Below, in pieces: positions 1 to 64,000 of a stretch of DNA of 64,000 bases. The stretch's first letter is position 1. Each line of letters begins with the position of its first letter. Below the pieces are notes generated by a model. That model did no database searches, had not been told where the DNA came from, and saw only the letters and a list, made by a program, of their open reading frames with translations. Made by a program: the position numbers and the translations under genes. Source of the stretch: an uncultured Trueperaceae bacterium (GTDB lineage: Bacteria; Deinococcota; Deinococci; Deinococcales; Trueperaceae); the NCBI GenBank assembly GCA_913057685.1, contig CAJXOA010000008.1:1-64000 (forward strand), read 5' to 3'.

Positions 1-543
1 GACGGCGTCGCCCAGGTCGCCCGCGCGGGCGGCCAACCACGCCGCGGCGTCGCCCGGCACGACCCGGACGCGGTCGGCGAGCTCCGCCGTCGCGGGGTCG
101 GCGGCGGCGTGCGCGCGGGCGGCGGCCAACCACCACGCGAGGAGCGGGTCGCGCTCCAGCATCGTCACGGGCACCCCCGCCCGGGCCAGCTGCAGCGCGT
201 CGGTCCCCCACCCGGCGGTCGCGTCGATCGCGCGGTCCGGCGGCGCGCCGCGCCCGCGGACCGCCCGCACCAACGGGTCGCGCCCGGCGCGGGGCGGCCG
301 CCACACCGCCGGGTGCGGGGTGGGCGGCGCCTCCGGCCCGACCCAGGCGAGGGTGGGCGGCGTCGCGCCGAGCGTCGCGACGGCGTGCGACCCGCCGGGC
401 GGCGCGTCGTTCGGGCCGGCGACGGTGCGGCCGTCCCGCGCCAGGTCCGCGACGAGGGCGGCGGCCTCGGCGTGGGCGGCGGCGGGCGCGCCCGGCGCGA
501 GGCGCACGCGGGCCGGGGGGCGGGGGGCGTCGGGCGGCGTCAC
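1..543 (-). CDS. rsmJ: 16S rRNA m2G1516 methyltransferase RsmJ-like, partial (runs off left edge)
   Basis: Class I SAM-dependent methyltransferase that in the RsmJ family methylates G1516 of 16S rRNA. About 180 residues are visible and the C-terminus lies outside the window. The SAM-binding motif I reads DATAGWGTDALQLA and is followed by VTMLERDPLLAWWL, both close to RsmJ. An ATG at 552-550 overlaps a TAGCAT -10 box (556-551), so it cannot be the start of a transcript made from that box. The GTG at 543-541, seven bases after the box, is the better start. The gene is divergent from the aminotransferase at 723. The family call rests on motifs alone. Confidence 0.72.
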   Translation of the reverse strand, partial: MTPPDAPRPPARVRLAPGAPAAAHAEAAALVADLARDGRTVAGPNDAPPGGSHAVATLGATPPTLAWVGPEAPPTPHPAVWRPPRAGRDPLVRAVRGRGAPPDRAIDATAGWGTDALQLARAGVPVTMLERDPLLAWWLAAARAHAAADPATAELADRVRVVPGDAAAWLAARAGDLGDAV

Positions 544-550
544 GCTCGGC

Positions 551-556
551 ATGCTA
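551..556 (-). promoter_or_regulatory. -10 box TAGCAT of rsmJ-like gene (leaderless type)
   Basis: Minus-strand TAGCAT lies seven bases before the GTG chosen as the rsmJ start. There is no Shine-Dalgarno sequence. It overlaps the alternative upstream ATG, which argues against that ATG. Confidence 0.5.
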
Positions 557-571
557 CCGGCGGGGTGGGGG

Positions 572-601
572 GTGACCGGCGCGACCGGGCGGTGCTAGGG
601 T
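572..601 (+). promoter_or_regulatory. promoter of aminotransferase gene
   Basis: A -35-like GTGACC (572-577) is 18 bases before the -10 box TAGGGT (596-601). The transcript would have a leader of about 115 bases before the ATG at 723. The leader holds a GGGAGG ribosome-binding site just before the start. Confidence 0.45.
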
Positions 602-722
602 GCACGGCGACACGCGCGCTTCACGACGGAATCGAAAGCCTGGGGGCGCGAACGCCCCGCGAACGCGACGTGCATCGCCCTCACCGCCGACGACGTCGTC
701 GGTCGCCCCTCCGGGAGGTCCC

Positions 723-2027
723 ATGTCCCACGCCGAGCTGCAACGCCGCCGCGACGCCTCCGTCGTCCGCGCCGCCGCGTCGATCCACCCCATCTACCCC
801 GCCGAAGCCAAAGGCAGCTACGTGTGGGACGGCGAAGGGAAGAAGTACCTGGACTTCAGCGTCGGCATCGCCGTCATGAACGTCGGGCACTCCCACCCGA
901 AGGTGATCGAGGCGGTCACGAAGCAGGCGTCGTCGTTCCAGCACCTGTGCTTCGCCGTCGGGATGCACGAAAGCTACGTCGAGCTCGCCGAACGCCTGAA
1001 CGCCCTCATGCCCGGCGACGGACCGTCGCGCGCCTTCTTCGCGAACAGCGGCGCGGAGGCGGTGGAGAACGCCGTCAAGATCGCCCGCGTCGCCACCGGC
1101 CGCCAGGGCATCGTCGCCTTCACGCACGCCTTCCACGGCCGCACCCACATGGCGCTGTCGCTGACCGCGAAGGCGAACCCGTACAAGGCGCCGTTCGCGC
1201 CCCGCGCCGCGGAGATCTACCGCGCCGACTACCCCTACTGCTACCGCTGTCCCTTCGGCGGGCCCGGCGCGGACGGACTCTGCTGCCAGCACGACGCCAA
1301 CCGCCTGAAGGACCAGGTCGCGTCGTTCATCGGCGAGGACCAGGTCGCGGCGTTCCTCGTCGAGCCGGTCGCCGGCGAGGGCGGCTTCATTCCCGCCCCC
1401 GCGTCGTTCCTGCGCGCGGTGCGCGCGTACGCCGACGAGATCGGCGCGCTCTGGATCGACGACGAGGTCCAGTCCGGCATCGGCCGGACCGGTGCCTGGT
1501 GGGCGGTCGACCACGACGACCTCGAGCCGGACATCGTCACCAGCGCCAAGGCGCTGTCGTCGGGCTTCCCCCTCGCCGCGGTCGTCGGTCGCGCCGACGT
1601 CATGGACGCCCCCGGCCCCGGCCACCTCGGCTCGACGTTCGGCGGCAACCCCGTCTCGATCGCCGCCGCCCTCGCGACCCTCGACGTGATCGAGGAGGAG
1701 GACCTCCTGCGCCGCGCGACGCACATCGGCGACCGCTTCAAGACGATGCTGCACGGGCTCCAAGGGGAGTTCCCGCGGATCGGGGACGTGCGCGGCGTCG
1801 GCGCGATGATCGGCATCGAGTTCGTCGCCGACGACGCCAAGACGCCGGACAAGGCGGCGGTCGAGGCGGTCGTGCGGCACGCCCGCGAGGACGGCCTGCT
1901 GCTCCTGCCCACCGGCACCTACGGCAACGTCATTCGCCTGCTGCCGCCGTTGAACCTCAGCGACGCGGAGATCGAGGAGGGCCTGCAGAAGCTCGAGGGC
2001 GCCCTCCGCGCCGCGCTGCGCGACTGA
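723..2027 (+). CDS. class III PLP aminotransferase (4-aminobutyrate / ornithine type)
   Basis: Fold-type I PLP enzyme of the acetylornithine/GABA aminotransferase family, 434 residues, the usual length. The start is the ATG preceded by GGGAGG; the frame is open further upstream but that part is arginine-rich and unlike the family. PLP contacts are visible: Asp247 in DDEVQSG and the Schiff-base Lys276 in SAKALSSG. A cysteine-rich stretch (YCYRCPFG, later LCCQ) is typical of the GABA-aminotransferase branch with bound metal or disulfide. Substrate (GABA, 5-aminovalerate, ornithine, beta-alanine) cannot be fixed from sequence. It is monocistronic and ends at a strong shared hairpin at 2068-2097. 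Confidence 0.85.
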   Translation: MSHAELQRRRDASVVRAAASIHPIYPAEAKGSYVWDGEGKKYLDFSVGIAVMNVGHSHPKVIEAVTKQASSFQHLCFAVGMHESYVELAERLNALMPGDGPSRAFFANSGAEAVENAVKIARVATGRQGIVAFTHAFHGRTHMALSLTAKANPYKAPFAPRAAEIYRADYPYCYRCPFGGPGADGLCCQHDANRLKDQVASFIGEDQVAAFLVEPVAGEGGFIPAPASFLRAVRAYADEIGALWIDDEVQSGIGRTGAWWAVDHDDLEPDIVTSAKALSSGFPLAAVVGRADVMDAPGPGHLGSTFGGNPVSIAAALATLDVIEEEDLLRRATHIGDRFKTMLHGLQGEFPRIGDVRGVGAMIGIEFVADDAKTPDKAAVEAVVRHAREDGLLLLPTGTYGNVIRLLPPLNLSDAEIEEGLQKLEGALRAALRD

Positions 2028-2067
2028 CCCGCGGGGCGCACGGGGCCCCACGCACGCCACCACGGAT

Positions 2068-2097
2068 GCGCCCCACCGACCGAGGTCGGTGGGGCGC
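2068..2097. terminator. bidirectional terminator hairpin
   Basis: A 14-bp perfect stem (2068-2081 with 2084-2097) lies between the convergent aminotransferase and sulfurtransferase genes. It has no T-run on either side, as is common at this GC content. Confidence 0.6.
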
Positions 2098-2126
2098 GCG
2101 TCGTGCGGGGCGTCGGCGGGGGCGCC

Positions 2127-2993
2127 TCAGGTGCCGTCGCCCTGCTCGATGGGGACGCCCACCATGTTCCCCCACTCCGTCCAGCTGCCGTCGTAGTTGC
2201 GGACGTTGGGGTAGCCCAGCAGGTACTTCAGGACGAACCAGGTGTGGCTGCTGCGTTCCGCGATGCGGCAGTACGCGACGACCGGCGCGTCGCGGGTCAC
2301 GCCCTCCCCCTCGTACAGCGCCGCCAGTTCGGAGGCGGGCCGGAAGGTCCCGTCCTCGTTCACGGCCTTCGCCCACGGCACGTTCGCCGCGCCGGGGATG
2401 TGGCCGCCGCGGAGGGCGCCCTCCTGCGGGTACTCCGGCATGTGCAGCTTCTCGCCGCTGAACTCCGCCGGACTGCGGACGTCCACGAGCGCCCCCCGAC
2501 CGTCCTTGACGGCGAGCAGGTGCTGCAGGACGTCGGGCGCGAAGGCGCGGATCGAGGCGTCGCGGTACGGCACCGCGTAGCGGCCCGGCGCGGGGGACGG
2601 CGTCTCGGTCGACGTCGGGCGTCCTTCCGCCACCCACTTCGCGCGCCCCCCGTCCATGAGGCGGACGTCGGCGTGGCCGTTGTACTTCAGGAACCAGAAG
2701 GCGTACGCCGCCCACCAGTTCGACTTGTCGCCGTAGAGGATCACGACGTCGTCGTTGGACACGCCCTTGCGTTCCATCAACGCCGCGAACCCGGCCTCGT
2801 CCACGAAATCGCGGACGTCGGGTCGCTGCAACTCCGTGTGCCAATCGAGCTTCACGGCCCCCGGCACGTGCCCCTGTTCGTACAACAACACGTCCTCGTC
2901 GACCTCCAGCACCTTCACGCCGGCGTCGGCGTGGTGCGCCTCCACCCAGGCGGTGTCGACCAGGACCTCGGGATGTGCGTACTCCGTCTGCAT
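2127..2993 (-). CDS. thiosulfate sulfurtransferase (two-domain rhodanese)
   Basis: Transfers sulfane sulfur from thiosulfate (or mercaptopyruvate) to an acceptor; cytoplasmic. It is 288 residues, the normal size of tandem rhodaneses. The inactive N-terminal rhodanese domain spans about 1-120 and the catalytic domain about 155-280. The active-site loop [12 protein letters not shown], with Cys242, matches the SseA/CysA type found in Thermus and actinobacteria. The ATG at 2993 is chosen because GGAGAGGAG precedes it; an upstream in-frame ATG would add a basic stretch foreign to the family. It stands alone, divergent from rpe. Confidence 0.9.
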
Positions 2994-3096
2994 GGGTTCT
3001 CCTCTCCACGTGCGGCCGCGCATGCGCCTGCCCGCCCGCACGCCCCCAGGTCTACCGCCGCGGGGGCGTCGGCGCGGTCGGCGGGCCGACGCCTGC

Positions 3097-3102
3097 TACA
3101 TT
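3097..3102 (+). promoter_or_regulatory. -10 box TACATT of rpe (leaderless type)
   Basis: TACATT is six bases before the GTG start of rpe. No ribosome-binding site is present, so transcription and translation should start at nearly the same base. Confidence 0.6.
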
Positions 3103-3108
3103 GCGGGG

Positions 3109-3816
3109 GTGCTGCACGTCGCCCCCTCCCTCCTCGCCGCCGACCCCCTGCACTTCGCCGCGGCCCTCCGCGACGTCGATGCGGCGGGCGCCACGTGGGT
3201 GCACGTCGACGTCATGGACGGCGCCTTCGTCCCGAACCTGTCGTTCGGTCCGGCGCACGTCGCGGCGTTCCGCGAGGCGACCGACGCGACGCTCGACGTC
3301 CACCTGATGGTGGCGGACCCCGCGGCGTGGGTCGACCCGTTCGCCGACGCCGGCGCCGACCTGCTCACGGTGCACGTCGAGGTCGATCCGCACCTGCACC
3401 GCACCCTCAGCCGCATCCGCGAGCGGGGGGTGCGCACCGGCGTGGCGCTCAACCCCCTCACGCCGCTGGAGACGATCCGTGACGCCCTCCCCCTCGTCGA
3501 CCTGGTGCTCGTCATGAGCGTCAACCCCGGGTTCGGGGGGCAACGCTGGATCCCGGCCAGCGAAGCGCGCCTGCGCCGCGTCCGCGCTTGGCGCGACGCG
3601 GACGCGCCCCGCACCCTGATCCAGGTCGACGGCGGCATCGACGCCACCACGGCCGGGCCGGCCGCGCGCGCCGGCGCGGACGTCCTCGTCGCCGGCAGCG
3701 CCCTGTTCGCCGGGGAGGGCACCTTCGCCGAACGCCACGCCCACCTATGCGAGGCGGCGCGGGAGGGGCGCGACGCTCCGGAGGCCGACCCGACGCCCGA
3801 CCGCCCCGCCGGCTGA
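3109..3816 (+). CDS. rpe: ribulose-phosphate 3-epimerase
   Basis: Interconverts D-ribulose 5-phosphate and D-xylulose 5-phosphate in the pentose phosphate pathway. It is a TIM barrel of 235 residues. Family motifs in order: APSLLAAD at the N-terminus, HVDVMDGAFVPN, DVHLMV, SVNPGFGGQ and VDGGID. These carry the metal-binding His and Asp residues and the phosphate loop. The start is a GTG placed six bases after a TACATT -10 box. The last 20 residues (rich in Asp, Pro and Arg) are a poorly conserved tail. Confidence 0.93.
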   Translation: MLHVAPSLLAADPLHFAAALRDVDAAGATWVHVDVMDGAFVPNLSFGPAHVAAFREATDATLDVHLMVADPAAWVDPFADAGADLLTVHVEVDPHLHRTLSRIRERGVRTGVALNPLTPLETIRDALPLVDLVLVMSVNPGFGGQRWIPASEARLRRVRAWRDADAPRTLIQVDGGIDATTAGPAARAGADVLVAGSALFAGEGTFAERHAHLCEAAREGRDAPEADPTPDRPAG

Positions 3817-3856
3817 CCGACCGTCCGAACCGAACGCGAGCGGGCCCAGCGGCCGC

Positions 3857-4822
3857 TCAGGCGCCGAGTGCAGGGTGGTCGGTGACGCGGCCCAACGCCC
3901 GGAAGCGGGCGCGCCGCTGCGACGTCCAGGCGTCGGGGTCGCCGTCGCGCAACGCCGCGATCTCCTCGCGCAGGACGCGGGCGACCTCGCGGATCGTCTG
4001 GCCGGGGGCGCGGTGCGCCCCGCCGGGCGGTTCGGCGATCACGCGGTCCACCACCCCGACCTCCTGGAGGTCGTGGGCGGTGAGGCGCAACGCCTCCGCC
4101 GCGCGCGGCGCCTCGGTCGCGTCGCGCCACAGGATCGCGGCGCACGATTCGGGACTGATGACGCTGTAGGTGGCGTTCTCGAGGATCGCGACGCGGTTCG
4201 CGACGCCGATCGCCAGCGCGCCGCCCGACCCGCCCTCGCCGATGACGACCGACAGGGCCGGCACCCGTAGGCGACTCATGCGGCGGATGGAGGCCGCGAT
4301 CACCCACGCCTGCCCCTGCTCCTCCGCCGCGATGCCGGGGTAGGCGCCGGGCGTGTCGATCAACGTCACGACCGGCAGGCGGAAGCGGTCGGCGAGGTCG
4401 AACATGCGCATGGCCTTGCGGTACCCGCTCGGGTGGCTCATGCCGAAGTTGCGGTGGATGTTCTCCTTCGTGTCGCGCCCCTTCTGTTGGGCGACGACGA
4501 CGACGCTGCGACCGTCGAGCTGCGCGAGGCCGGTGACGAGCGCAGGGTCGTCGCCCAACGTCCGGTCGCCGTGCAACTCCTCGAACCCCTCGAAGGCGTG
4601 CTCGAGGTAATCGAAGGCGGTCGGGCGGCCCGGCGCGCGCGCCACCTGCACGCGCTGCCAGCGCGTGAGGCCCTCGAAGGTGCTGGTCTTGAGGCGTTCG
4701 AGGCGCGCCTCGAGGAGCGCGATCTCCTCGCCGAGGTCGATCTCCTGCTCCTCGGCGTACGCGCGCATGTCGCGGATCTTCCCCTCGAGATCGAGGATCG
4801 GTCGTTCGAACTCAAGCGCCAC
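3857..4822 (-). CDS. accA: acetyl-CoA carboxylase carboxyltransferase subunit alpha
   Basis: Carries, with AccD, the transcarboxylase step that makes malonyl-CoA from carboxybiotin and acetyl-CoA. It is 321 residues, as usual. An N-terminal helical segment (about 1-60) precedes the crotonase-fold core with [25 protein letters not shown] and [12 protein letters not shown], which build the oxyanion and CoA sites. Its start overlaps the last 11 bases of accD, so the subunits are translationally coupled and made in equal amounts. No own promoter is seen. Confidence 0.96.
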
Positions 4823-5795
4823 GGGCGGTACCCTCCTCGCCGGACGACGGTTCGATCGACGCGGACGTCTCGGACGCCTCCGACGCCTCGGACACCTCGG
4901 ACGCCTCCAGGTCGGGGGGGGACGTCCCGTCCCCCTCGCCCCGGTCGACGGGGCGGTCCTGCAGCAGCTGCAGCGTGCGCACCAGCCGCCCCTTGAGCTC
5001 CGCGCGGGGCACGACGTCGTCCAACATGCCGCGCGCCAACAGGAACTCCGCGCGCTGGAACCCTTCGGGCAGCTCCTGCTTGATGGTCTGCTGAATGACG
5101 CGCGGTCCCGCGAAGCAGATCAGCGCGCCCGGTTCGGCGAAGACGACGTCCCCGAGGGTCGCGAACGAGGCGGTCACGCCGCCGGTCGTCGGGTCGCTCA
5201 GGACCACCAGGTACGGCAGCCCCGCATCGACGAGCGCCTCCAGGGCGACGGTGGTCTTCGCCATCTGCATCAACGACAGCGCGCCCTCCTGCATCCGGGC
5301 GCCGCCCGACGCGGTCACGGCGACCAACGGCCGGCCCTCGACCGCCGCGCGTTCCGCCGCCCGCGCGATCTCCTCCCCGACGACCGACCCCATGGAGCCG
5401 CCGGCGAAGAAGAAGTCCATCACGACGAGGGCGACGGGCGTCCCCCCCATCGTCGCGGCGCCGGTCTGGATCGCGTCGGGACGCCCCTGCTTGCGCTGCA
5501 CCCGCTCCATGCGGTCGGGGTACGGCTCGGTATCGACGAACGCCAACGGGTCGGTCGGCGCGAGGTCGCCGGACCACGGCTCGAACGTGCCGTCGTCCGC
5601 CAGCATCGCGATGCGTTCCTCGACGGTGACGCGGTAGTGATGCCCGCACTCGGGGCAGGTGGACAGGTTCGCGACGAGGTCCTTGCGGTAGATCTGCGCG
5701 CCGCACCCGTCGCACTTCACCCACAGGCCGGCGGGGGTCGCGTCGTCGTCGCTCCGAGTGGGTTTGTTCCTCCGAAACCAACGCTCGAGGGCCAC
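4812..5795 (-). CDS. accD: acetyl-CoA carboxylase carboxyltransferase subunit beta
   Basis: Zinc-finger partner of AccA in malonyl-CoA synthesis, 327 residues. The Cys4 zinc ribbon uses Cys28, Cys31, Cys47 and Cys50. The carboxyltransferase core follows ([26 protein letters not shown]). The GTG start is preceded by GGGAGG. The last 50 or so residues are a Ser/Glu-rich acidic tail partly encoded by a 9-bp tandem repeat (4863-4907), which is not part of the usual enzyme. It is first in a two-gene operon with accA, driven from a TAGCAT box at 5846-5841. Confidence 0.95.
4863..4907. repeat. 9-bp tandem repeat inside accD
   Basis: Five direct copies of a unit close to GGACGCCTC run without gaps. 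On the accD strand they encode alternating Glu, Ala, Ser and Val/Thr in the C-terminal tail. Copy-number change would keep the frame. Confidence 0.7.
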
Positions 5796-5840
5796 GGGAC
5801 CTCCCTTCGCCGCCCGACCGAACCCGGACGGGCTCCGCGC

Positions 5841-5846
5841 ATGCTA
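5841..5846 (-). promoter_or_regulatory. -10 box TAGCAT of accDA operon
   Basis: Minus-strand TAGCAT lies 45 bases before the accD GTG. It gives a leader of roughly 40 bases that includes the GGGAGG ribosome-binding site. A clear -35 is not visible because the upstream bases form the bactofilin terminator palindrome. Confidence 0.45.
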
Positions 5847-5853
5847 GCACCCC

Positions 5854-5873
5854 GCGCGGGGGCGCCCCCGCGC
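5854..5873 (-). terminator. palindromic hairpin after bactofilin gene
   Basis: A perfect 20-bp palindrome starts five bases past the bactofilin stop codon and ends just before the accD promoter. It is probably the terminator that insulates accDA. There is no T-run. Confidence 0.5.
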
Positions 5874-5878
5874 GCCGT

Positions 5879-6382
5879 CTAGCTCGCGCCGGACGCCCGC
5901 TCCCCGGCCGCCGACGCGGCCGCCCCGGCACCGTCGGGCGGATCGGCGTGCACGCCCAAGCGCGGCGGGCCGGCCCCTTCGTCGAGCGTCACCAGCACCT
6001 GGTCGGCCGACAGCGACGCCAACGCCTGCGCGGCGTCGTTCGCCGCCGGCATGATGCTGCGGCCATCGAAGCGCGCGCCGGGCTCGACGTCGAGCGCGGC
6101 GGCGCGGACGTCGCCCTCCAGCACGCCGCCTCGCCACACCTCGACGGTCGCGTCGGCGTGCACGTCGGCGCGGACGGTGCCGGCGACGCGCAGCGACCGG
6201 GCGTGGAGCGAAGGCGCCACCACCTCCCCGTCGGGCCCGACCTCGACGGGACCGTCGACCCGCACCTCCCCGCGGACGACGCCGTCGATGCGGACCCGCC
6301 CGCTCGCGACCACCGTCCCCTCCACCGTCGTGCCGACCGCGACGTACGTGTACGCCGCCCTCTCCCGTCCGCGTCGAAGCAT
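5879..6382 (-). CDS. bactofilin-like (DUF583) protein
   Basis: Small beta-helical polymer-forming protein family that scaffolds envelope or cell-shape functions; 167 residues. Residues 12-110 show the regular Gly/Val repeat of bactofilins (TTVEGTVVASGRVRIDGVV and similar turns about every 17 residues). A disordered tail follows, rich in Ala and Gly. The start ATG has GAGGAGG upstream and a TACGGT -10 box at 6406-6401. It is divergent from the SDR-like gene at 6484. What it scaffolds here is unknown. Confidence 0.8.
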   Translation of the reverse strand: MLRRGRERAAYTYVAVGTTVEGTVVASGRVRIDGVVRGEVRVDGPVEVGPDGEVVAPSLHARSLRVAGTVRADVHADATVEVWRGGVLEGDVRAAALDVEPGARFDGRSIMPAANDAAQALASLSADQVLVTLDEGAGPPRLGVHADPPDGAGAAASAAGERASGAS

Positions 6383-6400
6383 CCCGGCCTCCTCGCCGGC

Positions 6401-6406
6401 ACCGTA
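6401..6406 (-). promoter_or_regulatory. -10 box TACGGT of bactofilin gene
   Basis: Minus-strand TACGGT is 18 bases before the ATG, leaving a short leader that carries GAGGAGG. This gene is therefore of the leadered type. Confidence 0.4.
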
Positions 6407-6471
6407 GCAAACCGGGGCGGGGGGCCGGGGCCGCCCCACCGCCCAGGACCGACCCTCCGCCCGGGGGCGTG

Positions 6472-6477
6472 TATCCT
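6472..6477 (+). promoter_or_regulatory. -10 box TATCCT of SDR-like/nrdR/rsmF operon (leaderless type)
   Basis: TATCCT is six bases before the GTG start of the SDR-like gene. There is no ribosome-binding site. Confidence 0.6.
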
Positions 6478-6483
6478 CGGGGC

Positions 6484-7425
6484 GTGAACGACGGTGGCGT
6501 GGTGCTCGTGACGGGCGTCGGGCAGGGCTTCGGGCGCGCGATCGCGCTCGGCTGGGGCCGCGCCGGCTTCGACGTCGTGTGCGCCGACCGCGACGTCGCG
6601 CTCGCCAGCAAGACCGCGGCGGAGGTCGAGGAGGTCGGCGGGCAGGCGATCCCCCTGCAGTTCGACGTCGCCGTCCCCCTGGACGTGCGCCAGGCGTTCG
6701 ACAAGGTCGACGAACTCTTCGGTCGCCTCGACGGCGTGGTGCACGTCGCCTCGCGCGGCGGGGACGGCGACGCGGCGACCCTCGCCGACGGCGCCTTCGG
6801 CGAGCTGGTCGACGAGGTCCTGCGCAGCAGCCACCTGGTGCTGCGCAACGCGGGCCGGCGGATGGAGGGCGGCTTCGTCCTCGTCGTCGGGCCCGACGCG
6901 GCATCCGACGAACCGCACGACGCCATGACCCGCGCCGGCCTCGCCGCCCTCGTCCGCGCCTACGTGCCGCGCCTCCCCGCCCTCCGCTTGGGCCTGTTGA
7001 CCCCCTCGCGCCCCGCCAGCGACCCGCACCACGACGCCCCCCTCGTCGACGCCGCGCTGTTCCTCGGAGGGACGGGCGGGGCCGGCCTGCCCGGCGCGAC
7101 GCTGGACGTGACCCTGCCGCCGCCCCCGCGGCGGATGGAACGCCTGCTGCCCGAGGTCCGCGCCGCCCTCGGGCACGTCGACCTCGGCGACGACCCCGAG
7201 CGGGACGACGACGCGTTCGCGGGCGACGGCGACGCCCTCGACCCCTGGGACGCCGGCCACGGGCCGCCAACGGACGACCTCGACGACGATCCCGACGGCG
7301 AACTCGACGACGATCTCGACGACGTCCCGGACGGGTCCCCCGGCGAGCGCGACGCGGCCGGCGGGGACGGCGGGGCGACGCCGGACGACGTCGCCTGGGC
7401 CGCGGCGGCCGGCGGCCGGAGGTGA
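6484..7425 (+). CDS. SDR-fold protein without catalytic Tyr-Lys, acidic tail
   Basis: Short-chain dehydrogenase fold, 313 residues. The nucleotide-binding glycine motif TGVGQGFG is intact near residue 12 and the Rossmann pattern continues to about residue 210. Where the catalytic YxxxK should stand, the chain reads HDAMTRAGLAALV, with neither Tyr nor Lys, and the usual NNAG is replaced by HVASRGG. A C-terminal extension of about 75 residues is highly acidic (runs of Asp with Pro and Gly). The gene starts with GTG six bases after TATCCT and ends four bases before nrdR. It probably binds a nucleotide without SDR catalysis; its job is unknown. Confidence 0.7.
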   Translation: MNDGGVVLVTGVGQGFGRAIALGWGRAGFDVVCADRDVALASKTAAEVEEVGGQAIPLQFDVAVPLDVRQAFDKVDELFGRLDGVVHVASRGGDGDAATLADGAFGELVDEVLRSSHLVLRNAGRRMEGGFVLVVGPDAASDEPHDAMTRAGLAALVRAYVPRLPALRLGLLTPSRPASDPHHDAPLVDAALFLGGTGGAGLPGATLDVTLPPPPRRMERLLPEVRAALGHVDLGDDPERDDDAFAGDGDALDPWDAGHGPPTDDLDDDPDGELDDDLDDVPDGSPGERDAAGGDGGATPDDVAWAAAAGGRR

Positions 7426-7429
7426 GCCC

Positions 7430-7936
7430 GTGAAGTGCCCCTACTGCTCCTCGAACGACACCCGCGTCGTGAACTCGCGGCCGTCCGACGACGGACACGC
7501 GATCCGGCGCCGGCGCGAGTGCGCCGACTGCCACCGGCGCTTCACGACGTACGAACGCACGCAACTCGAGGCGCTCATGGTCCGCAAACGCTCCGGCAAG
7601 GTCGAGGCGTTCGCCCCCGACAAGCTGCTGGAGAAGTTGCGCGTCGCGACCAACAAGCGCCCCGTGACCGAGAAGCAACTGCGCGAGTTCGCCTACGGCC
7701 TCGAGGACGAGGTCCAGACCGCCCGCATCGACGCCGAGGAGATCGGCCGGCGCACCCTGGCGTTCCTCAAGGCGCTCGACGACGTCGCCTACATCCGCTT
7801 CCTGAGCGTCTACCGCGACTTCGATTCCGTCGAGCGGTTCATCGAGGAGATCCGCCAGTTGGGCGGCGACCCGGAGATCGACGCCGCCGTCGAGGCGAAG
7901 GTCGCCGAAGCGCGCGACGAGGACGGGGACGCCTGA
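7430..7936 (+). CDS. nrdR: transcriptional repressor NrdR
   Basis: ATP/dATP-sensing repressor of ribonucleotide reductase genes, 168 residues. The zinc ribbon has Cys3, Cys6, Cys31 and Cys34, followed by the ATP-cone from about residue 46 to 136 (VRKRSGKVEAFAPDKL). The GTG start follows GGAGGTGA, which overlaps the stop of the SDR-like gene, so the two are coupled. The acidic C-terminal tail is longer than in most NrdR proteins. No NrdR box pair was found in this window, so its targets lie elsewhere. Confidence 0.96.
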   Translation: MKCPYCSSNDTRVVNSRPSDDGHAIRRRRECADCHRRFTTYERTQLEALMVRKRSGKVEAFAPDKLLEKLRVATNKRPVTEKQLREFAYGLEDEVQTARIDAEEIGRRTLAFLKALDDVAYIRFLSVYRDFDSVERFIEEIRQLGGDPEIDAAVEAKVAEARDEDGDA

Positions 7937-9417
7937 GCGCCCGCCGGCCCGCCCGCGGGTCGCGGCGGCCCCCACGCCGGGCGCCGGACGCCCCCGCCCC
8001 CATTCCGCCGGCGTTCCTGGCGCGCCTGCGCGCGACGGTGGGGGACGAGGCGGCGGACGCCATCCACGCCCACCTCACGGGCCCCCCGACCCCCGGCGTA
8101 CGCGTCCACCCGGGCCGCCTCGACCTCGCCACCCTCGCGCAGGCGACCGGCTGGCGCCTGACGCCGCTCCCCTGGACGCAGGACGCGGCGGTCCTCGACG
8201 CGCGCGGCGATCGTCCGGGCCTCCACCCGCTGCACGAGGCGGGCGCGTACTACCTGCAGGACCCCGCCGCGACCGCCCCCGCCGCCGCCCTCGACGTGCG
8301 GCCCGGCGAGCGGGTCGCCGACCTCGCCGCCGCCCCCGGCGGCAAGGCGACCGCGCTGGGGGCGGCCCTGCGGGGGCGGGGGACGCTGCTCGCCAACGAG
8401 GTGCACCCCGAGCGCGTCACCACCCTCGCGCGGAACCTCGAGCGCTTCGGGATCGCCAACGCCGTCGTGACGCACGCGCCCGTCGCGGACCTCGCCGACC
8501 GCCTCGAGGGTCGCTTCGACGCGGTGCTGCTCGACGCGCCGTGCAGCGGGGAGGGGATGTTCGCGAAGAGCGACGCGGCGCGCCGCGACTGGTCGCCCGC
8601 GGCCGTGTCGGCGTGTGCCGCGCGGCAGGACGAGCTGCTGCCGCACGCCGCCCGCCTCCTCGCCCCCGGCGGGCGCCTCGTGTACGCGACGTGCACGTTC
8701 GCGCGGGAGGAGAACGAAGCGGTCGTCGAACGCCTCCTACGCGCCCGCCCCGACCTGCGCGCCGCCCCGGCGGGGGTGCCGGGCAGCGACCCGGGCGACG
8801 TCGATCCGGCCGGCCCCCTCCCCGCCGACGCGGTCGCCCGCCTCTGGCCGCACCGGGCGCCCGGCGACGGGCACGTGCTGATCCGCCTCGTGCGCGAGGG
8901 CGCGACGCCGACACCCGCACCCCCCGACGTCGCGACGTCGGACGCCGTCCCGCCCCTCGACCGCGAGGCGCGCGAAGCGTGGGCGGCGTTCGCCGACGCG
9001 ACGTTCCGCGACGGCGGGTGGGCGGACGCGGTGGTGGTGCGCGTGGACGACCGCCTGTGGCTCGACGCCGACCGCGCCCTCCTCGAGGCGCTCGGGCCGC
9101 TGCCGGTCCTGCGGCGGGGGCTGCCGCTCGGGCGGCTGCGCCGCGGGCGCCTGGAGCCCGCCCACGCCCTGGCGATGGCGACCGCCGGCACGGACGTCCG
9201 CCGCCGGGTGGCGCTCGACGTGGAGGGCGCCGCCGTGCGGCGGTGGCTGGCGGGCGAGGAGGCGACGCTCGACGACGTCGGCGTCACGCCGCCGGAGGGG
9301 CCCGACGGGGACGGGTACGCGCGGGTGGAGGTGCTGGGGGCGCCGCTCGGGTGGGGGCGGATCTCCGGGCGGCGCCTCCGCAACCTGCGGCCGAAGGGGC
9401 TGCGGCGGACGTCGTGA
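7933..9417 (+). CDS. 16S rRNA m5C methyltransferase, RsmF/NOL1-NOP2-Sun family
   Basis: SAM-dependent RNA cytosine-C5 methyltransferase. Motifs in order: substrate-side region ending YYLQDPA, motif [11 protein letters not shown], motif [14 protein letters not shown] and motif [14 protein letters not shown], holding the two catalytic cysteines. A C-terminal PUA-like part ends [17 protein letters not shown]. The start is unsettled: family alignment needs IPPAFLARL, which lies upstream of the first in-frame GTG (8038). The only start-like codon before it is CTG at 7933, overlapping the nrdR stop as CTGA, or ATT at 8002. I give the CTG. It is co-translated with nrdR. Confidence 0.85.
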
Positions 9418-9431
9418 CGCCCCCGCTGCGG

Positions 9432-9461
9432 TTGTCGTGGCGGAAGGCCGCGTGCTACGCT
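9432..9461 (+). promoter_or_regulatory. promoter of rplM-rpsI operon
   Basis: A -35 box TTGTCG (9432-9437) and a -10 box TACGCT (9456-9461) are separated by 18 bases. Transcription should begin near 9468, giving a leader of about 100 bases before rplM. Confidence 0.6.
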
Positions 9462-9526
9462 GCTCGTCGGCCCAGGCGCAGCGGTCGATTCCCCGATCCT
9501 CTCGACCCGGCTGCGAATCGCCGCAC

Positions 9527-9543
9527 GGCGGCCTCCGGCCGCC
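9527..9543 (+). other. leader hairpin before rplM
   Basis: A perfect 7-bp stem (9527-9533 with 9537-9543) with a 3-base loop lies in the rplM leader, followed by CACTTTGA. Ribosomal protein operons are often controlled by a product binding such a leader; here that is inference only. Confidence 0.4.
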
Positions 9544-9569
9544 CACTTTGACCGAAGGACGTGAGGCAC

Positions 9570-9995
9570 GTGAAGACCTACTTCGAAAAGGACCTCGACC
9601 ACGACTGGGTGGTCATCGACGCCGAGGGCCAGACCGTCGGGCGACTCGCGACCCAGATCGCGCAGGTGTTGCGCGGCAAGCACAAGCCGACGTTCTCCCC
9701 GCACCAGGGGGGCGGCGACTTCGTCGTCGTCGTGAACGCCGAGAAGGTCGTCTTCACCGGCGCGAAGCTCGACCAGAAGATCTACACCCGCTACAGCGGC
9801 TACCAGGGCGGCCTGAAGAAGATCTCCGCCCGCGACATGTTGGCCAAGCACCCCGACCGCGTGATCCGTCGCGCGGTGTGGGGGATGCTCCCCAAGCACC
9901 GTCTCGGGCGTCGCCTCCTGCGCCGCCTCAAGGTGTACGCCGGCGCCACGCACCCGCACCAGGCGCAACAGCCCCGTCCCCTGGAGGTCGGATGA
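9570..9995 (+). CDS. rplM: 50S ribosomal protein L13
   Basis: Early-assembly 50S protein that binds 23S rRNA, 141 residues. It reads like Thermus L13 throughout: KTYFEKD at the start, [32 protein letters not shown] and [15 protein letters not shown]. Two in-frame GTG codons (9561 and 9570) are possible. I choose 9570 because the family starts MKTY and GAAGGA is then about ten bases away. Its stop codon overlaps the rpsI start by one base. Confidence 0.96.
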
Positions 9996-10381
9996 TGGAT
10001 CAGTACTACGGCACCGGACGTCGCAAGGAGGCGGTCGCGCGGGTGTTCCTGCGCCCCGGCTCCGGCAAGATCACCGTCAACGGCAAGGACTTCCAGGAGT
10101 ACTTCCGCGGCATCCTCGTCGGCGTGCAGGCGCTCGAACCGCTCAAGGCGACGAACACCGCCGGCCGCTTCGACGCCGTCATCACCGTCAAGGGCGGCGG
10201 CCCGTCGGGCCAGGCGGACGCCATCAAGCTCGGCGTCGCGCGCGCCCTGCTCGAGGTCGACCCCGCCTACCGCGACCTGCTCAAGACGTCCGGCCACCTG
10301 CGCCGCGACGACCGCGTCATCGAACGCAAGAAGTACGGCCTCAAGAAGGCGCGCCGCGCCCCGCAGTTCAGCAAGCGCTGA
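9995..10381 (+). CDS. rpsI: 30S ribosomal protein S9
   Basis: 30S head protein whose C-terminal tail reaches the P-site tRNA, 128 residues as in Thermus. Motifs: [19 protein letters not shown] at the start, [14 protein letters not shown], and the basic end [11 protein letters not shown]. Two adjacent ATG codons (9992, 9995) exist; GGAGGT six bases upstream and the family start M-x-QYYG favour 9995. It is the second gene of the L13-S9 operon and is followed by a strong terminator. Confidence 0.96.
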
Positions 10382-10404
10382 CCGCGACCGCTGCGTGACG
10401 CGTA

Positions 10405-10434
10405 CGCCGGTCGGTGGTCCGCCACCGACCGGCG
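10405..10434 (+). terminator. terminator after rpsI
   Basis: A 13-bp perfect stem (10405-10417 with 10422-10434) has a TCCG loop and starts 24 bases after the rpsI stop. Only a short GTT follows, but stem strength suggests a terminator. Confidence 0.65.
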
Positions 10435-10485
10435 TCGTACGTTCCCCGCCCGCCCGTGCGGGCCGCCCCGGACGAAGGGACCCCC

Positions 10486-11295
10486 GTGGCCGACCTCCAG
10501 GCCGTCATCCTCGGCGTCGTGCAGGGCCTCACCGAGTTCCTGCCGATCTCGAGTTCCGGGCACCTCGTGCTCGCCGCCACCTGGTTCGGCTTCGCCGAAC
10601 ACGGCGAGTCGCTCGAGCTGGCGATCGACATCGCGACGAACACGGGGACGTTCCTCGCCGTCCTCGTCGCGCTCCGCGCCGACGTCTGGCGCGCCGCCAG
10701 CGGCTTCCTGCGCGGGCTCGTCTCCGCCGACGCGCGCCGCGAGGACGGCTGGCACCTGGCGCTCCTGGTGCTGCTCGGGTCGGTCCCCACCGCCCTGATC
10801 GGCCTCACCCTCCGCGAGGTGTTCGAGGTCCTCAACGCCGCCACGCCGGTCTCGGTGGCGTTGATCGCGACCGGCGCGATCCTCTGGACCGCGCCCGCGA
10901 AGGGGGCGCGCTCGCGCCCCCGCGACCTGCGGCCCCGCGACGCACTCGTCGCCGGGCTCGCGCAGGGCCTCGCCGTCATCCCCGGCATCAGTCGGTCGGG
11001 CAGCACCATCGTCGCGCTGTTGTGGCGCGACGTCGACGCCGCCCTCGCGGCGCGCCTGTCGTTCCTTCTGTACCTCGTCGCGTCGCTGGGCGTCGCGGTG
11101 CTGGGGGTCGGCGAGGTGCGCGACGCGCAGTTGGGCTGGAGCGCGATCGCCTGGATGACGCTCGCGTCGTTCGTCACCGGCTGGGCGGCCCTCGCCTGGC
11201 TGTTCCGGCTGCTGCGCAGCGGACGCTTCCGGTGGTTCGCTCCGTACCTGTGGGCCGTCGCCGGCCTGACCCTGCTCCGCGGGATCGTCGCGTGA
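10486..11295 (+). CDS. uppP: undecaprenyl-diphosphatase (BacA/UppP family)
   Basis: Integral membrane enzyme that recycles undecaprenyl pyrophosphate to the monophosphate carrier for peptidoglycan; confers some bacitracin resistance. 269 residues with about eight membrane segments. Both active-site motifs are present: EFLPISSSGHL near the N-terminus and PGISRSGST in the second repeat. The GTG start has GAAGGGA upstream. A TACGTT box at 10438-10443 could be its promoter. It is followed by gltX, with a separate promoter. Confidence 0.94.
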   Translation: MADLQAVILGVVQGLTEFLPISSSGHLVLAATWFGFAEHGESLELAIDIATNTGTFLAVLVALRADVWRAASGFLRGLVSADARREDGWHLALLVLLGSVPTALIGLTLREVFEVLNAATPVSVALIATGAILWTAPAKGARSRPRDLRPRDALVAGLAQGLAVIPGISRSGSTIVALLWRDVDAALAARLSFLLYLVASLGVAVLGVGEVRDAQLGWSAIAWMTLASFVTGWAALAWLFRLLRSGRFRWFAPYLWAVAGLTLLRGIVA

Positions 11296-11343
11296 GCCGC
11301 CCCGCCGCCCGAACGGGCGACGAAGCGCCACCCCGCGGCGCGC

Positions 11344-11349
11344 TACCAT
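11344..11349 (+). promoter_or_regulatory. -10 box TACCAT of gltX-ftsY-mqnB operon
   Basis: TACCAT is 25 bases before the gltX ATG. The resulting leader of about 20 bases carries GGAAGGAG, so this operon uses a normal ribosome-binding site. The ATG inside the box is not the start. Confidence 0.5.
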
Positions 11350-11374
11350 GGACCGCTCGGAAGGAGTGCTCGAC

Positions 11375-12987
11375 ATGACCGTCGTCACCCGCATCGCGCC
11401 CTCCCCCACCGGGGACCCGCACGTCGGCACCGCCTACGTGGGCCTGTTCAACTACGCGCTCGCCAAACGGCACGGAGGCCGGTTCGTTTTCCGCCTCGAG
11501 GACACCGACCGCGAACGCTACGACGCCGACGCCGAAGCGGCGATCCTGGCGATGTTCGATTGGCTCGGCATCCGGCCCGACGAGGGCCCGGAGATCGGGG
11601 GGCCGAACGGCCCCTACCGCCAAAGCGAACGCCTGGAGATCTACCGCACGCACGTCGACGCCCTCCTCGAGGCGGGCGCGGCGTACCGCGCCTTCGAGAC
11701 CGCCGAGGAGCTCGACGCCATGCGCGCCGAACAGAAGCAACGCGGGTTGCCCCTCGGCTACGACGGGCGCGGCGCGACGGTGCCGCGCGAGGAACAGGAG
11801 CGGCGCGCCGCCGCCGGGGAGCCGCACGTCGTGCGCCTCCGCACCCCCGAGGCGGGCGAGACGACGTTCCACGACCTGCTGCGCGGCGACGTGACGATCC
11901 CCAACGCGGAGATCAAGGACCCGGTCCTCGTCAAGAGCGACGGCTTCCCCACGTACCACTTCGCGAACGTCGTCGACGACCACGCGATGGAGGTCACGCA
12001 CGTCCTCCGCGCCGAGGAGTGGGTCACCAGCACCCCCATCCACGCGCTCCTGTACCGCGCGTTCGGGTGGAGTGAACCGGTGTTCGCGCACCTCCCGCTG
12101 CTGCGCAACCCCGACGCGAACAAGACGAAGATCAGCAAGCGCAAGCTCGATACCAGCGTCGCGTCGTACCGCGACCAGGGGATCCTGCCCGAGGCGCTCC
12201 TGAACTTCCTCGCGACGATGGGCTTTCACCTGCCCGACGGTCGCGAGGTGTTCTCCCTCGACGACTTCGTCGCGCAGTTCGATCCCGAACGCATCACGCT
12301 CGGTGGGCCGGTGTTCGACCTGAAGAAGTTGCGGCACCTCAACGCCCACTACCTGCGCGAGGTGCTGTCCGTCGAGGAGCTCGCCGACCGCCTCGAACCG
12401 CGCTTCGAGGACGCCGGCTACGCCTGGGACGACGAGGACTACCTCCTCGACGTCATCGACGTGCTGCGCCCCCGCGCCGAGACGCTGCAGGAACTCGTCG
12501 ACGCCGCCGACTACTTCTTCCTGCCCGACGACGCCTTCGCCATCCACCCCGAGGCGCGCAAGAAGATCGCGGCCGGCCAGCAGGCGCTCGAGGACCTCGA
12601 GCGGTCGTTCTCGATGCTCGACTTCTTCGACGAGGACGCCGTCGACGAACTGCTCGACGAGTACGTCCGCTCGCGCGAAATCAAGAAGCCGGCCGTCATG
12701 ATGCCGCTCCGGGCGGCCCTCACCGGCACGACGAACGCGCCGTCGGTCACCGACCTCGCCGTCATCCTCGGTCGCGAGCGGGTGCTGCGCCGCATCGGGC
12801 GGGCCCTGGGCGAAATGACCGCCGCCCTGCCCGACGACGACCCCGCCGCCGCGGAGGCCGCCGCGGAGGCGGCGGCGAAGGCGGCGGAGGAAGCCGCCCG
12901 CGCGAAGCGCGAGGCGGCGATCGCGAAGGCGCGCGCCGACGCCGCCGCGCGGCGCGGCGAAGCGGCGCCCGAGGGGGCGGACGGGGC

Positions 12988-12991
<4 letters not shown>
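11375..12991 (+). CDS. gltX: glutamate--tRNA ligase with Ala-rich C-terminal extension
   Basis: Class I aminoacyl-tRNA synthetase that charges tRNA-Glu. The HIGH-equivalent lies in PSPTGDPHVG (residues 8-17) and the KMSKS-equivalent in KTKISKRKL. The enzyme proper ends near residue 485; usual length is about 470. Residues from about 490 to 538 form an extra helix-prone tail of Ala, Glu, Lys and Arg, absent from typical GltX. The ATG is chosen by GGAAGGAG. Its stop overlaps the ftsY start (GTGA). With gatC in the window, a GatCAB route to Gln-tRNA is likely, so this may be a non-discriminating enzyme. Confidence 0.94.
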
Positions 12992-13925
<934 letters not shown>

Positions 13926-13929
<4 letters not shown>

Positions 13930-14621
13930 GCGACGCGCCGCTCCTGATCGCGGCAGCGACCCCCGCCGAACTCGCGCCGCTCGACGCCGCCCTCGCCGGC
14001 GCGCGGGAGGTGCCGGGCGGGCGCGCCGGGACCCTCGAGGGGCGCGCCGCGGTCCTGGTCGCGACCGGCGTCGGGAAGGCGGCCGCCGCGGCCGGCGTGG
14101 CGCGGCACGTCGAGCGTCACGCCCCCGCCGCCGTCCTGCACGTCGGCATCGCCGGCGCGTACGTCGGCGCCTTCGTGCCGGTCGGCGCGACGGTCGCGGC
14201 GGCCAGCGAGGTGGATCTGGATCTCGGCGTCGCGTCGTTCGTGAACGACGGGGGGGCGCGCGTCGAGGCGATGGAGGACGTGGACTTCGCGCTGCTCGGC
14301 GCGACGCCGCTGCCGACCGACGCCGCCTGGCGCGACGCCCTCGCGCGCGCGGCGGGCGTCCCGCCGGAACCGTTCGCGACGAGCGACGCGGCGTCGGGCG
14401 ACCTGGACGTCGCCGCCGCCCGCGCCGCCCGGTCGGGCGCCGCGGTGGAGTCGATGGAGGGCGTCGCGGTCGCCGTCGCCTGCGCGGCGGCGGGGGTGCC
14501 GTTCGCCGAGGTGCGCGGCATCGCCAACGTCGCGGGGGTGCGCGACAAGGCCCAGTGGGAGGTCGCGGCGGCGGTGCGCGGCGTCGCCGCCACCGTGCGC
14601 GACGCCCTCCGCCGCACCTGA
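13926..14621 (+). CDS. mqnB: futalosine hydrolase
   Basis: Releases hypoxanthine from futalosine in the alternative menaquinone pathway, as in Thermus. 231 residues of the nucleoside phosphorylase/MTAN fold. Motifs: VLHVGIAGAYVG, ESMEGVAVAVAC with the substrate-binding ESMEG, and VRGIANVAGVRDKAQW, the latter typical of MqnB. The GTG start overlaps the ftsY stop. No other menaquinone genes are nearby. A general MTA/SAH nucleosidase is the alternative, but the C-terminal signature favours MqnB. Confidence 0.82.
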
Positions 14622-14638
14622 GGGGCGGCGTCCGCCCT
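14622..14638 (+). terminator. weak hairpin after mqnB
   Basis: A 6-7 bp GC stem (GGGCGG with CCGCCC, 3-base loop) directly follows the mqnB stop. It may end the gltX-ftsY-mqnB transcript. No T-run. Confidence 0.35.
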
Positions 14639-14660
14639 CGGGGCGTCCAGGGCGCTGCGG

Positions 14661-14666
14661 TATGCT
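14661..14666 (+). promoter_or_regulatory. -10 box TATGCT of fba (leaderless type)
   Basis: TATGCT is six bases before the ATG of the aldolase gene. No ribosome-binding site lies between them. Confidence 0.6.
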
Positions 14667-14672
14667 CCGCGC

Positions 14673-15611
14673 ATGGCCCTCGTTCCCGGACGCGACATCC
14701 TCGCCGCCGCCCGCCGCGACCAGTACGGCGTCGGCGCGTTCAACACCAACGACATGGAGATCACGCAAGCGATCGTGGAGGCGGCGGAGGCGAAACGCAG
14801 CCCCGTCCTGATCGCCCTCTCCGAGGGGGGCCTGAAGTACGGCGGCGCGGAACTCCCGAAGCTGGTGATCGACATGGCGCGCGAGGCGAGCGTCCCGGTC
14901 GCCGTGCACCTCGATCACGGTTCCTCGTACGCCTCGTGCCTGCGCGCGATCCGCTTGGGCTTCACGTCGGTGATGATCGACAAGTCGCACGAGGAGGAGG
15001 ACGTCAACGTCCGCGAAACCGCCCGCGTCGTGGAGGCCGCCCACGCGGTCGGCGTGACGGTCGAGGCGGAGATCGGGCGGTTGGGCGGCGTCGAGGAACA
15101 CGTCGTCGTCGCCGAGGAGGACGCGATCCTCACGAAGCCCGACGAAGCGCAACGCTTCATGGAGGCCAGCGGAGCGGACTACCTCGCGGTCGCGATCGGG
15201 ACGTCGCACGGCGCGAACAAGGGCACCGGCCGGCCGTACATCGACCACGCCCGCATCCGCGACATCGCGTCGCGCCTCCCCCACCCGCTGGTGATGCACG
15301 GCGCGAGCGGCGTTCCGGAGGACCTCGTGCGGCGCCTCAACGCCGCCGGCGGGGAGCTGGCCGACGCCAGCGGCATCCACGAGGACGACGTCCGCCAGGC
15401 GGTCACCGAAGGCATCGCGAAGATCAACACCGACACCGACCTGCGCTTGGCGTTCACGACCCGCGTCCGCGAGGTGTTGCGCGACGACCCCACCCAGTTC
15501 GACCCCCGCAAGATCCTGGGGCCCGCCCGGGACGAGATGCGCGCGGTCGTCGAGGCCCGCATGGACGTCTTCGGCTCCACCGGTCGGGCCGACGGCTGGA
15601 CCGCCGGCTGA
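14673..15611 (+). CDS. fba: class II fructose-bisphosphate aldolase
   Basis: Zinc-dependent aldolase of glycolysis and gluconeogenesis that splits fructose 1,6-bisphosphate; 312 residues. Class II motifs: GAFNTNDMEI at the N-terminus, HLDHGSSYASC with the zinc and catalytic residues, DKSHEEEDVN, MHGASGVPE and KINTDTDLR. Related tagatose-bisphosphate aldolases share these, but pfkA in the same window fits a glycolytic role. The start is fixed by TATGCT six bases upstream. Confidence 0.92.
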   Translation: MALVPGRDILAAARRDQYGVGAFNTNDMEITQAIVEAAEAKRSPVLIALSEGGLKYGGAELPKLVIDMAREASVPVAVHLDHGSSYASCLRAIRLGFTSVMIDKSHEEEDVNVRETARVVEAAHAVGVTVEAEIGRLGGVEEHVVVAEEDAILTKPDEAQRFMEASGADYLAVAIGTSHGANKGTGRPYIDHARIRDIASRLPHPLVMHGASGVPEDLVRRLNAAGGELADASGIHEDDVRQAVTEGIAKINTDTDLRLAFTTRVREVLRDDPTQFDPRKILGPARDEMRAVVEARMDVFGSTGRADGWTAG

Positions 15612-15638
15612 CCCTCCCCCACCCGTCCCCGCCGACCG

Positions 15639-17216
15639 TCAGGACGCGTCGGAGGTCGCGCGGCCCGGGTTGCGGTCGGGCGTGACGTAGACCGTCTTCT
15701 GCTGCGTGAAGCGCACCGCGCCCGGCGGGCCGCCCTTCACCTTCCAGACGTGCTTGCGGAGGGTGTAGTCGACCGGGACGTTGTCGCCGCCCGCCGCCTT
15801 GCTGTACGCCGCCGCCAGTTGCGCGGCGAACAGGACGACGTCGAACGGCACCTCGCGACCGCCCGCGAGGATCACCACGTGCGAGCCGGTCCACCCCTGC
15901 GCATGCAGCCACACGTCGAGGCTGCGCGCGACGCGGAACGTCACCGCGTCGTTCTCGCGGGCGTTGCGGCCGACGACGACCGTGAAGCCGTGCGGCGCGT
16001 CGAAGCGGGCGCCGGGGAGGCGCGGCGCAGGCCGTTTCGCCTTCGCCAACGCCGCGGCGCGCGCCGCGAGGTCGTCGTCGCCCGCCTCGTCGAGCGCCGC
16101 GAGGTCCGCCTCGAGCGCAGCGATCTCCGCCGCGCGGGCGTCCGCCTGCGCCAGCGCCCGCTCCGCGCGCGCCTCACGCCGGCGGGCCTGGTCGTAGCGT
16201 CGTTCGGCGTTCGCCGCCACCGACCGGGCGGGATCGAGGTCCACCGTCGCGTCGCCCCCCTCGAAGGCGGGGAGCGTCACCCGCGACGCGCCGGTGGGGA
16301 CGGCGTGGGCGTGGGCCAACAACAGGTCCGCTTCGCCGCGGAGCCGGGCGGCGTCGTCGGCGGCGGCGAGCGCCCGCTCCGCGTCGCGTTCGCGCTTCCG
16401 GGCGACGCGGAGCTTGTCGCGCAGGTCCGCTTCGACGACCTTCCGGTCGCGCGCCCGGCGGTCGCGACGGCGGTCGGCGGCGACGTCGCTGCGCGCACCC
16501 GCGGCCGCGACGGCGGCCGTAGGGTCCGCCGCGACGCGGTGGACGGCGGCGACGACGGCGTCGAGGGCGTCCCCCTCGAGCGTCGCGTCGGGGGGGACGT
16601 CGGCGGCGTGGCGGACGGCGCCGGTCAGCTCCGGTCCGATGCCGTCGAGGCGGCGCTTGAGGTCGGTCAGCGTCGCGCCGCGCAGCACGTCGGCGAGCGC
16701 GTCGGGCGCGAGCGTCCGGGGGTCGGGCTTCGCGTAGGGCGGTGGGGGGACGTACGCCGCCCCCGGCACGACGGTGCGGTAGCGGTTGACGTCCGCCCCG
16801 ACGATGCGCGACGCCCCCAGCACCGTTCCGGCGTCGTCGACGAGGATGAGGTTGCCGTTGCGGCCGGTGAGTTCCGCGACGAGGATCACCGGCGGGGTCG
16901 GCGCGAAGCCTTCGTCGGCGGCGAAGTGCAGGCGGGCGACGCGGTCGAGCGCCGGCTGCTCCACCCGAGCGAGGGGGCCTGTGGCGCGCGCCCGCAGTTG
17001 TGCCTGGAAGGCGGTGTGCGGTCCGGCGGCGGCGTCGGGCAGATCGGTGCGGAGGGCGAGGCGGGGGTGCGGGAGGGTGTCGACCAACCACAGCACGGTG
17101 CCGCCCTCGAGGGGCAGGAGGTGGGTGTGGGCGTCGAGGAACCGCCACGTCCCACGGCCCGCGGGCAGGCGCACCCGCAGGCGCTCCAGCACGTCGGCGA
17201 GCAGCAGCCCCTCCAC
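15639..17216 (-). CDS. rqcH: ribosome quality control protein RqcH (NFACT family)
   Basis: Binds 60S/50S-like obstructed subunits and, in bacteria, directs C-terminal alanine tailing of stalled chains. 525 residues. NFACT-N starts at residue 3 (GLLLADVLERL) and includes VAELTGRNGNLILVDD; two helix-hairpin-helix and coiled-coil stretches lie at about 190-400; NFACT-R at about 400-500 has VVGRNARENDAVTFRVARS and WLHAQGWTGSHVVI. The start is a GTG six bases after TAGACT. The TPR gene on the same strand ends 21 bases upstream but rqcH has its own promoter. Confidence 0.88.
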   Translation of the reverse strand: MEGLLLADVLERLRVRLPAGRGTWRFLDAHTHLLPLEGGTVLWLVDTLPHPRLALRTDLPDAAAGPHTAFQAQLRARATGPLARVEQPALDRVARLHFAADEGFAPTPPVILVAELTGRNGNLILVDDAGTVLGASRIVGADVNRYRTVVPGAAYVPPPPYAKPDPRTLAPDALADVLRGATLTDLKRRLDGIGPELTGAVRHAADVPPDATLEGDALDAVVAAVHRVAADPTAAVAAAGARSDVAADRRRDRRARDRKVVEADLRDKLRVARKRERDAERALAAADDAARLRGEADLLLAHAHAVPTGASRVTLPAFEGGDATVDLDPARSVAANAERRYDQARRREARAERALAQADARAAEIAALEADLAALDEAGDDDLAARAAALAKAKRPAPRLPGARFDAPHGFTVVVGRNARENDAVTFRVARSLDVWLHAQGWTGSHVVILAGGREVPFDVVLFAAQLAAAYSKAAGGDNVPVDYTLRKHVWKVKGGPPGAVRFTQQKTVYVTPDRNPGRATSDAS

Positions 17217-17222
17217 CCCGCG

Positions 17223-17228
17223 AGTCTA
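17223..17228 (-). promoter_or_regulatory. -10 box TAGACT of rqcH (leaderless type)
   Basis: Minus-strand TAGACT is six bases before the rqcH GTG. It sits in the 20-base gap after the TPR gene's stop codon. Confidence 0.55.
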
Positions 17229-17236
17229 CCTGCGGC

Positions 17237-18637
17237 TCAGTTGACGACCCGGTCGCGTCCGCCCAGCCGCTCGCGGGCCGCGGCGAGGGCGGCGCGCAGC
17301 GTGGCGGCGTCCTCCGCCGCAGGGTCGACGTGCTCGAGCGCGGCGCGGGCGTGCCGCACGACGTCGGGGGCGCCGTCGGCGCCACGCTGCGCGTGCGCGT
17401 CGACGAGGACGTGCTGGGCGGCGAGCCAGGTGCCGTCCCCCTCCGCCGCGGCGGCCGCAGCGCGCTCGAGCCACCGAATCGCGTCGTGCAGCTCGAAGTA
17501 CTCGAAGGCGACCGTCCCGAGCGTCAGGCAGGCGGACGCCTCCGCGCCGGCGGCGAGGGCGCGTTCGGCGGTGTCGTGCGCGGCGCGCAGGTCCCCGAGG
17601 CGCAGGTGGACGTCGGCGAGGTCGGCGAGCGCGTCGGCGCGGTGGGGGTAGTCCGGGTCGGTCAACAACTCCTGCAGGGTGCTGCGCGCGTCGTCGAGGC
17701 GGTCGGCGTCGACGTGCAGGATCGCGAGTTCGTGCGCGAGGTAGGCGCGTTCGTCGTGCGGCGCGTCGGTGCGGGCGGCGTCGAGTTCGGCGGCGGCGTC
17801 GCCGGGCCGCCCCAGGTCGGCGAGCGCGTCGGCGCGGGACGTGGCGATCGCCAGGCGGCGGTCGGCGTGCCGCGCGTGCCCTGCGGCGGCGTCGAGGTGC
17901 TCGAGCGCCCGCCCGGGGTTCCCGAGCGCCAGGTCGATGCGCCCCCGCAGTTCGTGCTCCCAGGCGAGATCCTCGCCGCGCGCCGGCGTGTGCGGCGCGA
18001 CGTCGAGGACGGCGCCCGCCTCGTGCGGCCGGTGGACGTCGAGCAGCGCGGCGGCGAAGTGGCGGCGGAGGCCGTCGCGGTCGCGGTCGCCGGCGCCCTC
18101 CCAGGCGCGCGCGAACGCTTCGGCGGCGGCGTCGACCTCGCCGAGGTCGGCGTGCGCGTGCCCGAGGAGCGACCAGCGCCGCCAGCGGAGGTACGCGGGG
18201 ACCGCGTCGTCGGGCAACGCCCGGAGGCGCCGGCGGGCGGCGCGGGCGGCGCCCGCCCACCAGAGGGCGCTCGCGGCGTGGTACGCCGCGACGGCGTCGC
18301 TCGCGTCGATCCCGTCGACCGCCCGCCGGACCGACGTCGCGGAGGCGCCCTCGAGGGCGCGGAATTCGGCGTGCAGCGCGCGGTAGAGCGGCGCCTCGAC
18401 GACCGCGCCGTCGAGGGCGGCGGCGTCGCGCAACCGCTCCCGCCCACGCGCGATGCCGCCGCTGCCGTACAGCGCGTCGGTCGCGGCGAGGTGGAGGCGG
18501 TAGATCGCCCGGTCGGCGGCCTCGTGCGGGTCGGTCGCGCCGCTGTGGAGGGCCGCCACGGCGTCGTCGACGTCGCCGGCGTCGAGGGCGGCGCGGGCGC
18601 GTTCGAGGTGCGCGAGGCGGGACGGGCGTCCGGTCAC
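17237..18637 (-). CDS. TPR-repeat protein of unknown function
   Basis: A 466-residue, Ala-rich, all-helical protein with no signal peptide or membrane segment. Helix pairs of about 34 residues with TPR-like spacing recur, for example around HADLGEVDAAAEAFARAW, LALGNPGRALEHLDAAAG, LADLGRPGDAAAELDAAR and LRLGDLRAAHDTAERAL, giving perhaps eight to ten repeats. TPR arrays are protein-protein scaffolds; partner and function are not shown. The GTG start follows TAGCGT by five bases. It is divergent from the M16 peptidase gene. Confidence 0.7.
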   Translation of the reverse strand: MTGRPSRLAHLERARAALDAGDVDDAVAALHSGATDPHEAADRAIYRLHLAATDALYGSGGIARGRERLRDAAALDGAVVEAPLYRALHAEFRALEGASATSVRRAVDGIDASDAVAAYHAASALWWAGAARAARRRLRALPDDAVPAYLRWRRWSLLGHAHADLGEVDAAAEAFARAWEGAGDRDRDGLRRHFAAALLDVHRPHEAGAVLDVAPHTPARGEDLAWEHELRGRIDLALGNPGRALEHLDAAAGHARHADRRLAIATSRADALADLGRPGDAAAELDAARTDAPHDERAYLAHELAILHVDADRLDDARSTLQELLTDPDYPHRADALADLADVHLRLGDLRAAHDTAERALAAGAEASACLTLGTVAFEYFELHDAIRWLERAAAAAAEGDGTWLAAQHVLVDAHAQRGADGAPDVVRHARAALEHVDPAAEDAATLRAALAAARERLGGRDRVVN

Positions 18638-18642
18638 GCGTG

Positions 18643-18648
18643 ACGCTA
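18643..18648 (-). promoter_or_regulatory. -10 box TAGCGT of TPR gene (leaderless type)
   Basis: Minus-strand TAGCGT, preceded by TGA as an extended -10, lies five bases before the GTG. The surrounding 12-mer CGTGATAGCGTC is repeated at the divergent M16 gene. Confidence 0.5.
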
Positions 18649-18758
18649 TCACGGCCCGCGCGGCGGCGCCGGACCGCTGCGCCGGTGCGGCGCCGGGCGG
18701 CGCGGCGGGGGCGCGCGCGGACGTCGGCAGCGCCGCGGAGCGCCGCCGAGGGGCGTGA

Positions 18759-18764
18759 TAGCGT
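18759..18764 (+). promoter_or_regulatory. -10 box TAGCGT of M16 peptidase gene (leaderless type)
   Basis: TAGCGT lies seven bases before the ATG at 18772 inside the 12-mer CGTGATAGCGTC (18755-18766), the same 12-mer as at the TPR promoter on the other strand. Confidence 0.5.
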
Positions 18765-18771
18765 CCCCGCC

Positions 18772-21690
18772 ATGGACGCATTCGGGTTCGTCGTGGACGA
18801 CCAACACACGCTCGACATCGCCGGCGCGACCGCGCGCCGTTACCGTCACGCCGCCAGCGGCGCGGAGCTCCTGGCGCTCGACGCGAAGGACGCGAACCTG
18901 TCGTTCGCCGTCGGCTTCGCCACCCCCCCACGCGACGACACGGGCGTCGCGCACATCCTGGAGCACATGGTCCTCGCGGGCTCGCAGAAGTACCCGTTGC
19001 GCGACCCGTTCTTCGACATGGTGAAGGGCTCGCTCGCCGGGTTCCTGAACGCCCTGACGTACCCCGACCGGACGGTGTACCCGTTCGCGACGGAGAACCG
19101 CCAGGACTACCTCAACCTGCTCGACGTGTACCTGGACGCGGTGTTCGCCCCCCGCTTGGCGCGCACGACGTTCGCGCAGGAGGGCTGGCACCTGGAGCGC
19201 GCCGGGGAGGGCGAGGACGCCCTGGCGCTGCGCGGGGTGGTGTTCAACGAGATGAAGGGGGCGTTCGGCGACCCGAACCGGGCGCTGCACCAGGCGGAGG
19301 CGGCGGGGCTGCTGCCCGACACCCCGTACGCGTTCGAGTCGGGGGGCGACCCCGCCGCGATTCCGGAGTTGACGTACGAGGCGTTGACGGCGTTCCACGC
19401 CGAGCACTACCACCCCTCCCGGGCGAAGTTCGTGGTGCACGGCGACGTGCCGCTCGAGGAGGTCGCGGCCCGGATCGCGCCGTACCTCGAGGGGGTCACG
19501 CCCCTCCCGCCGGTCCCCCCGCCCGCGCTGCAGCCGCCGTTCGAGGCGCCGCGCACCGCGCAGGCCCCCTACCCCGCCGACGCGAACGACAAGGCGCTCG
19601 CGACGGTCGCGTGGGCGCTTCCGGCGCTCGAGGGGCCGGGCGAGGAGCTGCTGTTGGAGGTCCTCGAGCACGCGTTGGTGGGGACCCCCGCCGCGCCGCT
19701 CCGGCGGGCGCTGCTGGATTCGGGGGTGGGCGAGGCGTTCCTCGGGGGGCTGGACACGACGGCGCGCCAACCGACGTTCCACGCCGGCCTGCGCGGCGTC
19801 GACCCGGACCGCATCGACGAGGTGCACGCCCTGGTGCGGGACACCGTCCGCGACGTCGCGCGGGTCGGCTTCGACCCCGAGGACGTCCGGGCGGCCCGCA
19901 ACCGCTTGGAGTTCGACCTGCGCGAGATGGACGCCGGTGGGGGGCAGCAGGGGTTGAGCCTCGCCTTCACGGCGCTCGACGCGTGGATGCACGGGCGCGA
20001 CCCGGTGCGGGCGTTGGATTTCGATGCGGCGCTCGCGGATCTCGACGCCCGCCTGGCGGCGGACGGCGGCGCGGATCACGGTGCGTCGGTGCTGGCGGAC
20101 CTGCTGGCGCGGCGGCTGGTGGACAACCCCCACCGGGTGGACGCCGCGTCGACCCCGGATCCGGACCTGAGCGCGCGGCGTGACGCCGACGAACGCGCCC
20201 GCCTCGGCGCGTGGGCGGAGGCGATGACGGAGGACGATTGGGCGGCGTTGGAGGCGGCGCACGCGGAGCTCCGCGCGGCGCAGGAGACGCCGGACTCGCC
20301 CGAGGCGCGCGCGACGTTGCCGACCCTCCACCGGGGGGACGTGCGCGACCCGACGCCCGACCCGGTGCCGGAGGTCGAGGCGCGCGACGGTGCGGAGCTG
20401 CTGCGCTACGACCTGCCGACCCGCGGCCTCGGGTACGTCGACGTCGCCTTCGACCTGCGCGCCGTGCCGGAGGTGGGCCTCGCGCACGTCGGGACGCTGG
20501 GGCGCTACCTGCTCGAGACGGGGACGGCGTCGCGTTCGCTGGCGGAGCTCACGCGCGCGATCGATGCGGAGACCGGCGGGATCGGGGCGGGGCCCGACCT
20601 GGCGGCGGGGGTCGGGGAGGCGCCCGGCTTGGCGCGTTTCGTGGTGCGCGGCTCGGCGTTGGGGTCGAAGGCGGACGCCCTGGCGGACCTCATGATCGAG
20701 GTGCTGCGCGAGGCGGACTTCGGGGACGTCGCGGTGCTGCGGCGGTTGACGGTGGAGCGGTTGGCGCGCCGGCGGGCGGCGCTCGAGCGGGCGGGCCACC
20801 GCTTCGCGTTGCGCCGCCTCGCGGCGCACGGCGCGCCGGAGGCGCGCGTCGAGGAGCACCTGAGCGGCCTCGCGTCGCTGGCGACGTCGAAGGCGGCGGC
20901 GGACCTCGCGGAGGACGATCCCGACGCCCTCCGGGCGCAGCTGGAGGGGCTGCGCCAAGCGTTGCTGGTGCGCGCGGGGACGGTGGCGGCGGTGCACGCC
21001 GACGACGCCGCGGAGGCGCCGATGCGGGCGGCGACGCGGCGGCTGGTGGACGCCCTGCCGGCCGGTGGGGCGGCGACGGGCGACGCGTTCGCGGCGATGT
21101 CGGCGCCGGCGCCGGCGGAGGGGTGGCGGTTGCCGGGCCAGGTCTTCTACGTCGCGACCGGCCGAACGCTGCAGGGCGGCGCGCCGCTCCCGGGCAGTTG
21201 GTTGGTGGCGGCCCGCTGGTTGTCGAGCGAGGTGTTCCTGCCCCGCATCCGCTTCCAGGGGGGCGCGTACGGGGCGGGCGCCGTCCTCGATCCGCTGCGG
21301 GGGGCGTTCCGGACGTTCTCGTACCGCGACCCGAACTTCGCGGAGACCTTGGCGGTCATGGCGGAGGCGCCGGAGCGGCTGGAGGAGGCGGCGGGGTCGC
21401 TCGACGAGCGCGACCTGGAGACGTTGATCATCGGGACGCTCGGGGGGTTGGACCCGCACGAGATGCCTGCGGAGCGCGGCTACCGGGCGCTGGCGCGGCG
21501 CCTGCGCGGCAGCCTCGAGCAGCGCGAGCGGTTGCGCCGCGAGATCCTGGGGACGACGCGCGATGCGTTCGCGGAGTTGGCGGAGGCGATCCGCGCGGCG
21601 GGCCCGCCGCGGGTCGTGGCGCTCGGGCCGGAGGCGGGCCTGCGGGCGCTCGAGGGGGAGTTGGGGTTGGTGATCCGCGAGCCGGCGTAG
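18772..21690 (+). CDS. M16C zinc metallopeptidase (presequence protease/insulinase family)
   Basis: Oligopeptide-degrading pitrilysin-type peptidase, 972 residues, the size of single-chain PreP/falcilysin enzymes with two M16 halves. The inverted zinc motif is HILEH: His61 and His65 as ligands, Glu64 as catalytic base. The third ligand is Glu160 in GVVFNEMKGAF. The C-terminal half (about 540-970) lacks the zinc site, as in the family. No signal peptide is seen, so it probably clears peptides in the cytoplasm. The start ATG follows TAGCGT by seven bases. Confidence 0.92.
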   Translation: MDAFGFVVDDQHTLDIAGATARRYRHAASGAELLALDAKDANLSFAVGFATPPRDDTGVAHILEHMVLAGSQKYPLRDPFFDMVKGSLAGFLNALTYPDRTVYPFATENRQDYLNLLDVYLDAVFAPRLARTTFAQEGWHLERAGEGEDALALRGVVFNEMKGAFGDPNRALHQAEAAGLLPDTPYAFESGGDPAAIPELTYEALTAFHAEHYHPSRAKFVVHGDVPLEEVAARIAPYLEGVTPLPPVPPPALQPPFEAPRTAQAPYPADANDKALATVAWALPALEGPGEELLLEVLEHALVGTPAAPLRRALLDSGVGEAFLGGLDTTARQPTFHAGLRGVDPDRIDEVHALVRDTVRDVARVGFDPEDVRAARNRLEFDLREMDAGGGQQGLSLAFTALDAWMHGRDPVRALDFDAALADLDARLAADGGADHGASVLADLLARRLVDNPHRVDAASTPDPDLSARRDADERARLGAWAEAMTEDDWAALEAAHAELRAAQETPDSPEARATLPTLHRGDVRDPTPDPVPEVEARDGAELLRYDLPTRGLGYVDVAFDLRAVPEVGLAHVGTLGRYLLETGTASRSLAELTRAIDAETGGIGAGPDLAAGVGEAPGLARFVVRGSALGSKADALADLMIEVLREADFGDVAVLRRLTVERLARRRAALERAGHRFALRRLAAHGAPEARVEEHLSGLASLATSKAAADLAEDDPDALRAQLEGLRQALLVRAGTVAAVHADDAAEAPMRAATRRLVDALPAGGAATGDAFAAMSAPAPAEGWRLPGQVFYVATGRTLQGGAPLPGSWLVAARWLSSEVFLPRIRFQGGAYGAGAVLDPLRGAFRTFSYRDPNFAETLAVMAEAPERLEEAAGSLDERDLETLIIGTLGGLDPHEMPAERGYRALARRLRGSLEQRERLRREILGTTRDAFAELAEAIRAAGPPRVVALGPEAGLRALEGELGLVIREPA

Positions 21691-21712
21691 GGCGGACGGA
21701 TCGGAAGGCGTC

Positions 21713-21738
21713 GGGGCCGGGCGTACGCCCGGCCCCTT
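21713..21738 (+). terminator. terminator after M16 peptidase gene
   Basis: A 10-bp perfect stem (21713-21722 with 21727-21736) with GTAC loop is followed by TT. It ends the peptidase transcript ahead of the G-rich repeat array. Confidence 0.6.
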
Positions 21739-21750
21739 CGCGTGCCGTGG

Positions 21751-21815
21751 TGGGGTGCGGTGGGGTGCGGTGGGGTGTGGTGCGGTGGGGTGTTGTGCGG
21801 TGTGCTGGGGTGCGG
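21751..21815 (+). repeat. G-rich pentamer tandem array, possible G-quadruplex
   Basis: Thirteen consecutive 5-mers of the form TGNGG, with TGGGGTGCGG repeated almost perfectly three times and then decaying copies. Five GGGG runs recur roughly every 10-20 bases on the plus strand, enough for a G-quadruplex. It lies between the converging 3' ends of the M16 peptidase and clpB genes. It is not coding. Confidence 0.8.
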
Positions 21816-21837
21816 CGCGGCGCGTCCCCCGCCTGGG

Positions 21838-24426
21838 TCAGGCGAGGACCTCCTGGGGGCGTTCGGTGTCGAAGGTGATGCGTTCGCCGTCGAGGCCGAC
21901 GTGGACGACGTCGCCGTCGGTGACGTCGCCGGCCAGGATCGCGCGGGAGAGCGGCGTCTCCAGTTCGGCGCGGATGGCGCGGGCGAGGGGGCGCGCGCCG
22001 AAGGCGGGGTCGAAGCCGACCCGCGCGAGGTGCGCGAGGGCGGCGTCGGAGACGTCGAGGGTGATGCGCTTGTCGCGCAGGCGGCGGGCGAGGTCGTCGA
22101 TGCGGAGCTCCGCGATGCGCGCGACCTGCTCGGCGTCGAGGCCTTCGAAGACGACGACGTCGTCGAGGCGGTTGAGGAACTCGGGGCGGAAGGCGTCGCG
22201 CAGCTCCTCCATGACGGCGGCCTCCATCGCGTCGGCGGGCTGGCCGGCGCGGCTCATCTCGAGGATCTGGGGGCTGCCGATGTTGCTGGTGAGGATGACG
22301 ACGGTGTGCTTGAAGTCGACCGTCCGGCCGTGCGCGTCGGTGAGGCGCCCGTCGTCGAGGAGTTGCAGCAGCGCGTTGAAGACGTCGGGGTGCGCCTTCT
22401 CGATCTCGTCGAAGAGGAGGACGGCGTAGGGGCGGCGGCGGACCGCTTCGGTGAGGTGGCCGCCCTCCTCGTAGCCGACGTACCCGGGGGGCGCGCCGAT
22501 GAGGCGGGCGACGGTGTGTTTCTCCATGTACTCGCTCATGTCGAGCCGCACGAGGGCGTCCTCGTCGTCGAACAGGTTCTGTGCGAGCGCCTTCGCGGTT
22601 TCGGTCTTGCCGACGCCCGTCGGCCCGAGGAACAGGAAACTGCCGATCGGGCGGTTCGGGTCCGACAGGCCGGCGCGGGAGCGACGGACGGCGTCGGCGA
22701 CCGCTTGGAGGGCGCGGTCCTGCCCGATGACGCGGGCGTGGAGCTCCTCCTCGAGGCCGAGGAGCTTCTCGCGTTCGCCCTCGACGAGCTTCGCGACGGG
22801 GATGCCGGTGGCGCGGGCGACGACCTCGGCGACCTCGTCCTCGCCGACCTCGAGGCGGACGTAGTGGGCGTCCTCGAGCTCGCGGGCGAGGTCGGTGAGG
22901 CGCGCCTCGAGCTTCGGGAGGTGGCCGTAGCGGAGTTCGGCGGCGGTGTCGAGGTCGTAGGCGCGTTCGGCGGTTTCGATGCCGGTGCGGACGCGGTCGC
23001 GTTCCGCCTGCGCTTCGCGCAGTTCGTCGAGCTTCGCCTTCTCCTGCTTCCAGTCGCTCTGCGCCGTCTCGATGCGGTCCTCGACCGTCCGGAGTTCCTC
23101 TTCGGCGCGAAGGAGGCGTGCGGCGGAGTCGGGGTCGTCCTCCTTGGCGAGGGCGGCGCGCTCGACGTCAAGCTGGAGCTTGCGGCGGTTCAGCGCGTCG
23201 ATCTCCTCGGGGAGGCTGTCGAGTTGGACGCGGAGGCGGCTGGCGGCCTCGTCGACGAGGTCGATCGCGGCGTCGGGGAGTTGCCGGTCGGAGAGGTAGC
23301 GGTGCCCGAGGGTGGCGGCGGCGATCAACGCGGGGTCGGCGATGCGGACCCCGTGGTGGACCTCGTACTTCTCCTTGAGGCCGCGCAGGATGCTGACGGT
23401 CTCCTCGGCGCTGGGTTCGTCGACGAAGATCGGTTGGAAGCGGCGTTCGAGGGCGGCGTCCTTCTCGATCTCGCGGTACTCGTCGAGCGTCGTCGCGCCG
23501 ATGAGCCGCAACTGCCCGCGCGCGAGGGCGGGCTTGAGCATGTTGCCGGCGTCGACGGCGCCCTCGGCCTTGCCGGCGCCGACGATGGTGTGGAGTTCGT
23601 CGATGAACATCACGACCTCGCCGGCGGCGCCGGCCACCTCCTCGACGACCGCCTTGAGGCGTTCCTCGAACTCGCCGCGGTACTTCGCGCCGGCGAGCAG
23701 CGAGCCCATGTCGAGCTGGACGATGCGTTTGCCGTGCAGGCCTTCGGGGACGTCGCCGGCGACGATGCGTTGCGCGAGGCCTTCGGCGATGGCGGTCTTG
23801 CCGACGCCGGGCTCGCCGATGAGGACGGGGTTGTTCTTCGTGCGGCGCAGCAGGATCTGGGTGGCGCGGCGGATCTCGTCGTCGCGCCCGATGACCGGGT
23901 CGAGGTCGCCGGCGCGGGCGCGTTCGGTGAGGTCGATGCCGTACGTCTCGAGCGCTTCGTACGTCGCTTCGGCCTGGCGGGAGTCGACGGTGCGGTCGCC
24001 CCGGACCTCCTGGGCGGCGGCGTCGAGGGCGTCGGCGTCGGGGAGCATGGCGAGGGTGCGGCCCGCTTCGCGGCGCAGGGCGACGAGGAGGACGTCGGCG
24101 GCGACGTAGCGGTCGCCGCGGCTCTCCGCGGCGCGGTCGGCGGCCTGAAGGACACGACCGAGGGTGGGGTCGAGGGTGCGTTCGGTGCCGCCGACGTCGC
24201 CGGAGACGCGGGGGAGGTCGGCGAGGGCGGCGTCGAGGGCGGCGTACGCCTGGGCGGGGTCGCCGCCGGCGCGCGCGACGATGCGGGCGGGGGGCGCCTG
24301 GTCGTCGGCGAGGAGGGCGGCGGCCAGGTGGAGGGCGCCGACCTGCTGTTGGCCGCGGGTCGCGGCGATGCGTTCGGCGGCCTGGAGGGCCTGCAGGGCC
24401 GCCTGGGTGAGGCGTTCGGGATCCAT
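21838..24426 (-). CDS. clpB: ATP-dependent disaggregase ClpB
   Basis: Hsp100 AAA+ chaperone that rescues aggregated proteins with DnaK; 862 residues. The N-terminal Clp repeat spans about 1-145. AAA-1 has Walker A GEPGVGKT and Walker B VVMFIDE. The coiled-coil M-domain runs about 400-520. AAA-2 has GPTGVGKT, pore loop GYVGYEEGG and [10 protein letters not shown]. Its promoter has a consensus TTGACA, an 18-base spacer and TAGGGT six bases before the ATG, overlapped by a HAIR-like operator, so heat-shock control by an HspR-type repressor is likely. Confidence 0.97.
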
Positions 24427-24432
24427 GCCCCC

Positions 24433-24462
24433 ACCCTAGGGGGTTGAGTGTCCTCGTGTCAA
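24433..24462 (-). promoter_or_regulatory. clpB promoter (TTGACA-18-TAGGGT)
   Basis: Minus strand: -35 TTGACA at 24462-24457 and -10 TAGGGT at 24438-24433, spacer 18. The ATG follows six bases after the -10. It has the best -35 match of any promoter I found in the window. Confidence 0.75.
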
Positions 24463-24463
24463 G
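24443..24463. promoter_or_regulatory. HAIR-like operator (HspR site) at clpB
   Basis: Reads GTTGAGT, seven bases, TGTCAAG on the plus strand. The HspR operator HAIR is CTTGAGT-N7-ACTCAAG, giving 11 of 14 matches with exact spacing. It covers the -35 box, where a repressor would block polymerase. Confidence 0.65.
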
Positions 24464-24537
24464 TTATCTGCTCACCCATCGAGGGGTCGGAGGCATCCCG
24501 TCCATCCCCTCCACGATGCACCCCCCCTCCACGAAGC

Positions 24538-24566
24538 GCCGCCCCCACCGGTCCGGTGGGGGCGGC
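24538..24566 (-). terminator. terminator after pntB
   Basis: A 12-bp GC stem (24538-24549 with 24555-24566) and 5-base loop lie 23 bases past the pntB stop on the minus strand. Confidence 0.6.
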
Positions 24567-24588
24567 CGCGCCGTCCGGTCGGGGGCGG

Positions 24589-25971
24589 CTACTCGCCCAG
24601 CGTCTCCTTGAACTCCGACACCAGCTCCCCCACCATCGCCTTGCCGTCGCCGAACAGCATGCGGGTGTTGGGCTTGAAGAACAACGGGTTCTGCACGCCG
24701 GAGAAGCCCGGGTTCATCGAGCGCTTGAGGACGAACGTCGTGCGGGCTTCGTCGACGTTGATGATCGGCATGCCGTACAGCGGGCTGGAGGGATCCTCGC
24801 GCGCCGCGGGGTTCACGACGTCGTTCGCCCCGATGACGATCGCGACGTCGACGGTGTCCATCGTCGGGTTGACGTCGCCCGGCTCCACCAGCTGCTCGTA
24901 CGGCACGTTCGCTTCGGCCAACAGCACGTTCATGTGGCCCGGCATCCGGCCGGCGACGGGGTGGATGGCGTAGCGCACCTCCGCGCCGTTCTTCTCCAGC
25001 AACTCCGCCAACTCCCGCACGACGTGCTGCGCCTGCGCGACCGCCATGCCGTACCCCGGCACGACGACGACGTTCGAGGCCGCCTCGAGGATGTAGTACG
25101 CGTCCTCGGGGGTGATCGGCTTGACCTCCCCCTCGATCTCCGCGGTCGACGCCGCCGGCGCCCCGCCGAACCCGCCGAACAGCACGTTCGTGAGGCTGCG
25201 GTTCATCGCCTTCGACATGATGTTCGTCAGGATGAAGCCGGACGCCCCGACGAGCGACCCCGCGACCACGAGGGCGCTGTTGCCCAGCACGAAGCCCGCC
25301 ATCGAGGCGGCAAGGCCGGAGTAGGCGTTGAGGAGGCTGACGACGATCGGCATGTCCGCCCCGCCGATCGGCAGCACCAGCAACAGCCCCACGACGAGCG
25401 CCGCGACCGCCGTGGCGAGCAGGACGGCGCCCGCCGCCCCCCCGTCCGGCGCGACGACGAACCACGCCGCCCCCGCCAGGGTCGCGAGCGCGACGGCGGA
25501 GATGACGACCTGCTGGCCGGGCACCCGCACCGGGCGGCCGGGCATCGTCTCCGACAGCTTGCCCCAGGCGATCAGGCTGCCCGACGCGGCGACGGCGCCC
25601 ACCACCAACGCCGCGGCGATCGCCGCGGCGGTGCCGACGCCGGTCTCGGGGCGTTGGATCCACTCCGCCGCCGCGACCCCCATGGACGCGAGGCCCCCCG
25701 AGCCGTTGAACAGCGCCACCATCTCCGGCATCGCCGTCATCTTCACGAGGCGCGCCGCGAGGATGCCGATCGTCGCACCGACCCCGAGGCCGACGGCGAC
25801 CCAGAGCGGGTCGATGCCGCCCGCGAGCAGCGTCGCGACGACCGCGACCAACATCCCGAGCGCCGACAGCGCGTTCCCCCGGCGGGCGGTGTCCGCCCGC
25901 CCGAGCAGCTTCAGGCCCAGGATGAACGCCACCGCCGCGGCGATGTAGGCGAGGTCCAGTCCGCCCGCCAC
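24589..25971 (-). CDS. pntB: NAD(P) transhydrogenase subunit beta
   Basis: Proton-translocating transhydrogenase subunit with the membrane channel (about nine helices, residues 5-270) and the NADP-binding domain III (about 285-460). Domain III shows VVVPGYGMAVAQAQH, GANDVVNPAA, and KRSMNPGFSGVQNPLF near the C-terminus. It makes NADPH from NADH using the proton gradient. The GTG start lies just upstream-side of pntA2's stop with a short gap of three bases. Third gene of a split pntA1-pntA2-pntB operon. Confidence 0.96.
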   Translation of the reverse strand: MAGGLDLAYIAAAVAFILGLKLLGRADTARRGNALSALGMLVAVVATLLAGGIDPLWVAVGLGVGATIGILAARLVKMTAMPEMVALFNGSGGLASMGVAAAEWIQRPETGVGTAAAIAAALVVGAVAASGSLIAWGKLSETMPGRPVRVPGQQVVISAVALATLAGAAWFVVAPDGGAAGAVLLATAVAALVVGLLLVLPIGGADMPIVVSLLNAYSGLAASMAGFVLGNSALVVAGSLVGASGFILTNIMSKAMNRSLTNVLFGGFGGAPAASTAEIEGEVKPITPEDAYYILEAASNVVVVPGYGMAVAQAQHVVRELAELLEKNGAEVRYAIHPVAGRMPGHMNVLLAEANVPYEQLVEPGDVNPTMDTVDVAIVIGANDVVNPAAREDPSSPLYGMPIINVDEARTTFVLKRSMNPGFSGVQNPLFFKPNTRMLFGDGKAMVGELVSEFKETLGE

Positions 25972-25974
25972 GGC

Positions 25975-26250
25975 CTACTCCCGCCCCTTCGCCTTGAACA
26001 GGCTCAGCATGCGGTCGGTGACCAGGTACCCGCCGACGACGTTGATCGTGGCGAACACGAGGGCGGCGACGCCGATCGCGGTGCCGAGGGTCCCCCCGGC
26101 GCTCGCGGCGATCAACGCCCCGACGATGGTGATGCCGCTGATGGCGTTGCTGCCCGACATCAACGGCGTATGCAGCTGGCTGGGCACCTTGGTGATCAGC
26201 TCGACCCCCAGGAAGATCGCCAGCACGAACACGAAGATCAACAAGATCAC
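25975..26250 (-). CDS. pntA2: NAD(P) transhydrogenase subunit alpha, membrane part
   Basis: Small membrane subunit (domain IIa) of the three-subunit transhydrogenase, 91 residues with three hydrophobic helices. Typical stretch: TKVPSQLHTPLMSGSNAISG. The GTG start overlaps the pntA1 stop by four bases (GTGA) and has AGGGGG upstream, so alpha parts 1 and 2 are coupled. Confidence 0.95.
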   Translation of the reverse strand: MILLIFVFVLAIFLGVELITKVPSQLHTPLMSGSNAISGITIVGALIAASAGGTLGTAIGVAALVFATINVVGGYLVTDRMLSLFKAKGRE

Positions 26251-27392
26251 GCCGCACCCCCTTCGAGGGCCTTCGCCACCCGCTCGTCGCGGACGACGCC
26301 GTCGTACGTCAGCAACGCCCCCGCGAGCACCTCGTCGCCCTCGGCGTCGAGCGCCAGCGCACCGGCCTCGTCGCTCCAGGCGTGCTCGACGAGCGCGTAC
26401 AGGTTCGAGGCGTACATCGCCGAGGCGTCGCGCGGGACGCGCGCCGGCAGGTTCGCGTGCCCCAGGATCCGGACGCCGTCCACGACGACCTCCTCGTCGG
26501 CGACGCTGCCCTCGACGTTGCCGCCGGTGGAGGCCGCCATGTCGACGATCACGCTGCCGGGCGCCATGCCCGCCACCATGTCGGCGTCGACGATGCGCGG
26601 CGCGGGCCGCCCGAACAGCTGCGCGGTCGTGATCACCACGTCCGCGCTCGCGACGACCTTCGCCATCTGCCGCCGTTGTTCGGCGAGCTGTTCGTCGGTG
26701 AGCTCCTTGGCGTACCCCTGCTCGGTCTGGCCGGTCTCGCCGACGTCCAGCTCGACGAACTTCGCGCCCAACGACTGGACCTGCTCCGCGACGACCGGGC
26801 GGGTGTCGTACGCCTCGACCCGCGCGCCGAGGCGCTTCGCCGTCGCGATCGCCTGCAGGCCGGCGACCCCGACGCCGACCACGAACACCCGCGCCGGCGC
26901 GATCGTGCCGGCCGGCGTGCTCATCATCGGGAACGACTTGGGGCTGCGCTCCGCGGCGAGGATCACCGCGGCGTACCCGCCGAGGCTCGCCTGGCTCGAG
27001 AGGGCGTCCATCTTCTGCGCGTAGCTGGTGCGGGGGACCAACTCGAGGCACAACGCCGCCAACCGCCGGTCGCGCGCCACCGTCACGAGTTCGGGTCGGC
27101 GGAACGGATCGAGGAACGAGGCGACGGCGCTACCCTCCGGCACGGCGCGCAACGTCGCCTCGTCGGGCGGGTTGAGCGCGAGCAGCACGTCGGAGGCGGC
27201 GAGCGCCTCGTCGCGCGGGGTGAGCGTGGCCCCGGCGTCGGCGTAGGCGTCGTCGGCGTAGTCCGCCGCCGCGCCGTAGCCGGGCTCGAGGTGGACCGTC
27301 CCCCCGAGCTTCACCAGGCGACCGACGACGTCGGGCGTGAGGGCCACCCGCCGTTCGCCGGGGGTGGGGTCGAGGACGCTGACGAAGTTCAT
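26247..27392 (-). CDS. pntA1: NAD(P) transhydrogenase subunit alpha, NAD-binding part
   Basis: Soluble domain I that binds NAD(H), 382 residues, related to alanine dehydrogenase. Motifs: ERRVALTPD near the N-terminus, RTSYAQKMDALSSQA, and the Rossmann motif VVGVGVAGLQAIATA followed by AYDTRP. The start ATG is five bases after an AATACT -10 box; an upstream in-frame start would run through that box. It heads the pnt operon and is divergent from pfkA. Confidence 0.96.
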   Translation of the reverse strand: MNFVSVLDPTPGERRVALTPDVVGRLVKLGGTVHLEPGYGAAADYADDAYADAGATLTPRDEALAASDVLLALNPPDEATLRAVPEGSAVASFLDPFRRPELVTVARDRRLAALCLELVPRTSYAQKMDALSSQASLGGYAAVILAAERSPKSFPMMSTPAGTIAPARVFVVGVGVAGLQAIATAKRLGARVEAYDTRPVVAEQVQSLGAKFVELDVGETGQTEQGYAKELTDEQLAEQRRQMAKVVASADVVITTAQLFGRPAPRIVDADMVAGMAPGSVIVDMAASTGGNVEGSVADEEVVVDGVRILGHANLPARVPRDASAMYASNLYALVEHAWSDEAGALALDAEGDEVLAGALLTYDGVVRDERVAKALEGGAA

Positions 27393-27397
27393 GCCGT

Positions 27398-27403
27398 AGT
27401 ATT
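27398..27403 (-). promoter_or_regulatory. -10 box AATACT of pnt operon (leaderless type)
   Basis: Minus-strand AATACT is five bases before the pntA1 ATG. No ribosome-binding site is present. Confidence 0.5.
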
Positions 27404-27486
27404 CCACGCCTCGCACGCCCGGGTGCGCGTCGCCCACCCGACGCACCCCGACCCCGGGGGCGCGGGGGCGGGCGCCGAGGCGTGGC

Positions 27487-27492
27487 TATACT
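27487..27492 (+). promoter_or_regulatory. -10 box TATACT of pfkA (leaderless type)
   Basis: TATACT, close to consensus, is eight bases before the pfkA ATG. No ribosome-binding site or clear -35 is seen. Confidence 0.6.
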
Positions 27493-27500
27493 GCGCCGCG

Positions 27501-28469
27501 ATGAAGCACATCGGCGTACTCACCAGCGGCGGCGACGCGCCCGGCATGAACGCCGCGATCCGCGCCGTCGTCCGCACCGCCATCGCCCGCGGGGCGCGCG
27601 TCAGCGCCATCTACCGCGGCTACCAGGGGCTGCTCGAGGACGACGCCCGCGAACTGGGGGCGCGCAGCGTCGCGAACATCATCCAGCGCGGCGGCACGAT
27701 CCTGCGCACCGCCCGCTCGAAACGCTTCGAGACGCCCGAGGCGCGCGCGGAGGCCGCCGAGATCCTGCGCCGGCGGGGGATCGACGCGCTCGTCGTGATC
27801 GGCGGGGACGGCAGCTTCCGCGGGGCGCACCGGATGCACGAGGAGCACGGCTTCGACGTCATCGGCGTGCCCGCCACCATCGACAACGACATCGCCGGAA
27901 CCGACGTCTCGATCGGCTTCAACACCGCGATGAACGTCGCCCTCGAGGCGGTCGACCGCCTGCGCGACACCGCGGCGAGCCACGACCGGCTGTTCCTCGT
28001 CGAGGTCATGGGCCGCAACGCCGGGCACATCGCGCTGAACGTCGGCGTGGCCGGCGGGGCGGAGGCGATCCTGATCCCCGAACGCGAATCCGACGTCGCC
28101 GACGTCGCCGACGCGCTCGTCGCCGCGCAGGAGCGCGGGAAGACCAGCAGCATCGTCGTCGTCGCCGAGGGCGCGGTGCCCGGGGGGGCGCTGGCGCTGC
28201 AGCGCACGATCAACGAGCGCAGCGGCTACGAGGTCCGCACCGTCATCCTCGGGCACACGCAGCGGGGGGGGACGCCCTCGACCCGCGACCGGGTGCTCGC
28301 CTCGCGCCTCGGCTTCATGGCGGTGGACGCCCTCCTGGCCGGGCGGACCGGGGAGATGGTCGGGGTCGACAAGCGCGGGACCGTGTCGGTCCCCCTCGAG
28401 CAGGTGTGGAACACCGAGAAACCGATCGACGAGCAGCTCCTCGAGCTCGCCGCCGTCCTGGCGATCTAG
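27501..28469 (+). CDS. pfkA: ATP-dependent 6-phosphofructokinase
   Basis: Commits fructose 6-phosphate to glycolysis; 322 residues, the bacterial PfkA size. Motifs: LTSGGDAPGMNAAIR, IGGDGSFRG, PATIDNDI with the catalytic Asp, and LGHTQRGGTPS. Gly rather than Asp after GGD predicts ATP, not pyrophosphate, as donor. The ATG follows TATACT by eight bases. It is divergent from pnt, whose NADPH role may balance glycolytic flux (inference). Confidence 0.95.
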   Translation: MKHIGVLTSGGDAPGMNAAIRAVVRTAIARGARVSAIYRGYQGLLEDDARELGARSVANIIQRGGTILRTARSKRFETPEARAEAAEILRRRGIDALVVIGGDGSFRGAHRMHEEHGFDVIGVPATIDNDIAGTDVSIGFNTAMNVALEAVDRLRDTAASHDRLFLVEVMGRNAGHIALNVGVAGGAEAILIPERESDVADVADALVAAQERGKTSSIVVVAEGAVPGGALALQRTINERSGYEVRTVILGHTQRGGTPSTRDRVLASRLGFMAVDALLAGRTGEMVGVDKRGTVSVPLEQVWNTEKPIDEQLLELAAVLAI

Positions 28470-28506
28470 GCCGGGCCCCCCGGGACGTCTAGCCCTGGTC
28501 CGGGAG

Positions 28507-28527
28507 GTAGGAGGGCTTCCATCCTAC
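28507..28527 (+). promoter_or_regulatory. inverted repeat upstream of SDR gene
   Basis: GTAGGA (28507-28512) and TCCTAC (28522-28527) flank nine bases, with two more pairs inside. It could be an operator or a pfkA terminator stem; there is no T-run. Confidence 0.4.
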
Positions 28528-28546
28528 TCGTGAACGATTTCACGAG
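28527..28546 (+). promoter_or_regulatory. 20-bp inverted repeat CTCGTGAA-N4-TTCACGAG
   Basis: A perfect 8-bp inverted repeat with a 4-base spacer abuts the preceding repeat. Its core GTGA-N6-TCAC resembles CRP/FNR-family half-sites. It lies 67-86 bases before the SDR start, so it is a candidate operator. Confidence 0.5.
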
Positions 28547-28612
28547 AGGGTGGGTGCGCGCCCCATCCCCTCCCCCCGCGCGCGCGACGTCCCCACGGAA
28601 AGGACCCCCACC

Positions 28613-29350
28613 ATGGGCAAACTCGACGGCAAGGTCGCCCTCATCAGCGGAGGCGCCCGCGGCATGGGCGCCGCCGACGCCGAAATCCTCCTCCGGAACG
28701 GCGCGAAGGTCATGATCGCCGACGTCCTCGACGACGAGGGCGCCGCCACCGCCGCCCGTCTCGGGGACGACTGCCGCTTCGTGCACCTCGACGTCACCCG
28801 CGACGAGGACTGGAAGGCGGCGGTCGCCGCCACCGTCGACGCGTTCGGATCGCTCGACGTCCTCGTCAACAACGCCGGCATCGTCCTGCAGGCGCCGCTC
28901 GAGACGATGGACAGCGACGACTTCCGCCGCGTCATCGACATCAACCTCACCGGCGTCTACCTGGGCATGAAGTACGCCATCCCCGCGCTCAAGGCGTCGG
29001 GCGACGCGTGCATCGTCAACATCTCCTCCACCGCCGGCCTCATGGGCTACCAGAACACCGGTGCCTACGTCGCCAGCAAGTGGGGCGTGCGCGGGATGAC
29101 CAAGACGGCGGCGATGGAGCTCGGGCCGCACGGGATCCGCGTCAACTCCATCCACCCCGGCCTCGTGTGGACGCCGATGACGGAGGGCATGAGCGACGCG
29201 ATCTTCGCGAACCAGGCGCTCCCCCGCGCCGGCACCACCGACGAACTCGCCAAGCTCCTGCTCTTCATCGTTGCCGACGCGACCTACTCCACCGGTTCGG
29301 AGTTCGTGGCCGGCGGCGGCCAGACCCTCGGCCCCGTCGCGCGCGACTGA
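28613..29350 (+). CDS. SDR family oxidoreductase
   Basis: Classical short-chain dehydrogenase, 245 residues. The cofactor motif GGARGMGAADA lies near residue 13, an Asp (IADVLDDE) after beta-2 suggests NAD(H) preference, NNAG is present in VLVNNAGIV, and the catalytic Ser-Tyr-Lys are in ISSTAG and YVASK. Closest in style to glucose dehydrogenase/hydroxysteroid dehydrogenase-like SDRs; substrate unknown. The ATG has GAAAGGA upstream. It is monocistronic, behind tandem inverted repeats. Confidence 0.88.
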   Translation: MGKLDGKVALISGGARGMGAADAEILLRNGAKVMIADVLDDEGAATAARLGDDCRFVHLDVTRDEDWKAAVAATVDAFGSLDVLVNNAGIVLQAPLETMDSDDFRRVIDINLTGVYLGMKYAIPALKASGDACIVNISSTAGLMGYQNTGAYVASKWGVRGMTKTAAMELGPHGIRVNSIHPGLVWTPMTEGMSDAIFANQALPRAGTTDELAKLLLFIVADATYSTGSEFVAGGGQTLGPVARD

Positions 29351-29366
29351 GGCGCAGCGTCCCCGC

Positions 29367-29399
29367 GCGCGGCACGTCCGCTCCGGCGGCGTGCCGCGC
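29367..29399. terminator. terminator between SDR gene and tyrS
   Basis: A 10-bp stem (29367-29376 with 29390-29399), extended inside by three pairs, lies between convergent genes. It can serve both. Confidence 0.55.
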
Positions 29400-29431
29400 C
29401 CCCCGCGCCGGCGCGCGTGCGCCGTCGCCGG

Positions 29432-32564
<3,133 letters not shown>

Positions 32565-32569
32565 ACCGC

Positions 32570-32575
32570 AATCTA
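32570..32575 (-). promoter_or_regulatory. -10 box TAGATT of patatin-like gene (leaderless type)
   Basis: Minus-strand TAGATT is five bases before the GTG. No ribosome-binding site. Confidence 0.55.
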
Positions 32576-32621
32576 GCGCGCCACCACCCCCAGCGCGGTC
32601 GCGCGCGCACGCCCCCGCTGC

Positions 32622-32627
32622 TAGCCT
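32622..32627 (+). promoter_or_regulatory. -10 box TAGCCT of glycosyltransferase gene (leaderless type)
   Basis: TAGCCT is six bases before the GTG at 32634. The two divergent -10 boxes of this intergenic region are 46 bases apart. Confidence 0.55.
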
Positions 32628-32633
32628 GCCGTC

Positions 32634-33620
32634 GTGCCCCTCGTCCGCGTCGCCCTCGTCCACTACCGGACGCCCACCCTCCTCGCCCGCGCCGTCGCGG
32701 CGTACGCGCGCGAAGCGCCGGACGTCCCGCTCGAGGTGGTCGACCCGGGCGGCCCCGCCGACGACGGGCAGGACGGCATGGGCGACGCAATGGGCGACGG
32801 CGTCGCCGACGCCCTCGCCCCCCACCCCCACGCCACCTGGCGGGCGGTCGCGAACGTCGGCTACGCCGCGGTCGTGAACGACGTCCTGCGCCGCGCCGTC
32901 GCGCACGACGGTGCGAGCGACGACGACCTGCTCCTCGTCGCGAACGCCGACGCCTGGCCGCACCCCGGGACGCTCGCCGCGCTCCTGGCGCCGTTCCACG
33001 ACCCGCGCGTCGCCCTGAGCGGTCCGCTCCTGCGCACCCCCGACGGCGCCCTCGAACCGCTCGGGCTCCCCTACCGCGTGCTGCAGCGGCGGGTGGTGGG
33101 CGGTCCCCACGCCGCCACCGAGGCGACGTGGCTGTCCGGCGCCCTGCTGGTCGTCCGCACCGTAGCGGCGGCGGACGCGGGCGGGATGGACGAAGCGCTG
33201 CGCTTCGGCAACGAGGACCTCGAGTGGGGCGTCCGCCTCCGCCGGCGCGGGTGGCGCCTCCGCCTCGTCGGCGCGGAGGCGACGCACGTCGGGGGGGCGT
33301 CCACGCCCCCCGAAGGCCGGTTCCTCGTCGAAGGGCTCCGCGGGGGGCTCGTCACCACCCGCCGCTTCCTGGGGCCCGTCGCCGCCGGCGGGCACCGCGC
33401 CGCGGTCGCGGCGTGGGCGGCGGCGCGCGCCGCGACCGCGCCCGCCGCGCAGCGGCCCGCGTGGCGGGCCGCCCTCCGCATGCTCGCGCGCGGTCGGCTC
33501 GGCGCGTCGCCGTTCGGCGCGACCCTCGACGCACCCGCCGACGGCTTCCCCGCCGCCTGGCCCCCTACCGACGCGCCGCGCGACCCGACGCCGCACGCCA
33601 CCGTCGTGGAGGCGCCGTGA
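32634..33620 (+). CDS. family 2 glycosyltransferase
   Basis: GT-A fold transferase, 328 residues, likely acting at the inner face of the membrane on a cell-surface glycan. Visible: VALVHYRTPTLLARAV at the N-terminus, the nucleotide-sugar region ANVGYAAVVNDVLRRA, a DxD-equivalent NADAWPHP, and the acceptor-site GNEDLEWGVRLRRRGW. The pattern resembles rhamnosyltransferase-type GT2 enzymes. Sugar and acceptor are unknown. It overlaps the next gene by four bases (GTGA). Confidence 0.85.
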   Translation: MPLVRVALVHYRTPTLLARAVAAYAREAPDVPLEVVDPGGPADDGQDGMGDAMGDGVADALAPHPHATWRAVANVGYAAVVNDVLRRAVAHDGASDDDLLLVANADAWPHPGTLAALLAPFHDPRVALSGPLLRTPDGALEPLGLPYRVLQRRVVGGPHAATEATWLSGALLVVRTVAAADAGGMDEALRFGNEDLEWGVRLRRRGWRLRLVGAEATHVGGASTPPEGRFLVEGLRGGLVTTRRFLGPVAAGGHRAAVAAWAAARAATAPAAQRPAWRAALRMLARGRLGASPFGATLDAPADGFPAAWPPTDAPRDPTPHATVVEAP

Positions 33621-34360
33621 CCCTCGCCGCGCTCGCCGGCGCGGTCCCGGCCCGCCCGTTCGTCGCCGCCGCCCTCCTCGCCGCCGGCCTGCTGGTCGTC
33701 GCGGCGGTCGCCGTGTCGCTCCGCAGCCCCCGCACCCGCCCGCCGTTCGGGGCGGACGCCGCGCCCGTCGCCCTCGCCGCCCTCCTCGCCGCCCTCGCCT
33801 GGCGCGCGGCGGGGGACGCCCTCGCCGGCGCCGACGCCGCGGCCCCCGCCCGCGAGGCGCTCGCGTGGGCGCCGTGGGCGCCGCTCGTCCTCCTCGCCGT
33901 CGCCCGCGGTCCACTCCTCGCCGCGCCGGCGGCGCTCGGCTTCGCGGCGTTCGGCGGGTACGCCGGGACCGCCGAACCCGCCGCCCTCCAGGGCGTCGTC
34001 GCGGTCCTCGTGAGCGGCTGGTGGGCGCTCCAGCCCACCCCCGCGGAGCGCCGGACGGCCGCCCCCCTCGCGCTGCTCGCGGGGGCGGTCCTGGCGACGG
34101 CGACCGTCGGCTGGGCCGCGCAGGTCGCCGCCACCGGCCGCGCCCCGCAACCCAGCGACCTGCTCGCCCTCGCCGACCGGCCGGGGGTCCTGGCCGCCCT
34201 CGTCCTGGTGGCCCTCGCCTTCGCCGCACCCCCGCCGGCGTGGTGGCGGGCCGCCGCCGGACCGGCCGACCCGGGCGCTACGAATGCGCCGGCGCGCCGC
34301 ACACGCGCCGCGCGCCGGCTCACGCCGCCCCCCGACCCGGGTCCGCTCCGCCGCCGCTAA
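33617..34360 (+). CDS. hypothetical multi-pass membrane protein
   Basis: A 247-residue Ala/Leu-rich protein with about six hydrophobic segments and a basic, Pro-rich C-terminus. I recognise no family. It starts with GTG overlapping the glycosyltransferase stop, so it is translated with it and may act in the same glycan step (inference). Its stop overlaps the stop of the convergent histidine kinase gene. Confidence 0.6.
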   Translation: MTLAALAGAVPARPFVAAALLAAGLLVVAAVAVSLRSPRTRPPFGADAAPVALAALLAALAWRAAGDALAGADAAAPAREALAWAPWAPLVLLAVARGPLLAAPAALGFAAFGGYAGTAEPAALQGVVAVLVSGWWALQPTPAERRTAAPLALLAGAVLATATVGWAAQVAATGRAPQPSDLLALADRPGVLAALVLVALAFAAPPPAWWRAAAGPADPGATNAPARRTRAARRLTPPPDPGPLRRR

Positions 34361-35391
34361 CCGTCGTCGGCCGGAACGCCCTCGTCGGGGCGTCGCTCGA
34401 CGTCGCGCTGCCAGGGGGTCGGCCGCCGCGCGGGCGCCGTGACGCCGAACGCGTTCCCGGCCTCGCCCCCCTCGTGCCATGGCGCCCCCCACGCTTCGCC
34501 GCCCCACCGCTCGGCGATCGAGCGCACGACGTACAGCCCCAACCCCCGACCCTGGCTGGATTCCGACGCGCGCCCTCGCGCGTGCAGCTCGAACAACGCC
34601 TCGACCCCCGCCGGATCGAGCGGTGCGCCCCGGTCGCGAACGCGGAGCGTCACGACCTCCCCCTGCTCGCGCGCCTCGACGACGACCTCCGCGCCGTCGG
34701 GCCCGTGCACCGCGGCGTTCTCGAGGAGGTTCACGAGGACCTGCAGGACCTTGTCGGGGTCCGCCCACACCGTCTCCGCGCGCACGTCGCGGCGGACCCG
34801 CACCGCGTGCCGCTCGAGGGTGTCCCCCAGCACGCCGATCGCCCGCTCGACGGTCGATGCGACGTCGACGCTTCGCGCACGGGGCGGCGAGACGTCGACC
34901 GTGAGGTCCTCCAGAAGCCGCACGAGGCGTTCCGCCTCGTCGCTCGCGCGCAGCAGGAACCGCGCGCGCAGGTCCTCCTCCAAGTCCGGATACGCCAACG
35001 CCTCCAGGGTCGAACGGATCGTCGTCACCGGCGTCCGCAACTCGTGCGACAACACCGCCAACAACTCGCGCGCGTCCTCCTGCGCGGAGCGCGCCTCGGT
35101 GACGTCGCGCAACGCCAAGCCCCCCTCGACGCGTTCGACCTCCACCCGGCGACCGCGGACCGTCAACTCCTCGCGCCCCCCGTTCCACCACACCCGCTCC
35201 AGCCGGTGGTCGCGGAGCGCCGCGATCAGCGTCCCCCCGACCGCCGCCTCCGGGTCGGTCCCCAGCATCGACGCGGCGGCGGCGTTCAGGAACGTCACGC
35301 GGTCGTCGCGAATGGCGACGACCCCTTCGGCGAGGCCGTCCAACAGGCGGGCGAGCGCCGGGTCGAGCGCCGGGTCAGGTGGGGTCGTCAT
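34357..35391 (-). CDS. PhoR-like sensor histidine kinase, no membrane segment
   Basis: Two-component kinase, 344 residues. A PAS-like domain (about 10-100, GLAEGVVAIRDDRVTFLNAAA) precedes the HisKA dimerisation helix with phosphoacceptor His116 in SHELRTPVT, then the HATPase domain with the N-box LLENAAVHG and G-boxes VRDRG and GRGLGLYVV. Unlike most PhoR proteins it shows no transmembrane helix, so it should be cytoplasmic and sense through the PAS domain or a partner. It overlaps the response regulator gene by 17 bases. Association with phosphate is inferred from the PhoB-like partner and phoU next door. Confidence 0.85.
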   Translation of the reverse strand: MTTPPDPALDPALARLLDGLAEGVVAIRDDRVTFLNAAAASMLGTDPEAAVGGTLIAALRDHRLERVWWNGGREELTVRGRRVEVERVEGGLALRDVTEARSAQEDARELLAVLSHELRTPVTTIRSTLEALAYPDLEEDLRARFLLRASDEAERLVRLLEDLTVDVSPPRARSVDVASTVERAIGVLGDTLERHAVRVRRDVRAETVWADPDKVLQVLVNLLENAAVHGPDGAEVVVEAREQGEVVTLRVRDRGAPLDPAGVEALFELHARGRASESSQGRGLGLYVVRSIAERWGGEAWGAPWHEGGEAGNAFGVTAPARRPTPWQRDVERRPDEGVPADDG

Positions 35392-36073
35392 GAACGAACC
35401 GGTAGCCCCTTCCGCGGACCGTCTCGATGCGTCCCTCGCCGAGCCGCTGCCGGATCTGCGCGACGTGCTGGTCGACCGTCCGCTCGGTCCCCAGGAACGA
35501 TTCGCCCCAGACGCGGTCGAGGAGTTCGTTGCGGGAGAACACCCGCCCCGGGTGGCTGGCGAGGAAGGCGACGAGCTCGAACTCGCGGCGGGTCAGGGAC
35601 ACCGGCCGGCCGGCGACGGTGACCTGCGCCGCGTCCTGATCGACGCTCAGGTCGCCGACCTGCACCTGCCGGCGCTGCGGCGCGCGGCGCAACAACGCCT
35701 TGATGCGGGCGACGAGCTCGTGTGCACTGAACGGCTTGACGAGGTAGTCGTCCGCACCGGACTCGAGGCCCTCCACCCGGTCGACCTCGCTGGCGCGCGC
35801 GGTCAGCATCAACACCGGCAGGTCGTCGAGGGCGGGGTCGCGACGGAGCTGCGCCAGCAGCGCGTCGCCCGACGCGTCGGGCAGCATCCGGTCGAGGACG
35901 ACGAGGTCGACGGTCCGGATGCGCTCCCAGGCGGCGGCGACCGTCTCCGCCTCCGCCGTCCGGTACCCCGCGCGAGCGAGGTGCAGCACGACCAACTCGC
36001 GCACCGCGGGGTCGTCCTCGACGACCAGCACGACCGCGTCGGAGGGCGCGGGGGAGCGGGGGGTAGCGTTCAC
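35375..36073 (-). CDS. phoB: PhoB-like response regulator (OmpR family)
   Basis: DNA-binding response regulator, 232 residues. The receiver has acidic Glu19-Asp20-Asp21, phosphoacceptor Asp61 and Lys113. The winged-helix C-terminal domain spans about 140-230 (SLTRREFELVAFLASHPGRVFSR). The GTG start follows TACAAT by seven bases. Two CTGACG half-sites 11 bases apart end ten bases before that -10 box, the classical Pho-box position, so autoregulation is likely. The name phoB is inferred from context. Confidence 0.85.
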   Translation of the reverse strand: MNATPRSPAPSDAVVLVVEDDPAVRELVVLHLARAGYRTAEAETVAAAWERIRTVDLVVLDRMLPDASGDALLAQLRRDPALDDLPVLMLTARASEVDRVEGLESGADDYLVKPFSAHELVARIKALLRRAPQRRQVQVGDLSVDQDAAQVTVAGRPVSLTRREFELVAFLASHPGRVFSRNELLDRVWGESFLGTERTVDQHVAQIRQRLGEGRIETVRGRGYRFVHDDPT

Positions 36074-36080
36074 GACGGCG

Positions 36081-36086
36081 ATTGTA
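36081..36086 (-). promoter_or_regulatory. -10 box TACAAT of phoB-phoR (leaderless type)
   Basis: Minus-strand TACAAT is seven bases before the phoB GTG. No -35 hexamer is present; direct repeats occupy that place, as in activator-dependent Pho promoters. Confidence 0.65.
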
Positions 36087-36096
36087 CGTCCGCGCG

Positions 36097-36113
36097 CGTC
36101 AGGTCGGCGTCAG
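36097..36113 (-). promoter_or_regulatory. Pho-box-like direct repeat before phoB
   Basis: CTGACG occurs twice on the minus strand, 11 bases apart (36113-36108 and 36102-36097), and the downstream copy ends ten bases before the -10. PhoB boxes are 7-bp half-sites with 11-bp period at this same position. Confidence 0.6.
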
Positions 36114-36135
36114 GGCGCACCGTCGCCGCGCGACG

Positions 36136-36152
36136 TTGACGTACCGCTGACG
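36136..36152 (+). promoter_or_regulatory. Pho-box-like direct repeat before phoU
   Basis: TTGACG (36136-36141) and CTGACG (36147-36152) repeat with an 11-base period on the plus strand, facing phoU. Distance to the -10 is longer (24 bases) than at phoB. Confidence 0.45.
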
Positions 36153-36176
36153 CGCGCGTGCCACCCTGCGGCATGC

Positions 36177-36182
36177 TAGGTT
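36177..36182 (+). promoter_or_regulatory. -10 box TAGGTT of phoU (leaderless type)
   Basis: TAGGTT is eight bases before the GTG at 36191. CATGCT at 36172-36177 is a competing -10. Confidence 0.45.
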
Positions 36183-36190
36183 CCGACCAC

Positions 36191-36829
36191 GTGAACGCAC
36201 TCGATGCCGAACTTCAGGACGTCTCCACCGAGATCGTGCGGATGCTCAGCCTCGTGCGCGAGTCGCTGGGGTACGCCCGCGCCGCGCTCGTCGACGCCGA
36301 ACCGGAGGCCGCGCTCGCCTGCCGCGACAACGACGCGGCGATCGACGAGGCACAGGACCGCATCGAACACACGATCCTCAGCATCATCGCGCGCCGCCAA
36401 CCGGCCGCCCGCGACCTGCGCTTCCTCGGCGCGATGCACCGCTCGCTCGCGGACGTCGAGCGGGCCGGCGACTACGCGGTGCACGTCGCGAACGCCGGCG
36501 CGGAGTTGGCGAGCGAACCGCCGCTCAAGAAGTACACCGACATGACGCGCATCCTCGAGGTCGAGGACCGCATGATCGACACGACGATCGCCGCCCTCGC
36601 CGACGGCGACGAAGCGAAGGCGCGTGCGTCGCTCGGGATGGACGAGGAGATCGACGAGCTGTACGAACAGATCCAGCGCGAGCTCCTGACGTACATGCTG
36701 GAGGACCCCCAAGCGATCACGAAGGCGACGAAGTTGTTGTCGGTCGGGCGCTACCTGGAGCGGCTCGGCGACCACCTCGAGAACGTCAACGAACATATCC
36801 TGTTCTGGTTGACCGCCGAACGCGTCTAG
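36191..36829 (+). CDS. phoU: phosphate signalling protein PhoU
   Basis: Negative regulator linking phosphate transport to the PhoR/PhoB pair; 212 residues of two three-helix bundles. Metal-binding motifs are ERAGDYAVHVA (first bundle) and ERLGDHLENVNEH (second). Two starts are possible: ATG at 36173 overlaps the -10 boxes, so I choose the GTG at 36191, eight bases after TAGGTT. It is divergent from phoB. The Pst transporter genes it normally accompanies are not in the window. Confidence 0.9.
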   Translation: MNALDAELQDVSTEIVRMLSLVRESLGYARAALVDAEPEAALACRDNDAAIDEAQDRIEHTILSIIARRQPAARDLRFLGAMHRSLADVERAGDYAVHVANAGAELASEPPLKKYTDMTRILEVEDRMIDTTIAALADGDEAKARASLGMDEEIDELYEQIQRELLTYMLEDPQAITKATKLLSVGRYLERLGDHLENVNEHILFWLTAERV

Positions 36830-36919
36830 CGACCCCGCCCCCCCGCGCACGCCCCCCGCGCGCCCCCACCGCACCCCGTCGCGCACGGCCGGAATCGCCC
36901 GAGCGCCCGGGCCGTCGGG

Positions 36920-36925
36920 TACGCT
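36920..36925 (+). promoter_or_regulatory. -10 box TACGCT of amidase gene (leaderless type)
   Basis: TACGCT is seven bases before the ATG at 36933. Confidence 0.55.
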
Positions 36926-36932
36926 CGCGCGG

Positions 36933-37889
36933 ATGCCGCGCCCACCCCGCTACCAGGTCGGTGACGTCGGGAGCGCCTACCCCGGCACGCCGGTCGCGCC
37001 GACGCCGCGCACCGCGCCGCTGCCCCGCCGCGACCCCGCGGCGCCGCCGCAGCGTGCGGCGCCGCGCCCGCCGTGGCGCCGCCGCGCAACCCGGCTCGCC
37101 GCCCTCGCGCTGGCCGTGATGGCGGTCGTCGCGACGACCGCCGCCGCGGGGCGGCACGCCGCCGCGACCGACCTGCGGGTCGCGCGCGCCGCGCAGGTGG
37201 GGCCGCCCGCGTGGCCCGGACCGGTCACGCTGCTGCGTGGGCTGCTGGCCGGCCCCCCGACGGTCGTGCTGCAGGTCGGGCACCTGGACGCCGCGGACGC
37301 CCCCGACGAACTCGCGGCGCTTCGGACGCGGACCGGCGCGAGCGCCGGCGGCGTGGACGAGGTCGCGGTGAACGCCGCGGTCGCCGACGCCCTCGCGGCG
37401 CGCCTCCGGGCGGACGGGGTGCGCGTCCGCATCGTCGGGACGACCGTGCCGCCGAACCTCCGCGCGACGCTGGCGCTGGCGCTGCACGCCGACGGCGTGC
37501 AGGACGCCAACCGCCGCGGCTACAAGAGCGCGCACGCGATCCCGACGCGGACGCGCCGCGACCCGTGGCTGCTCGCGAGCATCGACGCGGCGTACCTCGA
37601 CGCCGCCCCGATGCCGCACGACGCGGTGAACGTCTCCCCCGCCATGACCCGCTACTACGCCTTCGCGCACGACCGCTTCCGGCACGCGCTGCACCCCGGG
37701 ACCGCCGCGGTGATCGTGGAGATGGGGTACCTCACGCACCCCGCCGACCGCGCCTGGTTGGCGGCGCCCGACCGCCCCGCCGCCGCCCTGCACGACGGGG
37801 TGACGCGCTACCTCGCCGCGGTCGCGCGGTGGCACCCCGCGCTGGCGTGGCGGGCGGGCGGGCCGACGTCCTTCGGCGGGGTCCCGTGA
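36933..37889 (+). CDS. N-acetylmuramoyl-L-alanine amidase (Amidase_3-like)
   Basis: Zinc amidase that cuts the sugar-peptide bond of peptidoglycan; 318 residues. A Pro/Arg-rich cytoplasmic N-terminus (1-50) is followed by one membrane helix (about 52-73), so the enzyme is anchored facing the envelope. Zinc and catalytic residues of the family can be placed: His117 (QVGHLD), Glu143 (VDEVAVN), His185 (ALHADG) and Glu263 (VEMGYLTHP). The sequence is divergent, so the fold call is firmer than the exact substrate. Confidence 0.78.
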   Translation: MPRPPRYQVGDVGSAYPGTPVAPTPRTAPLPRRDPAAPPQRAAPRPPWRRRATRLAALALAVMAVVATTAAAGRHAAATDLRVARAAQVGPPAWPGPVTLLRGLLAGPPTVVLQVGHLDAADAPDELAALRTRTGASAGGVDEVAVNAAVADALAARLRADGVRVRIVGTTVPPNLRATLALALHADGVQDANRRGYKSAHAIPTRTRRDPWLLASIDAAYLDAAPMPHDAVNVSPAMTRYYAFAHDRFRHALHPGTAAVIVEMGYLTHPADRAWLAAPDRPAAALHDGVTRYLAAVARWHPALAWRAGGPTSFGGVP

Positions 37890-37895
37890 TACCCT
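37890..37895 (+). promoter_or_regulatory. -10 box TACCCT of YtkA/iron-sulfur operon (leaderless type)
   Basis: TACCCT begins one base after the amidase stop and is seven bases before the ATG at 37903. The operon can therefore be expressed apart from the amidase. Confidence 0.55.
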
Positions 37896-37902
37896 CCACG
37901 CA

Positions 37903-38331
37903 ATGCGCGAACGCCCAGGACGAACGTCCCTGACGTCGTTCCTTCCCCTCGCCCTGCTGCTCCTGATCGTCCTCGCCGGCTGCCGTCCACCCGACGCGGG
38001 CGGCGCGAGCGCGCGCGCCGCCGACCCCGACGTCCGGGTGCGGGTGGAGGCCCCACCCGAGGGGGTCGTCGGGCCGGAGACCGTCCGCGTCCTCGTGCTC
38101 GACGGCGACGTCCCGGCGAGCGACGCGACCGTCACCGTGACCGGCGACATGACGCACGCCGGCATGGTGCCGGTCGTCGCGGACGCCCCCCCGGCCGACG
38201 CGCCGGGCGCCTACCTCACCGACGACTTCGCGTACGACATGGCCGGCGATTGGGTGCTCACCGCCGAGGTGACGCTGCCCGACGGACGGCACGGGTTCGG
38301 CGAGACCCGCGTCACGGTCGCGCGACCGTGA
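37903..38331 (+). CDS. YtkA/FixH-like lipoprotein
   Basis: A 142-residue exported lipoprotein: signal peptide with lipobox LAGC (Cys27), then a YtkA-like beta-sandwich (about 40-140) with the family features GDMTHAGMVPV and PGAYLTDDFAYDMAGDWVL. The Met/His cluster suggests metal, perhaps copper, binding; that is inference. It starts seven bases after TACCCT and overlaps the following iron-sulfur gene by four bases. Confidence 0.7.
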   Translation: MRERPGRTSLTSFLPLALLLLIVLAGCRPPDAGGASARAADPDVRVRVEAPPEGVVGPETVRVLVLDGDVPASDATVTVTGDMTHAGMVPVVADAPPADAPGAYLTDDFAYDMAGDWVLTAEVTLPDGRHGFGETRVTVARP

Positions 38332-39881
38332 GCCGGGTCCCGCTGCCGCAGGTGGCGCCCCCGGCGGGCGGCGGGCGGGGCGGCGCGTTCGTCCGCCAAC
38401 CGCGCGGCCCCGACCTCCTGCGGATCCCCGGCCTGCGCCGCTTCCTCCGCTGGCGCTACGCCCGCCTGACGCTGCAACTGCCGCTGTTGATCCTGGCGGT
38501 CTTCGTGATCGTCGACGGCCTCACCGGCCGGCAGTTGGCCCCCCGCAACCTCGCGACGACCGCGACGTGGCTGCACTACCGCGGCCTCGTCGTCGTCGCC
38601 CTCGCGATCCTCGGCAACGCCTTCTGCGGCGCCTGCCCGCTGATGTTGACGCGCGGCCCCGCGAACTTCGTGAAGCGCCGGCTTCCCTTCGAACTGCGTT
38701 GGCCCGCCCGTCTCCGCAACAAGTGGCTCGTCGCCGTCCTCCTCGTCGCGGTGTTCTACGCCTACGAGGCGTTCGACCTGTGGGCCAGCCCGTGGTTGTC
38801 CGCCTGGCTGGCGATCGCGTACTTCGTCGGCGCCTTCGCGATCGACGTGCTGTTCCCCGCCGGCACCTTCTGCCGCTACGTCTGTCCCCTCGGGAACTTC
38901 AACTTCCTGTTCGCCAGCGTCTCCCCCACCCAGATCACCGCCACCGACCCCGACGTCTGCCGCACCTGCGCCGACAAACCGTGCCTACACGGCCGCGAGA
39001 CGTACGCCGATCCCGCCCGCGCCCCCGGCGAGCGCGCCTTCGTTCCGCTGGACGAGGTCGTGCGGCCGAACGGGGAGGGGTCGTTCCCGGGCTGCGAAAC
39101 GAACCTGCTCGTTCCCACGATGACGTCGAACATGGACTGCACGTCGTGCATGAACTGCGTGCGCGCCTGCCCGTACGACAACGTCGCCCTCACCGTCCGC
39201 TCGCCCGGGTGGGAGCTCCAACAGGCGCCGTGGCGCCGCCGCTGGGGCCTGCCGTTGATCGTGCTGGGCGTGATGATGCTGTACTGGGGGCTGTTGAACG
39301 CCGTGGCGATGATCCCGCCGTTCTACGACCTCGCGCGGGGCCTCGCGACCCTGACCGGCAGCCGCAACGAACCGTTCCTCCTCGCCCTCGTGTTCGCCGC
39401 CTTCACGGTCGGTGGGGGCGCCCTCTCGCTCGCCGCGGCGCTCGCGTCGGACGCCGCGGGCGGGGCGGGCGCCCACCCGCGCCGCGCCCTGATGCGGTGG
39501 GGGTACGTCTTCGTCGCGATGGGCTTCGGCTTCTGGGCGGCGCACTACCTGTTCCACTTCCTGACCGGGGCGGCGTCGATCGTGCCGGTGTTCGAGCACT
39601 TCTTCGCGTGGCGCGGTGCGGACCTCGATCCGGACTGGGCGCTGGCGCGGTGGATGCCGTCGCGCTGGATGTTCCCCATCAGCGCCGGCGTGAGCGGCGC
39701 GTACGCGTTGCTCGCCGCCTACCTGACGGTCCGCATCGCCCTGCGCGACTTCCCCGGCGCGCGGGCGGCGGCGGCGATGTGGCCGATGCTGGCGTTCGTC
39801 GTGATCCTCACCGCCCTGCAGATCCTGGTGCTGGCGCAACCCATGGAGATGCGCGGCACCCTCCTGGGGCCGGCGGGATGA
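38328..39881 (+). CDS. NosR/NapH-like membrane 4Fe-4S protein
   Basis: Polytopic electron-transfer protein, 517 residues. Five or six helices in the N-terminal half carry cysteine groups GNAFCGACPLML and CRYVCPLGNFN, then a cytoplasmic segment with CRTCADKPCLHG and a ferredoxin motif CTSCMNCVRACPYDN, then four to five more helices. NosR and NapH proteins use this plan to pass electrons across the membrane from quinol. GTG start overlaps the lipoprotein stop; its own stop overlaps an ATG (ATGA). No nitrous-oxide or nitrate reductase is adjacent, so the acceptor is unknown. Confidence 0.78.
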   Translation: MSRVPLPQVAPPAGGGRGGAFVRQPRGPDLLRIPGLRRFLRWRYARLTLQLPLLILAVFVIVDGLTGRQLAPRNLATTATWLHYRGLVVVALAILGNAFCGACPLMLTRGPANFVKRRLPFELRWPARLRNKWLVAVLLVAVFYAYEAFDLWASPWLSAWLAIAYFVGAFAIDVLFPAGTFCRYVCPLGNFNFLFASVSPTQITATDPDVCRTCADKPCLHGRETYADPARAPGERAFVPLDEVVRPNGEGSFPGCETNLLVPTMTSNMDCTSCMNCVRACPYDNVALTVRSPGWELQQAPWRRRWGLPLIVLGVMMLYWGLLNAVAMIPPFYDLARGLATLTGSRNEPFLLALVFAAFTVGGGALSLAAALASDAAGGAGAHPRRALMRWGYVFVAMGFGFWAAHYLFHFLTGAASIVPVFEHFFAWRGADLDPDWALARWMPSRWMFPISAGVSGAYALLAAYLTVRIALRDFPGARAAAAMWPMLAFVVILTALQILVLAQPMEMRGTLLGPAG

Positions 39882-39904
39882 ACTCCGCGGCGCGCGCGGC
39901 GCGC

Positions 39905-39910
39905 TATCCT
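39905..39910 (+). promoter_or_regulatory. internal -10 box TATCCT before FixH-like gene
   Basis: TATCCT is six bases before the ATG at 39917, inside the operon. It could give a leaderless shorter transcript of the last two genes. Confidence 0.45.
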
Positions 39911-39916
39911 CGGGGG

Positions 39917-40498
39917 ATGCGACCCCGCCCCCTCCGCCTCCTCCGCACCGCCGCCGCCGCGCTGCTGGTGGGCGCCGCATCATGGGCCGCGGCGCACGCG
40001 ACGCTGGTCTTCGTCACGGTCGAGACGACCCCCTCGCCCCCCCTCCCGGGCGAGCCGACGACGCTGTCGATCGTCATGCGCGACCCCGTGGACGCGCCGG
40101 TCGAGGACGCCATCGTGTTCGTCGAGGCGTCGCAACCGGGCCAGGAGGGCATCACGACCGACCGCTTCGTCGAGACCGAACCCGGCGCGTACGAAACGAC
40201 CGTGCGGTTCCCCAGCGACGGCGATTGGACGCTGTTGTTCCGCGACCGAACCTTCCGCCAGGAGGAGGCCAACGCCACGATCACCGTGGGGGTCGGGCCC
40301 GACGCCACCGGTGAACCGCCGTCGTTCATCTTTCCGCCCACCGCCACCGGGCCGCAAAACCTGACGACGTGGCTCGTGTGGTTGATCGGCCTGCCCCTCG
40401 TCGCCGGCGCGATCGTGACCGTCATGGTGCTCCGCGGGCGGGAGGACGAAGGGGCGGAGGCGGCGGAGGCGGCGGAGGCGGACGCGGCGCAGCCGTGA
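39917..40498 (+). CDS. FixH/YtkA-like exported protein with C-terminal membrane anchor
   Basis: A 193-residue protein with signal peptide (about 1-28, ending SWAAAHA), a beta-rich domain (about 30-140, PGEPTTLSIVMRDPVDAPV, GAYETTVRFPSDGDWTLLF) and a C-terminal membrane helix (about 152-175). It is a second member of the FixH/YtkA type in this operon. Two starts compete: ATG at 39917 gives a clean signal peptide and follows TATCCT; ATG at 39878 overlaps the previous stop and adds 13 residues. The end holds an Ala/Glu run encoded by three 9-bp repeats. Confidence 0.68.
   Translation: MRPRPLRLLRTAAAALLVGAASWAAAHATLVFVTVETTPSPPLPGEPTTLSIVMRDPVDAPVEDAIVFVEASQPGQEGITTDRFVETEPGAYETTVRFPSDGDWTLLFRDRTFRQEEANATITVGVGPDATGEPPSFIFPPTATGPQNLTTWLVWLIGLPLVAGAIVTVMVLRGREDEGAEAAEAAEADAAQP
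40454..40480 (+). repeat. 9-bp tandem repeat in FixH-like gene
   Basis: Three exact copies of GCGGAGGCG encode the Ala-Glu-rich cytoplasmic end of the FixH-like protein. Confidence 0.7.
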
Positions 40499-41226
40499 GC
40501 CTCCTCGCGCAAACGTCGGGCACCCTCGTCAACGTCGTCGCGGTCCTGGTGGGGGGCACCCTCGGCCTGTGGGCCCGCGGGCGCCTCCCCGAACGCACGA
40601 CGACGACCGTCATGCAGGCGATCGGGCTCGCGACCCTCTTCGTCGGCCTGTCCGGCGCCACCGACCTCGGTCGCGTCGACACGCCACCCGGCGTCGTCGC
40701 GGCGCTCCTGGGCCTGGCGCTCGGCGCGGCGGTGGGCGAAGGCCTGCGGCTGCAGGACCGCCTCGACGCGGTCGGGGAGCGCCTCCGCACGCGGGTGCGG
40801 GGCGAGGGGCGCTTCACCGAGGGGTTCGTGGCCGCCACCCTGTTGTTCCTCGTCGGGCCGCTCGCGCTGATCGGGTCGATCCAGAACGGCCTGGTCGGTG
40901 ACCCGTCCTTCCTGATCGTCAAGAGCACCCTGGACGGCGTCGCGTCGATCGTGCTGGCCGCCAGCTTCGGGTGGGGCGTCCTCGCCTCCGCCGCGGCGGT
41001 CCTCCTCTACCAGGGCGGCCTGTCGCTGGGGGCGGGCGCCCTCGCGCAGTGGCTGCCCGACCCCGCCACCAGCCCGGTCGTGCTGCTGGTGAACGGGACC
41101 GGGGGCCTGCTGATCCTCGGGCTCGGCCTGGGGCTGCTGGACGTCGTCACGATCCGCATCGCGAACCTCCTGCCCGGCCTGCTCCTCGCGCCCCTCGTGT
41201 GGTGGGCGCTCGGGTTCGTCCTCTGA
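40495..41226 (+). CDS. DUF554 family membrane protein
   Basis: A 243-residue protein with about seven membrane helices, of the YdfK/YqgA (DUF554) family. Typical stretches: NVVAVLVGGTLGL, VGPLALIGSIQNGL, KSTLDGVASIVLAASFGWG and NGTGGLLILGLGL. Family function is unknown. The GTG start overlaps the FixH-like stop, making it the last gene of the four-gene chain. Confidence 0.88.
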   Translation: MSLLAQTSGTLVNVVAVLVGGTLGLWARGRLPERTTTTVMQAIGLATLFVGLSGATDLGRVDTPPGVVAALLGLALGAAVGEGLRLQDRLDAVGERLRTRVRGEGRFTEGFVAATLLFLVGPLALIGSIQNGLVGDPSFLIVKSTLDGVASIVLAASFGWGVLASAAAVLLYQGGLSLGAGALAQWLPDPATSPVVLLVNGTGGLLILGLGLGLLDVVTIRIANLLPGLLLAPLVWWALGFVL

Positions 41227-41245
41227 ACGGCCTCGCGGTGCGTGC

Positions 41246-41251
41246 TACCCT
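41246..41251 (+). promoter_or_regulatory. -10 box TACCCT of gatC (leaderless type)
   Basis: TACCCT is six bases before the gatC GTG. Confidence 0.6.
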
Positions 41252-41257
41252 TCGCGC

Positions 41258-41548
41258 GTGACCGACGCGGAACTCGACCACCTGGCGGAGCTCGCGCGCC
41301 TGCAGCTGGAGGACGACGAGCGCGACGCGCTGCGCGCCGACCTGGAGCGGGTCCTCACGCACTTCGAGACGATGCAGGCGGTCGACGTCGAGGGGCTCGA
41401 ACCGATGCTGCGCCCCGTCCACGTCGACGACCCCCTGCGCGACGACGTCGTCCGACCGGGCCTCGACCCGGAGGCCGCCCGCGCCCTCGCCCGCGCGCGG
41501 GACGGCGACTTCCTGCGGGTCCCCCGCACCGCCGCCGACGACGGTTGA
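41258..41548 (+). CDS. gatC: Asp/Glu-tRNA(Asn/Gln) amidotransferase subunit C
   Basis: Small subunit that stabilises GatA-GatB in the amidotransferase converting misacylated Glu-tRNA-Gln or Asp-tRNA-Asn; 96 residues. Typical start LDHLAELARLQLEDDE and middle VDVEGLEPMLRPV with DDPLRDD. The gene stands alone, without gatA or gatB beside it, and is followed by a terminator shared with serS. Confidence 0.93.
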   Translation: MTDAELDHLAELARLQLEDDERDALRADLERVLTHFETMQAVDVEGLEPMLRPVHVDDPLRDDVVRPGLDPEAARALARARDGDFLRVPRTAADDG

Positions 41549-41573
41549 CGCCCGTCCGCGGCGGACGGGCGTC
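41547..41573. terminator. terminator between gatC and serS
   Basis: A 12-bp perfect stem (41547-41558 with 41562-41573) with a 3-base loop includes the end of the gatC stop codon. It lies 69 bases past serS on the other strand and may serve both. Confidence 0.6.
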
Positions 41574-41642
41574 CTCGACGCACGGCCGGCCTCGGCGAAC
41601 GCACGCCCCCCGTGGACGGGTCGGCTGGACGGAGGGGCGTCC

Positions 41643-42917
41643 TCAGCGGAGGGGGCCCGCGCCCACGTACGGCACCAACGCGTCGGGCACCCGTAGGCCG
41701 TCGGGACCGGCGTACGTCTCCACCAACGCCGCCACCGTGCGCGGCATCGCCAGGGCGCTGCCGTTGAGGGTATGCACCAACGCCGGCTTGCCGCTCCCCT
41801 GCGCACCGCCCGCGCGGGCGCGCACCTGCAGGCGGCGCGCCTGGAAGTCGGTGAGGTTGCTGACGCTACTCACCTCAAGCCAGCGTTCCTGCCCCGGACT
41901 CCACACCTCGAGGTCGTACTTCTTCGCCTGCGTGAAGCCCATGTCGGCGGTGCACATCGACAACCGCCGGTAGCTGAGGCCCAACGCCTCCAGGAGCCCC
42001 TCGGACAGCTCCGTCATCGCCTCCAGCTGCGCGTAGCTGGCGTCCGCCGCGGCGAACGCCACCATCTCGACCTTGTCGAACTGGTGCACGCGGTTCAGGC
42101 CCCGCACGTCCTTGCCGTAGCTGCCCGCCTCCCGCCGGAAGCAGGGCGTCGAGGCGGCGTAGCGCAGCGGGAGGGCGTCGGCGTCGAGGATGGCGTCGCG
42201 GTGCAGGTTCGTGACCGCCACCTCGCTGGTGGGGATCAGGTAGAAGCCGTCGTCCACCCGGTACATCTGGCCCTCCTTGTCGGGGAGTTGGCCGGTCGCG
42301 ACGGCGCTCGCCTCGTTCGCGAGGTACGGCACGCGCACCTCCAGGTAGCCCGCCTCCTGCAGGACGTCGAGGAAGTACCGCTCGAGGCCGCGCACCAGGC
42401 GCGCCGCGCCGCCCCGGAGGACGGGGAAGCCGGCGCCGGCGACGCGCGCGCCGGCCTCGGCGTCCAGCCACCCCCAGTCGCCCATCGTCGTCCAGTGCGG
42501 CGCGGCGTCCGGCGGCGCCGCCGCCCCGCTCCACTCCTTCACGACGACGTTGTCGTGCTCGCTTTCGCCCTCCGGGACGCTCTCGTGCGGGAGGTTGGGG
42601 AGGTCCAACTGCAGCCGTTCGAGTCGGTCGGCGAGCGCGCGTTCGCGTTCCTCGAGGCGCTTGACCTCCGCCGCGAGCTCGCCCATGGCGCGGATCGCGT
42701 CGCTGGCGTCCTCGCCGGCGCGTTTCGCTTCGCCGATGCGTTTGCTTTCGCGGTTGCGGTGCGCCTGCTTCGCCTCCAGGTCGGCGCGCAACAGCCGGTA
42801 CTCCTCGTCGGCCAGCAGCCAGGCGTCGAGCGCCGCTTCGGCGCCGTCGATGCGTTTCGCGCGAAGGCCGCGCCGGACGGCTTCGGGGTCCTCGCGGATC
42901 AGGGTCGGATCGAGCAT
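41643..42917 (-). CDS. serS: serine--tRNA ligase
   Basis: Class II synthetase charging tRNA-Ser; 424 residues. The N-terminal coiled-coil arm (about 25-105) grips the long variable arm. Motif 2 is TPCFRREAGSYGKDVRGLNRVHQF (described by its Arg-Glu and Arg loop residues) and motif 3 is ALVHTLNGSALAMPRTVAA. TSEV in IPTSEVAVT marks the serine pocket. The ATG follows TACCCT by five bases. It is divergent from the N-formylglutamate amidohydrolase. Confidence 0.96.
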   Translation of the reverse strand: MLDPTLIREDPEAVRRGLRAKRIDGAEAALDAWLLADEEYRLLRADLEAKQAHRNRESKRIGEAKRAGEDASDAIRAMGELAAEVKRLEERERALADRLERLQLDLPNLPHESVPEGESEHDNVVVKEWSGAAAPPDAAPHWTTMGDWGWLDAEAGARVAGAGFPVLRGGAARLVRGLERYFLDVLQEAGYLEVRVPYLANEASAVATGQLPDKEGQMYRVDDGFYLIPTSEVAVTNLHRDAILDADALPLRYAASTPCFRREAGSYGKDVRGLNRVHQFDKVEMVAFAAADASYAQLEAMTELSEGLLEALGLSYRRLSMCTADMGFTQAKKYDLEVWSPGQERWLEVSSVSNLTDFQARRLQVRARAGGAQGSGKPALVHTLNGSALAMPRTVAALVETYAGPDGLRVPDALVPYVGAGPLR

Positions 42918-42922
42918 GCCGC

Positions 42923-42928
42923 AGGGTA
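42923..42928 (-). promoter_or_regulatory. -10 box TACCCT of serS (leaderless type)
   Basis: Minus-strand TACCCT is five bases before the serS ATG. Confidence 0.55.
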
Positions 42929-42955
42929 CCGGAATCGCCGTGCGCCGGCCGGCGG

Positions 42956-42961
42956 TAGCAT
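42956..42961 (+). promoter_or_regulatory. -10 box TAGCAT of FGase gene (leaderless type)
   Basis: TAGCAT is six bases before the ATG at 42968. Confidence 0.6.
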
Positions 42962-42967
42962 GCGGCC

Positions 42968-43807
42968 ATGAAGGATCTCCTCGTCAGCGTTCCGCACCAT
43001 TCCGGCGTCGTGCCGTTCGAGGTGCTCGTCGCGATGCTCGGCGACGCGGCGTTCGATCCCGACGCCGCCGCCGCCCGGCGCGCCGCGATGGTGCGGGAGG
43101 GCGACCCGTACACCGACCAGCTGTTCGCCCTCCCCGGCGCGCGGTTCGTGACCGCGACCGTGTCGCGGTTCGTCGTCGACCTGAACCGCGACCGCGACGA
43201 CCGCAGCGCGAACGGCGTCGTCAAGCGCACCGACTTCGCCGAACGGCCCCTCTACCCGCCGGGTGGCGAACCGAGCGACGCGGACGTCGAGGCGCGCCTC
43301 CGGCGCTTCTACGATCCGTACCACGCCGCCCTCGACGCGGAGATCGCGCGGGCCCGCCCGCGGCTGGTCGTCGACGCGCACGCCATGACCGGCGCGGGTC
43401 CCGCCCTCGGGCCGGACGCCGGCGCGCCGCGCCCCGCCGCGGCGTTGATCACCGGCGGCGACCGGGACGGCGAACCGACCGACGCGCCGGTCAGCCTCCC
43501 GCCCGGGGTCGCTCGGGCGCTCGCCGCGGCGTTGGAGGCGGCGCTCGCCGCGCGCCTTCCCCTCGGGGTCGACGGGACGCCGTCGGGCGTCACGATCAAC
43601 GACCCGTTCGTGCGGGGCGGCATCCAGCATCGCCTCGGGGCGGATCCGGCGGGACCGCGCGTCCCGACGGTCGGCATCGAGATCAACCGCCTCCTGTTCG
43701 AGACCGACGACGGCGCGCCCCGCCCGGACCGCATCGCGGCGATCCGCGCGGCGGTGGGTGAGGCGCTCGAGGCGGTCCGCAGCGACCTGCCCGCCGCCGC
43801 CGGCTGA
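42968..43807 (+). CDS. N-formylglutamate amidohydrolase family protein
   Basis: Zinc-dependent hydrolase family that removes formate from N-formylglutamate at the end of one histidine degradation route; 279 residues. Recognisable stretches: SVPHHSGVVP at the N-terminus with a metal-binding His pair, SRFVVDLNRDRDDRS, LVVDAHAMTG and TVGIEINRLLF. No other hut genes are in the window, so a different amide substrate is possible. It converges with the lipoprotein hydrolase eight bases on. Confidence 0.85.
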   Translation: MKDLLVSVPHHSGVVPFEVLVAMLGDAAFDPDAAAARRAAMVREGDPYTDQLFALPGARFVTATVSRFVVDLNRDRDDRSANGVVKRTDFAERPLYPPGGEPSDADVEARLRRFYDPYHAALDAEIARARPRLVVDAHAMTGAGPALGPDAGAPRPAAALITGGDRDGEPTDAPVSLPPGVARALAAALEAALAARLPLGVDGTPSGVTINDPFVRGGIQHRLGADPAGPRVPTVGIEINRLLFETDDGAPRPDRIAAIRAAVGEALEAVRSDLPAAAG

Positions 43808-43815
43808 CGCCGGCG

Positions 43816-45270
43816 TCAGGGCAGGCGGGAGAGCCAGCGCGCCGCGAGCGGCGCGAGCGGGTTGCGGTCGGCGGCCAGCAGGTCGACGTGCGTCAAGCCC
43901 TCGAGGATCGTGAGGGTCACCGGCCACCCCTCGCGTTGCGCCAGGTACCCGGCGAACGCCTCGCGGTCGCGGAGGAGCCCCCGGTCGGACCCGACGACGA
44001 GGGTGGGGAGCCCCACGTCCGCCTGCGGGCGGTAGCCGGGCGCCCCCACGAGGTCGGGCGGGAGGGCGACCAGGTCGAGGAGGAGGGCGGAGGGCAGGTA
44101 CCACTCCGCGGCGTCGGCGTCGGGGTGCAGCCAGGTCTTCGCCTGCTCCGCGAGGTCGCTACGCTCGAGCGCGGGATCGCCCGCCGTCCAGCCGACCCGC
44201 GCCGCGCCGGGGGCGACCCCGACGACGCTCGCCGCGCGACTCGCGAGCCCCCCACCGCCGAACAGGAACGCCGTCAGGTTCCCGTCGAGGTCGGCGTCGG
44301 TCGCCTCCCCGATCGAGGCGTAGGAGGCCTGGAACGGTTGGTACTGATCGTCGTTCGCGAGGCCGTAGAAGGCCTCGTTGCTGACCGGGAAGGGGGCGAC
44401 GATGGCGGGGGCGGTGGCGTCCGGCGCGCGGTCGGCGAGGACGGCGGAGGCGAAGCGGCGGGCGGCGACCCGCCCGTCGGGACCGAACGGAAGCCACGGC
44501 GGGACGTCGCCCGCCGCGAGCGCCGCGCGGTCGGGCAGCCCGACCGACACCCCGAACACCCGCACGCCGTCCTCGAGGCCGAACGCGCCGGTCCGGCCCG
44601 GCGCGCCGTCGACGAGGACGAGGGCGTCGACCGGGGCGGCGTCCTCCCACGAAGCGTACGTCGCGGCGAGGCTCGCCCCGAGCGAGTGCCCGAGCAGCAC
44701 CACCCGGTCCGCCTCCGCGCGGGCGGCCCGCACGACGGCGGCGAGGTCGCCGTGGTGCACGTCGAGCCCCCAGTCGGCGACGAAGCGGTGCGCGTCGGGG
44801 TCGGGGGCGCGGTACCCGAGGGCGTCGTCCGCGCCGGGGAGGAAGGTTTCCGCGACGTCGGCCAGCGGGGCGCCGTCCAACGCCCGGCGGCGGGCGTCCG
44901 CGTCCTCGAGGCGGTTGCCGCGCCGGTCGACCGCCCACACCGCGACGCCGGGCGCGTGCGCGACGAGGCGGCGGGCGAGGGGCGCGAACTGGCCGGCGCC
45001 CCCGAACAGGCCGGGGACGGCGATCACGACGGTATCGATCGGCTCGTCGAGCGCCCACCGGAGGGTGGTTTGCGCGTCGAACCGGTCGGGGGTCGCGGGC
45101 AGGTCCACGCCGGGGACCTCGACCGACGCGACCGGCACGGCGGCGGGATCGACGCGCGGGGCGGCCACCGGCTCGGGGGCGGGAGCGCGGACGTCGGGGA
45201 GGGGCACGCAGCCCGCGAGGAGGGCGAGGGCGGCAAGGGGGACGGCGAGGGCGGCGGTGGGCCGGGGCAT
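43816..45270 (-). CDS. alpha/beta-hydrolase lipoprotein
   Basis: A 484-residue exported lipoprotein with lipobox LLAGC (Cys21) and an alpha/beta-hydrolase core. The nucleophile elbow is LLGHSLGAS, a candidate acid is in VVGSDRG and the His in EGLTHVD near the C-terminus. Length and a large cap region (about 250-400) resemble periplasmic esterases. Substrate unknown. The ATG follows TACCCT by six bases. It is divergent from the repeat surface protein across 267 bases. Confidence 0.75.
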   Translation of the reverse strand: MPRPTAALAVPLAALALLAGCVPLPDVRAPAPEPVAAPRVDPAAVPVASVEVPGVDLPATPDRFDAQTTLRWALDEPIDTVVIAVPGLFGGAGQFAPLARRLVAHAPGVAVWAVDRRGNRLEDADARRRALDGAPLADVAETFLPGADDALGYRAPDPDAHRFVADWGLDVHHGDLAAVVRAARAEADRVVLLGHSLGASLAATYASWEDAAPVDALVLVDGAPGRTGAFGLEDGVRVFGVSVGLPDRAALAAGDVPPWLPFGPDGRVAARRFASAVLADRAPDATAPAIVAPFPVSNEAFYGLANDDQYQPFQASYASIGEATDADLDGNLTAFLFGGGGLASRAASVVGVAPGAARVGWTAGDPALERSDLAEQAKTWLHPDADAAEWYLPSALLLDLVALPPDLVGAPGYRPQADVGLPTLVVGSDRGLLRDREAFAGYLAQREGWPVTLTILEGLTHVDLLAADRNPLAPLAARWLSRLP

Positions 45271-45276
45271 GGCGTC

Positions 45277-45282
45277 AGGGTA
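45277..45282 (-). promoter_or_regulatory. -10 box TACCCT of hydrolase lipoprotein gene (leaderless type)
   Basis: Minus-strand TACCCT is six bases before the ATG. Confidence 0.55.
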
Positions 45283-45471
45283 GTCCCGGGGCCGTCCGTG
45301 CGCGGGCGCGTGGAACACCCGGGGCGGTCGAGCCCTCGGTCGTTCGTGCGGGGCCTCCCCCCGACCCTGCGCCGTTGTGGTGTAACGACGTGGGGGATGC
45401 GGGCGCGCACCTTGCAGCGTACCGGCCGCCCAGCACACGACATCGTGAAGGCACTCTCGGGCCGCCGTATG

Positions 45472-45488
45472 ACGTCCTCAGCGGACGT
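45472..45488 (+). promoter_or_regulatory. inverted repeat upstream of surface protein gene
   Basis: ACGTCC and GGACGT flank TCAGC, with outer CCGT (45465-45468) and ACGG (45489-45492) extending the symmetry past a 3-base bulge. It lies just upstream of the direct repeats. A regulator site is possible. Confidence 0.35.
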
Positions 45489-45496
45489 ACGGAGCC

Positions 45497-45530
45497 TTTA
45501 ATGGGCGCTTAATGCGGGGTGTGGCAGGGT
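45497..45530 (+). promoter_or_regulatory. surface protein promoter with 11-bp direct repeats
   Basis: TTTAATG (45497-45503) and CTTAATG (45508-45514) repeat with an 11-base period. The second ends ten bases before a -10-like CAGGGT (45525-45530), which is seven bases before the ATG. Repeat spacing and distance to the -10 are the same as at phoB, pointing to an OmpR/PhoB-family activator. Confidence 0.5.
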
Positions 45531-45537
45531 CCCGGGC

Positions 45538-48500
45538 ATGCATGCGCACTCGTCATACGTCCGACCGTCCTGCAACACGTCGTGCTGGGGTGGGGCCGCC
45601 GCCCGCACCGTCCTCCTCCTCGCCGCCCTGCTCGCGACCGCCCTCGCACAGGGCGCCCTCGCACAGGGCAACTGCCCACTGTCCGCGACCGACGGAAGCT
45701 TCGAAGTCGCAACGCGCGCCGACCTCGCGGCGATCGGGCAGGGGTGCCCTCTCGATGGGGACTACCACCTGACGCAGGACGTCGACCTCTCCGCGAGCGA
45801 CTGGGTCCCGATCGGTTGGGCGCCGTCCGAACCCGACGTCGAAGCGTTCACGGGCACGCTCGACGGCCGATCCCGCACCATCGAGCACCTCCGGATCGTC
45901 GGGGGCGTGAGCCAGACCGACGTCATCGCACGCGCCGGCCTCTTCGCCCGCCTCGACGGCGCTCGTGTCGAACGTCTTGTCTTCGACAACGTCGCGATCT
46001 CGGCGACCGACGCCACGACCGGCGTCGCGGGCGTCGGCGTGGTGGCGGGGGAGGTGACGGGGTCCACCACCCAACTGGACAGCGTCCGCGTCGGGCCGGC
46101 GGACGTCGTTCGAAACGACGTCGACGCTGGATCCGTGACGGACGTGACCGGTCTCGGCGGGCTGATCGGCGTCGCGGCAGGCGATCTCGAGGTGACGGGG
46201 ACGCCGGAGGGGCCCACCTCGGTCGTGGTGGACCTGACGGGGAACGCCGCGCGAGGGGTCGGTGGAGTCGTCGGCATGGTGGATGGCGCCAACGTGTCGT
46301 TGGAGGGTGTCGGGTTCCTCGGTCAAGTCGACGCGGTCGCTCAGGTCGGGGGGTTGGTCGGCACCGTCGGGACCCCGACGGGCTCCGGGACGCTGACGAC
46401 GTCCGTTGCCACCGCAGCGGCAAACGTCTTCGGAGATGCGGACGTCGGGGGGGCCGTCGGGCGCGTGGACGGAACGGTCACGATCGAAGAGGTGCAGGTG
46501 CGGAATGAAGAGACGGTGGCGACCGGACGTACGGTCGACACGGTCGATGCGGTCGGCGGGGTCATCGGGCGGGTCGCATCGGGAAGCGTCGTCACGCTCA
46601 CGTCGATCGACGTCGGACCAAGCGACGCAATTCGCGATGCAGACCCGAATGGCCTTTACGCCGTAAGCGGCACCGACTTCGTCGGAGGCGCCGTGGGCGT
46701 CGTGAGCGCAGCCGACGTCACCATGAACGACGTCCGTATCGAGAACCGCCTCGACGTACGCGGCGCAGATCACGTCGGGGGCGTCGTCGGGATGGCGGTC
46801 GGCGCATCGACGCTCGACGCCGATGGCCTGACCGTGAGCGCGACCGTGTCCGCCACGGACAACTACGTGGGCGGCGTCATCGGCGAGCTCGGGATCATCG
46901 GGGACTCCTCCACGTCTGCGACGCACAACCTACGTGACGTCACGACCCACGCCGACACCACCGTGCGGGGCGTGGACAACGTGGGGGGCATCATCGGAAA
47001 CGTCGACGACGGCGTGACGCTCGACCTCGACGGCATCGCGACCGGAGGGACCGTGTACGGCGAAGATTACGTCGGCGGCATCGCCGGCGAAATCGACGAC
47101 GCGAGCACCCTATCCCTGTCGAACGCAGAAGCCAGGACGCACGTGCGTGCCAACGGCAACGACTTGGACTATTTTGGCGGCGTGATCGGGAAGATCGACG
47201 AAGGTGCGTCCGCCGAACTCGAACGCGTCCGCGTTCGCGGCCCCTCCGTCATTGGATCCGAGGGAGCCCAAACGCCGGGCAAGGTCGGCGGGGTCGTCGG
47301 CGACGTCGACAAGGGCTCCGTGCGCATCGCAGATACCTCGGTCGCGAGCGACGTCACGGTGCGCGGCGACTTCAACGTCGGTGGCGTCATTGGACACGTG
47401 AACGATTCGGGCAGCGCGCAGGCAGCGACGGTGTCCCTCACCGACGTCCGCGTCGACGCCACCACCGAGGGGATTGGTCAGGTCGGCGGGGTGATCGGGG
47501 ACCTGCAAGGCACCGCCGTGGGCCTCCGCATCGCCGTTGGCGCCGATGCCACGATCCAGGGGGAACGAAAGGTCGGTGGCATCGTCGGTTGGGCAAACCA
47601 AAACGACGACGCCCCCGAGCCGCGCCCCTTCACCGACGTCCTCATGGCCGGCACCGTCGAGGTCCTCGACACCAGCACCGGCGCTCCGGACCAGCAGGGC
47701 GGCGTCGTGGGGAACGCGCGGAATCACGGCATCGACGTTCGACGCACTCTCGTCGTCGGCAGCGCCGACCTGAACGCCGGCCGCACCTCGGGCGCCCTCG
47801 CCGGGACGATCACGGCCACCACCGTCACCGCCACCGACACCTTCTGGGACGCGACCGTCCTCGGCGACGTACCGGCGGTCGTCACGACGTCGGCCACGGG
47901 GGCGCTCGCCGGGAACGCACGGAGCGAACCGACCGCGACGCTTCGGACGTTCGCCCTCTACGACGACGCCGGCTGGAGCATCGCCAACGGCCGGCCCGCC
48001 GCGCAAGGACCCGACGACGCTACTTGGACGCTGTGCCGCGGCGAAACGCCGACCCTCACCCGGTGGGCCCCCAGCACCTGCGCTCCCGCTGGAAGCGACG
48101 CGACGACCGTCCACGTCGGCGGGTTCGCGCCCGACCAACTCCGCAACATCCCCTTCGACGTCACCGTGTCCCTCACCGACGCCGACGGCAACCCCGCCTT
48201 CGTCGACACGCCGACCCCCGTCACCCTCAGCGCCACCGGGGGCGCGACGTCCGGACGCCTCCTGACGTACGCCGACGACGCCACCACCCCGGTCGCCCCG
48301 ACCGCCACCCTCGAACCCGGCAGCGCCAGCGTGACGCTCGACGACGTGTTCCACACCGGTCTCAGCAGCGACGGCACACGCGACGTCACCCTCACCGTCG
48401 TCGACGGCCCGCTCGCGACGTTGGACGTCTCGACGTCCGACCTGGCGCTCCGCGACATCGCCATGACCGCGAACCTCGCACCGGACCGCATCCTGCTCGG

Positions 48501-49362
48501 GGGGCGCGCCACCGTCACCGTCACGCTCACCGACGCCGAAGGCACCGCGCTGCCCGACCAACCGATCACGCTGGACACGACCCTCGGTCGCTTCGTCGGC
48601 GACGACGGCGAGGCGACCGCCACGACCGTCCTACGGACCGACGACGACGGTCGCGTCCGCACGACGCTTCGCGCCAGCGGCGAGGCGGGCGTCGCGACGG
48701 TGACGGCACGCTGCCCCGGCCTCTGCCCCACCACGGCGGACGTCCGGATCGTCGGCGAGACCGAGGCGCTGCGCGTCGTCCCCGGGAACCGCGAGGCGTG
48801 GCTGTACTTCGTGCCCCCCGCCGACACCACCAACGTCCGCTACCGCATCGACGGCGGCCCCTGGATCGCCGCCGACCCGCCCCGCACCCGCGGTCCGGTG
48901 CACGTCACGCCCGAAACGGCGAACGTCGACCTGCGGAACGGCACCGACTACACCGTCGAGCTGCAGGGCATCGCGAGCGGGGACGACGCGCCCACGCCGT
49001 CCATCGCCGGGCCCGTCACGTTCACGCCGCGCGTCGTGGAGCGTCCCGCCGTCACCTGGAGCGCCCGAGACGGGGCGGACCCCACCGCGACGGTGGAGGA
49101 CGGACGGCTCCGCGTCACCCTGACCGCGACGTTCGCGAACGAGGGCACGACGCCACGCCGCGAGGTGTGGGTCGCCCCGCCCGACGGGGACGCCTGGACG
49201 CTCGACGGCGTCGCGATTCCCGACGACGCGACGCGCGACACCTACGGACCCGTCGTGCAGCGCGAGGCGGCCGGGTGGCGGATTCGGTTCCTCGACGCCC
49301 CCCTCGCCCCCGGCGACACCCTCGACGTCTCCCTCGACCTTCTGGAAAGGACGACCCCATGA
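45538..49362 (+). CDS. large repeat surface protein (GLUG-like repeats, Ig-like and FN3-like domains)
   Basis: A 1274-residue exported protein of unknown function. Signal peptide: about 1-43, ending TALAQGALAQG. Residues about 45-150 hold a GLUG-type entry region (ADLAAIGQGCPLDGDYHLTQD, GLFARLDGARVERLVF). From about 150 to 770 some 17 units of about 35 residues each carry a glycine core of the form VGGVIGxV, predicting a long beta-helix. Then an Ig-like pair (about 860-1075, with VTVTLTDAEGTALPDQPITL as in Big_1) and two FN3-like domains (about 1080-1270). No LPxTG or autotransporter barrel is seen. Codon use in the repeats is less GC-rich than neighbours, a possible sign of transfer. It overlaps the next gene. 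Confidence 0.75.
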   Translation: MHAHSSYVRPSCNTSCWGGAAARTVLLLAALLATALAQGALAQGNCPLSATDGSFEVATRADLAAIGQGCPLDGDYHLTQDVDLSASDWVPIGWAPSEPDVEAFTGTLDGRSRTIEHLRIVGGVSQTDVIARAGLFARLDGARVERLVFDNVAISATDATTGVAGVGVVAGEVTGSTTQLDSVRVGPADVVRNDVDAGSVTDVTGLGGLIGVAAGDLEVTGTPEGPTSVVVDLTGNAARGVGGVVGMVDGANVSLEGVGFLGQVDAVAQVGGLVGTVGTPTGSGTLTTSVATAAANVFGDADVGGAVGRVDGTVTIEEVQVRNEETVATGRTVDTVDAVGGVIGRVASGSVVTLTSIDVGPSDAIRDADPNGLYAVSGTDFVGGAVGVVSAADVTMNDVRIENRLDVRGADHVGGVVGMAVGASTLDADGLTVSATVSATDNYVGGVIGELGIIGDSSTSATHNLRDVTTHADTTVRGVDNVGGIIGNVDDGVTLDLDGIATGGTVYGEDYVGGIAGEIDDASTLSLSNAEARTHVRANGNDLDYFGGVIGKIDEGASAELERVRVRGPSVIGSEGAQTPGKVGGVVGDVDKGSVRIADTSVASDVTVRGDFNVGGVIGHVNDSGSAQAATVSLTDVRVDATTEGIGQVGGVIGDLQGTAVGLRIAVGADATIQGERKVGGIVGWANQNDDAPEPRPFTDVLMAGTVEVLDTSTGAPDQQGGVVGNARNHGIDVRRTLVVGSADLNAGRTSGALAGTITATTVTATDTFWDATVLGDVPAVVTTSATGALAGNARSEPTATLRTFALYDDAGWSIANGRPAAQGPDDATWTLCRGETPTLTRWAPSTCAPAGSDATTVHVGGFAPDQLRNIPFDVTVSLTDADGNPAFVDTPTPVTLSATGGATSGRLLTYADDATTPVAPTATLEPGSASVTLDDVFHTGLSSDGTRDVTLTVVDGPLATLDVSTSDLALRDIAMTANLAPDRILLGGRATVTVTLTDAEGTALPDQPITLDTTLGRFVGDDGEATATTVLRTDDDGRVRTTLRASGEAGVATVTARCPGLCPTTADVRIVGETEALRVVPGNREAWLYFVPPADTTNVRYRIDGGPWIAADPPRTRGPVHVTPETANVDLRNGTDYTVELQGIASGDDAPTPSIAGPVTFTPRVVERPAVTWSARDGADPTATVEDGRLRVTLTATFANEGTTPRREVWVAPPDGDAWTLDGVAIPDDATRDTYGPVVQREAAGWRIRFLDAPLAPGDTLDVSLDLLERTTP

Positions 49363-49565
49363 TGCGCCGCGCCCGCTGGCTCGCCCTCGTCACGATCCTC
49401 GCCCCCCTCGTCCTCCTCGCCGGCTGCGGCGGGGGGACGACGGGTGGGGCCCCCGCCTCCACGCCGGGCAGCGTCACGCTGTGCACCGCCAGCGTACCCA
49501 CGCCCGATGCGACCGAACGGGCGTGCAGCGACGTGTCCTTCACGTACGTCGCGCCCACGCCGTGA
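49359..49565 (+). CDS. small lipoprotein coupled to the surface protein
   Basis: A 68-residue lipoprotein: basic start MMRRARW, hydrophobic core, lipobox LLAGC (Cys24), then a short Gly/Thr-rich chain with two further Cys (TLCTASV, RACSDV) that could form a disulfide. The ATG overlaps the surface protein stop (ATGA) and GGAAAGG lies upstream, so both are made together. It has no recognised family. A role as membrane anchor or partner for the large protein is inference. Confidence 0.65.
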   Translation: MMRRARWLALVTILAPLVLLAGCGGGTTGGAPASTPGSVTLCTASVPTPDATERACSDVSFTYVAPTP

Positions 49566-49638
49566 GGCACCGTCCGGACCCCGCGCGACCTCCGGCGTGA
49601 CGTCCGGCGTGACGTCCGGCGGCGCGCGAGCGACGTGC

Positions 49639-49644
49639 TACGCT
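49639..49644 (+). promoter_or_regulatory. -10 box TACGCT before basic-tailed gene (leaderless type)
   Basis: TACGCT is five bases before the GTG at 49650. Confidence 0.5.
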
Positions 49645-49649
49645 CCGGT

Positions 49650-50357
49650 GTGTCCGTCGAGGTTCTCGAGTACCGTTTCGAGGTGCGCGGCGCGCCGGCC
49701 GGAGGCCAGGTCGTCCGCACCCGCGCCCGCAAGGACGACGTCCACCTGGAGGTCGACGCGACGTTCGATGCGCCGGTGGGCGACGCCCGCGTCCGGCAGC
49801 TCAGCCGCAGCGACCCCCGCGACCACCACAGTCACGAGTTCGTCGAGACGACGAAGGATCGCAGCGGCGACCGCAAGGTCCGCATCGCCTTCGACGCCGA
49901 CCAGGGTCTCGTGACGCTCGATCGCGGCGACGACCGGGCGGACGTGCCGTACCTCGAGCCGTTCCGCGACCCGCTGTCGATGCTGCACGAACTCCGTCAC
50001 GCCGACCCCGCCCGCACCCTGCTGCGCATCCCGATGCTCGGCAACGCCGTGGAGGCGCACCTCCTGGAGACGACCGAGGTCGCCACCGACCTCGGGCCGA
50101 TCCTCGCGCGCAGCTACCAGCTGGTGCCCGGCGGGAGCCGCGTGTGGGTGGAGGACGCCGAACCCCACCGCATCGTGAAGGTCCGCCAACGCACGCCGAC
50201 GGGCGCCCTCGACGCGATCCTCGTGCGCGAGGAGAGCGATACCCGCCTCCCCGGGTGGGACGCGGAATCCGGGTCGGGCCGCAAGCGCGGTCGGCGGCGG
50301 CGCCGCCGCGGCCGGGGCGGCCGCTCGCGCAGCAAGAACCGTTCCTCGGGCGCGTGA
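49650..50357 (+). CDS. hypothetical protein with Arg-rich tail
   Basis: A 235-residue protein with no signal peptide or membrane helix. Residues 1-205 look like a beta-rich domain (VLEYRFEVRGAPAGGQVVR, FVETTKDRSGDRKVRIAFD). The last 28 residues are almost all Arg, Gly, Lys and Ser ([17 protein letters not shown]), as in nucleic-acid-binding tails. I recognise no family. Its stop overlaps the folC start (GTGA), so it is co-translated with folC. The GTG start is chosen by TACGCT five bases upstream. Confidence 0.6.
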   Translation: MSVEVLEYRFEVRGAPAGGQVVRTRARKDDVHLEVDATFDAPVGDARVRQLSRSDPRDHHSHEFVETTKDRSGDRKVRIAFDADQGLVTLDRGDDRADVPYLEPFRDPLSMLHELRHADPARTLLRIPMLGNAVEAHLLETTEVATDLGPILARSYQLVPGGSRVWVEDAEPHRIVKVRQRTPTGALDAILVREESDTRLPGWDAESGSGRKRGRRRRRRGRGGRSRSKNRSSGA

Positions 50358-51523
50358 GCGAACCGCTCGACGCCCTCCTCGCACGCGCCTACGCCCGCAC
50401 CCGGTCCGGAGCCGAACGCGACCCGCGACGGATGCGGGCGCTCCTCGACCGCCTCGCGATCCCCGACCCCCCGCACGCCGTCCTGGTGGTCGGCACGAAC
50501 GGCAAGGGCGGCGTCGCGGCGCGGCTCGCCGCCGGCTTGGCGGCGGCCGACCGTCGGCCCCTGCGGTTCCTCTCCCCGCACGTCGAACGCTTCGACGAAC
50601 GCATCGCCGTGGACGGCACGCCCATCCCGGGCGCGGAGGTCGCGGCGTTCCTCCGGGGGACCCTCGACGCGCCCGCCGCAGCGGACGCCGCCTTCTTCGA
50701 GTTGACCCTGGCGATGGCGCTCGCGCACGGCGCGGCGCGCCGCGCCCCGTGGGCGGTGCTGGAGGCGGGCGTGGGCGGGGCGCGGGACGCGACCCGCGCC
50801 GTCCGTCACGTCCGCGCGGTCGTCGTGACGAACGTCGGCGCGGACCACCTGGCGACGCTCGGTCCGACCCTGGCGGACGTCGCGCGCGCCAAGGCGGGCG
50901 CGATCCGGCCCGGCGTCCCGGTGATCTCGGGGGTCGCGGGCGACGCCGCCGCCGTCGTCGCGGACGTCGCGCGGGCGCGCGGCGCACCGTGGACGCCCGT
51001 CCCGCCGCCGGCAGGACCGAGCGACGACGGCGTCGACCCGACCGTCGTCGCCGGCCGCGACCTCGCCCTCGCGACGCTGGACCGCCTCCCGCTGGACCGC
51101 GGGGCGCGCGCCGCCGCCCGGCGCGCCGCGGCGGAGGCGCCGGCCCTCCCGGCGCGACGCGAACGCTTCGTCCTCCCCGGCGGGCGGACGGTGCTGCTGG
51201 ACGGGGCGCACAACCCGCCGGCGGCGCAGGCCTTGGCGGCGGTCGCGCCGCCCGGGGCGCACCTGCTGTTGGGGGTCGCGGCCCGCAAGGATGCGGACGC
51301 GGTCCGCGCGGCGTTCGCGGGCGCGCCGCACGTCGTCCTCACCCGCGTTGCGCCGGATCCGGCCCCGTGGCCGGACGACCCGGCGTACGTGCACGATCCC
51401 GACGCCGCCCTCGCTGCGGCGTTGGCGGCGCTCCCGCCCGGGGGGACGCTCGTTGCGACCGGGTCACTCCACGGGGCCGGCCGTTGGCGGCCGGCGTTGC
51501 GGGCGCGGGCGTCAGGCGCCTGA
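50354..51523 (+). CDS. folC: folylpolyglutamate/dihydrofolate synthase family protein
   Basis: Mur-ligase-type ATP enzyme that adds glutamate to (dihydro)folate; 389 residues. P-loop VVGTNGKGGVAA, the Mg site EAGVGGARDATR and GADHLATLG, and the C-terminal domain DGAHNPPAAQALA are in family order. The GTG start overlaps the upstream basic-tailed gene. Its 3' end overlaps the convergent pilT gene by 12 bases. Confidence 0.88.
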   Translation: MSEPLDALLARAYARTRSGAERDPRRMRALLDRLAIPDPPHAVLVVGTNGKGGVAARLAAGLAAADRRPLRFLSPHVERFDERIAVDGTPIPGAEVAAFLRGTLDAPAAADAAFFELTLAMALAHGAARRAPWAVLEAGVGGARDATRAVRHVRAVVVTNVGADHLATLGPTLADVARAKAGAIRPGVPVISGVAGDAAAVVADVARARGAPWTPVPPPAGPSDDGVDPTVVAGRDLALATLDRLPLDRGARAAARRAAAEAPALPARRERFVLPGGRTVLLDGAHNPPAAQALAAVAPPGAHLLLGVAARKDADAVRAAFAGAPHVVLTRVAPDPAPWPDDPAYVHDPDAALAAALAALPPGGTLVATGSLHGAGRWRPALRARASGA

Positions 51524-52765
51524 ACCCGTACCGCGCGGTGGGGGGGCGGGCGCCGGCCCGGCCTCCTGCGCGAGGCGTTCGACCTCCCGTTCGCTGGGCG
51601 CCTGGTCGCTGCCGACGCGTTGCGTGATGCGGAGGCGGAGTTCGTGGGGGCTGGTGGCGTTCGCCGCGGCGTCGGCGAGCGTGACGGTCCCCGCGAGGTA
51701 GAGCTCGACGAGGGAGGCGTCGAACGGGTGCATGCCGACGAGGTTGTCCTGCTGCAGCGCCTCGCGGAGGACCGACGTCTTGTCGGGATCGCGGATGGCG
51801 TCGCGCACGATCGGGGTGTTGACGAGGACCTCCGTCGCGAGGGCGCGTCCGGCGCCGTCGGCGCGGGGCAACAACCGTTGGCTGAGGACCCCCAGGAGGC
51901 TTTCGGAGAGCATCGCGCGGATCGGGTCGCGTTCGAAGGGCGCGAAGAAGTCGACGATGCGGTAGATGGTGCGGACGGCGTCGAGGGTGTGCAGCGTCGA
52001 CAACACCAGGTGGCCGGTCTGCGCGGCGGTGAGGGCCGCTTCGACGGTGGCCTTGTCGCGCATCTCGCCGATCATCAACACGTCGGGGTCCTGCCGCATG
52101 GCGTACTTCAGGGCGTCGGCGAAGTCGGCGGTGTCGAGGCCGACCTCGCGTTGCACGACGAGGCTGCTGCGGTTCGTGTGCAGGAACTCGATGGGGTCCT
52201 CGATGGTGATGACGTGCCTCCGGGCGCGTCGGTTGACGTGGTCCAGCATCGCGGCGAGGCTGGTGGTCTTCCCCGACCCGGTGGGGCCGGTGACGAGCAC
52301 GAGGCCGCGCTTGCGTTCCGCCCAACTCTGGACGACGTCGACCGGCAGACCGAGCGCCTCGAAACCGGGGATGGCGTCCTGCACGACGCGTAACGCGAGG
52401 CCGACCGAGCCGCGTTGGCGGTAGACGTTGCAGCGAAAGCGGGCGACGTCGGGCAGCGTGAAGGCGAAATCGAGTTCGTGCCGGTGCGCGAACTGTGCGC
52501 GTTGCGCCTCGGGGAGGACCGCCATCGCGATCGCTTCGGTCGTGGCGGGCGTGAGGGTGGGGGCGTCCTCCCACGCGCGCAGGTCGCCGTCGATGCGGAC
52601 GTGCGGCACCGCGCCGGCGTGGAGGTGGACGTCGGACGCGCCGCGCGCGACCGCCTCCCGCAACAGGTCGACGAGCGGCAGCCCGTCGCCGGACTCGGTC
52701 GCAGGGGCGGGATCGGACGCGGGGGCATGGGGTGCGCCGGGCGTCGGGTCGGGGGCGTCGGTCAT
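51512..52765 (-). CDS. pilT: type IV pilus retraction ATPase PilT
   Basis: Hexameric motor ATPase that depolymerises type IV pili for twitching and DNA uptake; 417 residues. A Pro/Ala-rich N-terminal lead (1-35) precedes the PAS-like N-domain (SDVHLHAGAVPHVRIDG). Walker A is VTGPTGSGKTTSLAAM, the Asp box DPIEF, Walker B IGEMRD, and the PilT C-terminal AIRDPDK and QQDNLVGMHPFD signatures follow. The ATG has GAGGAGG upstream and a TATCCT -10 box. No other pilus gene is nearby. Confidence 0.94.
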   Translation of the reverse strand: MTDAPDPTPGAPHAPASDPAPATESGDGLPLVDLLREAVARGASDVHLHAGAVPHVRIDGDLRAWEDAPTLTPATTEAIAMAVLPEAQRAQFAHRHELDFAFTLPDVARFRCNVYRQRGSVGLALRVVQDAIPGFEALGLPVDVVQSWAERKRGLVLVTGPTGSGKTTSLAAMLDHVNRRARRHVITIEDPIEFLHTNRSSLVVQREVGLDTADFADALKYAMRQDPDVLMIGEMRDKATVEAALTAAQTGHLVLSTLHTLDAVRTIYRIVDFFAPFERDPIRAMLSESLLGVLSQRLLPRADGAGRALATEVLVNTPIVRDAIRDPDKTSVLREALQQDNLVGMHPFDASLVELYLAGTVTLADAAANATSPHELRLRITQRVGSDQAPSEREVERLAQEAGPAPAPPPRGTGSGA

Positions 52766-52784
52766 GGCGACCTCCTCGCCCCCG

Positions 52785-52790
52785 AGGATA
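52785..52790 (-). promoter_or_regulatory. -10 box TATCCT of pilT
   Basis: Minus-strand TATCCT is 19 bases before the pilT ATG, leaving a short leader with GAGGAGG. Confidence 0.45.
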
Positions 52791-52844
52791 CGCGCTCCGC
52801 CGCGCACGGCCGGTGCGCGTCCGGCGGGGTGGGCGGACGGCGGG

Positions 52845-53627
<783 letters not shown>

Positions 53628-53663
53628 GATGCACCTCCTCGGGCGGACCGCCCGGTGCGGATC

Positions 53664-54890
53664 TCAGCGTTCACCGACACCGAGTTCCTTCTCGAGTTGA
53701 CGACTGGCGATGGACATCCGGTAGGTGAAGAACCAGTACACGACCGCCATGAACAGCGAGATCTCGAGCAGGACGCCGCCAGGATACAGCAACGACTCCG
53801 GTTGGCTGGGGATGACCCGCCGCCCGATCTCGAAGAAGTCGAACAGGCCGACGATGAACACGAGCGACGTGTCCTTGAACAGGCCGATCGCCTGCCCCAC
53901 GATCGCGGGGATGACCGCGCGGAGCGCCTGCGGCAGCACGATCAGGCGGGTCGTCTGCCAACCCGAAAGGCCGAGGGCGCGGGCCGCTTCGCGCTGGCCG
54001 TTGGGGATCGACTGCAGGCCCCCGCGCACGTTCTCCGCCATGTAGGCGGACGCGAACAGCGTGACCGCCACCATCGCGCGCGTCAGGGCGGGGATCGAGT
54101 CGGGACTGACGTCGAGCAGGAGCGGCACCATGAGGCTGGCGATGAACAGCCAGGTGATCAGCGGCGCCCCGCGGATCAACTCGATGTAGCCGATGCTGAA
54201 GCCCTTGATGGCGGGCAGGCGACTCTGCCGACCGAGGGCGAGGAGGATCCCGAGGGGGAAGGCGACGGTGATCCCGACGCTGGCGAGCACCAGCGTCAGC
54301 AGGAAACCGCCCCACTCGACGGTGCGCACGACCTCCATCGGGCCGTCCCCCCCGAGGCCGTAGACGAGGACGACGGCGGCGGGGAGGCCGACCGCCCACG
54401 CCCACGTCTGGATGCGGACGAGGCCGGGCGCGAGGCGGCCGGCGGCGTAGCCACCGAGCGCCAGGAGGCTGGCGGCGACCCACGCGACGCGGACCGACTC
54501 CCAGAAGGGGATCGCGATGGCGGTGAGGGCGAGCGCGAGGCCGGTGAACCACCAGTACACCCCCCCGATGATGCGGCCCTTGCCGGCGTGGCGGGCGAGG
54601 CCGGCGCTGAGGCCGGTGAGCATCAACAGGGTGCCGGCGGCGAGGACCGGGCGCCACAGCAGGTCGGCGGGGTAGCGGTAGACCGCGAGGAGTTTGAGGT
54701 TGTTCCACAACGGTTGCCACGACGCGCCGCCGGTCACCCAGCCGAGGAGGTTCCAGGCGGCGAGGAGCACGAGGGTCCCGACGACGACGGAGGTGACGCC
54801 GTTGACGGGGCCGGAGAAGAGGTTGCGGCGCGCCCACGCGACGAGGCCGCGTTCGCCGGGGGGTGGGGGCCGGGAGGGGATCATCTGCAT
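53664..54890 (-). CDS. aapM: polar amino-acid ABC transporter permease (AapM-like)
   Basis: Inner-membrane permease, 408 residues, close to the size of AapM. About eight helices; the N-terminal half (1-200) is the extra AapM/BztC region and the C-terminal half has the permease EAA loop REAARALGLSGWQTTRLIVLPQALR. IELIRGAPLITWLF is the conserved PAAT segment. The start is one base after the aapQ stop, so the two permeases are coupled. Confidence 0.9.
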   Translation of the reverse strand: MQMIPSRPPPPGERGLVAWARRNLFSGPVNGVTSVVVGTLVLLAAWNLLGWVTGGASWQPLWNNLKLLAVYRYPADLLWRPVLAAGTLLMLTGLSAGLARHAGKGRIIGGVYWWFTGLALALTAIAIPFWESVRVAWVAASLLALGGYAAGRLAPGLVRIQTWAWAVGLPAAVVLVYGLGGDGPMEVVRTVEWGGFLLTLVLASVGITVAFPLGILLALGRQSRLPAIKGFSIGYIELIRGAPLITWLFIASLMVPLLLDVSPDSIPALTRAMVAVTLFASAYMAENVRGGLQSIPNGQREAARALGLSGWQTTRLIVLPQALRAVIPAIVGQAIGLFKDTSLVFIVGLFDFFEIGRRVIPSQPESLLYPGGVLLEISLFMAVVYWFFTYRMSIASRQLEKELGVGER

Positions 54891-54891
54891 C

Positions 54892-56700
54892 TCAGCGCTC
54901 CACGATCGCCATGCGGGCGTTGACGATGTTCAGGACGAGGGCGAAGAACCAGCTGATGACGAGGTAGGAGAGGATGATCATGATGATCACCGGGACGCTG
55001 GCGCCGGTCTGGTTGGCGACGATCGTGCTGATCGCGAAGATCTCCGCGTACGCCGCGAGGGGCGCGAGCGAGGAGTTCTTGGTGAGGTTGAGGAACTGGC
55101 TGATCATGGGGGGCAGGATGATGCGGACCGCCTGCGGGAAGATCACGAGGCCGAAGGTCTGCGCGCCGGACAGCCCGAGCGCCTTCGACGCTTCGGTTTG
55201 GCCCTTGGGGACGGCGAGGATGCCGGCGCGGACGATTTCGGCGATGAACGTCGCGGTGTAGATCACGAGCGCCAACAGCAACGCCAGGTAGCTGGCGGTG
55301 AAGCGGAAGCCGCCCTCGTAGTTCGAGACCGGCACGGTCGGGGTGCTGTAGACGAGGGCGCCGGAGGGGCGGATCTCGACGGTCGCGTCGAGGGTGGGTT
55401 CGTCGTCGTCGCCGGGCGTCCCGAACAGGCCGACCGGACCCGACGCGCCGACGGAGCCGACGCCGCTGCCGCCGGTGGCGTCCTCCGCCTCGAGCGAGGC
55501 GACGGGGTCGAACCCGGGGATGCGGATGAGGCCGTCGCGGTCGGACACCAGGTCGCGGCGGAAGCCCTCGACGACCAGGGCGGTCTGGACGTTGCGGAAC
55601 CCCTCGCCGTTCGCGTCGACCTCCTCGCCCGCCTGCCACGCCCCGTCGCCGTTGCGGTCCTCGTAGACGAGGGCGGAGATCGGTTTCTCGACCCAGTGCA
55701 GGTCGAAGCGTTCCGCCTGGTCCTCGTCGAGGAGGCGGGCGTCGACCGCGTCGTACTCGCCGTCCTCGAGGACGGCGTAGCGCACGACGCTGGGCTTGAC
55801 GGTGCGTTGCTCGACGAGGTTCTGGCTGCGGGCGGTGAGGGCGCCCTCGGCGACGCGGACGGTGACGGGGACGAAGCCGTAGCGGGCCTCGTCGCGGTCG
55901 TGCTCGCCGTCGCCGTCGGCGTCGAGGAACGACAGTCCGCGGCCGCGGTCGGCGGTGAACTCGATCGCGAGGTCGGCCGGCCGGTCGTCGCCGGCGGAGG
56001 CGACGACGTAGCCCACGCCGGTGACGAGCACGAAGGCGGCGAGGGTGGCGGGCCAGGCGCGCCCGGGGCGTTCGCTGGCGCGAATGGCGCGGCGGCGGAG
56101 CCGGTGGACGACCGCCGCGAGGACGACGGCGGCGAGGATCCAGGGAAGCCACTGCTGGAAGGCGAACCCGGGGTAGAGGAACGGGAAGGCGAGGCCCTTG
56201 TTGGAGAAGTAGATGCCGCCGGGCAGGCGGATCGGGGCGCTGATGGTGGGGGGCAGCGTCGCGATGGCGGCGGTGTACCAGAAGATGATCTGCACCGCGA
56301 GCGGCGTGTTGCGCAGCAGCTCGACGTACGCGCCGGCGATCTGCCGCAGCAACCAGTTGCCGCTGAGCCGCGAGACGCCGACGGCGACGCCGAGGAGGGT
56401 GGCGAGAACGACGCCGATCAGCGCGATCTTGAGGGTGTTGAGGAAGCCGATGACGAGCGCCCGCCAGTAGGGGTCGTCGGCGGTGTAGGGGATCGGGCGT
56501 TCGCTGATGGGGATACCGGCGCGGGCGTCGAGCCAACCGAAGTTGGCGGGCAGGTCCGAGCGGGCCAACGCCGACGTGACGTTCGTCCACAGGATCGCGA
56601 GCGCGGCGAGGAGGACCGCGACGAAGACGACCTGCGCGACGATGCCGAGCGTCTTGACGTTGCGCCAAACGGGGATGGGGCGCTGCGGGTCAGTCGGCAC
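54892..56700 (-). CDS. aapQ: polar amino-acid ABC transporter permease (AapQ-like) with EF-hand-bearing insert
   Basis: Permease partner of AapM, but 602 residues instead of about 400. Helices lie at about 20-40, 83-110, 130-150, 185-202, 217-236, then 468-495 and 570-595, with the PAAT segment VELLRNTPLAVQIIFW and the EAA loop EASKALGLSGAQTFGLVIFPQAVR (Glu-Ala-Ala-like then Gly). Between helices, residues about 238-465 form an extra domain with two perfect EF-hand loops: Asp260, Asp262, Asp264, Gly265, Glu271 and Asp348, Asn350, Asp352, Gly353, Glu359, and a third Asp-rich site near 387. The style resembles SdrD-B/Cna-B calcium domains. The start is a GTG. Confidence 0.85.
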   Translation of the reverse strand: MPTDPQRPIPVWRNVKTLGIVAQVVFVAVLLAALAILWTNVTSALARSDLPANFGWLDARAGIPISERPIPYTADDPYWRALVIGFLNTLKIALIGVVLATLLGVAVGVSRLSGNWLLRQIAGAYVELLRNTPLAVQIIFWYTAAIATLPPTISAPIRLPGGIYFSNKGLAFPFLYPGFAFQQWLPWILAAVVLAAVVHRLRRRAIRASERPGRAWPATLAAFVLVTGVGYVVASAGDDRPADLAIEFTADRGRGLSFLDADGDGEHDRDEARYGFVPVTVRVAEGALTARSQNLVEQRTVKPSVVRYAVLEDGEYDAVDARLLDEDQAERFDLHWVEKPISALVYEDRNGDGAWQAGEEVDANGEGFRNVQTALVVEGFRRDLVSDRDGLIRIPGFDPVASLEAEDATGGSGVGSVGASGPVGLFGTPGDDDEPTLDATVEIRPSGALVYSTPTVPVSNYEGGFRFTASYLALLLALVIYTATFIAEIVRAGILAVPKGQTEASKALGLSGAQTFGLVIFPQAVRIILPPMISQFLNLTKNSSLAPLAAYAEIFAISTIVANQTGASVPVIIMIILSYLVISWFFALVLNIVNARMAIVER

Positions 56701-56800
56701 GGGGGCCTCGCGGGGGGCGCGGCGCGGGAGAGGGGGGCGCCGGGGTGGACGGGGTCGTTCGCAAGATAGGGGTCACGCGGTGGGGCGCGGGGCAAGGGGG

Positions 56801-56828
56801 CGCGGGGCCGGCCGTGGCCGGCCCCGCG
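56801..56828 (-). terminator. stem-loop between aapJ and aapQ
   Basis: A 13-bp perfect inverted repeat (56801-56813 with 56816-56828) begins 14 bases past the aapJ stop. Such a stem usually protects the abundant binding-protein mRNA and lowers read-through into the permeases. Confidence 0.55.
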
Positions 56829-56841
56829 GGGGGAACGAGGA

Positions 56842-57858
56842 TCAGCGGAAGGGCGGGGCGTACATCAGGCCGCCGTCGGTGTACAGCGCGTTCAGGCCCC
56901 GGTCGAGGTTGAACTGGCTGTCGGCACCGAGGTGGCGGTCGAAGATCTCGCCGTAGTTGCCGACCTGCTGGATCATGTTGATCATCGCGTCGCTCTCGAG
57001 GCCGAGCTGCTGCAGCGCTTCGCCGTCGACGCCGAGGAAGCGGCGGACGACCGGCGCTTCGGCGTTGGCGGCGACCTCGAGGACGTTGTCGCTGGTGATG
57101 CCGTACTCCTCGGCGAAGATCGTCCCGAAGGTCACCCACTTGACGACGTCGAACCAGGTGTCGTCGCCGTGCAGGACGGCCGGCCCGAGCGGCTCCTTGG
57201 AGATCGTCTGCGGGAGGATGACGTGCTCGTCCGGGTTCTGCAGGAGGCTGGAGCGGCTGACGAGGCCGGACTTGTCGGTCGTCACCGAGTCGCACTGGCC
57301 CGCTTCGTAGGCGCCGAACGTCTGGTCGGCGGACTCGAAGGTGAGGGGCGTGAACTCGATGTCGAGGGCGGCCATGACGTCGGCGAGGTTCAGCTCCGTC
57401 GTGGTGCCCGACTGCACGCAGATGCTGGTGCCCTCGAAGTCGGCGAGCTCGGTGATGCCCGACGCCTCGCGGACGATGAAGCCCTGGCCGTCGTAGAAGG
57501 TGGTCGGGGCGAAGTTCGCGCCGACCTCGCTGTCGCGGCTGGAGGTCCAGGTGGTGTTGCGGATCAGCACGTCGATCTCGCCGGTCTGCAGCGCGGTGAA
57601 GCGCTCGGCGGCGTTGAGGCCGCGGTACTCGACGGCGTCGGCGTCCCCGAGGACGGCGGCGGCGATGGCGCGGCAGAAGTCGACGTCGAACCCGGTGAAG
57701 TTGCCGTCGCTGTCGATCGCGCCGAAGCCGGGCAGCTGCGCGTTGGCGCCGCAGACGAGGGTGCCGCGATCCTGGATCTCGTCGAGCAGGCTGTCCTGCG
57801 CGTTCGCGAGACCAATCACGACGGAGAGGGCGACGACGAGGGTCACGAGCTTGCGCAT
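56842..57858 (-). CDS. aapJ: polar amino-acid ABC transporter substrate-binding protein (AapJ-like)
   Basis: Exported solute-binding protein, 338 residues. Signal peptide about 1-21 (VTLVVALSVVIGLANAQ), without a lipobox Cys at the cleavage site. The SBP_bac_3 fold shows RGTLVCGANAQLPGFG, GFDVDFCRAIAAAVLGD, DVLIRNTTWTSSRDS and NYGEIFDRHLG, the AapJ/BztA pattern for L-amino acids. Two Cys pairs may bond. ATG after AAAAGGAG. Its promoter is TTTACA-17-TAGACT with a palindrome just downstream. Confidence 0.92.
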   Translation of the reverse strand: MRKLVTLVVALSVVIGLANAQDSLLDEIQDRGTLVCGANAQLPGFGAIDSDGNFTGFDVDFCRAIAAAVLGDADAVEYRGLNAAERFTALQTGEIDVLIRNTTWTSSRDSEVGANFAPTTFYDGQGFIVREASGITELADFEGTSICVQSGTTTELNLADVMAALDIEFTPLTFESADQTFGAYEAGQCDSVTTDKSGLVSRSSLLQNPDEHVILPQTISKEPLGPAVLHGDDTWFDVVKWVTFGTIFAEEYGITSDNVLEVAANAEAPVVRRFLGVDGEALQQLGLESDAMINMIQQVGNYGEIFDRHLGADSQFNLDRGLNALYTDGGLMYAPPFR

Positions 57859-57891
57859 ACGGATCTCCTTTTCGCGTGGGGCGTTGCGGGC

Positions 57892-57911
57892 CGCGTGCCA
57901 CATGGCACGCG
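57892..57911. promoter_or_regulatory. inverted repeat CGCGTGCCA-N2-TGGCACGCG at aap promoter
   Basis: A 9-bp perfect inverted repeat with a 2-base spacer covers about +3 to +22 of the predicted aapJ transcript. A dimeric repressor binding here would block the promoter; an mRNA hairpin is the alternative. Confidence 0.55.
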
Positions 57912-57920
57912 CCTCGCGCA

Positions 57921-57949
57921 AGTCTACGCCCACCCCGCCCGCTTGTAAA
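57921..57949 (-). promoter_or_regulatory. promoter of aapJQMP operon
   Basis: Minus strand: -35 TTTACA at 57949-57944 and -10 TAGACT at 57926-57921, 17 bases apart. The leader is about 55 bases with an AAAAGGAG ribosome-binding site. Confidence 0.65.
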
Positions 57950-57991
57950 GCCTCCCCCGCGTGCAAGTTCATGCGGACGGGGGGCACGACG

Positions 57992-58022
57992 AAAACGGCG
58001 CGCCCCGGATGGGGGCGCGCCG
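57992..58022 (-). terminator. intrinsic terminator of V-type ATPase operon
   Basis: On the minus strand an 11-bp GC stem (58022-58012 with 58006-57996) with a 5-base loop is followed by GTTTTC. It is the only hairpin in the window with a four-base T-run and lies 27 bases past the atpD stop. Confidence 0.75.
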
Positions 58023-58048
58023 CGACGACGGGAGCGTGGGAAGCGAGG

Positions 58049-58705
58049 CTAGGCGGCGGCGTCCTGCGGGGCGCGCGACGCTTCGTTCTTCGCCTCGAGC
58101 TTCGCCTTGATCTTCTTGAGCGTCGTGACCTCCTCGAGGGCACGCTGGTCCAGCACGCTGCGGATGCTCTTGATCTGGGTACGGATGCCGGGGATCACGA
58201 GCTGCTCGAGGGCGTTGACGCGTCGGTTCGTCTTGTTGATCTCCTCACCGATGCGGCGCAGGCGGGTTTCGGTGGCCGCGACCCGCACGATCGCTTCGGT
58301 GAGCTTGCGGAACTCCTCGGAGGCGTCGAGGGTGCGCGCCCCAGCTTGGATGGGGCTGAACGGCACCGTCGTGTCGAAGGTGGGCGGTTGCACCTCGGGC
58401 ACCTTCACGCCGAACAGGTTCTCCACCTCGACGTCGACGTCGAGGCCGGTGGGGCTGGCGAGGGCGGCGCTGCGCACCGACTCGGGGCCGTCCCACGCGT
58501 TGGCGAGGAACAGCGCGAAGTACGCCTCACGGCTCGCCTCCTGCAGCGCCCGGCGCGCCTCGAGCGACGCCTTGACGAGATCGAAGAACTCCGAAATCAG
58601 GGCGTCGCGCTTGCGCTTGAGCAGGTCCGCACCGCGACCGGCGAGCTTCAATTGGTCGCGGCGCGCGAGCAGGTTCGAACGGGTGGGGGCGACGGATTCG
58701 GCCAT
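58049..58705 (-). CDS. atpD: V-type ATP synthase subunit D
   Basis: Central rotor shaft subunit of the V/A-type ATPase, 218 residues, two long helices. Typical ends: APTRSNLLARRDQLKLA at the N-terminus and RRVNALEQLVIPGIRTQIK in the second helix. Last gene of the operon, followed by the intrinsic terminator. Confidence 0.95.
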   Translation of the reverse strand: MAESVAPTRSNLLARRDQLKLAGRGADLLKRKRDALISEFFDLVKASLEARRALQEASREAYFALFLANAWDGPESVRSAALASPTGLDVDVEVENLFGVKVPEVQPPTFDTTVPFSPIQAGARTLDASEEFRKLTEAIVRVAATETRLRRIGEEINKTNRRVNALEQLVIPGIRTQIKSIRSVLDQRALEEVTTLKKIKAKLEAKNEASRAPQDAAA

Positions 58706-58714
58706 GGTCGGACC

Positions 58715-60139
58715 TCAGACCGCCTCGTCGGCGGCGCCCCAGAGCTCCTCCATCTTGGCGCCGTAGTACGCATCGATCTGCTCGTTCTTCAGGCGCGTCA
58801 GCTCGCTCTTCGGGAGCTTCGTGAGGGTCGCCCACGCGATCTGCAGCGACTCCTCGACGGTGCGGTTGCCGGTCCCCTGGTCGACGAAGTCGCGCTCGAA
58901 GTCGTCGGCGAACTTCAGGTACAGCTTGTCGGTCTCCGACAGGGCGTCCTCCCCCGTGATCGCGACGAGCCGCCGCAGGTCGAGGCCGTTGGCGTACGCC
59001 GCCTGCAGCTGGTCCGCGACGTTCTTGTGGTCGTCGCGGGTCTTGCCCTCGCCGATGCCGTTGTTCATCAGGCGCGACAGCGACGGGCCGGGGTTGATGG
59101 GGGGGTAGACGCCCTTGTTGTGCAGGTCGCGCGCCAGGTAGATCTGCCCCTCGGTGATGTACCCGGTCAGGTCGGGGATCGGGTGGGTGACGTCGTCGTC
59201 GGGCATCGACAGGATCGGCAGCTGCGTGACGGAGCCCTTCTTGCCGGTCACGACGCCGGCGCGTTCGTAGATGCCCGCGAGGTCGGTGTACATGTAGCCG
59301 GGGTAGCCACGACGTCCGGGGATCTCCTCGCGCGCACCGCCGATCTCGCGCAGCGCCTCGCAGTAGTTCGTCATGTCGGTGAGGATGACGAGGACGTGGT
59401 AGTCGTGCTCGAAGGCGAGGTACTCCGCCGCGGTGAGCGCCATGCGGGGCGTCAGGATGCGCTCGACGGCGGGGTCGTCCGCCTTGTTCAGGAACAACAC
59501 CGACCGGGCGAGGGCGCCGGTCCGCTCGAACTCCTGCGTGAAGAACGTCAACTCGCGTTGCGTGACGCCCATCGCGGCGAACACGACGGCGAACTCGGTG
59601 TCCTCCCCGACGACGGTCGCCTGCCGCGCGATCTGCGCGGCGAGCTCGTTCGCCGGGAGGCCGGAACCACTGAAGATCGGCAGCTTCTGGCCGCGCACGA
59701 GGCTGATCAGCGTATCGATCGTGCTGACGCCGGTCTGGATGAACTCCTCGGGCTTCTGCCGCGCGACGGGGTTGATGGGCGCCCCGCCGATGGGGACGCG
59801 CTGGTCGGCGACGACGTCGGGCAGCCCGTCGATCGGCTCGCCGATCCCGTTGAAGCGCCGCCCGATCATGTCCTTGGACACGCCCAGGCGCGCGACGTTC
59901 TCGACGAGGCTGACGGTCGTGGAGGACAGGTCGATGCCGGAGGTCTCCTCGAAGACCTGCAGGACCGTGTAGTCCTTGCTGACCTCGATGACCTGCCCGC
60001 CGCGCATGCGGCCCTGGGCGTCCTCGATGTTGACGATCGCGTTGTAGCTCAGGTCCGGTGCGTTCTGCAGGAACAACAGCGGGCCGGAGACGTAGCTGAC
60101 GTCGGTGTACGCCTTCTTGAGTAGGTTCTTGTCGCTCAC
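58715..60139 (-). CDS. atpB: V-type ATP synthase subunit B
   Basis: Non-catalytic nucleotide-site subunit of the V1 head, 474 residues. It lacks a Walker A loop; instead [20 protein letters not shown] is seen, as in all B subunits. Other marks: [18 protein letters not shown] and [15 protein letters not shown]. The GTG start has AAGGAG upstream, nine bases after the atpA stop. Confidence 0.96.
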
Positions 60140-60147
60140 GATGCTCC

Positions 60148-61887
60148 TTACGCCGGCACCGCGAAGCCCTGTTCGAGCTCGGCGGCGACCTCGTCGCGGT
60201 AGGCGGCGAACTCCTCTTCGGCGACGTAGCGCGCGCGGTTCACCCGCTCGATGACCGGCGCGGAGATCACGTCGTCGACCGTGGCGCCCGCCTCGAGCGC
60301 GGCGCGGGCCTGCTCGTACGTCTTCAGCATCAACTGCAGAAGCCCGTACGCCTTGCTCAGGCTGCACGACGCGTCGATGGGGTCGAACCCGTTCTGCTGC
60401 AGGAAGTCCTGCCGCAGAATACGGCCGACCTCGATCACGAGGCGTTCGGCGTCCTGCAGGGCGTCCGGCCCGACGAGCTGCACGACCTCCTGCAGGTCCG
60501 CTTCGCGCTGCAGCAGGTCGACCGCCTGGTCGACGAGCTCCGGGTAGTCCTCCGCGACGTTCTCGCGGTACCAGGCGTCGAGGCCGTCCTTGAAGAGCGA
60601 GTAGGAGCGGTTCCAGTTGATCGCGGGGAAGTGCCGGCGGCGGGCCAACGAGGCGTCGAGCGCCCAGAAGCAGCCGGTGATGCGCAGGGTCGCCTGCGTC
60701 ACCGGTTCGGAGAAGTCCCCGCCGGCGGGGCTGACCGCCCCGATGATGCTGACGGCGCCCTGTTCGCCCGCGAGGGTGGTGACGCGCCCGCCGCGCTCGT
60801 AGAACGCCGAGAGCCGCGAGGCGAGGTAGGGCGGGTAGCCCTCCTCCGCCGGCATCTCCTCGAGGCGGGAGCTGATCTCGCGCAGCGCCTCCGCCCAACG
60901 GCTGGTCGAGTCCGCCATGATCGAGACGCTGTAGCCCTGGTCGCGGAAGTACTCCGCGAGGGTGATGCCGGTGTAGATCGACGCTTCGCGCGCCGCGACC
61001 GGCATGTTGGAGGTGTTGGCGATCAACACCGTGCGCTGCATGAGCGGGTTGCCGGTCTGCGGGTCCTCGAGTTCGGGGAACTCGACGAGCACGTCGGTCA
61101 TCTCGTTGCCGCGCTCACCGCAGCCGACGTAGACGACGATGTCGGCGTTGCCGTACTTCGCGATCGACTGCTGCGTGACGGTCTTGCCCGAGCCGAACGG
61201 GCCCGGGATCGCCGCGGTCCCCCCCATCGTGAGGGGGAACAGCACGTCGAGGATGCGCATCCCCGTCAGGAACGGCGTGACCGGGTCGAGCTTCTCGTCG
61301 ACCGGGCGCGCCTGCCGCACCGGCCAGGGGTGCGCCATCTTGAGTTCGGTGCCGTCCTCGAGGACGACGACCGGGTCGTCGACGGTGTACTCGCCCTCCG
61401 CGACGACGCTCTTCACGGTGCCGCCCATGCCGGGCGGCACGAGGATCTTGTGGGTGAAGGTGAACTCCGGGACGGTGCCGATGACCTGCCCGGGCGCGAG
61501 TTCGTCGCCCGCCGCGACGGTGGGCGTGAACGTCCAGGTCGCTTCGCGCGACAGCGAGTTCACCGTCAGGCCGCGGTCGATGTAGGTGCCCGACGCCTCC
61601 TGGATCTTGTCGAGGGGGCGTTGGATGCCGTCGAAGATGCCGTTCAGCATGCCGGGCCCGAGCTCGACGGCGAGCGGCAGGCCGGTCGAGACGACCGGTT
61701 CGCCGACCGTCAGGCCGCCGGTGTCCTCGTACACCTGCACGAAGGCGGTGTCGCCGTCGAGGCGGATGATTTCGCCGACGAGGTTCTCGGTCCCGACCCG
61801 CACGATGTCGTACATGCGGGCGCCCATCATGCCTTCGGCGATGACGGCCGGACCGGAGATCCTCGCGATGGTTCCTTGAATGGCCAT
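60148..61887 (-). CDS. atpA: V-type ATP synthase catalytic subunit A
   Basis: Catalytic subunit, 579 residues. Walker A is GPFGSGKT, the catalytic Glu lies in GCGERGNEM, and [18 protein letters not shown] is present. The A-type bulge domain (about 110-190) distinguishes it from F-type beta. In this phylum the enzyme mainly makes ATP. ATG start with GGAGAGG upstream. Confidence 0.97.
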
Positions 61888-61902
61888 GTCCCTGCCTCTC
61901 CT

Positions 61903-62229
61903 CTACTCGAGCTTGATGTCGAAGCCGATCGCGCTCCGCACCAGCTCCTTCATGTACGTCGTCGCGTCGGATGCCTCGTCGAACGCCGCCCCGAGGCTGG
62001 GGACCGGCAGGATGACCGGCAGGTCCCGCCCCCGCATCGTGCGCGCGGTGGCGTCGATCGGGTCGGGCACCAGCCCCTCGTCGACGACGACGAGGCCGTA
62101 GCGGTCCTCCTCGACGAGGGCGTTCAACTGCGCCGCGGCGTCGCGGGGGTCGGCGACGCGCACCTCGACGCCCGCGAGGCGGTAGCCGGTCGCGGTCTCC
62201 TCGTCGGTGAACACCACGACCTCAGGCAT
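61903..62229 (-). CDS. atpF: V-type ATP synthase subunit F
   Basis: Central-stalk regulatory subunit, 108 residues, a small alpha/beta fold ending DATTYMKELVRSAIGFDIKL. Its start overlaps the atpC end by eight bases. Confidence 0.92.
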   Translation of the reverse strand: MPEVVVFTDEETATGYRLAGVEVRVADPRDAAAQLNALVEEDRYGLVVVDEGLVPDPIDATARTMRGRDLPVILPVPSLGAAFDEASDATTYMKELVRSAIGFDIKLE

Positions 62230-63232
62230 GCGCGAGCTCCTTCTCGACGTGGGCGCGCGGCACCCCGTAGTACGCCGCGCGGGCGAGCAGGCGCACCATC
62301 GCGCCCTCCTCCTCGCGGTCGCGGAGGTAGCGCACGACGACGCCGATCCCGAGCGGATCGCGGATGGCGGCGCGCCGCGCTTCGCGCTCCTGCACCGTGC
62401 GGATCGCCCGCTCGACGGAGGACAGGTCCTCCGCCGTGGCGGCCGGCGCGAAGGCGCCGAGCTTCACCTGCGCGAGGGCGGGAAGACCGTCGCGCGCGAG
62501 CGCGTCGAAGGCGTCGCGGCCGACGTCCCGCCCGCCCGGAAGGAACAGCGCGGCGGCGTCGACGTCGCGGCCCGACACCTTCAGGGCGGTCCGCAGGTTC
62601 GCCGCGTCGATCGCGCGGGCGACGTAGGCGTCGAAGGCGGGCACGCCGACCTCGTCCGCGGTCGCGCGGAGCGACGCGAAGAAGGCGGTGTCGAGCGCCA
62701 CCTCGAAGGCGAGCAGGTCGCCGTCCTGCGCGTAGGCGCGGGCGGCCCGCACGAAGGGGGCCCCGAGCGGGTGCCCGGTGGCGGCGACCACCTGCGCGGC
62801 GCTCGGCAGGTCCGGCGCCGCGGCGACCGCCTCGAGGGTCTTCGGGCGCAGCTCGCCCGCCCCCTGCAGCGCGTCGCCGACGTCCCCGAGGTCGCGGCCG
62901 GCGTGCACCGCACGCGCGACCGTCTTGAGGTCCTCGAGGTCGTAGCGGCGCAGCAGCGCCGCGATCATGCGCCGCGCGTCGCCCCCGGCGTACGCCAACA
63001 GGCGTTCGGCGTCGGCGTGGAACGCCTCCGCCAACGCGCGGTCGACGCCCGCCAGGCCGGCCCCGGCCTCCCCGGACCGCTCGAGGGCGGCGCCGTACGG
63101 GGAGTTGGCGAGCCAAGCGCGGAAGGCGTCGAAGTCGCTCGCCTCCAGGGCGGCGCGGACGCCGTCGTCGCCGAGCAGGCGGGCGCGCTGACCGCGGACG
63201 CGGGCGTTGACGTAGCCGAAGTCGTTCGCCAT
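62222..63232 (-). CDS. atpC: V-type ATP synthase subunit C
   Basis: Socket between the central shaft and the membrane ring, 336 residues, all helical in three similar bundles (repeated Y-x-R-RYDLEDLK style units, e.g. LLRRYDLEDLKTVARAVHAG). Starts one base after the atpE stop; overlaps atpF. Confidence 0.93.
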   Translation of the reverse strand: MANDFGYVNARVRGQRARLLGDDGVRAALEASDFDAFRAWLANSPYGAALERSGEAGAGLAGVDRALAEAFHADAERLLAYAGGDARRMIAALLRRYDLEDLKTVARAVHAGRDLGDVGDALQGAGELRPKTLEAVAAAPDLPSAAQVVAATGHPLGAPFVRAARAYAQDGDLLAFEVALDTAFFASLRATADEVGVPAFDAYVARAIDAANLRTALKVSGRDVDAAALFLPGGRDVGRDAFDALARDGLPALAQVKLGAFAPAATAEDLSSVERAIRTVQEREARRAAIRDPLGIGVVVRYLRDREEEGAMVRLLARAAYYGVPRAHVEKELAHA

Positions 63233-63814
63233 TCAGGCCTCCGGGTTCGCCAGGACCCGCGCGACGTCCGACGCGAGTTCGTCGCGCAGCGCCTCGAGGC
63301 GGGCGGGCAACGTGTTCTCCACGCTGACGCTGCCGGCCACGACGCGCACGCCGGCGCGCACGTCGTCGGCGCCGCGGACCTCGGCGTCCATCCCGGCGGC
63401 CGCGACGACCTCGCGCGCGAGCTCGACGTCGCCGGGCGCGACCTCGATCGCGTTGGGGCGACCGCCGACCGCGGGCGCCGCTTCGCGCAGCAGCCCGTCG
63501 AGGAGCCCCCGGTAACGGTCCGCGTCGTTCGGGAGCGCATCGAAGCGTTCCTCGACGGCGTCGAACACCGACTGGATGGCGCGCTGTTGCGCTTGGAGCC
63601 GCTGCGAGGCGGCCTCCAACTGCGCCGAGCTGCGCGCCCGGACGAGGGTCGCGTCGCGCGCGGCCTTCGCCGCACGTTCGCGCTTCGCGACCACCGCTTC
63701 CGCCTCCGCGTCGGCGTCGGCGACGATCGCGGAGGCGCGTTCGCGCGCCTCCGCGAGGATGGCGTCGATCTCCGCGCTCGCTTCTTTGTCAAGCAGAGCA
63801 GCCAGATCCGCCAT
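63233..63814 (-). CDS. atpE: V-type ATP synthase subunit E
   Basis: Peripheral-stalk subunit, 193 residues. The N-terminal half is a charged coiled coil (EASAEIDAILAEARERASA onward to about 100), the C-terminal half a globular domain that binds the A/B head. It lies five bases after atpK. Confidence 0.9.
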   Translation of the reverse strand: MADLAALLDKEASAEIDAILAEARERASAIVADADAEAEAVVAKRERAAKAARDATLVRARSSAQLEAASQRLQAQQRAIQSVFDAVEERFDALPNDADRYRGLLDGLLREAAPAVGGRPNAIEVAPGDVELAREVVAAAGMDAEVRGADDVRAGVRVVAGSVSVENTLPARLEALRDELASDVARVLANPEA

Positions 63815-63819
63815 GCCGC

Positions 63820-64000
63820 TCAGCCGAGCTGTCCGTTGAGGAAGAACGCGATGACGAACGCGAAGATGATGATCGTTTCGGGGATGACGAGGTAGATCAG
63901 CACCTGACCGAACGCCTCGGGACGCTCGGCGAGCAGGCCGGCGCCGGCGGAGCCGATGGCGGACTGCGCGATGGCGACCGCGATGGCGGCGACGCCGATG
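63820..64000 (-). CDS. atpK: V-type ATP synthase subunit K (proteolipid), partial
   Basis: The last 59 residues of the membrane ring subunit are visible; the start lies beyond the right edge. It has two hydrophobic helices with the proton-binding Glu in VIPETIIIFAF and an Ala/Gly-rich first helix (QSAIGSAGAG). Position before atpE matches the Thermus order. Confidence 0.92.
   Translation of the reverse strand, partial: IGVAAIAVAIAQSAIGSAGAGLLAERPEAFGQVLIYLVIPETIIIFAFVIAFFLNGQLG

Follow-up and report, generated by a model that had tools for sequence, protein, structure and literature searches.

In the Aap-type amino-acid importer encoded here, the permease AapQ carries a large insert that is predicted to lie outside the membrane, to fold as a beta-rich domain and to bind calcium through an EF-hand-like loop. 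It is found in all 27 AapQ orthologues identified in this Deinococcota family (which we take to be the Trueperaceae), while a clade of Chloroflexota holds material from a binding protein at the corresponding position of its AapQ. A conserved, apparently calcium-binding insert and an unrelated, binding-protein-derived insert at the same place form a natural comparison for studying how a permease recruits its binding protein.

The gene lies in an operon with the order AapJ, AapQ, AapM, AapP, which is kept in relatives wherever the contigs show it. The following features were annotated in the window, the whole 64-kb stretch of DNA that was analysed.

56842..57858, minus strand: AapJ-like substrate-binding protein gene, the partner of the transporter (Pfam and NCBIfam; order kept in relatives)
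54892..56700, minus strand: AapQ-like permease gene, 602 aa (open reading frame; Pfam and NCBIfam matches)
54910..55305, minus strand: core membrane helices past the insert, AapQ residues 466-597, including the EAA coupling loop (Pfam, NCBIfam and fold search)
53664..54890, minus strand: AapM-like permease gene of normal length, without the insert (Pfam and NCBIfam; gene order of relatives)
52845..53627, minus strand: AapP-like ATPase gene (Pfam and NCBIfam; gene order of relatives)

The BPD_transp_1 model (PF00528) matches AapQ with 43 bits against a cut-off of 26.4, and the model of the HEQRo 3-TM region (TIGR01726) with 51.9 bits against a cut-off of 42.2. On its sequence, AapQ can be placed among the polar amino-acid importer permeases of the AapQ/HEQRo type, and the operon has the AapQ, AapM, ATPase and binding-protein genes of an AapJQMP-type importer. 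The core permease, the gene order and the partners are those of other AapQ proteins (TIGR01726, PF00528), and the AapQ proteins of Chloroflexota and Pseudomonadota share 35-55% identity with this one outside the insert. The permease is, however, matched in two separated pieces, residues 80-144 and 469-602, with a gap in the match from about residue 149 to 469. The first-pass annotation had called the protein about 200 residues too long and was right, as relatives that lack the 200-residue insert have about 370-470 aa. A 691-aa open frame runs antisense to aapQ and part of aapM (window positions 54694-56769, plus strand); long antisense frames are common in G+C-rich DNA.

Alignments with AapQ relatives of 390-410 residues and an AlphaFold2 model agree with the earlier proposal of an extra domain between membrane helices at residues 238-464 or thereabouts. 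Its parts are as follows.

55309..55989, minus strand: whole insert, residues 238-464, predicted external loop between membrane helices 5 and 6 (alignments and model; topology from helix count and charge)
55711..55989, minus strand: module 1 of the insert, residues 238-330 (strands, pLDDT about 94; profile match to module 2)
55888..55923, minus strand: EF-hand-like loop 1, residues 260-271, DADGDGEHDRDE (alignment, motif shuffles and tree)
55507..55710, minus strand: module 2 of the insert, residues 331-398 (model; profile match to module 1)
55624..55659, minus strand: EF-hand-like loop 2, residues 348-359, DRNGDGAWQAGE (alignment and motif shuffles)
55387..55506, minus strand: variable low-confidence linker, residues 399-438 (alignments and model)

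The model places helices at residues 15-48, 78-111, 116-146, 181-209 and 216-235, then at 469-495, 512-549 and 568-600, and a positive stretch with six K/R (residues 202-215) stands ahead of helix 5. The insert is assigned to the outer face because the helix count, these K/R residues and the cytoplasmic EAA loop after residue 495 agree; family knowledge and the positive-inside rule thus make an external position probable, rather than the cytoplasmic one that the first-pass annotation had kept in view. Nor is the domain predicted to be disordered, the other doubt raised at that stage. Modelled in isolation from 27 sequences, residues 238-398 have a mean pLDDT of 94.9 and a pTM of 0.82 and are nearly all beta. 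In the full-length model (mean pLDDT 85.2) the folded insert scores mostly 84-92, and linker residues 410-431 fall below 50. The linker is mostly absent in three early-branching relatives.

Each EF-hand-like loop comes after a strand and before a 14-residue strand in the model. A profile comparison of module 1 with module 2 gives a probability of 94.3% and an E-value of 1e-7 over 33 columns, with a score largely driven by the shared loop motif. The match suggests that a strand-plus-loop unit was duplicated within the domain.

How widely is the insert distributed? Its profile matched 27 of the 39 family genomes, spread over 14 genera, with exactly one match in each. These 27 are the genomes with an AapQ orthologue at an E-value of up to 1e-25, and the insert was found in 27/27 of the family's orthologues, so the initial worry that all relatives might lack it does not hold. 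The insert is absent elsewhere in the Deinococcota, and in the other families of the same order AapQ frames reach up to 470 aa with no match across the insert. In Pseudomonadota, AapQ occurs in 58 of 200 genomes with frames of 381-497 aa and no long frame; in Chloroflexota it occurs in 69 of 301 genomes, with two long frames. A search with the insert profile itself gave no match in 400 genomes of Chloroflexota or in six further genomes.

In an AapQ tree from which the insert columns were left out, the 26 insert-bearing rows are all separated from the rest by a branch with an SH-aLRT of 100, which fits a single gain. These sequence data suggest that the family's ancestor acquired the insert in one event. 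Where it could be computed between close pairs, dN/dS of modules 1 and 2 is 0.05-0.25 (one module-1 value was undefined, dS being saturated), so purifying selection acts on the domain. In most of the pairs compared, the insert nevertheless changes more quickly than the C-terminal membrane part.

G011, a genome of the family, also encodes another AapQ, of 416 aa, that lacks the insert, stands in its own operon and groups with other Deinococcota in the tree. Its two Aap systems, whose AapQ proteins have and lack the insert, lie at loci L050 (G011:C20:130500-136500) and L024. As both forms of AapQ are present in this genome, the question of recruitment is directly testable there.

The Chloroflexota provide the second insert. 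The AapQ of genome G260 is 560 aa long; about 140 of its residues are additional and lie in the loop that holds the Deinococcota insert.

L055:1801-3480, plus strand, with L059-L063: AapQ of the G260 clade with the AapJ-lobe insert

These residues match AapJ proteins in BLAST at about 1e-6. A profile of six inspected insert sequences aligns to residues 122-217 of the AapJ profile with a probability of 97.8% and an E-value of about 1e-12 (hhalign). The insert is thus a copied lobe of AapJ. In about 30 relatives of G260, AapQ frames of 519-578 aa can be aligned along the G260 protein. This insert shares with the beta domain of the Deinococcota the loop, the permease and the external side, but its sequence is unrelated and has no EF-hand loops. 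An AapJ lobe at the same site in a separate clade indicates that external modules can be accommodated there, including one that stems from a binding protein.

Some further permeases should be mentioned alongside. L060 and L061 (G718 and G488) and a few other Chloroflexota AapQ copies have one in-frame stop each, from sequencing error or decay. A Chloroflexota AapQ at L056 (G356:C115), with a 578-aa frame, has additional hydrophobic stretches on the N-terminal side of the insert position. Another amino-acid permease of the source genome (L051, G000:C10), of about 400 aa, carries an insert of ~88 aa after an early membrane helix that is conserved in L032 and L033 at 35-40% identity; the idea that it is a binding-protein lobe was tested and found unsupported.

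By analogy with MalF P2, we propose that the Deinococcota insert is a calcium-stabilised external platform, gained once, that holds or steers AapJ; we give this reading about an even chance of being right. An extracytoplasmic beta-rich domain would occupy the loop immediately ahead of the core helix that runs into the EAA coupling loop, and would contain a duplicated strand-plus-EF-loop unit. Loop 2 would most likely hold calcium permanently and so stiffen the fold, with loop 1 optional, and the flexible linker would join the domain to the next helix. Such a fixed platform would most likely hold or steer AapJ over the entrance, as MalF P2 does with its own binding protein. The contact between the insert and AapJ that this requires is presumed on the same analogy, and two independent insertions in one loop, one of them of binding-protein material, favour a role in binding-protein handling, though circumstantially. 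More tentatively, and with somewhat less than even confidence, we suggest that the AapQ loop ahead of the EAA helix has served repeatedly as a docking port. Modules unrelated to one another, a calcium-locked beta domain here and a copied AapJ lobe in Chloroflexota, may have entered it on separate occasions so that the binding protein is captured or positioned, leaving the importer less dependent on the free diffusion of AapJ.

The domain could also be external and stabilised by calcium with no contact to AapJ, serving as an anchor or spacer in the envelope or as a stabiliser of the permease in hot, alkaline or saline habitats. Truepera, which we take to be a member of the insert-bearing family, is found in habitats that are alkaline, moderately saline and hot (PMC3072082). 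B-type domains serve as rigid spacers in other proteins (PMC6232131), and the membrane core varies less than the insert. That said, the insert adjoins the entrance loop and is present in one subunit only, and the arrival of a binding-protein lobe at the same site in Chloroflexota points to substrate delivery. We consider a role without AapJ contact rather unlikely, and prefer the platform that holds or steers AapJ.

Both EF-hand-like loops that the first-pass annotation had reported are present in the insert. Loop 2 keeps the pattern of D or N at positions 1, 3 and 5 and an acidic residue at position 12. Across the 27 relatives, position 1 is D in 27/27, position 3 is N or D in 27/27, position 5 is N or D in 26/27 (S once) and position 12 is E in 27/27, whereas positions 2, 7 and 10 vary freely. 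Over the insert, column identity averages 46-52%, against these invariant or nearly invariant ligand positions. When the residues of the insert were shuffled, at least one loop motif arose in 1.1% of the shuffles, and two together in 0.01% (1/10,000). Loop 1 is missing in 7/27 relatives, by two losses according to the tree. A third, Asp-rich site claimed at the outset is rejected because it is not conserved: DRDG at residues 387-390 does not stay acidic in relatives (DRNG, NRNG, DRTG, DNYG), and GDDDEP falls within the variable linker (residues 410-431, pLDDT <50). Across all open frames of the 64-kb window, the loop pattern occurs twice more, both times on the plus strand, at 24838-24873 in an 858-aa frame and at 45016-45051 in a 579-aa frame (DRDVDGVHRRVD and DGDHDGIDRLVE).

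Judged by their residues, the loops look like calcium-binding sites, with calcium the probable ion and occupancy of loop 2 probably permanent. Might external calcium instead switch transport through the insert, as was first suggested? Conserved EF-hand-like loops on the outside of a permease would suit a sensor or gate. The related B domain SdrG B1, however, has an apparent sub-nanomolar affinity for calcium, which sets its mechanical stability (PMC6232131), and a site of comparable affinity would be full at any natural external concentration; loop 1, moreover, was lost twice with the domain retained. This affinity and the dispensability of loop 1 make a sensor role less likely, and we regard it as improbable. 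That the loops bind no metal and are mere D/N-rich turns of the beta domain is very doubtful given the selective conservation of the loop 2 ligand positions, even though the Pfam EF-hand models match a single insert member, at an E-value of 7.5 only, and Foldseek returns no significant calcium-binding homologue. We therefore keep to a domain that is probably calcium-stabilised.

The resemblance of the insert to known domains is limited. Among Pfam families, SdrD_B (PF17210) matches the largest number of members (12/27 at E-values up to 1), but its best score of 21 bits (E-value 3.9e-4) lies below the curated cut-off of 29.7. What is alike in the B domains of SdrD and SdrG is a strand followed by a D-x-N-x-D-G-x5-E calcium loop; about half of the SdrD_B profile is covered by the insert, with no significant fold match. 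Because the scores fall below the cut-off, we speak of an SdrD_B-like loop and do not file the insert as an SdrD_B domain. Of the SdrD-B-like setting described in the first-pass annotation, then, a weak and suggestive sequence resemblance stands, and membership and fold do not. The further idea of two complete SdrD_B domains was dropped, as module 2, with about 60 residues, does not reach the length needed and no fold matches turned up. GEVED (PF20009) matches a short D-rich loop segment of module 2 in 8/27 members, with a best E-value of 2.4e-4; in the members shown this covers about 20-29 of the 78 profile positions and is below the curated cut-off.

Structure searches agree with this picture. 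Foldseek with the isolated domain found no match in the PDB at an E-value of 0.001 or below, the solved SdrD B structures included; the best, at 0.088, was an unrelated ubiquitin E1. Nothing significant was found among viral models, and matches to the full AapQ model were confined to the permease core. The insert profile gave chance matches only, mainly to protein A, when compared with PDB sequences.

The textbook case of an external insert in an ABC importer permease is MalF P2, and to our knowledge such inserted domains are rare. A search of mostly open-access literature returned no description of an ABC importer permease whose external domain binds calcium, nor of a conserved insert with EF-hand-like loops in an amino-acid permease, which is a weak negative. 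The first claim that such a domain is not described therefore holds for the calcium-type module and its position, but not, given the precedent of MalF P2, for the external insert itself. By the helix correspondence, MalF P2 is presumably not in the same loop as the AapQ insert, and we know of no EF-hand loops in it. MalF was absent among the Foldseek matches listed and from the profile matches of the insert, and the analogy that we draw is one of function, not of homology. What the two have in common is that a single permease subunit of an ABC importer carries a large, external, beta-rich insert. In the maltose importer MalFGK2, P2 comprises about 180 residues (91-271) and contacts the maltose-binding protein (PMC3150292). 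A further parallel is found in the GlnPQ permeases with fused substrate-binding domains, where binding-protein material is covalently joined to an amino-acid permease (PMC8025302).
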